Positions 1 through 64,000 of a stretch of DNA of 64,000 bases are shown here, piece by piece. Position 1 is the first letter of the stretch, and each line of letters opens with the position of its first letter. The position numbers and the translations under genes were made by a program. Origin of the DNA: Astropecten irregularis (lineage: Eukaryota > Echinodermata > Asteroidea > Paxillosida > Astropectinidae); NCBI GenBank assembly GCA_963971285.1, contig OZ020263.1:3782001-3846000 (forward strand). Direction: 5' to 3'. The notes beneath the pieces are model-generated. The model searched no databases. It saw nothing but the letters and a program-made list of their open reading frames with translations, and was not told where the DNA came from.

Positions 1-199
1 TATTTTATAATACCGGTACACAGTGCACGAAACAAAAAATTCAACATTAATCCCGACTTAAGTTAAAAAAAATTGCAAACATACTTCTTTTAACTAAATC
101 CGTTCTGAAGTCGGAAACATTTAACCAAGATTTCACAATGTTTCAAACTAAATATACAATAAATAAATTGCAGCATTTTTCATTTCTTTTATTTTATAT

Positions 200-541
200 A
201 TATTGGAGGAGAGCATAGATTCATTTAATTTAATTCCTTTCGCAAAAATGTAATACTGTAATGAAAAAAAGGGAAATTTTTATAAACATTTTAGCGTCAC
301 AATAATGGTAAAAGTACATGACCAAACGAAAAAGGAAAACATTTAAACATTTTAGTATCACAATAATGGTAAAAGTACATGACCAAACGATTCAGTTTTT
401 CAGTTTTTTATATTGGAGGAGGACATAATTCATTTTATAATTTCATCCATTTTGTAAAAATGTAATACTGCCAAAAAGAAAGGAAAAGAAATCTTAACAT
501 TTTAGCGTCACAATAATGGTAAAAGTACATGACCAAACGAT
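200..541. repeat. Three-copy tandem/dispersed unit at window start
   Basis: A 46-bp unit containing CACAATAATGGTAAAAGTAC and ATGACCAAACGA occurs at 284-329, 345-390 and 495-540. The preceding TATTGGAGGAG...AAAATGTAATACTG block occurs twice. Confidence 0.8.
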
Positions 542-2451
542 TCAGAGATTTCCCTTATCTTAACTCAATCAAAACGTAGTTAACCTTTACTTGCACTTTG
601 TATCCATGTATCCACCATTACACCCACAAATGTATTGACAAGCAAACACTCTGGAGAGTCAAATGTACTTTTCCAATCACCGGATATTATTATTATCTCT
701 TTCATCCCTCATAATTATCTCTTTGTCCCCTCCCCTAAAAACCCCATTCCCATTATTCCTTCCCCACAATGTCTAATTTCATAATTCCGAAGAAAACACA
801 AATCAAAATCAAACATATCCGACTGTCTTACATTTTTCTATTACAAATATTAACAGAATGTATTTAACAGAGCCCCAGATTTCTGTCATAAATTTGGTTG
901 ACGATGTGGGGCTATTTAAAAAAAAATTGCTTGTTTTCAAGCACGAGTTGACAATCAAAATAAACATTACACGCCCTTAATTTCCTGACCTCGTTACAAA
1001 ACATGGAGACGGGAAATTTAGACCCAGTTCTGACCAAGCCCCCTCCCCCTATAAAAACATGAGAACACATGAGACAATGCACAAATATTTTTACACAAAT
1101 TCAATAAGCGTAAATAAAGGGTTAATACCTTCTCAACCATGTCCAAATGCACCATCCGTGCTGGATTCTGTATATTGTCCCGACGAAGAAGGCGGATTTA
1201 TCAAGAAGAGAACCGCCGGGAAAAAAACCTGACTCCGACCCGAGGAAGAATAAAACAAATAATCCAGTCTCTTATTCAGTCTCTCCGAGCGTCACACCCA
1301 TGGATGGTCGTGATGATGATGATGATGATGAAAACAAAAAAAGAAATTGCTAGGCTCACTGGATTGAATAGACATAGACACAACAACGAGAGAAATGCGA
1401 TGCAAATGTGATGATGCTAGCTAGCTAGCATCAGTGGGCTCAGTCGGTCGGTCCGTCAGTCGGTTAGCACTCAGCGTGCACCCGTGAACGGCTGGGAGAG
1501 CCTGGAATATTACATGCCTAGGTGTGACACGCATTCTTAATGAGCATTCTCCCCATCCAGTATAGGGGAGCCAGACTAAAATGTCATGCCTGTGATGTTG
1601 TTTGTGTGTGAGTGCGGCAGGACGGGGGCTGAGGGGAGACGGGGTAACCGACCTCTTACTGGAAAATCCTGGGGCATTTTTATATTCTCTCTCTCTCTCT
1701 CTTTGCCCTCTGCACGGGATGTCATGAGGCAAGGCCAGCTAGTACAGAGCTAGCTAGCAAGAAGCCTTGCGTACAATATGCTTGTATGACCTGAGCCATG
1801 TGTAAGCCGTGCATGCCGTGCAGTATTAACCAAGCCAGCTCTCCCACCAGGGTCTACGAGTCCCAGCAGCAAACAGTCTACAGCTAACATGCTGAGTGAG
1901 CTAGTGAGGCCAAGAATGGGTACAACTTGCCTGGCTAGCAACTAATCTGGCTGGGATATGCACACACAATATAAATATGAACACCATATATCAATACAAT
2001 CTTGTGTTATTGGATTTTGGCCTCATGAATGTAAAATCATGTTTGTCACCCGGAGCCTGGCGTGCCCGGACGAACAAATAAAAAAAGTTGACATTTACAT
2101 GAATGCACATGAAATATTAACTTTAAAAAAAAAAATCCAGTTGCCAACTTGACTATTTATCACGCTGATCTACATTTCCCAAGGATGGCATTTTCACAGT
2201 TCCTCCAAGTTCAATTCATTAGCATATGTCACACTATAGAGTGAATTTTCAATGACTGCATACATTTACAAATTTCCTCTTCGTGTTCAGCTAAACGACT
2301 CCTTGCTCTTTTGCAGTGCCACTTATTTTAACTAGCCTCATACCAATTTCTTCACTAATATATCAGATGAAATATTTCATTCTGCAAAGTATATTCATGA
2401 TTTATGCTTATGAATTAGTAATGCCCATTTTATTCTGTCCCACCATAACAG

Positions 2452-2611
2452 GGATCATGCGAGTGGTCAGTTGGCCACACACACAAATAAAGGAAAAAGC
2501 TGAAATATTTATAAAATACAGAGCAGGTGTATAGAAAAGCTGAAATTCTGATTTAAAATCTAAACAAAAAAATCAGAATTCAGATTTAAATCTGAAGTTT
2601 CACATCCCTGC
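2452..2611. mobile_element. CAGGGATGTGA repeat, copy 1
   Basis: Starts CAGGGATCATGCGAGTGG and ends GAAGTTTCACATCCCTG, with the interior words GAGCAGGTGTATAGAAAAGC and AATCAGAATTCAGATTTAAA. Confidence 0.65.
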
Positions 2612-2956
2612 AAAAAGTCCACGCTTACTTGAAACGAGCAGACAAACAAATAATTGAGGTGAACAACTGAACATGTAAATATGTAAATATAAATCAATGT
2701 ATGCGTGGCACAGATAATATTCCTAATTCCAATATTCAGCCGTCTTGTCCATATTTTGCACATGACCTGACGATGAAATACACTCATATTCCTTCCTCCA
2801 TGACCCAACCCACAGATTACAAGGGCATGTCATTATTAAGAAGCTAATAGACAGAAATTGACCCAAGTAATATAATGATATACATGTTAAGAGATTGAGT
2901 TCAGGTTGAAATTATCACTGTATCATTTACATGGAGGCAATATGTCAGTATCACAG

Positions 2957-3008
2957 CCTCTCGAGCCAACTGACCCACACTGCCTCTCGAGCCAACTGAC
3001 CCACACTG
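2957..3008. repeat. Perfect 26-bp tandem duplication
   Basis: CCTCTCGAGCCAACTGACCC followed by ACACTG occurs twice in a row without change. Confidence 0.85.
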
Positions 3009-4232
3009 CTAGCAGCAGGCCGAGGGGCATGGTCACTCCTCACTGACCGATGAAGATGGGGGGTGGGGGCTCTACATGTATGAACAACATCTGGTCAGTG
3101 TACGTGTACACAGGCAGTGACCTTTTGAATTCATAAGCACCACGCTGGCTGGCTGGCCATATTAACCGGACAGATTTTTGACTATACTCTGGTCGTTCAT
3201 AGAGTATTCACTCAGTCATCTAACAATTCCTTCATGGTGCTGATTTTCATTACAAGAAAGCGTAATTAAAAAAAGGATTTTTTTAAAAGAAATGAACCTT
3301 AGGAGGAGAATTTAAAGACTGGAATTAATAAGAACTCCAGATTAAAGACTTCAGTCCAGAAACCAAGGTCACACTCGAGAAACCAATGGTCGGATTTCTT
3401 TTCCACTTCAATTCATTTCAAAGTGGAGTCCACAATTTTTGTTTTAAAACTGACTGAACTAATCAAACTCTATTCCAGCAGCCAAAATTGATTACTGGTA
3501 TGAAAGAAAATGATCAATTCTACAAATTATTAAAATATTTTGTGGGGGTTGGTTGTTAGTTAAAAAAAGTTTTGTATAAATGTATGTACATTTTAATAGG
3601 CCTATATAATCTATGAAATTCTTTATCATTTTTATCATATATTAGGCCTATATGATTGCTTTATGTTTTTTTTCTGTGTTTTTCTCTGTTTTTTGTGGGG
3701 GGGGGGGGAGGTTTTCAGTTATTTTGGCAAAAGAAAATTTCATTCTTTAGAAAAACTTGTTATTGAAACATATACGAGTGTCGGAGGCTCGGTACTAATC
3801 AACTTTATGGTGGTTTTCTCATTTTATTGGTTCGTGTGCACATTGGTTTCAGTGACATTCTTCTAAACTGCGGCCATTTTTTTTTTAACCAAGCAGATAA
3901 GCAGACAATTAATCTTCATGATCACAAACTTCAAAAATGTTTTTACAAGAAGAAACACTTGTCAGGACAGATGACATTTTTATCTAGGTGTTCTAAAAAC
4001 ATTTTGCGGAATTTTTATTCTGAATTCCACCAAAATTCTAAGATTTCATTTTCAACTTTTGAAAAAACATCCAGCTAAGATGTCAGGCCCACCAGGCTCC
4101 AAGTATTTTATATATTTCAGGTCATATATATATTTATATAGGTTTATATATTTCAGGTGGCTGATGAGCAGTTTGCAGCAGTTTATTACTTGTATTTTAC
4201 TAAAGGAAGACTTTCATACCGGGCAATTTTTC

Positions 4233-4745
4233 GTTCTTTTGTGAGCTGTAAACTGACACTCTTGAATCTTATTCACATATCCCACAAGGGAAATGAGATT
4301 TTCTGAGTGTCCCCCATGGAATAGACTTAATATATCCTTGCCCTTTCATGAATGAAATAATCTGCCCAATGCAATGCTTTCATCCGATCAAGATCATGTT
4401 TGGATGTGATATAAAGAAATGTAAATTTGTCTTCACCTCGCAGACGTCTCAGATCTCTCACCCTACGTAAAATACATCCGTAGGTTTTACTTCCTTGTCC
4501 TTCTTTTGTGAGCTGCAAACTGGCCTTGGGTCTTGGTCTTGAAACCGTCTTCACATATCCCACAAGGGAATGTGATTTTCTGAGTGTGTCTAAGGAATAG
4601 AGTACGCCCTTGCCCCAAATGAAATAACCTGCCAGCCATCCCAATGCAATGCTTTCAACCGATAAAGATCATGTTTGGATGTGAATTCGTCTTCATCTCC
4701 CCAACGTCTTAGATCTCTCCAATACGTAAAATACAGGCATAGGTC
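4233..4745. repeat. Tandem duplication of a roughly 265-bp unit
   Basis: CTTTTGTGAGCTGTAAACTG (4236) and CTTTTGTGAGCTGCAAACTG (4504) start two copies that share ATCCCACAAGGGAA, CCAATGCAATGCTTTCA, AAGATCATGTTTGGATGTGA and CTTCATCTC. The second copy lacks a few dozen bases near the end. Confidence 0.8.
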
Positions 4746-5574
4746 TCGCTCCTAAAGCTTATTTTCCAAAAGAGCAGCGAAGCTATACAGTAATTCTATC
4801 CGCTAACAGTTTCCGTTCCTATGTGAATCACTAACCCCATCCCATCCCCAGACCCCCAGCCCCCCACCCAGGTCTTGGGAGAAAACGAAAAGCATCATTG
4901 CAGATCCGACTCGCACATCATCTGTCCTCCCTTCCTCCCCTCACTCGCTTACAAAAGATTAATCCTGTGTGGCATTTCAAATGACATTTCACCAGGCCAA
5001 CATCAAACAGTAACGGAACATACTGTACAGTACCACAGCCTCGAGTATGTGCGGTCCCCAGCGGAAAGCGATGGGAGACGACAAATGCTTCCGTAAATAT
5101 TCAGAGCATGTCAGAGCACTAAGACTGAAAAGGTTAGGTAGGCCTTTACATCTATACTGTACATGTTTTCAAGAAAACGTACATTGTACACGGAGCGAGA
5201 TTCAACAAATTGAACCTACGCGATGGTACACGTTTCCATACACTGCGTTTACTAAATTCTTCGTTCATAAATCCATCAATGCCTCAAAGTTTTAGTCTGC
5301 AAAATCTTCCAATTAAATCTACAAGCTCCAAATGATTCAACCTAATATTTACCCAGGCTCTGCACAACAAACTGAACATGTTATACAATAATTAGATTGA
5401 TTCAAGACAGCAAATATTTAAAGTCACTAACTGCACAAATTTCATGGGAACGATAACAAATAAATTCTGCTTTTTGAAGAGTTAGAATAAGGAGGGTCTG
5501 ACATTTCGAAGAAAAAAATGGTTGACAACATTTTTGCAGTGTATTTGCATGGAAAGTGTGCGGGATACCTAGTA

Positions 5575-5748
5575 TCCACAACAACAAGCAGGATGATAAC
5601 TCCTGATGATGACCAGAGCAGGCTAGTCGAAACGTTGAGACCTTACGAGAAGTGAGACGAAATAGAAGTGCGAAAGTACGAACGATTCTTACATGGTGTT
5701 TCTGCATACCGAACCAATACCAATTGTCACCATGCAAAGCCTCCTAAC
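5575..5748. repeat. GGCTAGTCGAAACGTTGAGACC repeat, copy 1
   Basis: Contains GGCTAGTCGAAACGTTGAGA, ACGAACGATTCTTACATGG, and ends CACCATGCAAAGCCTCC. Shared with 8595-8740 and 19319-19612. Confidence 0.65.
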
Positions 5749-6436
5749 AGGCAGGATGTTTGAAAGAAGACCTGACAACTCTCTGGCCACGCCCCCTCAG
5801 CATCTTGGGGGAGGGGGGAGGGGGAGGGGGGAGGGGGCATTTCTTCATCTATTAAGCCCACCGCACCTACATACATGTACATGTACCTTAGTATTCCCGC
5901 ATACTAAGTCGTTCTTCAAACACATGTAAACATATGCACATTCCGAGCACATGCATCACCCATATCAACATTGAGTTAATCTCACAATTTAATTAAATCG
6001 TGAGCATGAACATACCATCCTCAAAAGACCAATCATGATTCTATAATCACATGTAATTACCAACGGTGGGGGTAGGGGAAGGGTTGGCATTCCTCAGTAT
6101 GCTGCAGCAGCTTGCAATAGACCCACACAGACACGTCACCTGATTATGGGATTGGCTAACGCATCAATTAAGTGATTAACCCCTTCATCCCACCAGAATT
6201 GTGGACATTATGGACATACTTTTAGAAAACACACTTGGCCAAAACAAACCTTCAAAAATGATAATCAACTCTGTCCTACATACATACATTTATTTTTAAA
6301 CGCCGGCGTCCAAATGACTCACAAAAACTTGAAACTGAAAAAGGGTTCCGTCTCTACGGCGGTACTTTCATACATGAGACCTCCCCCTCTGTTCACCCAC
6401 TAAGATGCACACGTAGCTGGCAAATTCTGCACCGAC

Positions 6437-6812
6437 ATTAAAGATAACATCATACTTTGGTTTTTGTCAAAGAAATGCAGATTCATGGGCAAATATATCA
6501 AGAAAGATACAGTAACAGTCATTTGTGAAATTCCCAGTCCCATACAGTGCCAACTTTTCGAGAAAACAGTGAAAAAACACCCACAGTATTTTAAAAATCT
6601 TTTCACCGTTATTATTTAAATCTTTAAAAGATTGTTTAAAATTGTTTTTGGTCATTTGTTTTACTCTTTTCTGGATAAAAAAAATACAGCATCTCAGGCA
6701 GACATTTTTTTATATGTTTCTACCATCGCCATCTTTATACCCTGTAAATTATAGGTAAATCCATGAAGATTTCTGTTTCGGTATGCTACCAAAGTTTGAT
6801 ACTACCTTTAAC
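6437..6812. mobile_element. TTAA MITE (AGGTAGTATCATACTTTGG family), copy 1
   Basis: About 375 bp. The left end TTAAAGATAACATCATACTT and the right end GATACTACCTTTAA form the family's inverted repeat with TTAA at each border. The interior holds CATGGGC...TCAGTCCCATAC-type words and a GATCTTTTAAAGATC-like core. Confidence 0.75.
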
Positions 6813-7809
6813 AAACATACCTCAACATAAACAAAAACAAGACAGAGACAAGGAACTGGAGACTGTCAGACGGAACAAGACGAAGAGAGTGCAGACAATT
6901 CACTCGGCATGAGCGGAGAGCCAGAGAACCGCGATGGAAGAAGACGAGAGAGATCTTATAGCGCGTGAGTCATCATTATGATTACTTACCAGCGCTACAC
7001 ATTACCCCTAATCCCCCGCAGGGGGAATTTAATTATGTAGCTCAGATCCACCTGAAGCCAAGTGGGCCTCCAAAAGTGGATCAAGCGAAAATCTGCATAT
7101 AATAATATACATATACGTCGGCCAAATATATATTAAACCCAGATGAAATATTAAATAAATCATTAAACTGAATTATGTCTGCTGTGTTCACATTCTAGTA
7201 ATGTATGTACTACATGGAGCTGTAGTCTGTATAATGTTAAATGTCAGAGCAAGCCACAAATCAATACAAGAAAAGAAAAAAATCCAATTATAAAGTTACA
7301 AGTTGAATGAAGAAAGAGTAGCAATTTACGTGTACAATGTACATGATGCAAGTAAACTCACTGAATTAAAGGAACATGTACATTGTACACTGGGTTTGGG
7401 TAAAACATTGACTGTATAAGACAATGGTCAGGGGCACCAAGCCATTTGTCTACATGTATGTCCTGAAGTGACATGTACAAGTCTAATGACAAAGTCCTAT
7501 AGACCTTTCTTTTGCAACGTCACAGACCGAGTTTTTTCCAACCAGCATGGTGGAAACTATGGCGAGCCAGGCATAAATTTTTTTTTTAAATAACCACATA
7601 TTTCACATAATTTGTACACAAATTGCAGATATTGCTGAATGTAATGGAAACAACACAAGCGATGCTGATATGTATTTTGTACAGTTATGGAAAGTTTACA
7701 AAAACGTTGAAGTTGTTTACGCCGTCTGTGAAGAAGACGAAATGATTTGCAACATTTGGCCGCCAATATCTTGCCAATCAGTGTTTATAAACAAAAGAAA
7801 GGTCTATAG

Positions 7810-8200
7810 ACACATCTAAGTCTAAAGATGCTTGATGGCAAAGCCCTGAAAGCACTTGTGCAAGTCTATGTATGATGACAAAATCCTACAAACACTTATG
7901 GAAGTCTACATGTAAATTATGATGTATAATGACAAAGTTATACAGACACTTGTGGAAGTCTATGTATGATGAGAAAGCCCTGCAAGCACTTGTGCAAGTC
8001 TATGTATGATGACAAAATCCCACAGACATGTCTGCAAGTCTATGTATGATCCCAAAGACCTTAAGACATACTTCAAGACTGTGCAAGTGTATGAATGATG
8101 AGAAAAGTCATACAGACACTTGTGGAAGTCTATGTATGATGACAAAGCCCTGGAAGCACTTGTGCAAGTCTATGTATGATGACGAAGTACTGCAGACTAG
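7810..8200. repeat. Degenerate minisatellite, about 39-bp unit
   Basis: About nine units of CACTTGTGCAAGTCTATGTA followed by TGATGACAAAATCC, with variants such as GACACTTGTGGAAGTC. Confidence 0.8.
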
Positions 8201-8594
8201 TTACAATAACATGAGGACCATGCAACTACTTGATACACCATGCAGCTACCTTAAACCAAAGATATCTTGATTAATAAGACAGTAATTATACCGCCCAAGG
8301 CGGAGACTAAATTCTTGAGTGAATCTCTCTTGAGAAATAATTTCAACATTGACGATGTCTGGGCAAACCGGGCTGATAAATTTTTTCAAGGAAATCTGCC
8401 AGGATTTGGATTTCATTTTCAGGCACTAATGAGGCCATCTTCGCTGGTTCAATCCGTAATGGTCCATTTTAGTGGCTTGGGATTTACCGAATAATCACTT
8501 ATTTGAATAACTATTAGTTGAATGGCCGGGTATTTGAATATGGCCTTGTTATTTAAACAAGGTGATAAAGAATTCATCATACACATGTATAATC

Positions 8595-8740
8595 GTCCCC
8601 TGATGATGACTAGAGAAGGCTAGTCGAAACGTTAAGACCTAACCAGAAGTGCGACGAAATAAAAAGTGTGAAAGAACGAACGAATATTACATGGTGTTTC
8701 CGCAAACCGATCCACATTCCAATTGTCAGCATGCAAAGTC
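8595..8740. repeat. GGCTAGTCGAAACGTTGAGACC repeat, copy 2
   Basis: CCCTGATGATGACTAGAGAAGG to GCATGCAAAGTCTC, the same order of words as copy 1. Confidence 0.65.
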
Positions 8741-8951
8741 TCAAAATCTATCATAAGTATTGTTGAGACATGAGAAAACCAAATTGAAAATCTTGGTTTC
8801 AGTTCATTTTTCTGTGAGCAAATTCCTAAACAGACAATATTTCAGTTGCTTGTTTAAATGTACTTGTGTTAGTTCATTAATTAATGTAGTAAACTAGCAA
8901 GACATCCTCAACTTTCCTTCAATTTACAAATGTTCCTGACTTCATGTGAAC

Positions 8952-9104
8952 CTGGGGCCGATTTCACTAATGCTTTGCGATCATCGCTAAATCCCAAATC
9001 CATCGCTGAACTGAAAATTTTTCGCTACTTTGTGTCGCAATTTTCCGTTTAGCGATGGATTTGGGCTTAGAGATGATCGGAAAGCGTTAGTGAAATCAGC
9101 CCCA
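8952..9104. mobile_element. MITE with GGGGCCGATTTCACTAATGC ends
   Basis: The left end GGGGCCGATTTCACTAATGC and the right end GCGTTAGTGAAATCAGCCCC are inverted repeats; the interior holds paired CCAAATCCATCGCT words, so the whole element is a long hairpin. Confidence 0.75.
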
Positions 9105-9642
9105 GCTCGTAATCCACACTAAACATAATTCCATAGGCTTTTAAACCAAAACCCAATTTGTATAAAAATCAACAGTTAACAGAAAATATCCAAACAAGGA
9201 ACATTTACTACACTTGCAAAACAACTTTCAGTTTTTAAGAATATGTAGAAAAAAAACTGAAACCCCTCTTTAAAGACAAACGCGACAAGTATCTAAATCT
9301 TAAAATATGGCCAAGGTGAAACCTTATATTCTGCATGAATGGTTCATTTTGCATGCCGCCTCATTTTCCCCGATGACTCATACAAGCTGTCCTACAAAAC
9401 CATATAACAGAAACCAAAAAAAACAAATTCCCCTCAACAACCGTCTAATGGTCCGAAATGTTTTCACAACACTTCCCGTGAAATGCAACAATTTCTTCAT
9501 GTCGTGTAGGCCGATTTAATCTGTGTTTAACGTCTAAGAGCATTAAGGTTACACAGAAAATAATCTATGTGAAGATTTCCTAATTACATAAATACTCCAC
9601 TGATTTATCAATTTTTTTTACCCGATCTTGTTTGGCACACTC

Positions 9643-9850
9643 TTAATGACAGGAAATGATTCTTGTTGAACAACACTTACTTGTCGACTCACCTTCTTCC
9701 CCATATGCTTTGGGAAACCGCACAGGCACCGCAGGGTGACGATAAGAATTCCTCCAGTTCCGCGGAAAAACAAAATTATATGACCCAAGACAAATATATG
9801 ACGACGAGCAGAGAGAAAAATGGTACAACTTTCCTCCGGACGACGGAATA
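9643..9850 (-). other. Possible exon ending at a strong donor (unidentified)
   Basis: On the minus strand a GC-richer stretch ends GGGGAAGAAG|GTGAGTCG at 9692, a near-perfect donor. Two frames stay open; in one, ATGGGGAAGAAG would be a four-codon start exon, and in another the stretch reads NWRNSYRHPAVPVRFPKAYG. No partner exon was found, so this may be chance. Confidence 0.2.
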
Positions 9851-11080
9851 AGCCAGGAGAAAACCTTGCTTTCTTTTTTTTTGGAGAGGGGGTTGGTTAT
9901 TTCTGTGGCAATCCTTAAGAATGTCACAGGGCATCAAAGAATGTCATCCCAGCAGGCCAGGTGCGTCGGACTCGATGTTTGAGCGGATGTGCGATAGGAG
10001 GAGGAGGAGTAAAGATGAAGTGGAGAGGGGGGGAGGGGAGTGAGACGAGGGAAGAGAACGGCAAAGATGGCAAAGGATGCATCGCTGGGAGATCATGTTA
10101 ATGAGGTTTGCAACGGAGATGCACACGTGTACACACAGGCTATACTGTACATTAGTTCCGCTACTAACACAGAGTGTGCCCCTCCGTTGACTATGCAATC
10201 CCTCGGACGTGGGATGGGGCCACAACGCACATAATACGAATCGATACTCAGTCTCAGACCAAGGCGATGAAATCCTAGACACATTTCACCAATCCAAAAC
10301 AGGGGGTTTCATTTATAAACAACATGCTAAGACCCCTCAACCCTTCAAACAAAAATCTGTAGTACCAACGTTTTACTTACTACCCGGGGTGAAGTATTAT
10401 TATTTCTAGGTCGTAATTTCTTTTTGGACTCGATTCTTTCTTTCTCCCAAGAGATGAAAAGCGGAAAGAACAACTGAGATGCGATGTGAGGCTCTCAGGT
10501 AGAACAGAGGGTTTAAGAAAATAGTCAGCGGCGCCAGTGTAATCAAGTTGAAACCACCCGATAACCCCAAACTCTCGAAGAAACGTGGCTGTGCTGTTAG
10601 CTGAGGAGGAGAATTTCGATTCCGATGAATAAACACACGGGGCATACAACCTTGTTCTCTCCATCGCAGTCTTTAATACAGTCCCAACAGTTGTCGCTGC
10701 GGACATATTCTGGAGGTGTACGGTATGTGTGCAAGAGGTGTGTTTTAGTCCTGCCGGGGTGAGGCAAATGACAGACTTGCCATCTTGGACTCTACCATTT
10801 GCGGAGGTGTGCGTGTGTGTGTGTGCATGTGTGTGACACGGCATGCCGGATGAAGCGGCACCTACATGACTTGCATCCCGCACAGACCGCTTCTCGAGGG
10901 CGCCCCATCAGGGAGAAGTTTATTTATACCGAAGGAACGTCCGTCCGTCCAGGGTACATGTGCCCTACATGGACCTGCTTGTCTTCAAACAAAACACATC
11001 AAAAAAATTCCACGAAAATGTAGTGTACGTGTAGTTTAAACTTTCAATTGTAGTCCCATGTGGTAAACTGCCGGAATATT

Positions 11081-11380
11081 TTAAAGGTAATAATATCATA
11101 CCTTGGTTTTTATCAAAGAAATACAGATTCATGGGCAAAAGTATCAAGACAGATACAGTAACAGTCATCTGTGAAAATTTCAGTCCCATACGGTGCCCAC
11201 TTCTTGAGAAAATAGTGAAAAACAGCCACAGTATTTCTTAAGTCTTTTCTCTTTTATTTTTGATCTTTTAAAAGATCAAAAAGATTTTTGGTCGTTATTC
11301 GTTTATTTTTTATTATTTTAATGAACAAACTTGCGGACAAAAAAAACCACACAGACATTCAATGATAAACCGCTGATGAT
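11081..11380. mobile_element. TTAA MITE, copy 2 (right part missing)
   Basis: The left end TTAAAGGTAATAATATCATA and about 300 bp of interior are present; the right inverted repeat is absent. Confidence 0.7.
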
Positions 11381-11922
11381 TTGAATAAAAATTCTTGATA
11401 TTTTACAACTACATCCAAAACAAAACAACATCTCTATGACTCATAGGTTGGGTCTAGCGGATGTAACACCACCACCGCGAGGAGAGAAGCATGGATATTT
11501 TTGTTTTCCTCACGGGAAAACCTTTGTCTTGAACACCTTATTAGTTTATCTTTATCTCATATTAATACACTCAGGATTTCCCCGGACAGACTTCAAAATA
11601 AGCATGATATTGTAAATTAATGCAAACAAATCGCTTCGCAGTTTTCAATATTATCAACGCTGCGTTAATAATGTTTTTTCCCACTGGGATTTGGGAGATG
11701 GGCCGACCAAATTTGGCCTGGGATGAAAAACGGGGCCGTCCAAATATGTCTGTGGCAATACCGACACGTCAGTGATGAAACTAAGGTTTCCAAAACAGCA
11801 CAGTGGGTTGTCGGTATTAGACAACCTGACACCAAGAGGCTTTTTAAAGCTTCATACCAGATATACGGTTTTCTTCTTTCGTATGAAGCAATGCTAGCTT
11901 AAACAACTGAAGGGCCAAGTCC

Positions 11923-12140
11923 AGGAACCAATTTCATAGAGCTGATTAAGCACCAAAATTTGCTTAAGCACCAAAAAACTTGGTAAATAAAATCAGTATG
12001 TCAACCAAAAACTCCTTGTGAATGCTATGCTTAGCAAACAATGGCCGAATACAAGTCAAAAGCAGTAAACATCACATGAACATTTGGTTGGTAATCCTGT
12101 TTGATCAAGGAAGACTTTTCATGCTTAAGCAAATTTGAGG
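11923..12140. mobile_element. CAATTTCATAGAGCTGCTTAAGC MITE, copy 1 (right end missing)
   Basis: Starts CCAATTTCATAGAGCTGATT and matches the family up to CATGCTTAAGCAAATTT; the closing inverted repeat is lost. Confidence 0.7.
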
Positions 12141-12203
12141 GACACACCCTTGTTTTGTTAATTTTGTTTTGTTGTTTCTTGTTTCTTGATTCGAGGCCCT
12201 GGG

Positions 12204-12358
12204 CTGGATTTCACCAAACACTGGACTAAGATTAATCTTAAGATATTAGTTGTCAGTATGACCATATCGATTTGCATTGTGACATCACACTTTGCTTAGC
12301 AATTAAGATTTGGTTCATGATTTAAGATTGATCTTAGTGCTTGGTGAAATCGACCACA
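12204..12358. mobile_element. CTGGATTTCACCAAACACT MITE, copy 1
   Basis: CTGGATTTCACCAAACACTG at the left, GCTTGGTGAAATCGACCA at the right; the interior has AATCTTAAG words in both orientations. Confidence 0.7.
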
Positions 12359-12456
12359 GGATGTACATGTATAAAGTCCTGTAGCACTAGAAATTGTGGA
12401 ATATGTGGAAGCTTTTCTGGAGATTTATGTTAGAATGTGCATAATGAGGTGTATTA

Positions 12457-12824
12457 TTAAAGGTAGTATCATACTTTGGTAGCATACCGAAACAAATCTT
12501 CACAGATTTACCTATAACCCTACAGGGTATAAAAGACGATGATGGTAGAAACATATCGTTCAAGTGTTTCTGCCTGAAATGCTTTTCAATTTATCAAGAA
12601 AAAGAGTAAAAACCAATGACCAAAAACATTTTTGATCTTTAAAAGAAAAACAATATTGGAGAACAGATTTTAAAAATGACCGTGGGCGAAGTCACTGTTT
12701 TCTCAAAAAGTGGGCAGCGTATGGGACTGGAAATTTCACATGTGACTGTTACTGTATCTTCCTTGATATTTTTGCGCATGAATCTGCATTTCTGCAGAAA
12801 CCAAAGTATGATATTACCTTTAAG
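12457..12824. mobile_element. TTAA MITE, copy 3 (complete)
   Basis: TTAAAGGTAGTATCATACTT at the left, GATATTACCTTTAA at the right, with TTAA at both borders; opposite internal orientation to copy 1. Confidence 0.8.
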
Positions 12825-14089
12825 TTAGTAATCATTGTTCACGTATGGTTCATTAATGAACACGCAGGGGGCCTAGGCTGGGGGTTACCAATGTTTCAGC
12901 ATTAGTCACTACAGTATGACATGAGTCATGCAATTCTACAGGCAAAATTCTTTATCAGGGGGGAAAAAAGGGGTACTGTGCATGTCACGTAAGATATTCT
13001 TCAAGACACAATGAAAATTGCCACGGGGGGAATACAGAAGACAGCCAAAATGGGATAAAAACTGATTTAGGGGACAAACACCGTGCAGTAAAGAGTGCGG
13101 CGGAGGGTAAATTATTTTGTTGCCAGACAAAAGGCGGACGGGGACACCGCAGTTATGGCGGATGGTATGTCGTGCCGTTGGATCAGTCTATTATGTAGAC
13201 TTGTGTTTGATCTGTTTTCTTCTAATTTACACCTTCCCTTTTCTCCCCATTTCCAAAGATGTCTCCATGCAACTATTCTAGACAAGGATTCTGCATCCCA
13301 ATGAACAAACTTATCCAATTTGGGGTGTTAATTAATGTTCTTTCTGGAAACAGGTGTGTTAGGGCATTAAGGCAGACACAGAAATGTCCCACTAATGCCC
13401 AGAACAGTCCCCCAAGGTTCATTTTCATACCGCTTGCTCTGGCTCCCAAAATGTACATTATTTATTATAAGCTATTGAACTCAGTGGACATTATGCATAC
13501 ATGTCTTTCAATTACAGGGTGAGGACTGCCGCATTTTGAAGTGGATCAAAACTGAATTGACGTAATCTCAATTTGTTATCAGCGCTAGGCCCATATGCAA
13601 ACTATACGGCAGGACAGATCTTCCGTCCCGTGATGACGACGAATCGTTTACCTTTCATCCCGAACCAAATTGAGTTTGAGGGTAATTAATTGCCGAGATG
13701 CCCCCTGTACAAATGGCATGTACATGTACATGTACATAGCCCTCTCTGCCCCCCCCCAACCCTCCTCCCTCCAATCCGCCCCCTCCCCTTCCCCTGATCT
13801 TCATGCCATCATATTCAATCAGGCCTCTTCATCCGACAACCCGGCCTAGATAAAAAAACCAAGCCAATCAGCAAAGGGGATTGCACACGACGTACACATG
13901 TATACGTGTGGCCAGACTGCCCCACCCTGTTTGTTGATGTGAGCAAGGCTGCCAAGAGAGGGCAGCATGACACAAGTACAGAGGATGTAGAATTGTAGAT
14001 AAATTTAAGCAAGCAGCATGTCGACATCTCCCAATTTGTCACTGCATGTGACGGGACAAAATGTCTGTGACTGAGAAGAAATTTGTTTA

Positions 14090-14412
14090 AAAAGCTAATA
14101 TCATACTTTGTTTTTTGTCAAAGAAATGCAGAGTCATGGGCACAAATATCAAGACAGATACAGTAACAGTCATCTGTGAAAAAAGTTCAGTCCCATACGG
14201 TGCCCACTTTTTGAGAAAACAGTGAAAAAATTTCCATCACAGTATTTCTTAAGTAATTTCTCTTTTATTTTTGATCTTTAAAAAATCAAAAATAATTTGG
14301 GTCACTGGTTTTATTTACTCTTTTTTAGATAAATACAGCATATCAGGCAGAGGAATTTGAATGGTATGTTTCTACCATCACATGATCTTCATACCCTGTA
14401 TGACTGGATAAG
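14090..14412. mobile_element. TTAA MITE, copy 4 (ends decayed)
   Basis: The interior matches the family from TAATATCATACTTTG to TTCATACCCTGTA; the right terminal repeat is lost. Confidence 0.7.
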
Positions 14413-17154
14413 TCATACATGTTTTCTGAGAAAAATCACAATTTTTTAAAGCGTTTTATTCATTCGTTGAAATGTGTACAGTTCTCTGTACACGGGTTTT
14501 CACTATTTTCTCGTGACCAAGATGGCTGATTGACCTCAAACTTCGACAGGTTTGTCGGTTAAGGTATATGATGGATTACATAATGTGCTTTCACTGTCAA
14601 CAACGGTTTTGTCGCAAAAACCAGTTCTGTACCATCCCTTTAATAGTCATTTTGTAGAATCAAATCAGTCAACAATGTTATTTCCTGTCAGTTCCTGGAC
14701 TAAGTCAGTGAGGTTTTCGAGTCCCCAACAACCACGTAGAGCTGTGCGGCATAGTGCAGGGATCCAACGACCCCGAATCACGTTCCGATACAACCCCAAG
14801 CTGCCAACAACTTCCTCAATACTTCCACTAACAACTTCCTCCCAATTCCCAGTTGTTTCGCGGACGTGCCCCGACCACAAACTACATTTATCATTTCAGC
14901 CGGGGCAAATGCTCACAGGCAAACCAAACTCTCCCCCAAAAAACAGTCAGAGGAGGGAAAAAAAGGTTTGGAACACGGACCTATATTTACAGACGTCCTA
15001 TGGGGTGCTTTGCAACAAGGATTAATTTGGAATATTCTACGGGATGGAACGACTTGACCCCTTCGGGAGGAGTGGTCCCCAGTTGACATTGAGGCATAGT
15101 GTTTTGAAGTTTTGTATTTTTTCCGTCGCATCATGAAGAATGGAATGGATGTTTCGTGTTCTGTGAGCGCAGAAAGGAAATGCTCAATGCATTACATGTA
15201 AATCTCCAAATTTTAAAGACAGATACAGATATTTATGTATTAAATTGGCACCACGTCATGTAGTATCTATTATTAAACTCCTGACCCCATCCTTGATAAA
15301 GCAATTAATCTTCTTCTTCTTCTTTTTTTGTAAGTAAGCAACCTTGAAGCTATCTCTTTTTCTCTGTCTTATCTTTTTTTTAGTAGCTATAAATTACAAA
15401 ACCATACCTCACTTTGAAAAGTCACGTATGATTAAATGTCATCGCATCTGGAAATGTCAGACGTCTTTATGAAGTCATACTGGGGTGGATTTAGCTCATT
15501 AAGTGGCCCAATGTATCTGCTTTAGTGTCTGCGCATTAAGGGGCATTCTAGAAGGTAACCAGCCTAACGTTATTGCATCAGACCTCTGCGAAGTCATGAG
15601 CCTTTACGAAATGAGGCTCGAGGCTAGGCTTGGGATTTATTTTGCTAACTGCCATTTTGTGTCCTAAATGAAATGAAGGGCTTGAGATAGGCTACCTATC
15701 TATCGAAGCTGGAGCCTTTCTTCGGCTACGTAATGTGGCCCAATCCCTTCATTTCGTGTTGTGGGCCTGAAATGGCGCAATAAGTCCCAAGCCAAGCCTC
15801 AAGCCTGGTTTCGTAAAGGCCCTATGACTGGTTTACGGATTATTTCAGGAGGATGCAGCTTACCAGCCAAATTCGCTGCACAAGACACTGCTAAATGACT
15901 GGTTCACGGTTATTTTAGGAAGCTTAAAAGGCCCAAAGTCAGTTCTCAAAAAGGGCAATCACGTTATAAAGATTACTTCCATTGGAAAACTGAAATGTGG
16001 TACACAGGACATTTGATGAAGGCACTAAAGCCAACATGAGGGCAATGGAGGCCATGGACACAGTGGCCTTCAAGAGTGGCCTCATAAAAGTGGCCTCCAG
16101 AAAAATCCCTGCCCTCCGAGTCTCCGACATTCCCGTACTTGATATCATTTCATTTCAGCTGGCACTTGCATCAAAATTGGCAGAAGAGTATATCAAATCA
16201 TAATGCTGAAAACCTACACAGTATGCAATGGTGTCACAAGAATGTCTCGGCACCGTTCGCATATCAGAAAAATTGGCCTCGGGCGATGTACGCCATACCA
16301 GCACATAGCCGTCGACATCAAACATGCAAAAGGTCTTGGGGAACATTATACAATACGCACGCATGATGATGATCATCATCATCCCATGCCCTTTGTCAGG
16401 GCAGCATACCCAAGGTACATGTAAAGGCCAAACCAGATACACGATCATCATATACAGCCCGTTATGTATAATTATTACCAAAGATGACACTGAACGGCGA
16501 CCCTTTTGTCTGGCATTAACTAGGCTAATCACGTTTCCAAGTTTGGGTCCATGCATGTGCAATGTAAAATGCCCCCAGCCACCAAGTGTATGATGTTACC
16601 CTCCTTGCTGGTGTCAACCTGTGTAAATCCACACATACAGGGCCTATGGGTCTGCATCACCACTGAAAAAAAACAACTTCTAATCATACATAGCCCTCCA
16701 TATAATCAGACTATGTACACCTACGTGCACATTCCTGTTCAAGCAGGGATTTAATGGACTGTATTTTATGTACATGTTCGTTTCTAGCAGTAATTACGGC
16801 ACTGCTTGTGGCATGAGGGCATCCCATGCATAGACCAGACATTGTTTTGGGACACCAAGCTATACAGACACACCTTATCAGAGAGGGAATTAAGAGAGTC
16901 CTGCACAAGTATTATAAAATTATAATCTCATGTGACCTGCTCTGTCAAAATGAGTCATATATCCCACAACTTGATTACATAATTATTATGCAATTTAACA
17001 AGCAGAGAATGCATATATGTAATATTAAAGTTTTAGTAATTAGAATTTGTGTACTTTCACAACACAGCATGTTGCAGACTTAATCCATACACTGTATATC
17101 GAAGCTTAAAATGCTCTCTTTCTATATTTATGTAGAAAACTCATTCTGTCCAAT

Positions 17155-17297
17155 GGGAGACTTTTGGAGAGCCGGTCTTGAGTCAACAGCGCACGCGCAA
17201 ACCATGCTTGCGCAATTGTGAGCATGCCCGCATTGTATTGCGTGGCGTGCACATGCGCTGTTGACTCAAGACCGACTCTCCAAAAGTCTCCCATTGG
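17155..17297. mobile_element. MITE with GGAGACTTTTGGAGA ends, copy 1
   Basis: GGGAGACTTTTGGAGAGCC at the left and CTCTCCAAAAGTCTCCC at the right, with paired GTCTTGAGTCAACAGCGCA words and a GC-rich centre. Confidence 0.75.
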
Positions 17298-18164
17298 AGA
17301 CATATGACTCAATTCTATAGAGCACATCACATATGTTTGCACAGCAGTACCAGTCCGTAAGTGTTGCCTTTGGTGGGTGGTAGCACACCGTCAGCTGGCC
17401 AGCAGTTCATTTTTAATTTGCAAAAAGAGCTCAGGAAACTGGATTGGTTGTTCGGTAGGGGGAAGGGTTGGATTGGGAAGGGCTTTTGGAACTATACCAC
17501 GGCTCAGGTCGAATACACCAATTTATATGATTGCTGACTCTAGGGGAAAACGTACACACACCACATATGCATACATATGAATGGCGAATTCCCTAGTCTC
17601 TCAATATAAGCTCTAGAAACTCCCTCGCCGTCAATGCCATTTTTCTCATTTCCCTTTCTCCCTCAGGAATTACAGTTACTTTATTTTAATACTGAATCAA
17701 ATCTGTTTTAAGTTTGGCAGAATGAATATGAGATTTCCGGTTATGTACGATGGAAGGACAGGCGGCCGGGCAAAGATCTTATGATAGCACGACCTAATCA
17801 TGGCCTCTTTCAGTGTTGGTCGGTTTCTGGAATTGAACCTGGGGACGGTTTCTTCGAGATTTAAATCAAAGAACACCTCTAGATGTATTTTAATACTAAA
17901 GCCAGCCAAAAGTTTTGTTCCATCAACCAAAATCCGGTCTCTCTTATAGGATCATGCATTGTAATGATCCTATCCAGTGCTGCACACAGATCCTAGACTG
18001 GGGAGTCCCTTGGGGCTACAGAATCATTGTGTGTGCAAGTATCTTCAAGCTCTGGGTTGGCAAGAAGATGTAATGTAGACATATCATTTGCAACCGGCTG
18101 TCAGGAGCTTTGTACTTAGCATAAAATATGCACTACTGCTATTCAGCAGGTTTTTATTAAACTT

Positions 18165-18440
18165 TTGAGTACCGGTACTTGGGAGTAGTTGTGAATACTT
18201 GTGAATACAGCATTGTAAGTACTTAGTGAGTAATTATGAATACTTGTGAGTACCTGTGAGTACTTGTGAGTCCTTGTGAACACTTATGAGTACTTGTGAG
18301 TCCTTGTGAACACTTATGAGTACTTGTGAGTCCTTGTGAACACTTGTGCATACTTGTGGGTCCTTGTGAACACTCGTGATGAGTACTTAAATGAGTACTT
18401 ATGAGTACTTAAGTGAGTACTTGTGAGTAATTATGTGAAG
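18165..18440. repeat. Minisatellite of GAGTACTTGTGAGTCCTTGTG type
   Basis: Short units (10-30 bp) built from GAGTACTTGTGA and GTCCTTGTGAACACTTATGA in irregular order. Confidence 0.8.
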
Positions 18441-19318
18441 TCCATGTACTCCTGAAGAAAGAGTACAGCATACATACTGTACATGTCTGGAACATGAGAA
18501 ACCTTAGGTACAACACTTTATCCAAGTACAGTATGCGTATTACTCTTGTTAATTTGCTCCCTTTTTTTCAGAAACTCCACAAGTCAGGCACCTCTTGGAC
18601 TGGAACCACATCCATGTGCCTTTCCACACTCCATCTTTAGCAGTGGCGTTGAACTGTTGATGATGGCCAAGTGACAGCCCTACATGTACCTTAAAGTTAT
18701 GAACTCTTTTTTACCCTCATATCATGCTAATGTAAATAAAGAGTGGTTGGAGTTTGACGGAAGGATGGTATGCCGAAAAATTAATGGTCCCTAGGTGTTG
18801 GTTGACGGTGGCTTGATGACATGAGGCCAAGGAGTTGTCAACAAAAATATTACTATTAGCTCGGAGAGGCTAGAGGGGCCAGCCAGGTGTTTCTTTTCAC
18901 TAAATGTATCTGAGAGGGGCCATTTTTCGCCCATGATTTTTCTGTTTGTACTAATCCCTCCAGGATTCTCTGAAGTATTATTTAAAGGATAATGATTGTT
19001 ATCTTGGTCTTAGAGAGCAGCACTCACACTTTGTCCGATCCATTTTATACATGAAAAAATCAACCTGTGAAAATATGAGCTCAATCGGACATCTGAGTCA
19101 CGAGAATATATTTCATGGGCCAACTTCATTACCTTGTTGGATCTTATTCAATTTTAATAGCAATTTTTATTATATTGAAGGATGTTGTTACATTTACAAT
19201 ATTCACAAAATTTTGGAATTATTCCGCTTGGTTGAATTGGTAGCTAACATCAGAATTACTGCAAGAAACCATGAGAAATTTGAACATGAATCTAAATCTT
19301 CAAGAAAGATTTGAGGCT

Positions 19319-19612
19319 TTGCATGGTGACAATTGGTATGTGGATCGGTTTGCGGAAACACCATGTAATTATCGTTCGTACTTTCGCACTTCTATATCGT
19401 TCGCACTTCTATATCGTTCGCACTTCTCGCAATAGGTCTCAGCGTTTCGACTAGTCTGCTCTAGTCCTCATCAGGAGAGGCTCTAGTCCTGATGAGGACT
19501 AGAGCAGACTAGTCGAAACGTTGAGACCTATTGCGAGACGTGCGAACGATATAGAAGTGCGAAAGTACGAACGATTATTACATGGTGTTTCCGCAAACCG
19601 ATCCACATAATC
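19319..19612. repeat. Head-to-head dimer of the CTAGTCGAAACGTTGAGACC repeat (large palindrome)
   Basis: The left arm (about 19319-19475) reads the repeat backwards and the right arm (about 19486-19612) forwards, meeting at CCTCATCAGGAGAGGCTCTAG. Both arms contain the unique end word GGTTTGCGGAAACACCATGT or its complement. The left arm has an extra tandem copy of TATCGTTCGCACTTC. Confidence 0.75.
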
Positions 19613-20383
19613 TTAATCTTATTGGAAATGATGGCTGCATTATATCTGCTGTGATATACATGTACATGTACATCATCATGTGTATAAAGACAAGACTTTC
19701 TCGGCATGCCAATTTCCATTAAAAAAAAACACGGATGCACTTGAACATGTATAAGAATGTATCAGGTTTACACCGTCAAGACATTTAACAGGGAATACAC
19801 TGCCATTAGTTTACATTTAATAAAAAAACGTGAATATTCCCCCTCGCTAAAACGACCGACATCCAACGATACTACACACTCCATTAGGCAAATTAAAACT
19901 CCACTCCACATCGGTATACATACATGTACATATATGTACGTTATAATAAAGTATGCCCGTGACTGTGTCAAAGGCTTGCTGTTTATTGGTAATAAATCAA
20001 GTTAGGTCGATCCAAATTGGAAATAACATCAGTACTCTTGCACGGGATTGCATCATAATGTCGAAAGCTTTAAAAATATATCTACATGTATACAGTACAT
20101 TTTTTGTTAATAGGGGGGAGGTAGAAAGGTTGATTGATGGTGTGGTTTGACCTACATTCTAGACGGCTGTGTCCCAAACTATTTCTAATTGATTATTTAA
20201 GTTTGACACTGAAGCGTGAAATCTATTTTTATTTTTTTTATAGAGATAGATATATAAAGTATATATGAGCTTATTTCACAATAGACTAATATGCTGGTAC
20301 CTAACATGTACATGTATTATAAATTATATGAAAAGATGTGAGTGTTACTTCTTAGTCCTGAACAGGATAAATGGTTTTAAATC

Positions 20384-20600
20384 AGGGCTCGAAATAGTGT
20401 TAGCCCGGTCTACAATGTCTAGCAAAAACCACTCCGGGCTAGCTAGACTCGCTTCCTTGGTTGCCCGGTGGTCTAGTAAAAAAAAAACATAAGAATCAAG
20501 TACAACATTATGTATGGGCTAGTAAAAATCTAAACGGGCTAGTAAAATCTGAAGTAAGCTGGCGCGATTGGCTAGCCAGAAAAAAAGTTAACGCAAGGCC
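20384..20600. repeat. Dispersed repeat (GCTCGAAATAGTGTTAGCCC), copy 1
   Basis: GGGCTCGAAATAGTGTTAGC, then CCACTCCGGGCTAGCTAGAC and repeated GGGCTAGTAAAA words. An inverted copy is at 43783-43998. Confidence 0.7.
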
Positions 20601-22352
20601 TGTTAAGTGATAAATATATATGCATCCCTGTACAAGAAAGCCAAGATTGACGTCACAGTAATAAATGTGTATAAAATGTAGCACAGAAGCTCCCATATAG
20701 CATTTCTTTTAATTCAAAGGTTTGTTCATCACATCTAGCCATAGGATGCATAATGTATCATACATTAAGTATGTGCATGTACATCAGTGCAAACCTTTCC
20801 TTTAATTAACAGCTCAAAACTTTTCTTTTTTTTCCGCAGACCTGTACATTACATGTAAGTTGATCCGAGCATGCTAGTTATTTGTGCGAACAACCATCCA
20901 AATAATTTATGAAGCGATTATACAGGGAAGGGAAAACATTGAAAAAAAAAACGCAGGTCCAATTTCAAAACGTGTACATGATGTGCAGTTACTCAATATA
21001 CACAAGAGGTATTACTGCGAATAGACATACCACAAGGAGTTTTACCTGAAGTGCATTATAATTCTCAAGGGGGGACTAGATTTTTATTTCTTTTCAACTG
21101 AAAAAAGGTTTACAAGCGAACAAAGGTACAAATCCCACCCCCGCCCCCTTGATATCCAGACATAATGGATTTTTTCGTTTCTATGCCCGGGCATAACTCA
21201 GAGGTTTAGAAGTGGGAGAGTTTCTGTGGATTCAGCTTCTGCATGGTTTCATGTTCAATTTCCTGCTCCAGTCTGCCAGCGAGCGCATAAATTCAGCCAC
21301 CCACGGAATTCCTCTCATGTTAGATGCACTTCGGGTGCCACGCCAGTGTAGGCCAGGCCAGACTTATTAAAAAACAAAATGACATCACCCCCCAAGGCCG
21401 AGTACAGACTTGTCAACAGAGGGCGCTGTAGACTAAAGGAGGATAGAGTTCCTTTGGGTCTAAACTAGTGACAACTGCAGTATTTGAATAAAAAATGAGA
21501 GTTGTGCCCAATAGCGAAAAAGTATGTACAGATGTATTGCGCAATTTACAATTTAACAAAGGAAATGAACCCTAATATCAGACCCCTCCTTCCCTGACCA
21601 CACATGCCACCCAAATCCCCCCCCCCCCCAGCCACCGCCCCTCTATACCCCCACGCCCCCTCCCTTGTCCTGATCCTCTCATCCATTTTATGCACGTACA
21701 GTATCTATCTTTTAACACTTGCATGTTCTTGTCCTCTTGTCATTTAGCCTTTCATAAAGATCCTGCTAGGATCGAAACGTGTCAGGCCCTCCTAACTCGA
21801 GTCCAAGCAAAGTAAATTTATGAAAAATGAACTCAGACATATTATCTAATTACAGTACATGTACATGATTTAAAATAGGCCTATAGGCATGATTCTGGTG
21901 TGACAAAGTACAGTATGTATCATATGCAACTTAATTAGACTTAACAACCAAAAAAAACAAGAAAATTCCAATCTTTACAAGATTTTGTATACAGTGTTTT
22001 CCAGCATTACAGTGAAGGAAATCAGCTGATCCAATGAACAGTGACATGTAATGTAGTCTAGATACTCGTTGCCTCATTAACATGGCTCCTCTTGGTTGGA
22101 TCTGAGGGCGACAGACAGCAGACTGCCAGAAATGCCTGGCAAAATGCCACCAATCCACCTCTCAGCCACCGTATACAATCTTCCAACATCTCCCTGATGG
22201 CTTGCCTTAAATTGTCCGGACACAGCGACGTTGTAAACAACAAATATAACTTTTGGAACTGACAAGCCTTTTATCATTGTCTCATTTCTTTCCTCTGAAT
22301 TTCATATTCCTATTTCAAGCTCTGCATATGTACATTGTGACTGATTCAGACC

Positions 22353-22614
22353 AGGGGCCAATTTCATAGAGCTGCTTAAGCACCAAAATTTGCTTAAGCA
22401 CCAAAAACCATGGTAAATTAAAATCAGTATGCCAGCCAAAATCCACTTGTTAATGTTATGCTCAGCAAACAATGGCCAAATTTATACAAACTTGTCAAAA
22501 GCAGTAAACATCACATGAAAATTTGGTTGGTAATCCTGTTTGACCAAGGAAGACTTTTCATGCTTAAAAGCAAAAATTGTGCTTTTAAAAGCAGCTCTAT
22601 GAAATTGGCCCCTG
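22353..22614. mobile_element. CAATTTCATAGAGCTGCTTAAGC MITE, copy 2 (complete)
   Basis: Inverted ends GGGGCCAATTTCATAGAGCT and AGCTCTATGAAATTGGCCCC, about 260 bp. Confidence 0.8.
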
Positions 22615-24020
22615 AAACATGCTTGACAGACATGTTGTCATGCTTTGAGTATTTTGCCAATGGAGTGAGTGGATACGGTGAATATTTCCTGTTTCGATGG
22701 AATTGTGTTGAAGGAGACAGTGCGGTTTACAAATGGCTTGCATTAATTAACCTACATACACTGAGCCAGTACACAGATCCAACATTTTAAAACATTTTGC
22801 TGTTTTGCTGCTGTGACTTGTATGAAAACCCTCATTTCCAGCCCACCTACACATGAAGCAGACTAGGCCCAGATTTCATGAATCTGCATTGCTAAAAGCG
22901 TAGTTCAAATCAAAAAGTAGAAATTTCTGTGCTTACGAAATATTATTTCATGGATAATTAGCAAGGAGTTTTCGGTTGTGCATGTGCGTACAGTGTAGCT
23001 CACACGTGTACATTGTAAGTACCATAGGGTTTTTCGCTTGCTTAGTTAGTGTTTAAATTTAGCCTTGCCCTGTAAGCAAAGAATTTGAAGATGTACAGTA
23101 CATGAAGGCCTAATAAGTTCCCAAATTCAACGGTAAGCAGACTTAGCAGAGCCATGAAATTGAGCCCAGGTGCCAATTTTATCGAGCCACTATTTAAAGC
23201 AACCCTCCATTTCAGCCAAGTATATAAAATGACCCCATCATTTATACATGTCTGTCTACTGCTTGAGTCTGGTTCCCTGACTACTGCCAGTGGCCTCAAC
23301 TACTGGCAGCATGCTTCACCCGCAGTGTCCTGTCGTTGAGAATCTCTCTAATTAAACCCTGAATGGCTCATAATCCTGTGATGAAAAACCTCGCCCGGGC
23401 AACCAGTCGACGCCTCGCAGTCCGACCGACACAAATGTTTGTCATTTGCCAATATTGATCTTCACGTAACTGCACTGTACATATGTACAGTGTATCTCCC
23501 CAACATGTATCCGTTTTATGGCTCGATCACTCTGTGATTGTGGGCATCATACAAAGTACTCGCGCACAGTTTTTTAATTGGGTTTTCTCGAGGCACGACT
23601 AGAAATGTGCGACATCCAACGACCTGGAATCTTTACGTCAATTCCCCTCACACCACCTCCCTCCTTTCCCTTCTCTCTCAGAGCCACCTGCGTATTTCCA
23701 TGTTCCATAATGAGCCGAACATTGTGCGATCCAGTGTATACGCTGCCTACACTCCCAGTATGTACAACACAAGACCTATGACTTTCTATAATTATAATGG
23801 TGCTGCACATAATTCACCATTACAGTAGTCAACCAATTTCAAATTTGTCCTAGGTGCTATAAATATCAATGGCAGACACTGGTGATTCAATTATGTTCCG
23901 TTCTGTATGGGCCATTGTAATATTAAACAGCTGTTTCAAAAATGCAGTACTTACAACCTGCAGCACATGTGTAATATGTACAGACTAATGAATGGTACAC
24001 TGTACATAATTTATTACACA

Positions 24021-24192
24021 GGGATGTGAGTGGCCACACACACGAAAATCTGAAAACGCCATGAAAAAAGCTGTAATTTACATGTTCCTTTACTTTTGTA
24101 CCGAGCAGGTGTACAGAAAAGCTGAAATTTTGAGTTAAAAATTAAACGAAAAAAACAGAATTCAGATTTAGATCTGAAGTTTCACATCCTTG
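24021..24192. mobile_element. CAGGGATGTGA repeat, copy 2
   Basis: CAGGGATGTGAGTGGCCACA at the left, GAAGTTTCACATCCTTG at the right; the interior matches 2452-2611. Confidence 0.7.
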
Positions 24193-24697
24193 ATTACACA
24201 TGTACAAATACATAATTCATCTACATGTATCGTCATGATTGTATGTTAATTCTCAATCTCAGTCTCTACATGTACTTTTCAAAGTTTCATCTCGTTCAGT
24301 TTCACTGCCTGTAACCCTATCATCCTAAATTGTAAAAAACCTGTCATCATGTCTGAGTGCAGCAATATAATATAATTATAATAAAATAATATAATCTAAA
24401 ATAATTTAATGTAAAAAATATAAATTGCAATTCCTACCAACTGAAATGTTAATATGAATGGAAACAATCAATCAGCATAATTGCCCTTTTGAAATATTAG
24501 AATTCAATTGTAAAATTCCAACTTCCCTACAATTTGTCCACTAAAATTATGCATTAATTACCCAAAAAAAATCATAATTCATAAATTTATATATAAAGCA
24601 CTTTTTCCCACACCTTTCCCAATTTTGATTACAGTAAACCTTTAAATTTACATTTATTGGATCATGTGCAAAATCACGTTTCCACCATGCATTAGGT

Positions 24698-25120
24698 AAG
24701 GGCGCCTCCATTTAATTCTATGGTTCTCATTTCCGACCGACCAATATTTTGGGCTCCGACCGAAGAAAAAAAAGACTTTCTTTTTTGCCGCCGACCCTGT
24801 CAGAATGGCATAATATAAAAAAATATGAAAAAAAAAAGAATTCCCAGAATTTCTGGAGACAAAAATTTTCTCCAAAAATTCTGGGAATTCTTTTTTTTTT
24901 TTTTTGCCAATAAACCTCAAATTGTTATACTTTTTATCACTGAAATAATACAAAAATATTCAAACGCGATTACAGTGAATACAATGAACATCAATTTCTT
25001 TAGGTTTTTGTGTATTAAGCAAGATTTTTTTTTCTTCCAAACTTTTTTTTTTCCGACCGACCGACCCTCCCTCAAGGTGAAAAAGAAATGAGAACCATAG
25101 AATTAAATGGGGGCGCCCTA
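24698..25120. mobile_element. 423-bp inverted-repeat element with long ends and an internal palindrome
   Basis: The left end AAGGGCGCCTCCATTTAATT then CTATGGTTCTCATTTC is matched inverted at 25085-25120. Inside, GAATTCCCAGAATTTCTGG at about 24838 pairs with AAATTCTGGGAATTC at about 24875. CCGACCGACC words lie near both ends. Confidence 0.75.
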
Positions 25121-26122
25121 ATACACAAACATCACATGTGAATTAGGCCTACGGTACACAATGATTAAAAATAAATGTAGCCCAGAATTCATGCATATTT
25201 TAAGAAACATCCGCTTGCACATTTGCATGATTAATTGCATATTTCTGTTGTGTACTCAAGTGTTCTGAATTCACTGTGCGCTTATCATACATGTACTCTA
25301 GGTCATACACATTGTGTCTGTGGGCTTATTAAACACGTTAATGTTACAATTTCTTGAAGCGATTGACCCACATGTATCTTTAAATGTGTCTGATTTGATA
25401 GATGACACAGTCAGAGAAACACTATTCATGCGAATAAGTTATTCTGCACAAACAACGCGTCGTCTGTGACAAACGGCCCGCTATATTTATATAGTGAACA
25501 CTTAAACAGCGCTGAATATGAATTCCGCTTCATATTATAAATTCAAATGACGGTTCAACAAAATGGGAATGATTTATTACATAGGCCTCGCCGCCTGTAC
25601 ACCATGTTATGTCAAACCTGTATATTTAATAATCCAAGACTGTATAAATTACAATGTGGCCAATGTGTGCATATTTATATGTGTACAGTACACGTTATAT
25701 TTTAGTATAGGTTGGCCAATATTTATCAGCCATAGTGTACATGTACGTATACACTGTATTCTGTAAAGCTAACATTTCACCCTCTACTGCTTTGTTTAGT
25801 GTGCATTCAGTCATCCATATTGTGGAATATCACTCATTATAATAAAGATGAAAAACAGATTAGATTGTTCATGTGTGTGGTTTTGTGGTCATTCAGTGTT
25901 GTGAATAATGACATATTGAAGGTTCCATGACAATTTTTGTCAAAACATTGTATAGTAAAAAGTTGTATTGATGAAAAGGGGAAAATTTGCAGTAACACAG
26001 TGCAATATGACAGTAAATGTACACGTGTAGGCCTATGATACTTATGAGTTGTTTCCATTATCAAAATTGAATACTCATTACATAATTTATATAAATTTCT
26101 TCCAGTACAGGCCTATATTAAT

Positions 26123-26492
26123 TTAAAGGTTATATCATACTTTGGTTTTTGTCAAAGAAATACATATTCATGGGCAAAAATATCAAGGAAGAAACAGTAA
26201 CAGTCATCTGTGAAAATGTCAGTCCCATACGGTGCCCACTTTTTGAGAAAACAGTGAAAAACGGCCACGGTATTTCTTAAGTCCTTTCTCTTCTATTTTT
26301 GATCTTTAAAAGATCAAAAATAATTTTGCTCACTCACAGCTTTTATTCTTTTCTGGATAAATACATAATTTCAGGCAGAAACGTTTTAACGGTATGTTTC
26401 TACCATCACCATCTTTATACCCTGTAAGTTATAGGTAAATCTATGAACATTTCTGTTTCAGTATGCTACGAAAGTATGATAGTACCTTTAAA
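26123..26492. mobile_element. TTAA MITE, copy 5 (complete)
   Basis: Left TTTAAAGGTTATATCATACT, right GATAGTACCTTTAA; full-length at about 370 bp. Confidence 0.8.
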
Positions 26493-27639
26493 CTGATACA
26501 AAATATTTGTTTTCCTCCTCAATGTCTAATTTAAAAAATATACTTTGATAAAATACATCTACATGCGTGTAGGCCTACATGTTGTGTATTCATGCAGTCC
26601 ATAATTCTTAAAGGGCAACAGGCAAATGTAAATAATTCCTGAAACTAATCACTTGATTTCTTATTATCAGTATGATTTGTTGGCCACTAAAAAACTGCAA
26701 TGTGCATACAAAACAAACAAAACAAGTTTTTATCAGGCGCCACCCAAATTCCCAGTAATGATTAACACAGTTAACAACTTCACAGGCAATATCTTCACGC
26801 TAGATATTGCAGAAAAATATGCCCCAAAATCATGTAATTTCAGAAGCCAGGAAGAGCATGATTTATGCTGCCTTGCCTACAAATTTATCACGAATTGCTA
26901 TTATTGTCCATTAGGCTTATTCATTTGGAAGCAATAAATCGCAGGAATGTACATGTACAGCACATATTCATGGCTTTTTCCGTTGCTGGAAATTGACATG
27001 ATTGAGCTGTTTGGCAGCGCCGCCGTGAATCGAGTAATCTGACCTTAGGTTTTTACCTTCGGTCCTAATCAATTTCTAAATAATAATTCTGCAAATACTG
27101 CCAATATACATGTACACCTGCACACGCAGTATTGTAGGCCTATAAGCCTACATGATATCTAGGCCTATAGCCAGACACAGGACAAACCCAGCCAGAGAAC
27201 TCTGAGCCTGTGAGTAAACAAGCCCACAACTTGCCAGACTGACTCTGTGACCTTTATCAGAAAAGCTTGATTAGACAGCAATTGAGATTATGGCCTTGAA
27301 ATTCAGCTTAATACTTCAAATACTTTGCATGTAAATACCAAGCATAGGTGGGAAATACTGTCACAATGCATACAGAGCCTGTGATATTATTCAGGACTGA
27401 AAGTTGCCGGCTAAAAGACTTCCTCTACAGCCTGAGAAAAAAAAGAAGAGACTGCTTTGTTCATCAAGGGGACAATCAATGATGTGAGCACCAAGCGTAC
27501 CAAATGTATCAATTGTTTTCAAAACTTCACTGAATTTGCACAGAATTGCTATCCGATCAAAACAACTCATTTTATTATTATTTCACGCTCGATTCCAGGT
27601 TTGCAATTTAAAATCCAGCTTGAATCCACGTAGAGATCT

Positions 27640-27985
27640 CTGGCTTGATTCCAGTTTAGTTCACACATGCCTTTAGTTCACACTTGACTCCAGTCTGATT
27701 CAAACTTGATTCCAGTTTAGTTCACACTTGACTCCAGTCTGATTCAAACTTGATTCTAGTTTAATTCACACTTGACTCCAGTCTGATTCAAGCTTGATTC
27801 CAATTCAGTTCACACTTGACTCCAGTCTGATTCAAGCTTTATTCCAGTTTAGTTCACACTTGACTCCAGTCTGATTCAAGCTTGATTCCAATTCAGTTCA
27901 CACTTGACTCCAGTCTGATTCAAGCTTTATTCCAGTTTAGTTCACACTTGACTCCAGTCTGATTCAAGCTTTATTCCAGCTCAAT
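27640..27985. repeat. Tandem array, about 44-bp unit
   Basis: Seven or eight copies of TTAGTTCACACTTGACTCCA followed by GTCTGATTCAAGCTTGATTC, with A/T and GC substitutions and alternating TTTAGTT/ATTCAGTT forms. Confidence 0.85.
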
Positions 27986-28689
27986 TCCACCATGAATTTT
28001 TTACCGCAATCTAGGTTTTTGGACTGCCTAAACTGAACTCGCATAAACTTAAGAAATCTCGACGAAAAATTGAAAAATTACCTAAAAGTTAAATCCTTGA
28101 TTTGGAACACCTTTAAATTCTGAAAAAGCGTGGGCTGATACAACTAAGTCCTCTCGAAACTACGAACTGCAGCAGTCTGTATGCAGTTTACAGTACCTGT
28201 GGTGTCCGTCTACGTTATAGTGTTCGACATTCATGTATGCACTTGGCAAGCTTTGTTCATTGGGTCCTGTCTGACAAGTCTTAGTAAATACTAATTGTTC
28301 ATACCCCTGTTCATGATGTGTGTTGTGTGTACAAAAGGTCACCAAATACATACATGATGAATGTGCCTGACATTTTGGGGGATAAAAGGACACGTACGTA
28401 CGCCATGTATTTTTTGCATATTGTTCATCATGTGTAGACCTACATGTACCCTTGTTTGCATTATGTAGTCGGGCTACTTGGACATGAAATAGGCTCTGAA
28501 AGTACGTGCACGCAGGTATACAGTCCCTCAAAAGCTTGTTGTCTTCTGAAGTGCTTTTTAAAAAACAAACTTGTCAAACCTTGTTCGTGCAAATGTCACA
28601 CTGGCAAAAGAGCTTGTGCAGAATGGACATCGGTCTGACAGTCGGACTGATAAGGTGTGAAGTACATGTATGTCCAGTACCACGCACAC

Positions 28690-28944
28690 CTGGGGCTAAT
28701 TTCATAGAGCTGCTTAAGCACCGAAATTTGCTTAAAGCACCACAAACCCTCGTAAATAAAACCAGTATGCCAGCCCAAACTCCTTGTGAATATTATGGCT
28801 CAGCAAACAATGACTGAACACAAGTCAAAAGTGCTCAGTAAAAATCACATGGAAATTTGGTTGGTTATCTTGTTGGATCAAGGAAGACTTTTCATGCTTT
28901 AAAGCAAATTTTGTGCTTGAGCAGCTCTATGAAATTGGCGCCTG
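28690..28944. mobile_element. CAATTTCATAGAGCTGCTTAAGC MITE, copy 3 (complete)
   Basis: TGGGGCTAATTTCATAGAGC at the left, GCTCTATGAAATTGGCGCC at the right. Confidence 0.8.
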
Positions 28945-30017
28945 ATCATTTGTGATGAAAAAAAAGAGGGTGGAAAATTAAATATGAAGGCGTGGATAGC
29001 ATATCCAATACCACAAGAAATTTACATCTATCTGAACTCATATTGAGGATTGTAAAAATGTGTACAGTAACATTACAGTAAACGCCAAAATCATTTCGAA
29101 TTATTTCCCTCTTTCAAAGTATAGGTTGTACACGGATTCATGAAATAGATTTTTAACATAAACAACCAATGACATCATGTGACCATTCAAAGTTCAATGG
29201 GTCAACAAACTTTTCAGTGAGTGAGTGAAAAAAACAAAAAAGCATCAATTGACAATAAACTGGGTACAATGCAATTTTGTGCGACTAAATTACTTCCCCG
29301 CACTTTACACTTTGTTCTTCAAACAGCCTATTCATGAATATCTCTTCAAACTGCTTACAAATCATTCTATTAGAAATTACCACTACAAAAAAACTGTAGT
29401 TGGCTGCCACGGTATTATAATTTTGCTTGAACACATTGTACAGGACAATTACTATCTTTGTACATGTGTATCAGCTCATAAATTTACGCCCATAGCAGTG
29501 GTGTGCACCATCCTGCCCGTATGTATAATCATGCAAATGACGACAAATGTATTGTGAATGATTCAGCGTAAAGATACGCACAAATAAAGAAATATAATTG
29601 TCAAGCTCAAGCATCTATTGACTGTACAGTGTAGGGCAGCCATCGATTTACATGTTATTAAAAAAAATTCAATAATTTGCAGGTTTTTTCTTATTATATG
29701 CGACAATGCTGAATTCCATTTCACATGGGATACGCATCATGAACTTCAGCCAAAAATGGACTCAACAAACAAAATCTATGTTAATGAATTCTGCAGTAGA
29801 ATCTAATGTACATTGTACATGTACATGAACCGAAAAAAAACGTCAGAAAATGTAGGCCTACATCATCACAATCGAAATTCTGATAGACTTCTTTCCATTT
29901 CAATATTGATGTGTTGTACCGCTGTGGTGCACAAACTGTAGACTTTGCTTTCAAAGTTGAAATTTTTCATCTGGGTTGCATGTTATGATGTTCAGCACTT
30001 AATTTGGCTCATCCGCT

Positions 30018-30154
30018 AATTGGAGACTTTGGAAAATCGGTCTTCAATTCAACAGCGCACGCGCACGCAATTGTGAGCATGCGCGCTTTGTTTTGCGCCA
30101 GCGCTGTTGTGCATGTGCTGTTGACTTGAAGACCGATTCTCCAAAGTCTCCCAT
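30018..30154. mobile_element. MITE with GGAGACTTTGGA ends, copy 2
   Basis: TTGGAGACTTTGGAAAATCG at the left, CGATTCTCCAAAGTCTCCCA at the right; GCACGCGCACGCAATTGTGA centre shared with 17155-17297. Confidence 0.75.
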
Positions 30155-30285
30155 TATCATTTTGTCCATGAAAATCACTGGGCACCATGCAAATGTCCAG
30201 CATGCAATTTAAATATTAATTGTATCCCAATTGAATTGACACCTTAGTCTGGGTACTGCACAGACATACATTAAAGGCTAATTAT

Positions 30286-31053
30286 CCCGATTGACACCCT
30301 AGTCTTCATCGAGATAATATCCCGATCCACACCCTAGTCTTCATCGAGATAATATCCCGATCCACATCCTAGTCTTCATTGAGATAATATCCCGATCCAT
30401 ACCCTAGTCTTCATCGAGATAATATCCCGATCCACACCCTAGTCTTCATCGAGATAATATCCCGATCCACACCCTAGTCTTCATCGAGATAATATCCCGA
30501 TCCACACCCTAGTCTTCATCGAGATAATATCCCGATCCACACCCTAGTCTTCATTGAGATAATATCCCGATCCACACCCTAGTCTTCATTGAGATAATAT
30601 CCCGATCCACACCCTAGTCTTCATTGAGATAATATCCCGATCCACACCCTAGTCTTCATTGAGATAATATCCCGATCCACACCCTAGTCTTCATTGAGAT
30701 AATATCCCGATCCAAACCCTTGTCTTCATTGAGATAATATCCCGATCCACACCCTAGTCTTCATCGAGATAATATCCCGATCCACACCCTAGTCTTCATC
30801 GAGATAATATCCCGATCCACACCCTAGTCTTCATCGACATAATATCCCGATCCACACCCTAGTCTTCATCGACATAATATCCCGATCCACACCCTAGTCT
30901 TCATTGAGATAATATCCCGATCCACACCCTAGTCTTCATTGAGATAATATCCCGATCCACACCCTAGTCTTCATCGAGATAATATCCCGATCCACACCCT
31001 AGTCTTCATCGACATAATATCCCGATCCACACCCTAGTCTTCATTGAGATAAT
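30286..31053. repeat. Homogeneous 35-bp satellite-like array, about 22 copies
   Basis: The unit is CGATCCACACCCTAGTCTTC then ATCGAGATAATATCC. Copies are nearly identical; most variation is C/T or G/C at two positions (ATCGAG/ATTGAG, GAGAT/GACAT) that cluster in runs of neighbouring copies. Each unit has an AGATAA word. No ORF spans the array. Confidence 0.9.
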
Positions 31054-32006
31054 ACTAGAAATGTCCCAATGGAAAGGAATATTTAGTTGTTGTTTTTTTG
31101 TTTACTAACACACAGCAGGGGAAGCAGCTGGTGTTTGGAGATGAATTTCACACTCTCACGGCCATGGACGGAGCCTGACCATAAGAAACCACCCCCCCCC
31201 CCCCTCCACCACGGTACGCGGACAAGAATAGTACACTGCACACATCCATATGCTAATCGGGAGTCCATGATCCTAGATGCGTTATCTCATTAGCATGATA
31301 TTGATGAACTCACAGCGCATATGAGAATGCTCATTATGTCCTCCTTTGGTCTGATGGGTAGATCCATGATCAGCTCGTAGTATCCAAGGTTTATTAACCG
31401 CAATCCATTTAAAGAATTGTTTAAATGGGCTTAACGAGAGAAAACAGGGGAACACTACATGTATGAATGTATTTCATTTCATTTAATAGCATTTAGCGAT
31501 GAAGTTAAATACGTATCTAGCTTGATATGGTTTGAAATATGTACAGTGTAGTTTGTCCCAGTGTAGTTTGTACTACATTTAGTAGGCTTTCCACATACCG
31601 GTATTGTACAAGTACTGTAAAGTGTACATGTGTGCACACGTACATGTACATTTAAACATTGGGTGTCAAATATTGCTTTGAGCGTATCAAGTGCTTGGGA
31701 TTGGCCTGTCTACATTCAGTATATGAAGTCAAGTAGAATCTTTTAAGCATACTGTACATCATGTGCATAATATGGAACCGTGGGATGTCACGTTCACACT
31801 GAAATGCATGAGTGCTTGGGTACAAGGTCTACCTGTGTAATTCATGTTGTTTGATGCATATACTGCGGTATTGTACATGTACATGTATGTACATGTATGT
31901 CTACAGAACATGTACTACAGAATATGTTATCGCCAATATTACACAATTCGCCCCAAACTGCTAGACAGACACAATCTTGCAGTTAAAGCTTTATTATTGC
32001 ACTGAT

Positions 32007-32182
32007 CAGGGATGAGATTAACCAATGATAAAAAAATATCTAAAAACAACTGACAGGGGAATACAAAATCTGAAATCTGAAAATCTCCTATACTTTTGAG
32101 TACACAGCCTGTGAGAAAAAAATCTGAAATCCAAAACAAAAAAAATCTGATATCGAATACAAATCTGAGAAAATCCCATCGC
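32007..32182. mobile_element. CAGGGATGTGA-type repeat, copy 3 (diverged)
   Basis: CAGGGATGAGATTAACC at the left and GAGAAAATCCCATCGCTG at the right, with several AAATCTGAAATC words. Confidence 0.5.
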
Positions 32183-34948
32183 TGGACTGATGCGCATGTA
32201 CATGTATACACAAAGTATCATGCAAAGGAGTTAACTTCTCAACACATGTACATGTCCGATGGAGCATTTTAAATGATGCATTGTTATGTTTGACTTGATT
32301 TCATCAATGTATTTCTGTGTGACAGAAAACTTTTAGTTAGCTGCAAACCAAAAACCATGGGAAATGATCCTCTTTGACCCCCAAAAAACAGAAAAAATGA
32401 GTGACATGCCCCGTGATTTATTAGTTCAAGCCCAGTGCATTCCTTGCTGTTGGACTTTTGGACCTGGTCAGCCAGGCACACTGACTGACCCTGGGCTCAG
32501 TTTACAATGTAAACCTGAGTGAGTGGGCGAGGCCTGGCTTGGCTGGTTTACTAAACCAAGGTGAAGCCATGCTTTATATTCTCCATGCATGTGGGTCTCT
32601 GGCCCACTCTCCAGTAAAAACAAAGTAATAAATATTCCCACAGAGTTTATTGACTTAGAGCATGTAAAGTTAATAGGCCTAACCATCATTCCAGGATGTT
32701 TTTCTCCTAAAAACGGATATTAAACAAAATATTTAGGTCTCACTGTACAACACAAATAATTGGAGCCCAGTAGAGCCTATATTCAACCATTTTCTGTAGA
32801 TTACATTCTAACTCAATTGATGTATAATTTTCTTTTTTGCTTCAATTTTTGCTTTATTTACATCATTTCAGTGACTGATACACTAGGGCTTACATGTATG
32901 TGTTCTACTATTTTATTATGGGGGCTGTTAGAATGAAGCTTATATACTGTAACATGATTAAAAAGGCTTTCATAGGCCTACTACGGTTCACCAGTGTCTC
33001 TACAAACATGTATTGTAGGCCTAATGTTTTCGTAGGACATAATAATAATAAATTCAATTTCCACACATGTCCACAAATGTTGTACAAGTTAGGTAATATT
33101 GAATAACGTAAACCATGTAGGCCTACATTGTACATGTATGTAGACCTATAGAGTGTACACATGTACAGATGCCAAATGTACAGTCTGATGTTAAAACATG
33201 TTTTTGCATACAAATCAAATCTACCGGTAACCTTGAAATATGTTGACATCAAATTAGTAAACAAATGGTTTACAGTCGAACTGTTTGTTGTAAGATTTCC
33301 GGATTGCTCTTTCAATGTACGGTTTCAGCGGCTGCATTTTAGCAAATTGTGTCCTTGGCCTTGCTTCTGTGTACATGCAGGAACTGTGCACATGTAGGCA
33401 CAGAAACACACACACACAACACTTGTCTAATTATCAATGAACTACGGGACGATGGCTACTTAACGCAGCCGAACCAGTGCTTAATGCCGCGATTATGCAC
33501 GGGCATAATCGCCAACGGCATCATAAATGGCCAGCGTGCGTGCGTGCGTGCCTGCCTGGCTTGCCGTCCTGCCTGCCTGCCGCAACCGGCCGCCCATTTC
33601 CAAGACGGTGAGCGAGCGCAGCTGCAGCGAGATTATAATTTATAATACAAACTGTTTGTGCAATGCCCACAGCCCCGGTTCAATACCACGCGCCATCGCC
33701 ATCCCCATTGCCGTGCCCGGCTGAGCTCATGGCTGGAATTGCGATCCATCCTCAAGGGTGAATGAAGCGCATGACCAAGTCTGCAGTGAACATGATAATT
33801 CTCCAACGTGAAAGCTAAATTTGATTACTTGCCCCGTAACCTTAGTTATGTGTCAGTCCATGCAAGAAACACGCAACCCCAATGCATGTGTACAATGTGA
33901 GTAGCTACTGTCATACAAATTCGGTTGCAATACTGATTTATATATTCAAGTCATCAGTACTGACGTCAGAAGAACATGTACACTGTACATATAGTATGCA
34001 TACATGTACCCGTAAGCTATGCAGGGATGGAACTTCGACAGCTGCAACAGAATTGATCTCCTCGTTGGCCCCTGGCTGTCCATCGTACGATGTCTCGAGG
34101 AGGCTTATGAAATGCGCCAGTCACCAGGCCAACAGAAAAAAAAAAGACAAGAAAAAAAACAAAGACGAGGGAGTGCTTTTTACAACAGAAACCTGCAAGA
34201 TATCCTGCCAACGACCAGACTTCACAAAAGAAGCTTACATATGTCATAAAGTAGATTTTTTTTCTAGATCCTTGTGTTTAACTCACGTCATGTACAGAAA
34301 CATGTATACACGTACGGTTAAACGGTAGGCCTACAAAAAAAGCATGAAGGCCAATAAAGTACCAACATGATACATATGTAAGTGCACGAGTCAGACATTT
34401 TTGTTTTTAAGTGCAGTCAAAACAAACAAACTATTTTACAACAACCTCAATGTATTTGTTTCAGCATGCCATATATTGATGTACTGTATGTAAAGTGCAA
34501 TCCAATGATACACTATAATAGCATGGGCCAAGCTGGGACTGCCAGCAAGTCTGCCAAACATTAATGTTACCTGTGGCACTCTCGCCCTACTTCTGCCAAA
34601 ATCTTCTTTCAGAAGATTCAGATTGGCAGGGTTGGATTATTTTAAGGTCAAAGTACAGCAATGATGATGAAATTGCATTTCGGTGGGCATATTGTAACAA
34701 AACAAGGTTGGTAGTTGGTACTGTACAAATAGTAGGCCTACACGTACACTGTACATACTGAACACTGAACACTGAACAACTGACACTAAGGTACATTACA
34801 TGAAAGGTAGCCTGAAAGAGCCCTACATGTACATTACATGTTATAGAGCAAACACATTTAGAGCAATAACAGTGTAAATTTATATGCAAATAATAAACTG
34901 CTGCAAACTGCTCATCCGCCAAAATGATCAGAAATACATGTGTACTAT

Positions 34949-35056
34949 AAATGCTTGGAGTTAATGTAGGAGGGCCTGATGCTTAAGCCTTTGAGAAAGA
35001 TCCTGCTACTGTGCTAGGATCAAAATACGTTAGGCCCTCCTAACTCCAAGCATTTA
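34949..35056. mobile_element. Inverted-repeat element, AAATGCTTGGAGTTA ends
   Basis: AAATGCTTGGAGTTAATG, then GGAGGGCCTGA, with the complement TAGGCCCTCCTAACTCCAAG at the right. Half-copies occur at about 21754-21824 and 46505-46576. Confidence 0.65.
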
Positions 35057-35790
35057 AATTTGTATGCAAGTTTTATGCTTTAAGTCTAATTCTTTATTTT
35101 CCTTTTTTTTACAAGTCCCTAACTTCTTCAGTAGACTACTCGTTAGTAGTCATACTTTTCTTTTCCGCAAAAATAAGCCATGAGATTTGACAGCTCATCT
35201 TTCGATTCAAATGGCAATCCACCTTTCAAAAACACTCCGGCAAATTGATTCCGACGCAGACTGATGGCATTTCCAGAGAATGAAACACGGCCAGACCCAA
35301 CTGATGACACTTTGGCATTAAACCAAATTATGACAACTCGGATCACGTTGAGCCCCGTCGACAACGACGTGACACCCACCCACTGCAGCTCAATTTTCAT
35401 TATGTGTGCCTTTATATTTATAACCTTCGAGCTGAGAAATATTTACAAATGGTAGGGTTAAGATTGTTTCAGAGGGGAGATAAGGCACGCAGGCCGTGTG
35501 TGTGTGTGGAGAAGATGCAATGGCACACATTAGAGATGCAGCCATGGACATTTTCTAGAGATGGATCATGTATTAAATGCACGGAGGGGAACATCAGACA
35601 TCATACCCATGCCTGCTAATTATGTATGCCCAGAGCCCAATGACAAATTACTAATCGCTTTGGGATGGGCCAGGCTTAAATAGACTGGCTCAAGTCCATG
35701 AGATTAAAACGTAATTTATACTGTCAGAGGGGGAAACAGGGGGAAATAAATTTTGATTCTTGATACGCAATCCTGCTATCGAAATCCCCG

Positions 35791-36025
35791 TGAAAAAGAA
35801 AATTTGAAACCAATGACCAAAAATCTTTTTGATCTTTTAAAAATCAAAAATTAAAGAGAAAAGACTTAAGAAATGCTTTGGCCGTTTTTCACTGTTTTCT
35901 CAAAAAGTGGGCACCGTATGGGACTGCAATTTTTACAGATATGACTGTTACTGTATCTTTCTTGATATTTCTGCCCATGAATCTGCATTTCTTTGACAAA
36001 AACCAAAGTATGATATTACCTTTAA
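35791..36025. mobile_element. TTAA MITE, copy 6 (left part missing)
   Basis: Matches the family from the middle GATCTTTTAAAAATC to the right end ATGATATTACCTTTAA. Confidence 0.7.
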
Positions 36026-36544
36026 AATCAACTACAAGTACAAACAAATCATGTAGCTCTATAGCTGAGGGCTGGTTGGCTATGTACACTCCTTATTTAA
36101 ATGTATGCGTACATGTACATGTACAGTGCCAGGGCCCAATAATAATATGCATTATGCAGTGCCAGATCTACCGCCATTTAATATTATCTAGACCACAAAG
36201 TAAATGGATTACATAATCGCGACTGAAAATAAATTTGCAGTCTGCAGAGTGACAGCAGATGCAAACACACTGTTAATGTAATAACTGCACAAATGCAAAT
36301 GGCATAACATGTATATCACGATACATCATGTACATGTGTAACCTGTTAATTGTACAATTGGTAACAGATATTGCACAATGTGCTATGTTACAATGTGCTA
36401 TGTTACAAGGACATTCAAGACATGTTCGTCATTTGTACCAGTATTGTATCATTATTTACGGTACCCGTGACTGTTTGTAGTCAGAAAAAATTCAAGCAAA
36501 ATGTGTGGTTGCAATGTTGCTTTGCCATGCATAATGGAATAATG

Positions 36545-36595
36545 TGTAGTAGATCATTAATACACCTGTACTACAGGTGTATTAATGATCTACTA
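36545..36595. repeat. Perfect palindrome, 24-bp arms, 1-base centre
   Basis: TAGTAGATCATTAATACACC followed by TGTA, a single C, then the exact complement TACAGGTGTATTAATGATCT and ACTA. It is flanked by unrelated sequence and matches no other family I noticed here. Confidence 0.75.
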
Positions 36596-37133
36596 GTACA
36601 CATTATTTACAAGCTTTCATCTTTCTGTTCTTATACATGTAGGCCTATAGGCGGTGTGAAGATGATATCATTTGTCAAGCACAAAATCACATTTGACACT
36701 GTGACACTTGCCCAGGTCGCAAGTGAACCACAAATAGAAACATCTGACAACAACACAGTGCCAGTTGACACAGTCTAACAAAAATGCACTGTTAGTACAT
36801 GCTGTCCAGTGCAATAAGGCAATGGCAACTGTTTACAGGATTACTCATTGAGGTCTCCAATGGATTACATCAAATCCACTGTAACATCATTACAATGGGC
36901 ATTGCATAATTCCTTTCTGCATGACCCCTTATTGACAAGATCCTCCAGACATCCTCCAGAATGCATTCATGGCTGCATGGAGAGTGTGAAGAGTTAAAGT
37001 GATCCCTATTCACAAGTGCTGGTCAAAAAGGCCCGGCCATTTAACCCCCCCAAAAAACCCAATTGATGGCCTGAAGGCTACACCTGTAAAGTACTGGACA
37101 GGACTGGATGTAGCCATTGAGGCCTTCCTCTAT

Positions 37134-37484
37134 AGGGCTTTTCACACTTACCAAAATCTTGGGGTTGGAACCGGATCGAACCCCAAGATTTTGTCCAACT
37201 CTTTTCACACTTAAACATTTTTAACCCCGAGCCAACCCGGGTAGAACAGCCTAGCCGGATCTAAATCAACCCTGGTAGGGAGCAGGGTTGAAAATTTCAA
37301 CCCAGTTCCAAACTGCATTTTGGGCCGTGTGACGCATGATCTGTGTTGTATGAGCCGGTTCACCATAAACGTAGTGTGAATGTTGCGTCTCTTCGATCCG
37401 GTTCAAAAACTTGCCGGGCTGAACCAGGGTGGATCCGGGTTGGTTTCAACACGGATCGAAAAGGAGATAGTGTGAAAAGGCCTT
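37134..37484. mobile_element. Element with AGGGCTTTTCACACTT ends
   Basis: AGGGCTTTTCACACTTACC at the left and AGTGTGAAAAGGCCTT at the right; paired AACCCCAAGATTTTG and CAAAATCTTGGGGTT words inside. About 350 bp. Confidence 0.65.
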
Positions 37485-38457
37485 ATGATGTAACCACTTG
37501 TATGGCTATACATCATCTTCATCTTACCATGGAGGAATATGGTCTTACCAATCAAATATAACTTGAAGCCTGGAACATTCTACTATAGTGCAATGCCCTG
37601 CCATAAAAACAAATCTGAACATTGCGTTATACATCGATTTGACACAGGATCAAATTTTTATCTCCGTGTCAAGGCCAATTACTGACGAATAATTGGAGGA
37701 CCACTGCACGGTCTGTCCAAATTAATTAGACAGCATGCTAGTAGGGCCTAAACGTAGGCCTCACATAATATGTATAGTGTGTGTACACAACTAATCAAAA
37801 ATCCATAACGAAAAAATCTTCTATCATCAGTAACATTTAGTTCATTTTACAAAAGCACACCGATTTTTTAGTTTCATTCACATGTTGGATCCCCCCCACA
37901 AAAAATGAACAATAGGCCTAGTAAAAACAAAACATAAAACTTCTGAATTGCACTTTGTATTGGGCTGTAAGATAAATTTACATAATAAAACTTCTTGTAT
38001 GTGGAATTGTCTAGTCTGTAGGAAATATTAATTTGGAATACCAGTAACTGTAAGTGTAATAATGAAACAAAACGATACACATTTCCTCATTCATTGTGCA
38101 TGCATCTGTTCAGTTTGTAAACGTTCGTTTGAATTTGAGGTCATGTCACAAATGTACAGTACATGTGTACCAGCATCAGGTACAACTCAAGCACTTCAAC
38201 ATCAACCAGTCAGAAGTTGGAGGCAACGACAATGCCATCCAAATCATTTTATACAATCCCTCACGTTTACACAAATTACAACAACCCCCAACATATGTAA
38301 TCAATCGCTCGAGACACATCGAACATTAGATGCGTACACATGTAACAACCACAGACAGTCGATCCAATGTGCATCGGCACGGCACAGAATAATAAATATG
38401 TAATGAATGAGCCGGCCTACGTGTACATCAGCACATGTGGCATCATCTAAAATGTAA

Positions 38458-38595
38458 CCTGGGGTCGATTTCACAAAACCATACGAACGATCGTACTCGA
38501 GTTACGAAGGATAACACATCGTATCCTACATAAGGCTGCAATATCATAAATCGTCCGATCTAAGTTATGATGAGCTTGGTGAAATCGACACTCAG
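38458..38595. mobile_element. GGGTCGATTTCAC MITE, copy 1
   Basis: CCTGGGGTCGATTTCACAAA at the left, TTGGTGAAATCGACACTCAGG at the right, about 138 bp, rich in TCGT/ACGA words. Confidence 0.75.
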
Positions 38596-39331
38596 GATTT
38601 TTCATTTTTTTAAACGAGTTAAGCCTAAACTGCTGATTATAACCGGTGACAAGCCGATTCTCATATGCATCTGTCCATACCAGACACACAACAAAACCAG
38701 AGACAATCCAGTGGGAGTCGTTATTCTGTCGTTTCACACAAGAAAATATTCAATTTTGGGGGTACCTTCTTTTTTCTGCGTCTTCAAGTACATTAGGTGT
38801 GGTTGGGCAAACGGCCAAATCGCATAGGCAATAAAATCCTAGGTATTCTATATCACAATCCAGGGACGTAGTTAATAACTTGGACAACATCTGCCATGTC
38901 ACTGACATTCACAGTTGATAAAAAAATGCAACAAGTCTGAATTAATCGCATAAAAAAATATTGGTAATAATATAATATTGATAATAACAGACGGGAGAAA
39001 ATGTGATTTCTTGGTAGTGATGGACCGTGGACGCAATCCTCAAAAATTATTCTTCCAAGAAATGGTAATGTCATCAATCTTTAACTTAGGTTCAAATACA
39101 AATAGGCCCTACTGCTCCGTACGTTACACACTTCAAATTATTCAAAATCTAACAATGAACGGTGTACATAATGTGAGTGCAATCAGCACTTTTCAAAATG
39201 ATCAACCTGATTTGTTTTTGTTTTGTCTAAGTTGCTTTTGATTTCTTTTCTCAAATTAAATTGAGATGTTTTAGAATGAAAACGAAATAATTCATAAGCT
39301 GATTAATGATAAAGTGTTAGTGCTAGTTAGA

Positions 39332-39467
39332 AGACCCAGTAACTGGGGCGCTTAATTTTGGGGCCTAGACCGACCGTCCACCCTCAAAATTAAAAAAAAG
39401 ACCAACCATAGACCCCCAAATTAAAAAAAATGGAAGTTCAGCGCTTCAGTTACCACTTACTGGGTCT
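39332..39467. mobile_element. MITE with AGACCCAGTAA ends
   Basis: AGACCCAGTAACTGGGGCG at the left, CCACTTACTGGGTCT at the right; paired CTCAAAATTAAAAAAAAGACC-like words in the interior. Confidence 0.6.
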
Positions 39468-40136
39468 AGTTCTAGTGTTACACCAAATAATCAGGACAAT
39501 TTGTAATTTATTCGCATTATTTAATAAACTAAGATTGGCAATTGAACTAGGTCTTTAAGAAATAATTATGAGCATTTTGTGTGTTGAGGAGAAACTGGGT
39601 TCCAATAATTTTATTTAATAATAATCAGGAAGAACCTACATTCACTCAGCTAGGAAAGTAAAAAAAATAAAAAATTCCCATGGGAAATTGTACACAATTA
39701 AAAGCATTTTCCATGCAAATTGTTTGCCTCTATCAAACAATTTGTAGGCCTAACGTTAAGCTAAGGTTAGGACCAAGTTAGAGTTAGGAGAAAGATTGAT
39801 TATTCTATCATAAATCTACACTCATTTTATAATTCCCAAGATTAGAAATACATTATTATTTCACTGAAAAAGTTCAATTTCCATTAAATTGAACTGGCCT
39901 TGGACCTTGGTATAGGTGCAGAGCACGATCAGCTTTACTCGAAAATTCACATTAGAAAAACCCCGCCTTCATTTTCGAAGGCTGCAAGCGCAAAACAAAC
40001 AGACGCCATGCCATGGCGTACATATGTACATATCGTGTTTTGCACAGTGTGGCTATTGCATTGCATCAATAAATAAATTCCCACATCCAAGACTAGAAAA
40101 AAAAAATTATAATAAAACAAAAACAAAAAACCTTAC

Positions 40137-40157
40137 CTGGTTGGCCGTAGCATCCAT
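40137..40157 (-). CDS. Probable first coding exon of an unidentified minus-strand gene
   Basis: On the minus strand, after a GC-rich leader-like stretch (about 40,400 down to 40,158), an ATG opens seven codons (MDATANQ) ending exactly at a consensus donor, CCAG|GTAAGG, in phase 0. A CCAAT/CTCF-like/TATA cluster lies upstream at 40426-40459. I could not find a convincing second exon; it should lie at lower coordinates, perhaps tens of kilobases away or outside the window. The gene is not identified. The arrangement (short first coding exon, good donor, promoter elements at sensible distances) supports a real gene start, but protein evidence is too short to prove it. Confidence 0.5.
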
Positions 40158-40425
40158 CTCCGTTGTTTTAATATCACTGGAGCTGTTTGTAAATAATGTT
40201 TTCACGTTTTGAGGGAGAAGCTTTCAGCGGAATTCCACTGCCAGCCAGGCCGACATCAAGTCCTGTCAGATTCTCAGCTCGGATTTCTTTCGCTTCCGGT
40301 GCTGAAAACGGCGTTTTTCGGCGATTTTCTCTCACAGTTTCAGCGCAGAACGGGGCATCCGAAGGCCGTCAAAATGTAGGAAGAGACCGTGGGCTGGTTT
40401 TTGAGTCGCTGGTGAAAATTTTGTG

Positions 40426-40459
40426 CTCCCTATATAGCGCCCTCTTGTGGTGCGATTGG
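40426..40459 (-). promoter_or_regulatory. Promoter cluster: CCAAT box, CTCF-like site, TATA-like box
   Basis: Read on the minus strand: CCAAT at 40459-40455, then CCACAAGAGGGCGC at 40450-40437 (close to the CTCF core consensus), running straight into CTATATAGG, a TATA-like box, at about 40438-40428. A transcription start about 30 bases further on would be near 40,400, giving a leader of roughly 240 bases before the ATG at 40157. The motif matches are seen directly; factor binding is inferred. Confidence 0.45.
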
Positions 40460-40537
40460 TCAAATAGACGGGTACCCTTTTGCTTATATCACGTAAAGGA
40501 TGGGACTAAATTCAGGTACCAGTCTGACATACTCATA

Positions 40538-40664
40538 GGTGCGTTCGTTTAGCTCTACCAGGTCAGCCCGTTCTGGGAATGGTCGCGCTATGCTGCACAA
40601 AACAAGCAAGGGAATTGGCACGAGGTTGACTGGTTTCAACCCGAGAGAGCTAAACGAACGCACC
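40538..40664. mobile_element. 127-bp MITE with CATA target duplication in the divergent promoter region
   Basis: Terminal inverted repeats GGTGCGTTCGTTTAGCTCT (left) and its complement AGAGCTAAACGAACGCACC (right) are perfect over 19 bases and flanked by the direct repeat CATA (40534-40537, 40665-40668). It lies between the minus-strand promoter and the TMEM72-like start codon. Confidence 0.75.
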
Positions 40665-40768
40665 CATAAAATTTACGTCTGCTAAAATTTACACTTCTTG
40701 GTTGAATGAAAATGAATGGATAGTTAGCCCGACCGCTCCCACCCAAAAATATCGTGTTAGAGTCCAAA

Positions 40769-40862
40769 ATGGTCTGCGAATGTTGCAAAAACCCGTATTG
40801 TGAGTTTCTATGGAGACATTACACCCCGATAGTTCGCATCTGGGGCATGGGAACTGCTGCAG
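40769..40862 (+). CDS. TMEM72: TMEM72-like exon 1 (start codon, N-terminus, start of helix 1)
   Basis: The ATG at 40769 opens 31 codons plus one base, ending GCTGCAG|GTTTGC. The N-terminus is cysteine-rich (C4, C5 or C6 region, C11), followed by the basic/aromatic WRHYTP and the start of the first helix (IVRIWGMGTAA). The start was chosen because it is the only ATG in this frame before the helix and the exon phase fits exon 2. About 40 bases upstream a very short upstream ORF (ATGAAAATGAATGGATAG) would lie in the leader if transcription starts before it. The divergent promoter of the minus-strand gene lies about 310 bases upstream. Confidence 0.75.
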
Positions 40863-43800
40863 GTTTGCCTTTTGAATTAAAAACAAAAATTATGAATTCT
40901 TAATTAAATTTAAAGTTCAGTTGCCTTATTCAATCATACTAAACTTAGGGCCTAGCTGTTAGTGTTACTGTTAAAGTTATTATTATTTGCCAAAAACACC
41001 CGTTAAACTCACTTTTCAGATATGCTACCCCAATTGTGCACATCTGAGATTGAAGTTCGTTATCCAAATAAGTTAACTCTTTACTAGGGCCTGTTTGTTT
41101 AACATGTTTAATGCACAGGATCACAAATCTTGCGGATCCGGATCCCATTTTAGCATACCCTGGCCCTAGCCCTGCATAGGAGGTGGATCCCTAAATCTGG
41201 GATCCCTTGCGTTTAACAAACAGGCCCTTGTAGTAGTTAAACTGTTAAAGGATATAACGTTTTTTTCTGTAATGTGCGTCAGTGAAATTCCTCCCAAGAA
41301 TGTTAACATGCTTTTTTTTAGCAATTACCCTTTTATACCGACGTAGATGGTTTTACTTTATTTGCATAAAAATCTCCCCACGATGACTTTCACTTTGACG
41401 TGGACTGTTCTGTTTAATTGCATTCCATGGGCCCTATCTGTATTATGTTGCTATTATTTTGCTTGTTTGTTTTGTTGATTTTCTTTCTGGGCAGCTTTCT
41501 GGGCAGTTGCAATCACAGCATTACAGACTCAAGATTTCTTTGGAATCTACTTTGTGTAAGTGCAACCTGGTTTGGGATTTTCTGGCACCTTTTACTAAAG
41601 AGTCAGCTCTCTGGGTAAAACAGTGTCTAAAACAAGCCTCAAATTCAGCGATTTTCAAGTAGGCCTGCTTACTCTGCACTTGCCAAGTCACCAAAAAAAG
41701 GCACACATCTGATTGAAATCAACGTAACCGCTTTTTAAAGTTCTTTGCCAGATAGAAAAATAAATCTTTGAGCCAATTTCAAAAACATTGAGTAATTTAT
41801 CAAATGAAGCCCAGAGCTTGCTTAATTAGATATCCCTTTTGTTCTCCCCTTTTTAATTTCATTTTTATTCCTTAAGTTCTACTGAAAAGAAGGTGAAATT
41901 CATTTGAATTGAAATCAATACAAGTAAATTGTAATATACAAGTATAATATGAATTGAAATCAGACAGCTTTGATAATCTTTTTATAAACGTCATCTACCA
42001 GCAGATCACTAACATCTCAAAATCCACCTATTTCTGGTAAGCTGATAAGTGTTGATAAGCTTGTAAGTGTTAAGTGGTAAGCGTTAATTTCAAGGCCTTT
42101 AGTAGAAAGTGCCAGAGGATCAGATTGTGTGAATTATTCACTCAAATATTGCGGAAATTGATACTTACGCACTTATACATTACAACATGATAAGAAAGTA
42201 CTCAATACAGAACATAGAAGTTACTGAACATTATTATTGTGCAGAAAAGCTCATCAAAAAGTTTAGCATCAGTTTTGAAAACTCCAAAGAATTTGATTTC
42301 TATTTTTTTTCTGTAAATGAAAGCTTCAATTTTACATTGTTGTCTATTTCTTTGAAAAGTGAACAAAGAAAATTGACTGGAGCGGGATTTGAACCGCCGA
42401 CTTTCTGAATACCGCACAGGCGCTCTACCAACTGAGCCATCCAGCCCTACGTTGGTGGTGTCCCAATAGTCAATTCTCTTTGATCTTTTGGCAGTCAGGA
42501 GCCGTGATACCACGCACAAAATGCCATATCCCAGGGATCATTTCATAGATACACGCAGCAATGTTGCATCCTGAGAACGGTACATGGGGGATCACTCAAA
42601 GAGGAGACAGCTGTTTAATTAATATAATCATCAAATAACCACAAGGGAAACTGACTGGAATTAAAGTTGATTAATGTTGTCTATTTCAGGGTCGTTGCGT
42701 CAATCATAACCATACTGGAGGTGGTATTCTTCTTTGAACCCTGTTTTGATAAGTGCTGCTCGTAAGTATTCAGAAGTTCAGAGCTCGCTGCACCTTGTGG
42801 TTGTTTATATCTCTTGTGGGATGAGAGGTGGATATGAAAGATATCCCATACATGTGCATTTTTACTCGACATTTCAGACAGCACAGACCCTTTCACGGAT
42901 AGCCAGATGTTGTGAAAAAGATTTTAGTGAAGACTATCCTATCCTCCACAACAAATATTGTAGTGAAGAAGTTCCTTGAGGTTCAAAAGATTTAAAGTCG
43001 GTGGTGAAGTTATCACTGATGACTGATAACAAAGGTAGTATCATACTTTGGTAACATACGGAAACAGAAATCTTCACAGATTTACATACAACTTACAGGG
43101 TATAAAGATGACGATGGTAGAAACATACTGTTAAAGTTGTTCTGCCTGAAATGCTGTATTTATCCAGAAAATTTCAGTGTAAAACCAATGACACACAAAT
43201 TTTTGATTTTTTTAAAGATAAAAATAACGGTGAAGAGATTATATGAAAAAAACTACTTTGGGCGTTTTTCACTGTTTTCTTCAAGAGTGGGCACCGTATG
43301 GGACTGGGAATTTCACAGATGACTGTTACTGTATCTTCCTTGATACTTCTGCTCATGAATCTGCATTTCATTGACAAAACCAAAGTATGATATTACCACT
43401 AACCCTAACCCTCCTCAATCCTCCAAAATTCTTCTGGTAGTTTTGGAGGATTTCGGAGGATTCAGGATATAATGTCATTTTCAAGTGAGGACCACTTAAG
43501 GAGTTGCAAGGATTCAGGATAAACGCATTTTTTGAGGTATGGCCACCGAAGGATTCTTCAGGATTCAGGTACCGCTCATTTTTAGTATAAGTGAGATCAC
43601 TGGAGGATTATGGAGGATTCAGGATGAACGCAGTTTTTAAAGTGTGACCATTGGAGGATTGTGGAGGATTCAGGATGGTACTCAGTAAAATGCCCCTAGG
43701 GGGTTAGGGCTAATGCATTTTGACACAGTCTGATACCAAGATACAGCCTTCAGTAGGCCTAAGTCCCTGCGCTAACTTTATTTCCTGGCTAGCCCACCGG

Positions 43801-46800
43801 GCCAGCTTACTTCAGATTTTACTCGCCCGTTTAGATTTTTACTAGTCCATACATATGTATGTTGATCCATACCTTAACATGTAGGTTCTTATTGTTTATT
43901 ACTAGCCCACCGGGCATCCAATGAAGTGAATCTAGCTAGCTCAGAGTGGTTTTTGCTGGACATTGTACGCCGGGCTTGTACTATTTCGAGCTATGCTAAC
44001 TAGCGTGGCCATCAAAGTGACTGATGTACAGCGCAGGGTACAAGCAAACTAGTCCGACGGCCATTCACGATAGTCCCTGCCAAAACTTACCTCTAAACTG
44101 GAATCTTCCTCTTCTTTCTCCCTCCTTCTCCTCCCTAGGCCAGAATCCTGTTGCGGGAAGACATGGACGATCATCTCATGGCTGGACAACTGGAAGCGAA
44201 GTGCCATCTACATCGCGCTGTCAATCATCTGCTATTTGGACCACAAGAATGTCTGGGCCATCGTCGCAGGTTGGTCCAAACTGTCCACCATACATTTCTT
44301 ACCTTCTTAGTAAAGATCTGCCGTGCCACTTGCTTTGACGCTGCTCATGCTAATGTCATTACTGTGTCATTATTCTTTGTTTTATTTCACAGTTGTAAAC
44401 GTGAGACCCTGTAGAGAGTCGCGTCTTAACACCTGCCTATATTGTCAGTCATTTAAAAAAAATTCCTTCGTTGCACTGTGGTGCTAAATTTGTGTGGCTC
44501 AAGCTAGTTAACGTCTGCAAGTGCTGCGACTCTGATCTTAACATTTCCAGATGAAGTTTCTTCCAAGGGTGTTAAGGTCATAAATCTGCCCCCCCAAAAA
44601 ATCATCTCTAGTATTGTGGGACTTCGATGGAGTTGGACACAGGTCTGTTCAGCCATGTCTTTGTGGTCTGTTACGGAGGGTTGGTGATTCAACTGGCTCC
44701 AATTAGTCCCAACAGATATGCTTCTGCGAATACTGCAAAGTGGTTGTGGGTGATGAAGTTTAGAAGATGCATGCAGGAAAGTTACTAGCCCCAAATGTCC
44801 CATGTGGGTTTAAGGGTTAATTAACAAGCACGTGTGTACTAATGAGAGGGCAGTTAGCATGCCTGGCATGGGAGGCACTTGAAGCGAGACTAATCACAAA
44901 TCCATCTCGGACAAAACTCTTGCCCTCTAAAATACAACTCCAATGACTGAATCATGATGATATTCTTTGCCCATGAATCTGCATTTCTTTGACAAAAAAA
45001 CCAAAGTATGAAATTACCAATCAGAAATCTGTGTCAGAATGATCAGAGGAATCGGTGTTCGCATGTGAATGTACAATCACCATCTCACATGTTACAATTG
45101 TTTTTGTTTCTGTTCTATGAAACCCCTCAACATTCCCCCTTGCCCGGACTAACCCCTTTCGTCCCCCTCCTTGTTCCCCTCCAACCCTTTCCCTTCATCT
45201 TCCTCCCGTCTTTTGCTCACATCTCAGGCAGTCTGTTAGCCTTGCATGCCGTGCTGTGTGCATTGCTTGTCTGTGGTTCGTGCCAGGGTCAGAGCAGAGA
45301 GCAGAGGGACGTGGAACGGGACAAATACCAACCTCTCTCTACTACTAACATCTGATCCTTTGTTCGTGTTTCTCTCGCCCCCGCCCGCCCGCCCGCCCCT
45401 TTACGTCCGATGGATGTCAAGTTGATGGTGCTGCTAATTTCACCTGCCATGTTTGTTTTGTTTGAAAGGTACTATCATACTTTGGTAGCATACCAAAACA
45501 GAAATCTTCACAGATTTACCTATAACTTACAGGGTATAAAGATGGTGATGGTAGAAACATACCTTTGAAATTCTTCTGCCTGAAATGCTGTATTTATTCA
45601 GAGAAGAGTCAAACCATTGACCAAAATTATTGTTGATCTTTTTAAAGATCAAAAATTTAAAAGAAAAGACTCTCTGAAATTCTCTGAAATTTCACTGTTT
45701 TCTCAAGAACTGGGCACCGTATGGGACTGAAATCTTCACAGATGACTGTTACTGTATCTTCCTTGATATGTTTGCCCATGGATCTGTATTCCTTTGATAA
45801 AAACCAAAGTATGATACTACCTTTAAACTGTGTTCTGTATTATTAACTTCGGCTAGGGCTATGACTGTGACTGTTTGTATTAAGTTTATTTACTCAGGAC
45901 ACCTCATCATCATAAGCCTCTTATTGGACATTTAATGATGCAGCCTTAGCCCTTAGCCCTATCCGTAGCTGTACTGTACCTGCCATTTTGAACTCGGCTG
46001 ACCAGTAAAAGATCTGTACAACCAATGATATTTGTTTTTCTGTTTGTTTAACCTGTTTAAACGTTTTTTTGAAATTTGAAAATTCATCTCCAAGTCCGAT
46101 CAAATTCAGCTGAATTTCCCAATCTTAACTTTGATGCAGAGTTGTAAAAAAGAATTTCTTTCCAGCACACAAAAGAAATAAATTCGTAATGCGAAATGGA
46201 AAAAAAAATTCATTGGATCGTATATATGACAAAGGGAATCCAAACTATTTTTTTTATTCATCAATTTTACCATCCATATTTTATGTTTTAATATTTTCAG
46301 AGGTTTAGCAAGGGACAATAACTACCTTCTCTTCTTAATCTTTAATATTGCTTCTCTGCAACATTGGTGCTTTGAATACTAATATTACTGATACAATCAA
46401 GATATTTAATTTTTTTCAATTTGTTCTTCCATTTTTTAATTGTTTCATGAAATTATGTTTCTCACATGTCAAAAATAAATGTACATTTATGTATGTAATA
46501 TACTGCATTGCAAACTGCCCATCAACCAAAATAATGATTTAAAACATAATAAATACTTGGAGTTAAGAGGGCCTGACAATCAAACTATGCGCTTTGACCA
46601 ATTGGAGGACGCCTTTTAATCAGGTGACCACGGAAGCCTTGGTCAAACTCGGTCAAATGCGATGTGTAAAACACAGTGGGCGGGGCTTAAAGGTAGTATC
46701 ATACATTGGTTTTTGTCAAAGAAATACAGATTTATGGGCAAAAATATCAAGACAGATACAGAAACAGTCATCTGTGAAAATTTCAGTCCCATACGGTGCC

Positions 46801-48777
46801 CACTTTTTGAGGAAACAGTGAAAAACGGCCACAGTATTTCTTATGTCTTTTCTCTTTTATTTTAAAAGATCAAAACGATTTTTGGCAGTTGTTTTACTCA
46901 TTTCTGGATAAATACACCATTTCAGGCGGAACATTTTTAACGTTTTCTACCAGCACAATCTTCATACCCTGTAAGTTATACGTATATCTGTGAACATTTC
47001 TGTTTTGGTCTCTTACCAAAGTATGATACTACCTTTAAGAGCAAAGCCGGAACGGTCCGGCATAGCATTACCCCTTTTAAAAAAGTCTGAACCTGTAACA
47101 TTATATATTCTAGAGTAGAATCCATATTCTTTGTAAATAAGATCTTATTTATTGAAATAATCATGTTTTTTTTTTCAGAAGGAAATACATGAATTAATTA
47201 GGTTGCAATACATTCAGAGCTCTGCCACACGAGCATGTTATTTACATATAATTTACATAGTATTTGCGTAATTGTCAATCAGCCAATAAGGGACAGTTAT
47301 TTTTTTCACTGACTCAGAAACAAGACTGATGGTCTCTGTACGGTATAAATAGGACTGGAAGGGGTACCTAGTACACAGCAAGGCAATTTAAATGCCTTCA
47401 ATACACTTTTTAGTATTCTAAGTACTCTAAGTACACTTTTGCATCAACATTTTTACAAAGCAACAACAGGAATTAATTTAATTTAGACATTTTGTTTCCA
47501 TTTCATTTTACAATTATTTATTTGGATGGTAGAGATTAGACCTCTGTACAGTACTTGTAAAGGTTTGAGGGTCAAATACAGTTGTTGAATATGCTTGTTG
47601 TTTTTATCGCCATTTTGAAGTTTTTAAAGTTCACATTGTTTGTGTGAAATAAAATTCTTTAAACAATCTTGAATTACTAATCAAGTACATACTTCTTTAT
47701 TTCTGATCTTTAATATTGCCTTATTTTTGCCTTGTAAAATGTAACAAATGGAGCCCAAGAACCCAACCCAGCCCAAGGGGCATTTTCCAAACCTTGACAT
47801 CAGCTCCGGCTCCGGCTCCGGCTCTGGCTTCAGCTCTGTCATCCAAATGCTGAAAAGAGTCTACTTCTCAATTACCCGTAGCAAAAAGCCTCTACTTTGA
47901 TATCCGTTATCAATTGGATGCACGAAATGGCCTCGTATAGATATTATGGTTGTGTGCCTTGATAATTGATTTTCATTTCCATTTTCCATTTCTAATGTAT
48001 GATCATTGTGTGTGAAAGCCACTGTGTAGAAAACACTGAAGCAATAATTTATTGGTATTGCTTACTATTCAGCACTGAGTTAGCTAGTGCCATAAAACTA
48101 GGTCAGCCAATTTCATAGAGCTGCTTAAGCACCAAAATTTGTTTAAGCACCAAAAACATTGGTTAATAAAATCAGTATACCAGCCAAAACTCCTTGTGAA
48201 TGTTATGCACAGCAAACAATGGCCGAATGCAAGAAAAAGCAGTAAATTCCACTTGAGAATTTGGTTGGTAATTCTGTTTGATCAAGGAAGACTTTTCATG
48301 CTTAAGCAAAATTTGTGCTGAAGCAGCTCTATGAAATTGACCCCAACCTCTTCGTAATCATGCCAGAACACTCCTCTCCATTGTTTCTCTCATGTGGCGG
48401 GGAGACTGTGAGTAGATAGAGAGTAGGCTATTAACCTACATCATCACCCTCAATCAATCAATTAATCAACAGGTGTGGTTCTAGACACCTTGGCCATCTT
48501 GTACCTCCTCCGTACCTACCAGCAAGAGGCCCTCCGGCATGCGGCCAGTGAGCCTGCTCCTCCGCAGGCCCCAGCTGCTGCCTCGGCCGGCAAGTACACC
48601 CGCTTCGACACCCAGCAGAGCACCAAGAAGAAGAAGGAGACGGTAGATTCGGCATCAGCCTCCAGGGAGGAGGAGTACGACGGAGAAGAGGAGGAATCCT
48701 CCTCCAAGAATCCATTTGGGGATTTTGACGACGACGCCGATCCAGAAGGAGACGCTGGATTATCGCGGTATCCATAG
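40769..48777 (+). CDS. TMEM72: TMEM72-like four-pass membrane protein, long isoform (5 exons, 220 aa)
   Basis: Rebuilt by hand from splice sites and phase: exons 40769-40862, 41495-41555, 42690-42761, 44139-44269 and 48473-48777, totalling 663 nt (220 codons plus TAG). Every junction is GT-AG and phases agree throughout. The protein starts MVCECCKNPYCEF and has hydrophobic segments at about 19-40, 46-68, 95-110 and 113-132. A cysteine cluster (C70, C74, C75, C80, C81) lies in the loop between helices 2 and 3. The tail (133-220) has an Ala/Pro-rich part, a KYTRF stretch (160-164), KKKK (171-174), an acidic run, and NPF at 199-201. The layout and the pattern around helices 1-2 resemble vertebrate TMEM72 (recalled, not searched), which is longer, about 275 aa. 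The molecular function of that family is not established to my knowledge. The gene structure is much surer than the family name. Confidence 0.78.
41086..41228. mobile_element. MITE with AGGGCCTGTTTGTTTAAC ends, copy 1 (intron 1 of the TMEM72-like gene)
   Basis: AGGGCCTGTTTGTTTAAC at the left and GTTTAACAAACAGGCCCT at the right, with GATCC-rich interior. Confidence 0.75.
41495..41555 (+). CDS. TMEM72: TMEM72-like exon 2 (end of helix 1, start of helix 2)
   Basis: A long T-rich tract precedes two AG acceptors 12 nt apart (exon starting at 41495 or 41507), both in phase. The donor is CTTTGT|GTAAGT. It encodes the stretch FWAVAITALQTQDFFGIYF, which joins helix 1 to helix 2. Use of the second acceptor would drop residues 32-35 (A-F-W-A) from the first helix without a frameshift. 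Confidence 0.75.
42362..42486 (-). repeat. tRNA-derived element (SINE-like or tRNA pseudogene) with flanking inverted repeats
   Basis: Minus strand 42446-42375 folds like a 72-nt tRNA. The acceptor stem GGCTGGA/TCCAGTC is intact (one G-T pair), the D stem GCTC/GAGC is perfect, the A box is TGGCTCAGTTGG and the B box GGTTCAAATCC. The anticodon stem and T stem each have two mismatches, and position 33 is C, not T, so a working tRNA is unlikely. Imperfect inverted repeats (CAAAGAAAATTGACT and its partner AGTCAATTCTCTTTG) enclose it. Confidence 0.6.
42690..42761 (+). CDS. TMEM72: TMEM72-like exon 3 (helix 2 and cysteine loop)
   Basis: The acceptor is CTATTTCAG and the donor TGCTC|GTAAGT. It encodes VVASIITILEVVFFFEP followed by CFDKCC: the end of the second helix and the first part of the cysteine-rich loop. 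72 nt, entering and leaving in the same phase. A TTAA MITE sits in the following intron at 43030-43400. Confidence 0.8.
43030..43400. mobile_element. TTAA MITE, copy 7, intron 3 of the TMEM72-like gene
   Basis: AAAGGTAGTATCATACTTTG at the left and GTATGATATTACCA at the right; the border TTAA words are mutated. Confidence 0.75.
43416..43690. repeat. Degenerate tandem repeat, GGAGGATTCAGGAT unit
   Basis: Four or five units of roughly 50-60 bp, each with GGAGGATT(C/G) followed by CAGGAT and GAACGCA or related words. It is preceded by two telomere-like CTAACC words, which are too few to mean anything. Confidence 0.7.
43783..43998. repeat. Dispersed repeat, copy 2 (inverse orientation)
   Basis: Runs from CTGGCTAGCCCACCGGGCC to GTACTATTTCGAGC, the complement of 20384-20600. 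It ends about 140 bp before exon 4 of the TMEM72-like gene. Confidence 0.7.
44139..44269 (+). CDS. TMEM72: TMEM72-like exon 4 (loop and helix 3), common splice donor for both last exons
   Basis: The acceptor follows a strong pyrimidine tract (CTCCTCCCTAG) and the donor is GTCGCAG|GTTGGT. It encodes the CCGKTWTIISWLDNWKRS segment, helix 3 (IYIALSIICYL) and DHKNVWAIVA, leaving one base. That base completes a glycine codon with either downstream last exon (45228 or 48473). Confidence 0.82.
44957..45020. mobile_element. TTAA MITE fragment, copy 8
   Basis: Only the right terminal 60 bases remain (GCCCATGAATCTGCATTTC, CCAAAGTATGAAATTACC). It lies about 200 bp upstream of the alternative last exon. 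Confidence 0.65.
45228..45355 (+). CDS. TMEM72: TMEM72-like alternative last exon, short form (helix 4 plus 25-residue tail)
   Basis: A very strong acceptor (a long C/T run, then CACATCTCAG) opens an exon whose phase fits exon 4. It encodes GSLLALHAVLCALLVCG, a hydrophobic fourth helix, then SCQGQSREQRDVERDKYQPL and STTNI, then TGA, giving a 161-residue protein. The KY motif and the Thr/Ser-rich end resemble the KYTRF...T region of the long last exon, so the two could be a diverged exon duplication. YQPL fits Y-x-x-Phi. Splicing to this exon excludes the 48473 exon because each carries its own stop codon. Confidence 0.65.
45463..45827. mobile_element. TTAA MITE, copy 9, about 110 bp after the short last exon
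   Basis: AAAGGTACTATCATACTTTG at the left, GATACTACCTTTAA at the right; near full length. If the short isoform reads through past 45355, its 3' UTR would carry this hairpin. Confidence 0.75.
46687..47038. mobile_element. TTAA MITE, copy 10 (complete)
   Basis: TTAAAGGTAGTATCATACAT at the left, GATACTACCTTTAA at the right. Confidence 0.75.
47270..47660 (+). promoter_or_regulatory. Promoter-like block with CCAAT, TATA and polyadenylation signal (possible solo LTR)
   Basis: CCAAT in CAGCCAATAAGG near 47281, the strong TATA sequence GTATAAATAGG near 47344, and AATAAA near 47649 follow in the order and spacing of a retroelement LTR or a very short transcription unit. No long ORF lies between. Clear TG...CA ends with a target duplication were not found. 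It lies in the last intron of the TMEM72-like gene. Confidence 0.3.
48103..48345. mobile_element. CAATTTCATAGAGCTGCTTAAGC MITE, copy 4, before the long last exon
   Basis: GTCAGCCAATTTCATAGAGC at the left, AGCTCTATGAAATTGACCCC at the right; it ends about 130 bp before the 48473 exon. Confidence 0.8.
48473..48777 (+). CDS. TMEM72: TMEM72-like last exon, long form (helix 4 plus 88-residue acidic tail)
   Basis: The acceptor is AATCAACAG. In frame it gives VVLDTLAILYLLRTYQQEA, a fourth helix, then an Ala/Pro-rich linker, KYTRF, a lysine run, a Ser/Glu-rich acidic stretch with EEEE, and KNPFGDFDDD, ending SRYP and TAG. The codons are GC-rich compared with the flanking DNA. NPF followed by acidic residues fits an EH-domain binding motif, and Y-x-x-F fits a tyrosine sorting signal; both are inferences from short motifs. 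A 245-bp MITE lies just upstream (48103-48345). Confidence 0.8.
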
Positions 48778-49977
48778 TAACAATCTGGGATGAGAAGGTA
48801 CTATATTGTTTGTTTTGTCTCGGAATTGTCGAGAGTTTCACCATATTGAGCAGGAACATTTGTCAAGTCAGGCTTGGGACCTGACTGTCTCCACGAAATG
48901 GGTCTCTGCCGTCTTGAGGTCAAAAAGATGACCCAATTTTTAGATTAACTGAACTTCTAAGGCTCTTCCTTAAGTTTCTTTCTGAAAGAGCTTCGCAGCT
49001 TTTCTTTAGGAAGAAAACTTTGTATGGCTAGCCAGGTATAAACCTATAGGTTTGGACTTGCAATGGTCAAAGCTGGTCTCAGCAGACCAAGTACTGACCA
49101 CTGCGTATATTCCAACATACTGCCTTGACCAATTTTGACCTTATGGCTAGATAAAGCTTATTTCAGTGAGAAACTGCAAAAGTCAACTTTCAAACAGGGT
49201 GAAACTTTTGGTCCAAGAGTTGGCCCAGAGTATTAATTTCATCCATTGATTGAGGTGTATCTTTTCAGAAAAACATCTGTTTGACCTTTCAGTGTGTTTT
49301 GAATGAAAGGAAAAAAAATATTGGGAGAAACATAATTGAGGGAATGTATTTAAAACGGATATTTGTGTCACAATATTAACAAAAACATTAAAATAAAAAA
49401 TAATTCTGATGACCACAACTATAAAGTGATTTTGAAAATAGCCTTCATTCTTTTTCATGCTCCGATCAAAAAGCTAGGTCGTACAGTCATTGATTTCGTA
49501 CGGTTTTGAAATAAACTGACAATAATTTTACCTATTTTGTGGGTTTTGTTTGGCTGAGGTATAAAATTAAAGATTGTAGGTGTTCTAACCTTGTAAAATT
49601 GGAATGTATATATTTTTTTTACTATTAAACCAGGCTGAAATTGGACATACATTTTTTTTTACGATTTAAGGCTGTTTATGTTTGACAATACAGTGTTTGA
49701 AATCAATTGTGTTATCATCTATTATTTTTTCAGTACCCTCAACATGAACAAGGGTTTTTATGCAGTCATTACCATATTTTCCAAAATTCTGTATGCATGT
49801 TTTGTTTAAAGTCAGACAAAATGGTGAAAATGTTTACATTCAAGTCATAAATACTATTTTTATTATTTTCGTTTGGTAGGTGATTGTTTGGTGTAGAAAA
49901 TATGTAACCAAAACTAACAAGCTGTAGGCACAACTATCGCAGTGTTGTGGATAGCTTTTATTTAACTCTATGAGTAA
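48778..49977 (+). other. Probable 3' UTR and downstream flank of the TMEM72-like gene
   Basis: No credible ORF. AT-rich sequence follows the stop codon. AATAAA occurs near 49509 and again near 50541, after the 49979-50407 inverted-repeat element. Which one ends the transcript cannot be told from sequence. Confidence 0.35.
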
Positions 49978-49978
49978 T

Positions 49979-50407
49979 AGACCGATCCAGTAGGCCACGC
50001 CCACCATAGCAACGGCCAAGCAACGACGCACACGCGCGCGCGTAACGTGTCACAATCGCAAACACGTGTTGCACGCCCATCACCGAAAGCATCTCTATGG
50101 GACTTTGGTTTTGGAAAAGGTCACAAATGTACGTTTCGTCTCTTACCAGGCCATCGAGAGTCAGAATTACAACGAAAATATAAACGCCATCAATTTGTAG
50201 CAGAAAGATACTGTACTTGTGAAGTTGTGCTGCATTTGCAGAGGACGGTATTTATTGTTTTTCCAGTTCGTAAACGTAAACACTGCTGTAATCAATACTG
50301 CGATCTCCAGCATGAGATCACCAAAATGGCTGCTGCAATTGGTGATCCGATTTTCGCGGTTGTGATTGGTCAATGCAAAATAGGGCGGGGCTTAATGGAT
50401 CGGTCTC
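49979..50407. mobile_element. 429-bp element with AGACCGATCCA ends
   Basis: The left AGACCGATCCAGTAGGCCAC then GCCC is matched inverted by GGGCGGGGCTTAATGGATCG then GTCT at the right, with two or three mismatches in about 24. The interior has a CGCACACGCGCGCG run. It lies in the 3' flank of the TMEM72-like gene. Confidence 0.65.
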
Positions 50408-50639
50408 GTTATAATCCTAACCCACCTCAACAGCTTATTACCACACACAGTTTTTCCTGTGTTAAAGGGCATAAATATACAACATTGGTAAATGTGACAG
50501 AGCACAAGCTGTAGTCTGTTCATAATTTGATTTGTCATGAAATAAAAACAAACCTGTTAAATTTTCAGCTCAATTTAGTGATCACTGGAAACACTAGAAC
50601 ACAGCCAAAAAAAATCTTTGTGTAACGTCAAATTGTGTG

Positions 50640-50850
50640 GGAAACACCGTCTCATTTTTTATTTTTGCAAGATCAAACATTTTTTGGGGTTTGGTTTTAC
50701 TCCTTTTTTTTGGGATGAATACAGAATTTGAGGCAGAAAAATTTTCACTGTATGTTTCTACCATTTTACCTTCTTTATACCCTTTAAGTTATTCATAAAT
50801 CTGTGATAATTTCTGTTTTGGTTGGTTCTACCAATGTTGTACATGCCCAT
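50640..50850. mobile_element. TTAA MITE fragment, copy 11 (degraded)
   Basis: Family interior words (GTATGTTTCTACCAT, CTTTATACCCT, AAGTTATTCATAAATCTGTG) without recognisable ends. Confidence 0.55.
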
Positions 50851-51324
50851 TAAGTGTGATATCATATTGAATACCACAATACACCACAGTGGTGTAATGT
50901 GTGGTTTATGATCCAGTTCCCCTTTGGAGACTGTGGTTATGTGTGGTAAACAGCTCTTGTCTTGTGTGGTAGGTGTAGAGAGTTAGTCTCGGGTGGTATA
51001 GGTGGAGAGGGTTAGGGTATTGTTACAATTTGATGTCGAAATAATTTGGTTGAAGTGCAATGAAAAACCTTTGTATTCTAGCAGGGGATTATGAATAATC
51101 TTGATAATATCACCCATATAGCTTTCAGCTTTATTATTATTCAGTAAAGTAACAGACATCTGTGCCTAAGATATGTATTCTATATATGCAATAATTCTCC
51201 TGAAAACTTGAATTAAAATTAATATTCCATATTTTCTTTAATTTTGTATTCAGACTTCTATGTACTACATTAATATTGGTTTTAACGTCTAGTAAGATGT
51301 TTAATGCAAAGTGTAAACTTATTA

Positions 51325-51536
51325 GGCCTTTTCACGTGATGCTAAAAGACTCAACCATTGAGAAATTCTCTCATGGGTCTGGACCTCGGTCAAAATCTCT
51401 CAAGGATTCACCAGGGACGTCGGTCACTCTCAAGCATTGATGTCCTTTCACACGATTACACTTTTGTAAGATTTCACAACCATGAGATAATTTCTCAATG
51501 GTCAAGAGGGATTTTTTTGCGTCGTGTGAAAAGGCA
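51325..51536. mobile_element. Element with GGCCTTTTCACGTGAT ends
   Basis: GGCCTTTTCACGTGATGC at the left and GTCGTGTGAAAAGGC at the right; paired CCATTGAGAAATT and AATTTCTCAATGG-type words inside. Confidence 0.65.
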
Positions 51537-51567
51537 TACATGTATTGCTCAGTTGTGAGCATACATA

Positions 51568-51687
51568 GGGCCTGTTTGTTTCGGCACACGATAATTGATC
51601 TTGAAGATCCACGTCCCATGTAGGATACGCTAAAATGTGATCCGGATCAGCAGGATCACTGATCTCATGCCTGAAACAAACGGGACC
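51568..51687. mobile_element. MITE with GGGCCTGTTTGTTT ends, copy 2
   Basis: AGGGCCTGTTTGTTTCGGCA at the left, TGAAACAAACGGGACC at the right; GATCC-rich interior as in 41086-41228. Confidence 0.65.
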
Positions 51688-52659
51688 AAATATAGATAGA
51701 CTTATAGATACTAGTGCGTACTGGGGGCTGCCATGACTAGGGGGCCATCACTTGGTCATACACAATCATGAGTGTTTTGTACACTGCCCCCCCCCCCCCC
51801 CCCACAGTGGTTTTCAACTATTGCCCCACCCCTCTCCGCCCCTATCCCATATCGCAAGGACTCATGCATTCCCGATAATTTTACTAAAAGTGACATTTAT
51901 TCCCCTTTTTTCAGCAAATCTTTTTCAGTCTCGTCTTTCCACTTCTACCACGGAAAAGAAAGTTCTCTCTATTTCGCAATTTAATGCCTTGCAGGTTTAT
52001 AAAGTACATTATATCTTAATAGTACATGTATAAGTACTAGTATCTTATTCTTGATATTTAACATTGTCTGTGTTACACACGATGCTGCTGTTTAGTGTCA
52101 GCGTTGTCATAATTCAATATATTCTTTTAAAAAATCTAGGTACTTTCAGTTAATATTCAATTAAATTATTTTCTAAATTTAATGTTCATGGTGCACAAGG
52201 GGCCTTATAACGTTATCATCTAGCTTTTCATCTTGATATTTAAAATATGGTGAGGCATATAATTAAAAACAGATAATTTGTGTGATGTTTATACTGACCG
52301 CAGAAACTGTGATTTTCATTGTACATAATAATAAAAATCATTTATATTTCATAGCGTTTCACATTAAAATCTCAAAACCCTTTACAATTAAAAGCATTTA
52401 AATCACAACCAAAATTACAAATTAACAAACTAGTTTACTACATGTATTACGATTAAAACTATTTAAACAACACCACTTTAAAACCAAGAAAATTCGTAGC
52501 ATAAAACTTAACTCAAATTTAAGAAAACATTTCTTTTAAAAAGAAACGTTTGGTGTGGAGGCAAATTAGACTCCCATGCACTGCACCTCAGTAACGGTGG
52601 TTCCTGGTTCGAATTTGTGCGGGCCCAGAACAGTGCAATATTGATACAAAGACGCTGTT

Positions 52660-52724
52660 TTACGGTTTGCTGTTTGGCGGAATGGAAATCAAGTCGGGAG
52701 TAATTTCAGCTAGTGAAGAACAAC
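52660..52724 (-). CDS. HAO1: HAO exon 8 (last), C-terminus SKP
   Basis: The acceptor is GCTTCACCACCAG. In phase it gives [20 protein letters not shown], then P, then TAA. The position and length match the end of the family. The final tripeptide is SKP, which is not a standard type-1 peroxisomal signal. No other in-frame stop or alternative end was seen nearby. Confidence 0.75.
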
Positions 52725-55700
52725 CTGGTGGTGAAGCAGACAAACAAAAATATACTCAGTATTATCAGTCTGTTATGAAATTGGAAATGTCTAAGCCAGT
52801 CACGCTATAAAGGAATCATGCAAATAAAAGGCAACAAACTACGAATGCAGCTAGAACAGTTTTCATAAAGACAAACAAACAGTGTGCCCCACCAACAAAG
52901 AAACCCCCCGAAAACCCTGTTTTGAGTTGTGAACTTGTGGCGTCATCCCAGTGAAAACACCCCCAATATTATGGACTTACCGCAGAGTGCCATTGCTTTG
53001 TCAAAATCTCTTCGGAGGATTGCAAGGACTTTCTTTACTCCCTCTGCACCCTAAAAAGATTTATGAAAATACAATAATGACTTATCCAAAATGACATTCT
53101 ATATGTTGTTTTGAGACAAAAACGTCACTTTTCATCAAACTCTTTGTTCATACACTTTTAGAGACTGAGGCAGTTTATTTTGCCAAATCCAAATTTGAGG
53201 GCTTTTTGGTGTCAGAGATTAAGATTGAGAACAGACTCATACAAAAGAACAGTTAGTTTCATTAACGGAATAACATAACTTGGACGGAAAATAAGAAAAA
53301 TTGCAACATACGTCATAAGTGAGACCCCAGAGGGCTGGTCGGCCGATGAAGACGGCTCTGGCTCCCAAAGCGATGGCTTTAAGAACATCAGTTCCCCAGC
53401 GTATTCCACCATCCAGATACACCTCAACATTGGATCCTTGAACGGCATTGACCACCTCTTGTAAGGCATCGATCTGTTTGGAGAAAGGAATCATTATTTC
53501 TACGTGACGGTGGCAAGAAATGGTCAAAGAAATGTTTTTGCTTTCATTAATCACATTCGAAAAGACAAGAACGAGATTGGGTATATTTTTTGTCCTTTGA
53601 ATAAAATTTGAAGATATTCAGATTCCGTAATGCTAATTTTGGAACTTAAAGGTACTATCATACTTTGGTTTTTGTCAAAGAAATACAGATTCATGGGTAC
53701 AAATATCAAGACAGATACAGTAACAGTCATCTGTGAAAATTTCAGTCCCATACGGTGCCCACTTTTTGAGAAAATCGTGAAAAACGGCCACATTATTTCT
53801 TAAGTCTTTTCTCTTTTATTTTTGATCTTTTAAAAGATCAAACAGATTTTCGGTCGTTGTTGTACTAATTTCTGGATAAATACAGCACTTCAGGCGGAAA
53901 AATTTGAACGGTAGGTTTCTACCAGCACCATCTTCATACCCTGAAAGTTATACGTAAATCTGTGAAAATTTCTGTTTTGGTCTCTTACCAAAGTATGATA
54001 CTACCTTTAAGAATTTTTTGAGCCCAGTGGTTATATTGTTCTCAGGAATGCAAATAGGCAACCGTCCGGCATGGAGCAAGCTCAGCACTGGTGCCATGGC
54101 AGCTGATGAGGAGAGGTACATCGCCAAAGCCATGAGGAAGCGTGAACTACGGAAGACAGGAGTCACAAATATCTCCAGCAACCCACCTACCCACTGGTGC
54201 TCTACTTGAGGGAGGGGCTTCAGGGCTCAGATAGGCCTTTCCAGTCATCTTTGAGCTCACGCTAGATTGAAATCCCACTAGTCAGGAACCTGGCCATATT
54301 CGACTACGAATGGCAAACAACATTAGGTAATTATTTACCGTGGCTGGTACTCCGTCTATTTGCCTGCCACCATGATTAGACACCAGGATACCAGCTACGC
54401 CACGCCTCACTGCTTCCCTTGCAGCCTCCGCTGTGAAGAGGGGAAAAACAATCTCACACTGAACTATTTACATAAATAGAGCAAGTGGTCATGATAAGTC
54501 ATAATGTAACAGTCCCAAGCTTCTTCTCTCACCTGTGAGAATACCCTTGAGCACGATCGGTAAATCGGTCATGTTCCGTAACCAAGTGATGTCATCCCAC
54601 GTCACTGATGGATCAAGGGTAACATCGCCTCTCACAAACGGAACACCACCTGGAATCTGTACCTGTGGGAACCTGAGATGAATGAGAGAGGACTCATGTT
54701 CTGTCACCTAACTCTCAGATTTACAGAATGATTTTGCTTTTTATTTCAAAACCATGGCCCATCTTTCTCATGTAAACAGAAAGAGGCTCAAATAGCTATT
54801 AAAAGCAGTGGTGGTCAGTCTTTGCTTACTCAAGATGAGAAGCAATTGCATCGGTTTTGTGGATGTGGAACCTCCTGGAACCCAAAACTGGCTGATCAAC
54901 TGTCACGACCAGGCCCTTGAAGCCCGCCTTCTCTGCTCGCCTCACCAATGACAATGTGTATGGCTCTGGCTTCTTCAAGTTGCGCACAAAGTTGACCTGT
55001 TGGAATAGTAAGGTTCCAACAGGAACTGAAGCGGCAACTTCCTCGATAGACTTGTTGGCCAACATGCTCAGGACCATGGCCGATCCGATGCTAGCAGCAC
55101 CTATGAAGCAATGACATTGAATCCAGGTGAAAACTAACTTACTTCTAAATACATTTTCCATTTACAGAAAAATGACCGACCAAGATTTCGAACCTTGAAC
55201 CTACAGAATGAGTGAATGACCTACCAGTGCACTAGCATGAGTACTGTACCCAGCTCTCTGTCGGTGGGGTCCGGTTTTAATAGTTCTTCCATTTTGGGGT
55301 TGGATAGTCCCAAACTGACAATGGTGCAGTTTGATCCGAACCGTCTTCAAACACAGTACTCTAGGATGTTCAAGCAGTATGCACTTGGATATGATTCAAG
55401 GCTAAAAAATATGTCTGATGGAAATTGAAGGTGTTGGTCGTGGGCTTTACACTCACATGGAAAGATAAAGGCATTATAAGGCCCCGTCCTTACCTTTTGC
55501 AGTGGCTATTTCTCCGTCCGGGTGGATGGCGCCATGCAAGGCAGTGGGAGACACCATAACAGGGAACTCAATGCGATGACCAAAGACAGTAGTGGACATG
55601 TCTCTCGTAGACACATCCTGCAAGAGCCGTGGTCTTAGTCTGTACCTATAAACAGGCAAGAAGAGTTGGAGATGAGGCTATTTTATACCTGTTAGTTGGT

Positions 55701-56371
55701 AGCTCTATGGTTGGACTCAAATGCCTTCCAACTGAGACTGTTGAATTTGACAATTGAATTGTGGAGACAAAGCAGAGATGAAGTAGAGATCAGCCCATAG
55801 TATGACCCAGAAAGAACAGCCTCAAAGAGCTTCTTGTTTTTTTCTTTTTGTTTAGGGGACATGTGATCAGGTAGAAACTGAAAAACTCAATTAACAGAGT
55901 GGTCTGGAGTGGGTTAGAACCCAGGCCAGTGATGGAAGGCCGGGAAAATAAAACTCTACCAGGTGGTTCCTATCCACGAAATAACAATATGGAAAGGGTA
56001 TGGGGTTTATAATACAAAATGTCAGGCATGTAATGTACTGACTACTCAGGGAGGCAGGAATGCTAGGGGCCTACGTCTTGGAAGAACACTCTTTTTTGTG
56101 GGGGGGGGGGGGCGTGGGATCAGGTACAAACTGAAAAACTCAATTCCCAGGTTAGTCTAGAGTGGGGGTTGAGCCCAGGCTAGTGGTGGAAGGCCATGAA
56201 AATAAGACTATTAAATGTTGACCTTTCAAATGCCAGCTGGTTGTCTCTCAGAGTCTGTTCGGCTCCTGCTCCCATTCTGAAGTAGTTCCACCAAGTCTCT
56301 GGCAAATGTTGCTTGCAGTAAAGCTCAAAGTCCGCTAGGTAGAATGGTTCCGAGTCAGATGCAGTGGCCAT
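52660..56371 (-). CDS. HAO1: FMN-dependent 2-hydroxyacid oxidase (glycolate oxidase/HAO family), 8 exons, 366 aa
   Basis: Coding exons: 56371-56223, 55645-55494, 55100-54830, 54672-54533, 54430-54339, 53473-53312, 53050-52981 and 52724-52660 (1101 nt, 366 codons plus TAA). All introns are GT-AG and all phases agree. The family oxidises glycolate and other 2-hydroxyacids with O2 to 2-oxoacids and H2O2, usually in peroxisomes. Family residues present: Y30 (NYF), T167 (VTVD), K233 (VLKGI), H257 and R260 (SNHGGRQ), D289 (DGGIRWGTD), and GRP at 312-314. Odd points: the usual Q-L-Y motif reads Q-Q-V (134-136), and the C-terminus is SKP instead of SKL/SKI/SRL. The length is close to human HAO1 (370 aa). 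HAO1 versus HAO2 orthology cannot be settled here. Confidence 0.9.
52981..53050 (-). CDS. HAO1: HAO exon 7 (shared)
   Basis: The acceptor is TCTTTTTAG and the donor CTCTGCG|GTAAGT. It encodes [19 protein letters not shown] and MALC, the C-terminal helix. Confidence 0.88.
53312..53473 (-). CDS. HAO1: HAO exon 6 (shared), FMN phosphate-binding exon
   Basis: The acceptor is CCAAACAG and the donor TATGAC|GTATGT; 54 codons in phase 0. It encodes [18 protein letters not shown] and [15 protein letters not shown], the two glycine-rich segments that bind the FMN phosphate in this family. Confidence 0.92.
53645..54010. mobile_element. TTAA MITE, copy 12, HAO intron 5
   Basis: TTAAAGGTACTATCATACTT at the left, GATACTACCTTTAA at the right, with TTAA at both borders. 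It ends 35 bases before the acceptor of the plus-strand exon-like ORF at 54046. Confidence 0.8.
54046..54209 (+). CDS. Exon-like ORF on the opposite strand inside HAO intron 5
   Basis: Directly after a plus-strand acceptor (TATTGTTCTCAG, ending at 54045) an ORF with codon-like composition runs [20 protein letters not shown], then [18 protein letters not shown] and ends NPPTHWCST with TGA at 54207-54209. It is charged and helical in the middle with no membrane segment. I do not recognise it. Its entry phase (two bases before ATG) would also fit exon 4 of the TMEM72-like gene, but it would not supply a fourth helix. It could equally be the last exon of a separate gene starting after 48.8 kb, or begin at its own ATG. 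Confidence 0.4.
54339..54430 (-). CDS. HAO1: HAO exon 5 (shared), catalytic His-Arg exon
   Basis: The acceptor is CTCTTCACAG and the donor GCCACG|GTAAAT. It encodes [19 protein letters not shown] and [12 protein letters not shown]257 is the family's catalytic base and R260 the substrate-carboxylate arginine. Confidence 0.92.
54533..54672 (-). CDS. HAO1: HAO exon 4 (shared)
   Basis: The acceptor is TCATCTCAG and the donor CTCACAG|GTGAGA. It encodes the loop after strand 4 and [20 protein letters not shown], with the flavin-binding lysine K233. The loop is a few residues shorter than in human HAO1. Confidence 0.9.
54830..55100 (-). CDS. HAO1: HAO exon 3 (shared)
   Basis: The acceptor is GCTTCATAG and the donor CATCTTGA|GTAAGC. 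It encodes residues 101-190, including [13 protein letters not shown], the altered FQQVNF motif where the family has Q-L-Y, and [11 protein letters not shown]. It is present only once, although exons 1 and 2 are doubled. Confidence 0.9.
55494..55645 (-). CDS. HAO1: HAO exon 2, copy A
   Basis: The acceptor is CTGTTTATAG and the donor GCAAAAG|GTAAGG. It encodes [18 protein letters not shown], then the [19 protein letters not shown] and [10 protein letters not shown] segments, the first strands of the TIM barrel. This is the exon with 5 of 6 differences from copy B silent. Confidence 0.9.
56223..56371 (-). CDS. HAO1: HAO exon 1, copy A (coding part)
   Basis: The ATG at 56371 is followed by [19 protein letters not shown]; the exon ends TTTGAAAG|GTCAAC in phase 2. 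It holds the N-terminal helix and the Y30 flavin-site tyrosine within [12 protein letters not shown]. The leader part of this exon starts at 56410 after the acceptor TTCGTTGCAG. The start matches the length of the family N-terminus. Confidence 0.88.
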
Positions 56372-57209
56372 GGTATCAAAATGGGCTCAAGTTAACACGA
56401 ACCTCAAGATCTGCAACGAAAACAAAGTATAGGGGCCTACGTACACCGCCACGTTCAGTTTACACAATGCATGGTGATCAGGACACCATGTATTAATATT
56501 GTCATACATATGTGTATTGTTCCCTTTCAACTTTGTTTCCCCTCAAAAAGTTGTCAACACAGACTGCTCTGCCGAACTCATTATGTAATAAAAAAAATTT
56601 GATTGGAAAAAAAATGTAAAAAAAAAAATTGATGGGACGTACACAGTTCATGTAGTTTAAACTGGGTTTCGACACCAAATCTTATGGTATTTTGATTGGC
56701 AACTGCAAAGCCTTTTCAAATAATGGGAAAAATTTCAAATTTTCCGTTGGTGAGTACCTCTTCAACCCTTCATCAGAGGATGAAAGGCTTTGAGAGCGTT
56801 TCACTGAGCACGGACGCCGACCACCAAAATGCCGGCCGGCCACAACAGCTAAAAAGCGAACTTGCAGAATTCACGACAGAATGCAGGCTCAATTAGCATT
56901 TTCAATTAAAAAAACACACACACAAACATGATGATTGGGATTTGCTGCCATCAGGGGTCATATCGATCATGATAACTGCCAGAAGCAGTCGCAAGGAGGC
57001 TTTCATGGCAGCAAGAACCAACAAGTCACCATGGTTCTCCCACACGCCCCATCATCCCCGTGCCCTACAGATAACCGACCTGCACTAACTACTGCACCTA
57101 GCTCGAGAGGGTTTTTTTAAACGTCAAAACTTTTAAAACTGTTGACATCGTCCTCCAAAATTGAACTTGTACCAAAAAGCACGCACAAATAATACTCTTC
57201 ATCACTTAC

Positions 57210-57310
57210 CAATAATAATTTTGTTTCTGCAGTAAACGGGCACCTACAAGGCTACAAATTCAGTTGTAGATGTCCTAACTGAGCTTGATCGTAGAGCGGA
57301 ATATACTACG
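57210..57310 (-). other. Putative non-coding leader exon of HAO, copy A
   Basis: The minus strand shows a donor TTATTG|GTAAGTGATG at 57210, preceded by about 100 bases that match the corresponding stretch of copy B only in part (the words AGTATATTCC and GTTTCTGCA recur near its ends). The next acceptor is at 56411-56412, just before the ATG exon. The start of the exon is not defined. Confidence 0.4.
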
Positions 57311-58142
57311 GTGTTAACACTTCCCGAAGGGTGTTGCTATAATAGTCCTCGCTATATCCCTTGTTGTAACCCAACTAAGTGTAGTTGTATGTAGTTTGTC
57401 TGTACAACTTTCAAGTTTAAGTTCATCATACTGACCTGAATGGGCAAGGTATACACGTACAATACATGGCCAAGCCTGCTCTTTTGGTAGTGGCTTTGTC
57501 ATGACCATGCATTGATCAACAATGAGTTTAGATTTTCCCTGGCATGTATTTATAAAATATCACTCATGCGTATACTGGAAAATAATAATAAACACAATTA
57601 TTTGTATTCGACTTCAAAGTTCAAATCAAGGACTTGTACTTCTATCTGGAATAAACTATTGTGCCGAATGCAAATGGTGCAGACTGGTGTTTGGTGTTGC
57701 AAGGCTGCAACCATGCAGGATTATATTGAGAATATCACTCCCATGGGTGGGAAGCGTCGTGGGCTCGCGTCAGGAGCAAACATTTGGGTTCTAGACTTCT
57801 ACCAACATTGCCCTTTCTGTAACTCCTCAAACAAACATTAATATTAAAGCGTGGGAATGTATATACAGGCGACCGTGTTTCTTAATTTAATTAATAAACA
57901 CCTTTCATGTGGTCCTGTGTTCGGGGCACTGAACTTTTCTCCAGTGTTGTAGTACTCGTACTCGTACAATGCATTTTGGGGTTGGATAGTCCCAAACTGA
58001 CAATGATGGAGTTTGATCCGAACCGTCTTCAAACACAGTACTCTACACCTAGCATGTTCAAGCAGTAATTTGGATAGAATTGAAAGTGTTGGTCTTCAGT
58101 TACACTCACTTGTAGAGATAAAGGTTAAGCCCATGTCTTTAC

Positions 58143-58294
58143 CTTTCGCAGTGGCTATTTCTCCGTCCGGATGGATAGCGCCATGCAAGGCGGTGGGAGA
58201 CACCATAACAGGGAACTCAATGCGATGACCAAAAACAGTAGTGGACATGTCTCTCGTAGACACATCCTGCAAGAGCCGTGGTCTTAGTATGTAC
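58143..58294 (-). CDS. HAO exon 2, copy B (upstream duplicate)
   Basis: 152 nt with intact acceptor (CTGTTTATAG) and donor (GCGAAAG|GTAAAG). Six differences from copy A, five silent and one R52I. No exon 3-8 copies follow before copy A begins, so any protein from here must splice over copy A into exon 3 at 55100, which is phase-compatible, or be truncated. Confidence 0.75.
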
Positions 58295-58601
58295 CTATAA
58301 ACAGGCAAGAACAGTTGGGGTTGAGGCTATTTTATACCTGTTAGTTGGTAGCTCTATGGTTGAACTTGCATTGTATACTTGTTTCCAACAAAGACGGTTA
58401 AATATGACAATTGAATTCTGAAGAAAAGGCAGAGATGAAGAGTCCAGCTCAGTATGAGACAGAAAGAACAACCGAGGCCACCATTGTTGTTGTTGTTGTT
58501 GTTTGGGGATTTTTTTTTATGGGGGGGGGGGTCTAGTAAAAACTTAAAAACTTTCTCAGGGTAGTCTGGAGTGGGTTAGAACCCAGGCCAGTGATGGAAG
58601 T

Positions 58602-59222
58602 CCAGGGGTCGATTTCACCAAACTCCTCGCAACTTACTATCAATCGTAGGAATTACAGCCCTATGTAGGATACGATGGGTGCACCCAAGTAAATAGTGCC
58701 AAAATCCGTCCGCCGAGCTCATGAATAAAAGTTAAGCACTCAATATATTTTAAATAAGAGAGTTGTGAGAGCTATGAAAATGAAGGATTGAAGAAATATG
58801 GCACTGGACCTCCTGCCTGACTCTGGGCTTCCATTTGTGACCATTTTTGATGCAATTGGGTGAGAAAGTGGGTCTTAGTATTTCAGCCGCTTTGCAGAGG
58901 GATGTTTTTTTGAAAATGGCTTCTTTGACTGGAGTGATCCATACCTTGTTTTAGGGGTGGTCAGTTGAGAATGAGTATAACTCAAAAATTCAATGGTCAC
59001 CCTACCATAAAATGAGAAGAAAATGAAAGGTTATATGTTCAGCATCATTTTTCTGTGCAATTTGAACAGCTGTGAGAGTTCTGCATATTTTTAAATGATT
59101 TTTGAAGTTTGAGGATTTGTCACTGTTGTCTATGGGAGTTTATTTACTTGGGTGCAACCCGATGGGTTATCCTTCTTAACTCGAGTTACGATCGATCGTA
59201 GGGCTTCGTGAAATCGACCCCA
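58602..59222. mobile_element. MITE (GGGTCGATTTCAC family) interrupted by a second element
   Basis: Ends CCAGGGGTCGATTTCAC and GTGAAATCGACCCCAG are those of the short MITEs at 38458-38595 and 63173-63315. The middle is split at GGATACGAT by a roughly 480-bp insertion (58679-59160). It lies in intron 1 of HAO copy B. Confidence 0.75.
58679..59160. mobile_element. Inverted-repeat element nested inside the MITE
   Basis: Both ends carry TGCACCCAAGTAAATA as an inverted repeat (left near 58680, right near 59140-59157). The word CGATGGGT or ACGATGGGT of the host MITE is repeated on both sides, giving a 4-8 bp target duplication. A matching end sequence occurs alone at about 60377-60425. Confidence 0.7.
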
Positions 59223-59368
59223 GTAAAATAAGACTACCAGCTGGGTCAAATCCACTTATTAACAAAAATATGGGAAGAAAATGCACGGGTTAATACAAAA
59301 TGTCTCCATAATAATGTACTCAGGGAGGCAAGGAGGCTAGGGGTCTACATCTTGGAAGAACACTCTAC

Positions 59369-59517
59369 CTTTCAAATGCCAGCTGGTTGTCTCTCAGAGT
59401 CTGTTCGGCCCCTGCTCCCATTCTGAAGTAGTTCCACAAATTCTCTGGCAAATGTTGCTTGCAGTAAAGCTCAAAGTCCGCTAGGTAGAATGGTTCCGAG
59501 TCAGATGCAGCGGCCAT
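59369..59517 (-). CDS. HAO exon 1, copy B (upstream duplicate)
   Basis: 149 nt as in copy A, open from ATG to the donor TTTGAAAG|GTAGAG. Only four base differences from copy A: T3A, T26N and W27L change the protein and one is silent. Y30 and the rest are kept. It can pair in phase with exon 2 copy B and then the shared exon 3. In front of it the leader acceptor seen in copy A (GTTGCAG) reads GTTGAAC, so the copy A splice site is lost here. Confidence 0.75.
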
Positions 59518-60070
59518 GGTATCCAAATGACTTTGTAAACCTCAAGATGTTCAACAAATACCAACACCACAAATAAGACAACAACTATATGGCAATAAAA
59601 GTCACATCAACCCTCTTCCCCACCACACCAGGTCGAAGTTCTAACCCCCTGAACTTCTCCAACAAGCTTTCAACCCCAAATGCCAGTCCAAATTGGCTTT
59701 CTCAACAGTAGTATAATATCAGACAAAAAAAGAGTATAGGCCTATACTAGAATGAGCGGACCCAGTATAACAGGATCGCTTTTCTCCAGTTTTCTTTTTA
59801 TTTTGGGATTCGCGGATGGATGGATTTTCGAGTATTATATAGGCATGGAGGTAGAATGAGGTAGAATTTCTACCTCCATTTAGGCAATGAGATCTTAGTT
59901 ATTTGCACGACTAACAGTTACTGGTTCTCCCACACGCAACACATCATCATCATGCACTAAAGAGGGTCTTCTCATTCGGCAAACCTTCATCTCAAGATAG
60001 GCCTTTAATATGACAGCAATAACTCAGCTGTTGATTTAATCATCCAATCAATTGGATCTTCATTACTTAC

Positions 60071-60180
60071 CAAAATGATTTATGTTTCTGCAACTGCACG
60101 GGCTCTTGTTCCAAGGCAAGCAGGCTATACGTTTAATTTTAGATTTCATGAGGCTGTGGAATATACTACGCTGAACATGA
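60071..60180 (-). other. Putative non-coding leader exon of HAO, copy B
   Basis: Counterpart of 57210-57310, with donor CATTTTG|GTAAGTAATG at 60071 and shared words (AGTATATTCC, GTTTCTGCA). Sequence between those words has diverged much more than the coding exons. Confidence 0.35.
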
Positions 60181-60376
60181 TTCTGGCCAGAAGTGAGTTC
60201 TTGAATCTTGTCAGTGGCCAACTACCGGAAATTTGGAGCTCACCCACTTCCCTTGTAGACCCCTATACATTGTATTATAATGATCGCTCACGACAGTGTA
60301 TGTTCATGTACTCATGTGATGCACGGTACCGGTACATGTATTTGGGTTCAAAGTTCAAGTTCATGGAACATTCAAA

Positions 60377-60425
60377 CTTGCACCCAAGTAAATAAACTCC
60401 CATAGACAACAGTGATAAATCCTTA
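60377..60425. mobile_element. Solo end of the TGCACCCAAGTAAATA element
   Basis: About 45 bases match, inverted, the right end of the 58679-59160 element (TTGCACCCAAGTAAATAAAC then CTCCCATAGACAACAGTGA). No opposite end was found nearby, so this is a fragment. Confidence 0.6.
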
Positions 60426-60550
60426 TAGGGGCCGTCCATAAAGTACGTACGCACGAAATGCCGACTTTTTTGACCCCCCCCCTCCCCCTCTGTACGCAAG
60501 GCGTACGCAGTGGTCCCCCCCCCCTGTACGCATACGCATTCCACGTTAGG
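60426..60550. mobile_element. GGGGCCGTCCATAAAGTACG element end
   Basis: Starts with AGGGGCCGTCCATAAAGTAC and contains C-runs alternating with GTACGC words. The start word is typical of a widespread short transposon end, as I recall it. No second end was found. Confidence 0.4.
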
Positions 60551-60559
60551 TTTTTCACT

Positions 60560-61240
60560 TCTCGTGGTACCTTGCTTTAGCATCATTAAAATGTCACCGT
60601 AATCCGGGCCGGTACCGTTATTGGGACGTCACTTTCAAATTCTGAAATGAATGACTAAAGTTTAACAGGTTTTTATACATTTACAGATGGATTTTACTAT
60701 TTTTAATATGGAAAAAAAGGAACAAACAAAACAATCCCGGTGCTTTTTCACATTTTTTAACTCTCTTTTCGCGCGATAATGCTATGCAAATTGTTGTATT
60801 TTGACACGCAAATATTGTCGAAATTTCTTCATATGCTAGGATATAAAGGACTCATTAAAGGATTTAAAAGGTTTATGGGAATATTCGCTCAAAGTTACAA
60901 AATATCTTTTTGGAGCAGCAGAAGCTATTCAAGAACTAACGTAATGGATGTGTTTTCAGATGTCCAAAACTAAACCATCGCCCTTGTAGGTAAATTTATT
61001 GTGTGTATAGTTTCCATCTTATAATCATAAAATTGGCACAGTCATGATGTGTTTGTGCGAATAATAATTTCTGGGATAAACACGAACAAAACAAAAAGAT
61101 GGTTGATACTTTGTTTTTGTTACTCTCCTATACGAGTCATAATATATTGATGACATTTTATTCCATGATTATGATCATACACTTGCAAGACAAGTGAAAT
61201 TGCTGAACGCACCTACATGTACTTCCCAGATGTGTTACAC
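60560..61240. other. No gene recognised
   Basis: AT-rich, single-copy in the window, with short ORFs only. No promoter or splice pattern that I can support. Confidence 0.5.
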
Positions 61241-61726
61241 GCTTAAAACACTGTGATTGGGAAAATGATTTCAATAAGAGTCATTCCGATCAGGAACCGT
61301 GATGGTTTTTCAAATATGCTTTAAATGACATCGCAAAGTTGAGTGAACAAGATGAATTAGCATGCATATATTAACAACAAAATTAAATAATGTTCATTCA
61401 CCCATAAATAATCAACCGAATAAAATAATTTGATTTAAACTTTCTGCTATGCAATTGTGTAAAAGGAAGCATTGGTGTACCATAGCATAGCATTTGTATC
61501 CCATTCATCCAATGCAGGAAAACGCCATTCGTTCTGCATGGTTTCAAGAAGTGTATAATAATTCACATGTAGGCTACATTGCCCTGGTTAGTTATTTATA
61601 TTGGCCAGATATACCTCTCACACTTTGGAACATAATGCTATGCGTTTTGTACGACGTGAACATTTTAAAACAAAAGTTCATCGCCTCGGAGTTATGATTG
61701 TAAGCGGTAGACTGTACAACCCTGGC

Positions 61727-61874
61727 CTGGATTTCACAAAACACTCAGATTAATCTTAAGATGAGTTGTCAGCTATCATCATTGTGGTTTGTATTGTGAC
61801 ATCACACGTTGCTTATACCAATTGGGATTGATCTCACACTTAAGATCAATCTTAGTGCTTCGTGAAATCGACCA
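61727..61874. mobile_element. CTGGATTTCACCAAACACT MITE, copy 2
   Basis: CCTGGATTTCACAAAACACT at the left, GCTTCGTGAAATCGACCAG at the right; same interior as 12204-12358. Confidence 0.7.
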
Positions 61875-63172
61875 GAGCTACACTGCTTTGTGCTGTTAAA
61901 TGCATTGTTCAAGAAAGCTGTTAAAATTCCTAGCAAATCATCACAATTAATGACTCAATTTCCGCAACAACCCTTTCGTTGGTAACCGTCGAAGTTATGA
62001 CTGTTTGGACTGTGACAAGTGGGAATTCTGAAGAGGATTTATGTGTTAATTATTCAGTTATTATTTTAGTTAATCAGAAAAACATTTTCACATTCCTTAA
62101 CCCATTCACATCTCAATGTTTGTTCATTCACATTTCACTCTTTCAACCAATTTTAGAAATTGTTGAAGCGCGTATGCCACGCAATGCTTTTGTTTAGTTT
62201 GGAAATACACATTATCTGTATCATTCTGTCAATGCTTTTGAAGCAAGCTGGTTACATTGTATATTGGGCCTATTCAGTACAAGTCCACTTTTGTTGAAAT
62301 ATTTTATGTCCAAAAATAACAAAATTGCAATAGTCTGTTTATCCAGCTTTGTGACAATTTTTCTGAATGTAAACGAGACACTTCTGCTCTATATGATACA
62401 CCAGTAAGCTCCCTAATTCTCTTAAAACATGACATTTCAATATTACGTACGATAAAATATGCCAATTAAATTTCAAAGAAAATGAAATATATATCATGCA
62501 ATCCTATCTAATATATTACTTGAAATATAATAAGATCAAAATTTCAATAAATCATTTTATATTACCTCACCAATTATACCATCATTTTGATTCTAATTGC
62601 CTTTGACCAAAAAATAATGTAACAATAAATAAACCATTCATTTAATTCATTCTTGTCTCTGTTTCGCAGAAGCTTCGATCAATTTACATTCAGGTTCATG
62701 TATTAAAAGACGAATTTAAATGTCTGGTGAAATGATGTGTGATGGTCTTACGTCTTCATTGCACTGATATTACAAACATGTTTCTAATTTGTCATGATTT
62801 GTCATGATTCGTTTGCGTCCAATCATTTAAATGTTCGCGAATTGAAATTTACACATCTTTTTAATCAAACCAGTGACGTATTGTGCAAATGACGTCACAA
62901 AGTTGAGTGCCCACAATGGGTAAAATAACACCGAGACAAAGTGTCAATTGAAATATTTATGTCAAAAACACAATTTGAGGATAATCTACCGAACGAATAT
63001 ATATGATTTCAAGTTTCTTCATGTAACTATCATTGCAAACCAAACGTCTGTCACTTTGCATGGTTTAAAGAGGTTTAGTGTGAACCAATCAGATTTCATA
63101 ATTTCAACCAATCACATTAGTGGTCGAAAAGCTTATGTCACATGGATCATTCTGTCACAGCTAGGCCAGCTG

Positions 63173-63315
63173 AAGGTCGATTTCACGAAGCCCTACGATC
63201 GATCGTAACTCGAGTTACGAAGGATAATCCATCGTATCCTACCTAGTGCTGTAATGCATCGTAAGTCCTAAGATTGATAGTAAGTTACGATGAGTTTGGT
63301 GAAATCGACCCCAGG
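63173..63315. mobile_element. GGGTCGATTTCAC MITE, copy 3
   Basis: AGGTCGATTTCACGAAGCCC at the left, GGTGAAATCGACCCCAGG at the right. It interrupts one of the local duplicate blocks of region 61-64 kb. Confidence 0.75.
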
Positions 63316-63929
63316 TTACATTGTACATTGGACCCATTCATTACAAGCCCACTTTAGTAACATGATTTTCCATTAGAAATGACATCCAACAAGTCTGTCT
63401 ACCCATCATTGTGACCATTTGCTGAATGTAAACGAGACACTTCTGCTCTATGATTCCCCAACACTCAAATTCTCCTAAAACAGAGAATTACAATTACATT
63501 AATGATAAATTATGCTAAACTAAAATTTAATATAAGATCAAATAAATTATGGATTATAATCAAATAAATGAGTTAAAATTCAATAAGCGGATAAAATTGA
63601 GAATGTATACTTTTTAAAACTTGATTATGATTGTTTCTGACGATCAAATGAATGTTACTTTTAACCTTTCCATTAAGTCTTTCGTATCTTTGTATAATAA
63701 AGGCTTCAGTCAATTAATATAATGGGTTTTGTAAGGTCACATTTTATTTTCAGACTCTTCGTCAAAGGACGTATGACACGCATTGTTTTTTTAGGAGGAA
63801 TATACAATAATGGATCATTTTGTAACAGCTTAAATGTGAGGCAAGCTGCCTACATGTACATTGGCTCTTCGGTATCATTTGTTTGGCTGATATCATGTTT
63901 GGGGGCCTAGTACCAGCCTATTATTCAGT

Positions 63930-64000
63930 GGCCTATTTCATAGAACTGCTTAAGCACAACAATTTAGTTAAGCATGAAAAGTCTTCCTTGATAAAACAGG
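63930..64000. mobile_element. CAATTTCATAGAGCTGCTTAAGC MITE, copy 5, cut by window end
   Basis: Begins GGCCTATTTCATAGAACTGC and continues AAGCATGAAAAGTCTTCC, the inverse orientation of copies 1-4; only the first 70 bases are in the window. Confidence 0.7.

What the first reader, a model, noticed from the sequence alone, without database searches (positions are those of the whole stretch)
44139..48777. Two mutually exclusive last exons swap the fourth membrane helix and the whole cytoplasmic tail
Exon 4 leaves one base, and two downstream exons (45228-45355 and 48473-48777) both start in the matching phase after strong acceptors. Both begin with a glycine plus a hydrophobic helix and both end in their own stop. 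One tail is 25 residues with YQPL; the other is 88 residues with KYTRF, a lysine run, an acidic region and NPF. A switch between two trafficking signals on the same three-helix core is a neat arrangement that I do not know to be described for this family. The shared KY-x-x-hydrophobic and Thr-rich words hint that one exon arose from the other.
Basis: partly seen in the sequence, partly recalled or inferred. Interest (0 to 1): 0.72.

Follow-up and report, generated by a model that had tools for sequence, protein, structure and literature searches.

The report
TMEM72 gene with two candidate endings
An animal gene for a small four-helix membrane protein (TMEM72, a relative of the fly Flower protein) seems to have two possible last exons that would give it different fourth helices and tails; the second one is likely but unproven without RNA data.

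Summary
The exon arithmetic is correct. Four exons (40769-44269) encode a TMEM72 core, and exon 4 leaves one base. Both 45228-45355 (A, 42 aa) and 48473-48777 (B, 101 aa) complete a Gly and run to their own stop. B is the family-type ending: Pfam TMEM72 rises from 68.9 to 84.4 bits, and its helix resembles that of a paralog in the same genome. A is probable but weaker. It adds 6.3 bits, more than 60 of 60 shuffled helices and 11 of 11 chance tails. The 40 nt before it are the most pyrimidine-rich of 206 intron AGs, though its acceptor score ranks only sixth of them. It has no canonical poly(A) signal for 822 nt, and no RNA or relatives could be examined. A helix, tail and stop alone are expected about once per intron of this size by chance. 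Exon duplication is not supported. The 'signal switch' is doubtful: both tails carry Y-x-x-hydrophobic, and the long charged NPF tail and most of helix 4 are what differ. C-terminal splicing is known in the related Flower family, and a paralog here passes both family cut-offs. If real, this is a new variant of a known kind.

The parts
40769..40862 (+). TMEM72 exon 1 (start codon, N-terminal tail, start of helix 1)
   Evidence: Open from ATG, donor CAG|GTTTGC, phase fits exon 2
41495..41555 (+). TMEM72 exon 2 (helix 1 to helix 2)
   Evidence: Acceptor GGGCAG, donor GTAAGT, phase fit; part of the PF16054 match
42690..42761 (+). TMEM72 exon 3 (helix 2, FEPCFDKCC)
   Evidence: Acceptor TTTCAG, donor GTAAGT, phase fit; part of the PF16054 match
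44139..44269 (+). TMEM72 exon 4 (helix 3 and the first residues of helix 4); leaves one base
   Evidence: PF16054 genome hit here; acceptor score 9.28; donor CAG|GTTGGT, score 1.38
45228..45355 (+). Candidate proximal last exon A: rest of helix 4, short tail with DKYQPLSTTNI, TGA stop
   Evidence: Acceptor 5.6, sixth of 206 in the intron; highest 40-nt pyrimidine content of 206; PF16054 68.9 to 75.2 bits, above 60 of 60 shuffles and 11 of 11 chance tails; one match in the genome, itself
48473..48777 (+). Distal last exon B: rest of helix 4, long tail with KYTRF, KKKK, acidic run, NPF, TAG stop
   Evidence: PF16054 68.9 to 84.4 bits; helix resembles that of the paralog, p 0.0001; one hit in the genome, itself
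45456..45826 (+). Dispersed repeat copy starting about 100 nt after the stop of A; would lie in the 3' UTR of A
   Evidence: Repeat families D1, D2, I1, I3

Best explanation
The locus is a TMEM72 gene, in the same superfamily as Flower/CACFD1. Its pre-mRNA most likely ends in one of two alternative last exons. Splicing exon 4 to the distal exon B gives the family-type protein with a long charged tail. Use of the proximal exon A, with its better acceptor and a downstream poly(A) site, gives a short-tailed protein whose helix 4 is completed by a different sequence. Both products keep the three-helix core and a tail tyrosine word. I expect the choice to change how long the protein stays at the surface or where it goes, through loss or gain of the basic/acidic/NPF extension, as C-terminal isoforms are reported to matter in Flower. 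Shown: the sequence geometry, the family, and the better-than-shuffle fit of A. Inferred: that A is transcribed, that it has a poly(A) site, and every step about trafficking.
For: PF16054: core 68.9, core+A 75.2, core+B 84.4 bits, cut-off 29. A beats 10 of 10 shuffled helices at full length (68.3-73.9) and 50 of 50 as fragments (E 1.8e-8 against a best of 2.5e-8). It also beats 10 of 10 chance hydrophobic tails cut to 42 aa or less (66.5-73.3) and a chance tail in the same intron at 44643 (67.9). Acceptor of A: top 1.0% in the window; its 40-nt pyrimidine content is reached by no other of 206 intron AGs. Among 32 of 6,876 AGs with a comparable tail, only A itself has an acceptor score within 1 of A's or above. 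The stretch matches only itself in the genome. A paralog on another contig has the same five-exon layout with a phase-1 intron before the last exon and passes PF16054 (61.3) and PF10233 Flower (33.0, cut-off 29.2). Flower: C-terminal isoforms, and uptake of human isoform 4 slowed when the N- and C-tail AP-2 motifs are mutated together (passages of PMC10366549); fly Ubi but not LoseA or LoseB, which differ only at the C terminus, rescued endocytosis in mouse T cells (passages of PMC11655906).
Against: No RNA and no second species could be examined. The helix-tail-stop pattern alone is expected about once in this intron. Five of 206 intron AGs score higher as acceptors. The G+C of A (0.531) is that of its surroundings (0.508 before, 0.536 after), so it marks no exon. 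The margin over the best shuffle is small, and two of the ten chance tails overlap. No AATAAA or ATTAAA lies within 822 nt after A, and a dispersed repeat intervenes; the five AATAAA in the rest of the intron are near what I would expect by chance (own estimate, about four). A is not detectably similar to B, and its likeness to the paralog's last exon (PLSTT) is only p 0.02-0.03. For trafficking: the C-terminal motif of mouse Flower was found helpful but not essential (PMC11655906), and the paralog's tail has no Tyr.
Confidence: 0.58

Rival explanations
1. A is a chance open stretch (pseudo-exon) in a pyrimidine-rich part of a 4.2-kb intron. The gene has one ending, B.
Against: Highest 40-nt pyrimidine content of 206 AGs and better profile fit than 60 of 60 shuffles and 11 of 11 chance tails.
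Confidence: 0.31
2. A is a real exon, but a poison or regulatory one: its stop lowers the amount of full-length TMEM72, or it is spliced on to B through a donor after the stop, and no stable short protein is made.
For: Better proximal acceptor against the weak acceptor of B; no clear poly(A) site for A. Donors of 1.22 at 45544 and 1.15 at 45808 score close to that of exon 4 (1.38).
Against: The helix of A fits the family profile, which a poison exon need not. Both donors lie inside the dispersed repeat.
Confidence: 0.09
3. Transcripts ending after A exist, but the two protein forms do not differ in function; the proximal ending is tolerated noise.
For: Both products keep the core and a tyrosine word; nothing here shows a difference in function.
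Against: The long charged tail is lost, and C-terminal isoforms of fly Flower behaved differently in mouse T cells (PMC11655906, passages).
Confidence: 0.02

Closest known systems
TMEM72 (Pfam PF16054)
   Same: Core and both endings match the family profile above its cut-off. Overexpressed human TMEM72 was seen mainly at the cell membrane in passages of PMC13147424; a passage of PMC7019016 instead cites a mitochondrial location.
   Different: I saw no description of two last exons (listing of 25 of 116 papers; passages of two papers). A FEBS J 2023 paper on ER-export signals of TMEM72 was seen only as a title in a reference list and is not held.
Flower / CACFD1 (Pfam PF10233, Cg6151-P)
   Same: Small four-helix proteins with C-terminal isoforms by alternative splicing: fly Ubi, LoseA and LoseB differ only from residue 147; human isoforms 1/2 against 3/4 differ at the C terminus. 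N- and C-tail Y-x-x-hydrophobic words (YRWL, YARI) act in internalisation.
   Different: The window protein stays under the PF10233 cut-off (17.4-22.0 against 29.2). For the fly isoforms, modelling is said to leave the four-helix core unchanged by the tails (PMC10366549); here most of helix 4 changes too. A separate Flower exon lies on another contig of this genome (31.7 bits).
TMEM72/Flower-like paralog on C8 of the same genome
   Same: Same five-exon layout and phases; last exon starts with Gly plus the second part of helix 4; over the cut-off of both families.
   Different: One last exon read; about 9.1 kb downstream gave no other strong candidate, but that scan was tuned to A-like helices and would miss endings like B or the paralog's own.

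Membership tests
TMEM72 (PF16054) | Profile score over the curated cut-off of 29 bits | tested here: met
   75.2 (A form) and 84.4 bits (B form)
TMEM72 (PF16054) | Four membrane helices | tested here: inconclusive
   Hydropathy gives four peaks for A and three for B, where the windows of helices 3 and 4 overlap; no structure prediction run
Flower / CACFD1 (PF10233) | Profile score over the curated cut-off of 29.2 bits | tested here: not met
   17.4, 18.6 and 22.0 bits for core, A form and B form; so not filed as Flower
Flower / CACFD1 (PF10233) | Tyrosine sorting word in the C-terminal tail | tested here: met
   YQPL in A, YTRF in B; common by chance, so weak evidence
Flower / CACFD1 (PF10233) | C-terminal isoforms seen in transcripts | not testable with these tools
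   No RNA data
Alternative last exons | Both exons fit the same donor phase and end in their own stop | tested here: met
Alternative last exons | Each has its own poly(A) site | tested here: inconclusive
   B: ATTAAA/AATAAA from 49387; A: none before 46177
Exon pair made by tandem exon duplication | The two exons are similar beyond chance | tested here: not met
   Alignment p 0.84 local, 0.91 global; helix-only p 0.15

The most novel reading that the evidence does not exclude
TMEM72 is a second branch of the Flower superfamily that, like Flower, runs a C-terminal isoform code. In this animal the choice of last exon replaces most of helix 4 as well as the tail, so that it alters the membrane core and not only the sorting tail.
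Probability: 0.25. Interest if true: 0.6.

Novelty: new variant of a known kind. Interest (0 to 1): 0.4.

Why it matters
Flower isoforms are a much-debated system (endocytosis, cell competition), and what the C-terminal variants do is contested. If the little-studied relative TMEM72 also splices its C terminus, this gives an independent case. The paralog that passes both family cut-offs links TMEM72 to Flower; no paper in the searched library holds both names TMEM72 and CACFD1.

Tried and rejected
Exon duplication (A from B) was not supported by alignment against shuffles. Repeat-borne origin of A: not supported, as 45100-45460 has one match in the genome, itself (that search skips very common words). 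A donor that would make A an internal exon: only two in 45240-46200 score over 1 (1.22, 1.15), both inside the repeat; the real donors of this gene score -0.44 to 2.04 on the same matrix, so this is not excluded. Solved structures: 0 matches up to E 1. Further last exons: a loose scan listed tails at 44643, 45240 (inside A) and 46309 in the intron and at 50201, 50605 and 56482 downstream; only 44643 was followed up (low pyrimidine; no profile gain). That scan does not list B or the paralog's own last exon, so it cannot exclude other endings. PF16054 also gave a weak hit on C14 (15.4 bits, under the cut-off) and PF10233 weak hits on C17 and C20, not pursued. The last exons of the Flower gene on C24 were not recognised in the 14.4 kb read, so its ending could not be compared. 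Literature searches. A structure prediction was not run, because its rule takes only proteins the DNA gives letter for letter, and a spliced protein is not such.

Full report
What is there. The window lies in an animal genome of 475.7 Mb (G000, contig C28). I do not know the species, and no relatives are held for it. On the + strand, exons 40769-40862, 41495-41555, 42690-42761 and 44139-44269 splice in phase to a 119-residue core. The core can be completed by exon A (45228-45355, 161 aa in all) or exon B (48473-48777, 220 aa in all). Pfam names the gene: PF16054 TMEM72, core 68.9, A form 75.2, B form 84.4 bits against a cut-off of 29. The Flower family PF10233 also appears, but under its cut-off (17.4-22.0 against 29.2).

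B is the family-type ending. It adds 15.5 bits. Its helix aligns, ungapped, with that of a paralog on contig C8 better than nearly all of 20,000 shuffles (p 0.0001); over the whole exon products the likeness is weaker (p 0.06). Its acceptor is weak and pyrimidine-poor.

Is A real? The bare pattern is not enough. Of 6,876 AGs on both strands, 32 (A included) are followed by a phase-matched tail of 35 aa or more with a hydrophobic start, so about one is expected among the 206 AGs of intron 4. B's exon part would not pass this threshold. A looser scan lists tails at 44643 and 46309 as well. What sets A apart: (i) its acceptor score is in the top 1.0% of the window, though sixth of 206 in the intron, and the 40 nt before it have the highest pyrimidine content of those 206; (ii) its helix fits the TMEM72 profile better than 10 of 10 shuffled full-length forms, 50 of 50 shuffled fragments (E 1.8e-8 against 2.5e-8 for the best), 10 of 10 chance tails (two of them overlap) and the tail at 44643; (iii) its stretch matches only itself in the genome. 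Against it: its G+C is that of its flanks, the first canonical poly(A) hexamer is 822 nt after the stop and beyond a dispersed repeat, the margin over shuffles is small, and neither RNA nor relatives were available. My acceptor and donor matrices use recalled frequencies.

The paralog and the Flower link. PF16054 also points to one exon on C8, by itself under the cut-off (18.7 bits). Five exons with the same phases give a 174-residue protein that passes both PF16054 (61.3) and PF10233 (33.0). A third gene, on C24, has an exon over the Flower cut-off (31.7 bits; the match runs over the exon's end into one stop), read out on the minus strand. TMEM72 and Flower thus look like branches of one superfamily. 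No paper in the searched library holds both TMEM72 and CACFD1.

How it would work. In Flower, C-terminal isoforms arise by splicing: fly isoforms are identical up to residue 146, human isoforms differ at the C terminus. N- and C-tail AP-2 motifs (YRWL, YARI) promote uptake: mutating both slowed internalisation of human isoform 4. In mouse T cells the N-terminal motif was essential and the C-terminal one only helpful (passages of PMC10366549 and PMC11655906). By analogy, core+A and core+B would share the core, N-terminal tyrosine words (YCEF, YTPI, seen in the sequence) and a tail tyrosine word (YQPL, YTRF). They would differ in the long extension of B (lysine run, acidic run, NPF) and in most of helix 4. 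The junction lies inside helix 4 (peaks 117-135 and 114-132, junction after 119). So the switch, if it exists, is less 'signal one against signal two' than 'short tail against long tail, with a different helix'. That the tyrosine words act as signals is untested; such words occur in 6 of 31 control tails, and the paralog's tail has none. That NPF and acidic runs are sorting words is recalled knowledge.

Evolution. A and B do not align beyond chance. A and the paralog's last exon share PLSTT and reach only p 0.02-0.03. The exon-duplication idea is therefore not supported; the two endings may be unrelated, or too far diverged to tell.

Verdict. A is more likely real than not (0.58 for the best explanation as a whole, lowered from a first 0.62 after the acceptor rank and flank G+C were added). 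If real, it is a new variant of C-terminal splicing already known in a sister family.

Noticed in passing
window 54285-56386, - strand: Exons of an FMN-dependent dehydrogenase (PF01070, best E 3.4e-17), a neighbour of TMEM72 on the other strand: 6 of 58 scanned open frames match (58 of 374 frames were scanned), 4 of them located.
   Followed up: partly
window 42374-42446, - strand: tRNA-like sequence in intron 2: Rfam tRNA 39.3 bits, not called by ARAGORN.
   Followed up: no
window 43031-43384, 45456-45826, 46687-47045, around 50707-50822: Copies of a dispersed repeat, 83-91% alike; the copies at 45456 and 46687 are inverted to each other between exons A and B and could pair in the pre-mRNA.
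   Followed up: partly
window about 30260-31060: Tandem array of a unit of roughly 35 bases containing 'cacaccctagtcttcat', seen by eye.
   Followed up: no
G000 C8:9261240-9263995 (L005, L006): Paralog that scores over the cut-offs of both TMEM72 and Flower, a possible bridge between the two families.
   Followed up: partly
window 48461-48862, - strand: 134-codon open frame antisense to exon B, probably a by-product of its high G+C.
   Followed up: no
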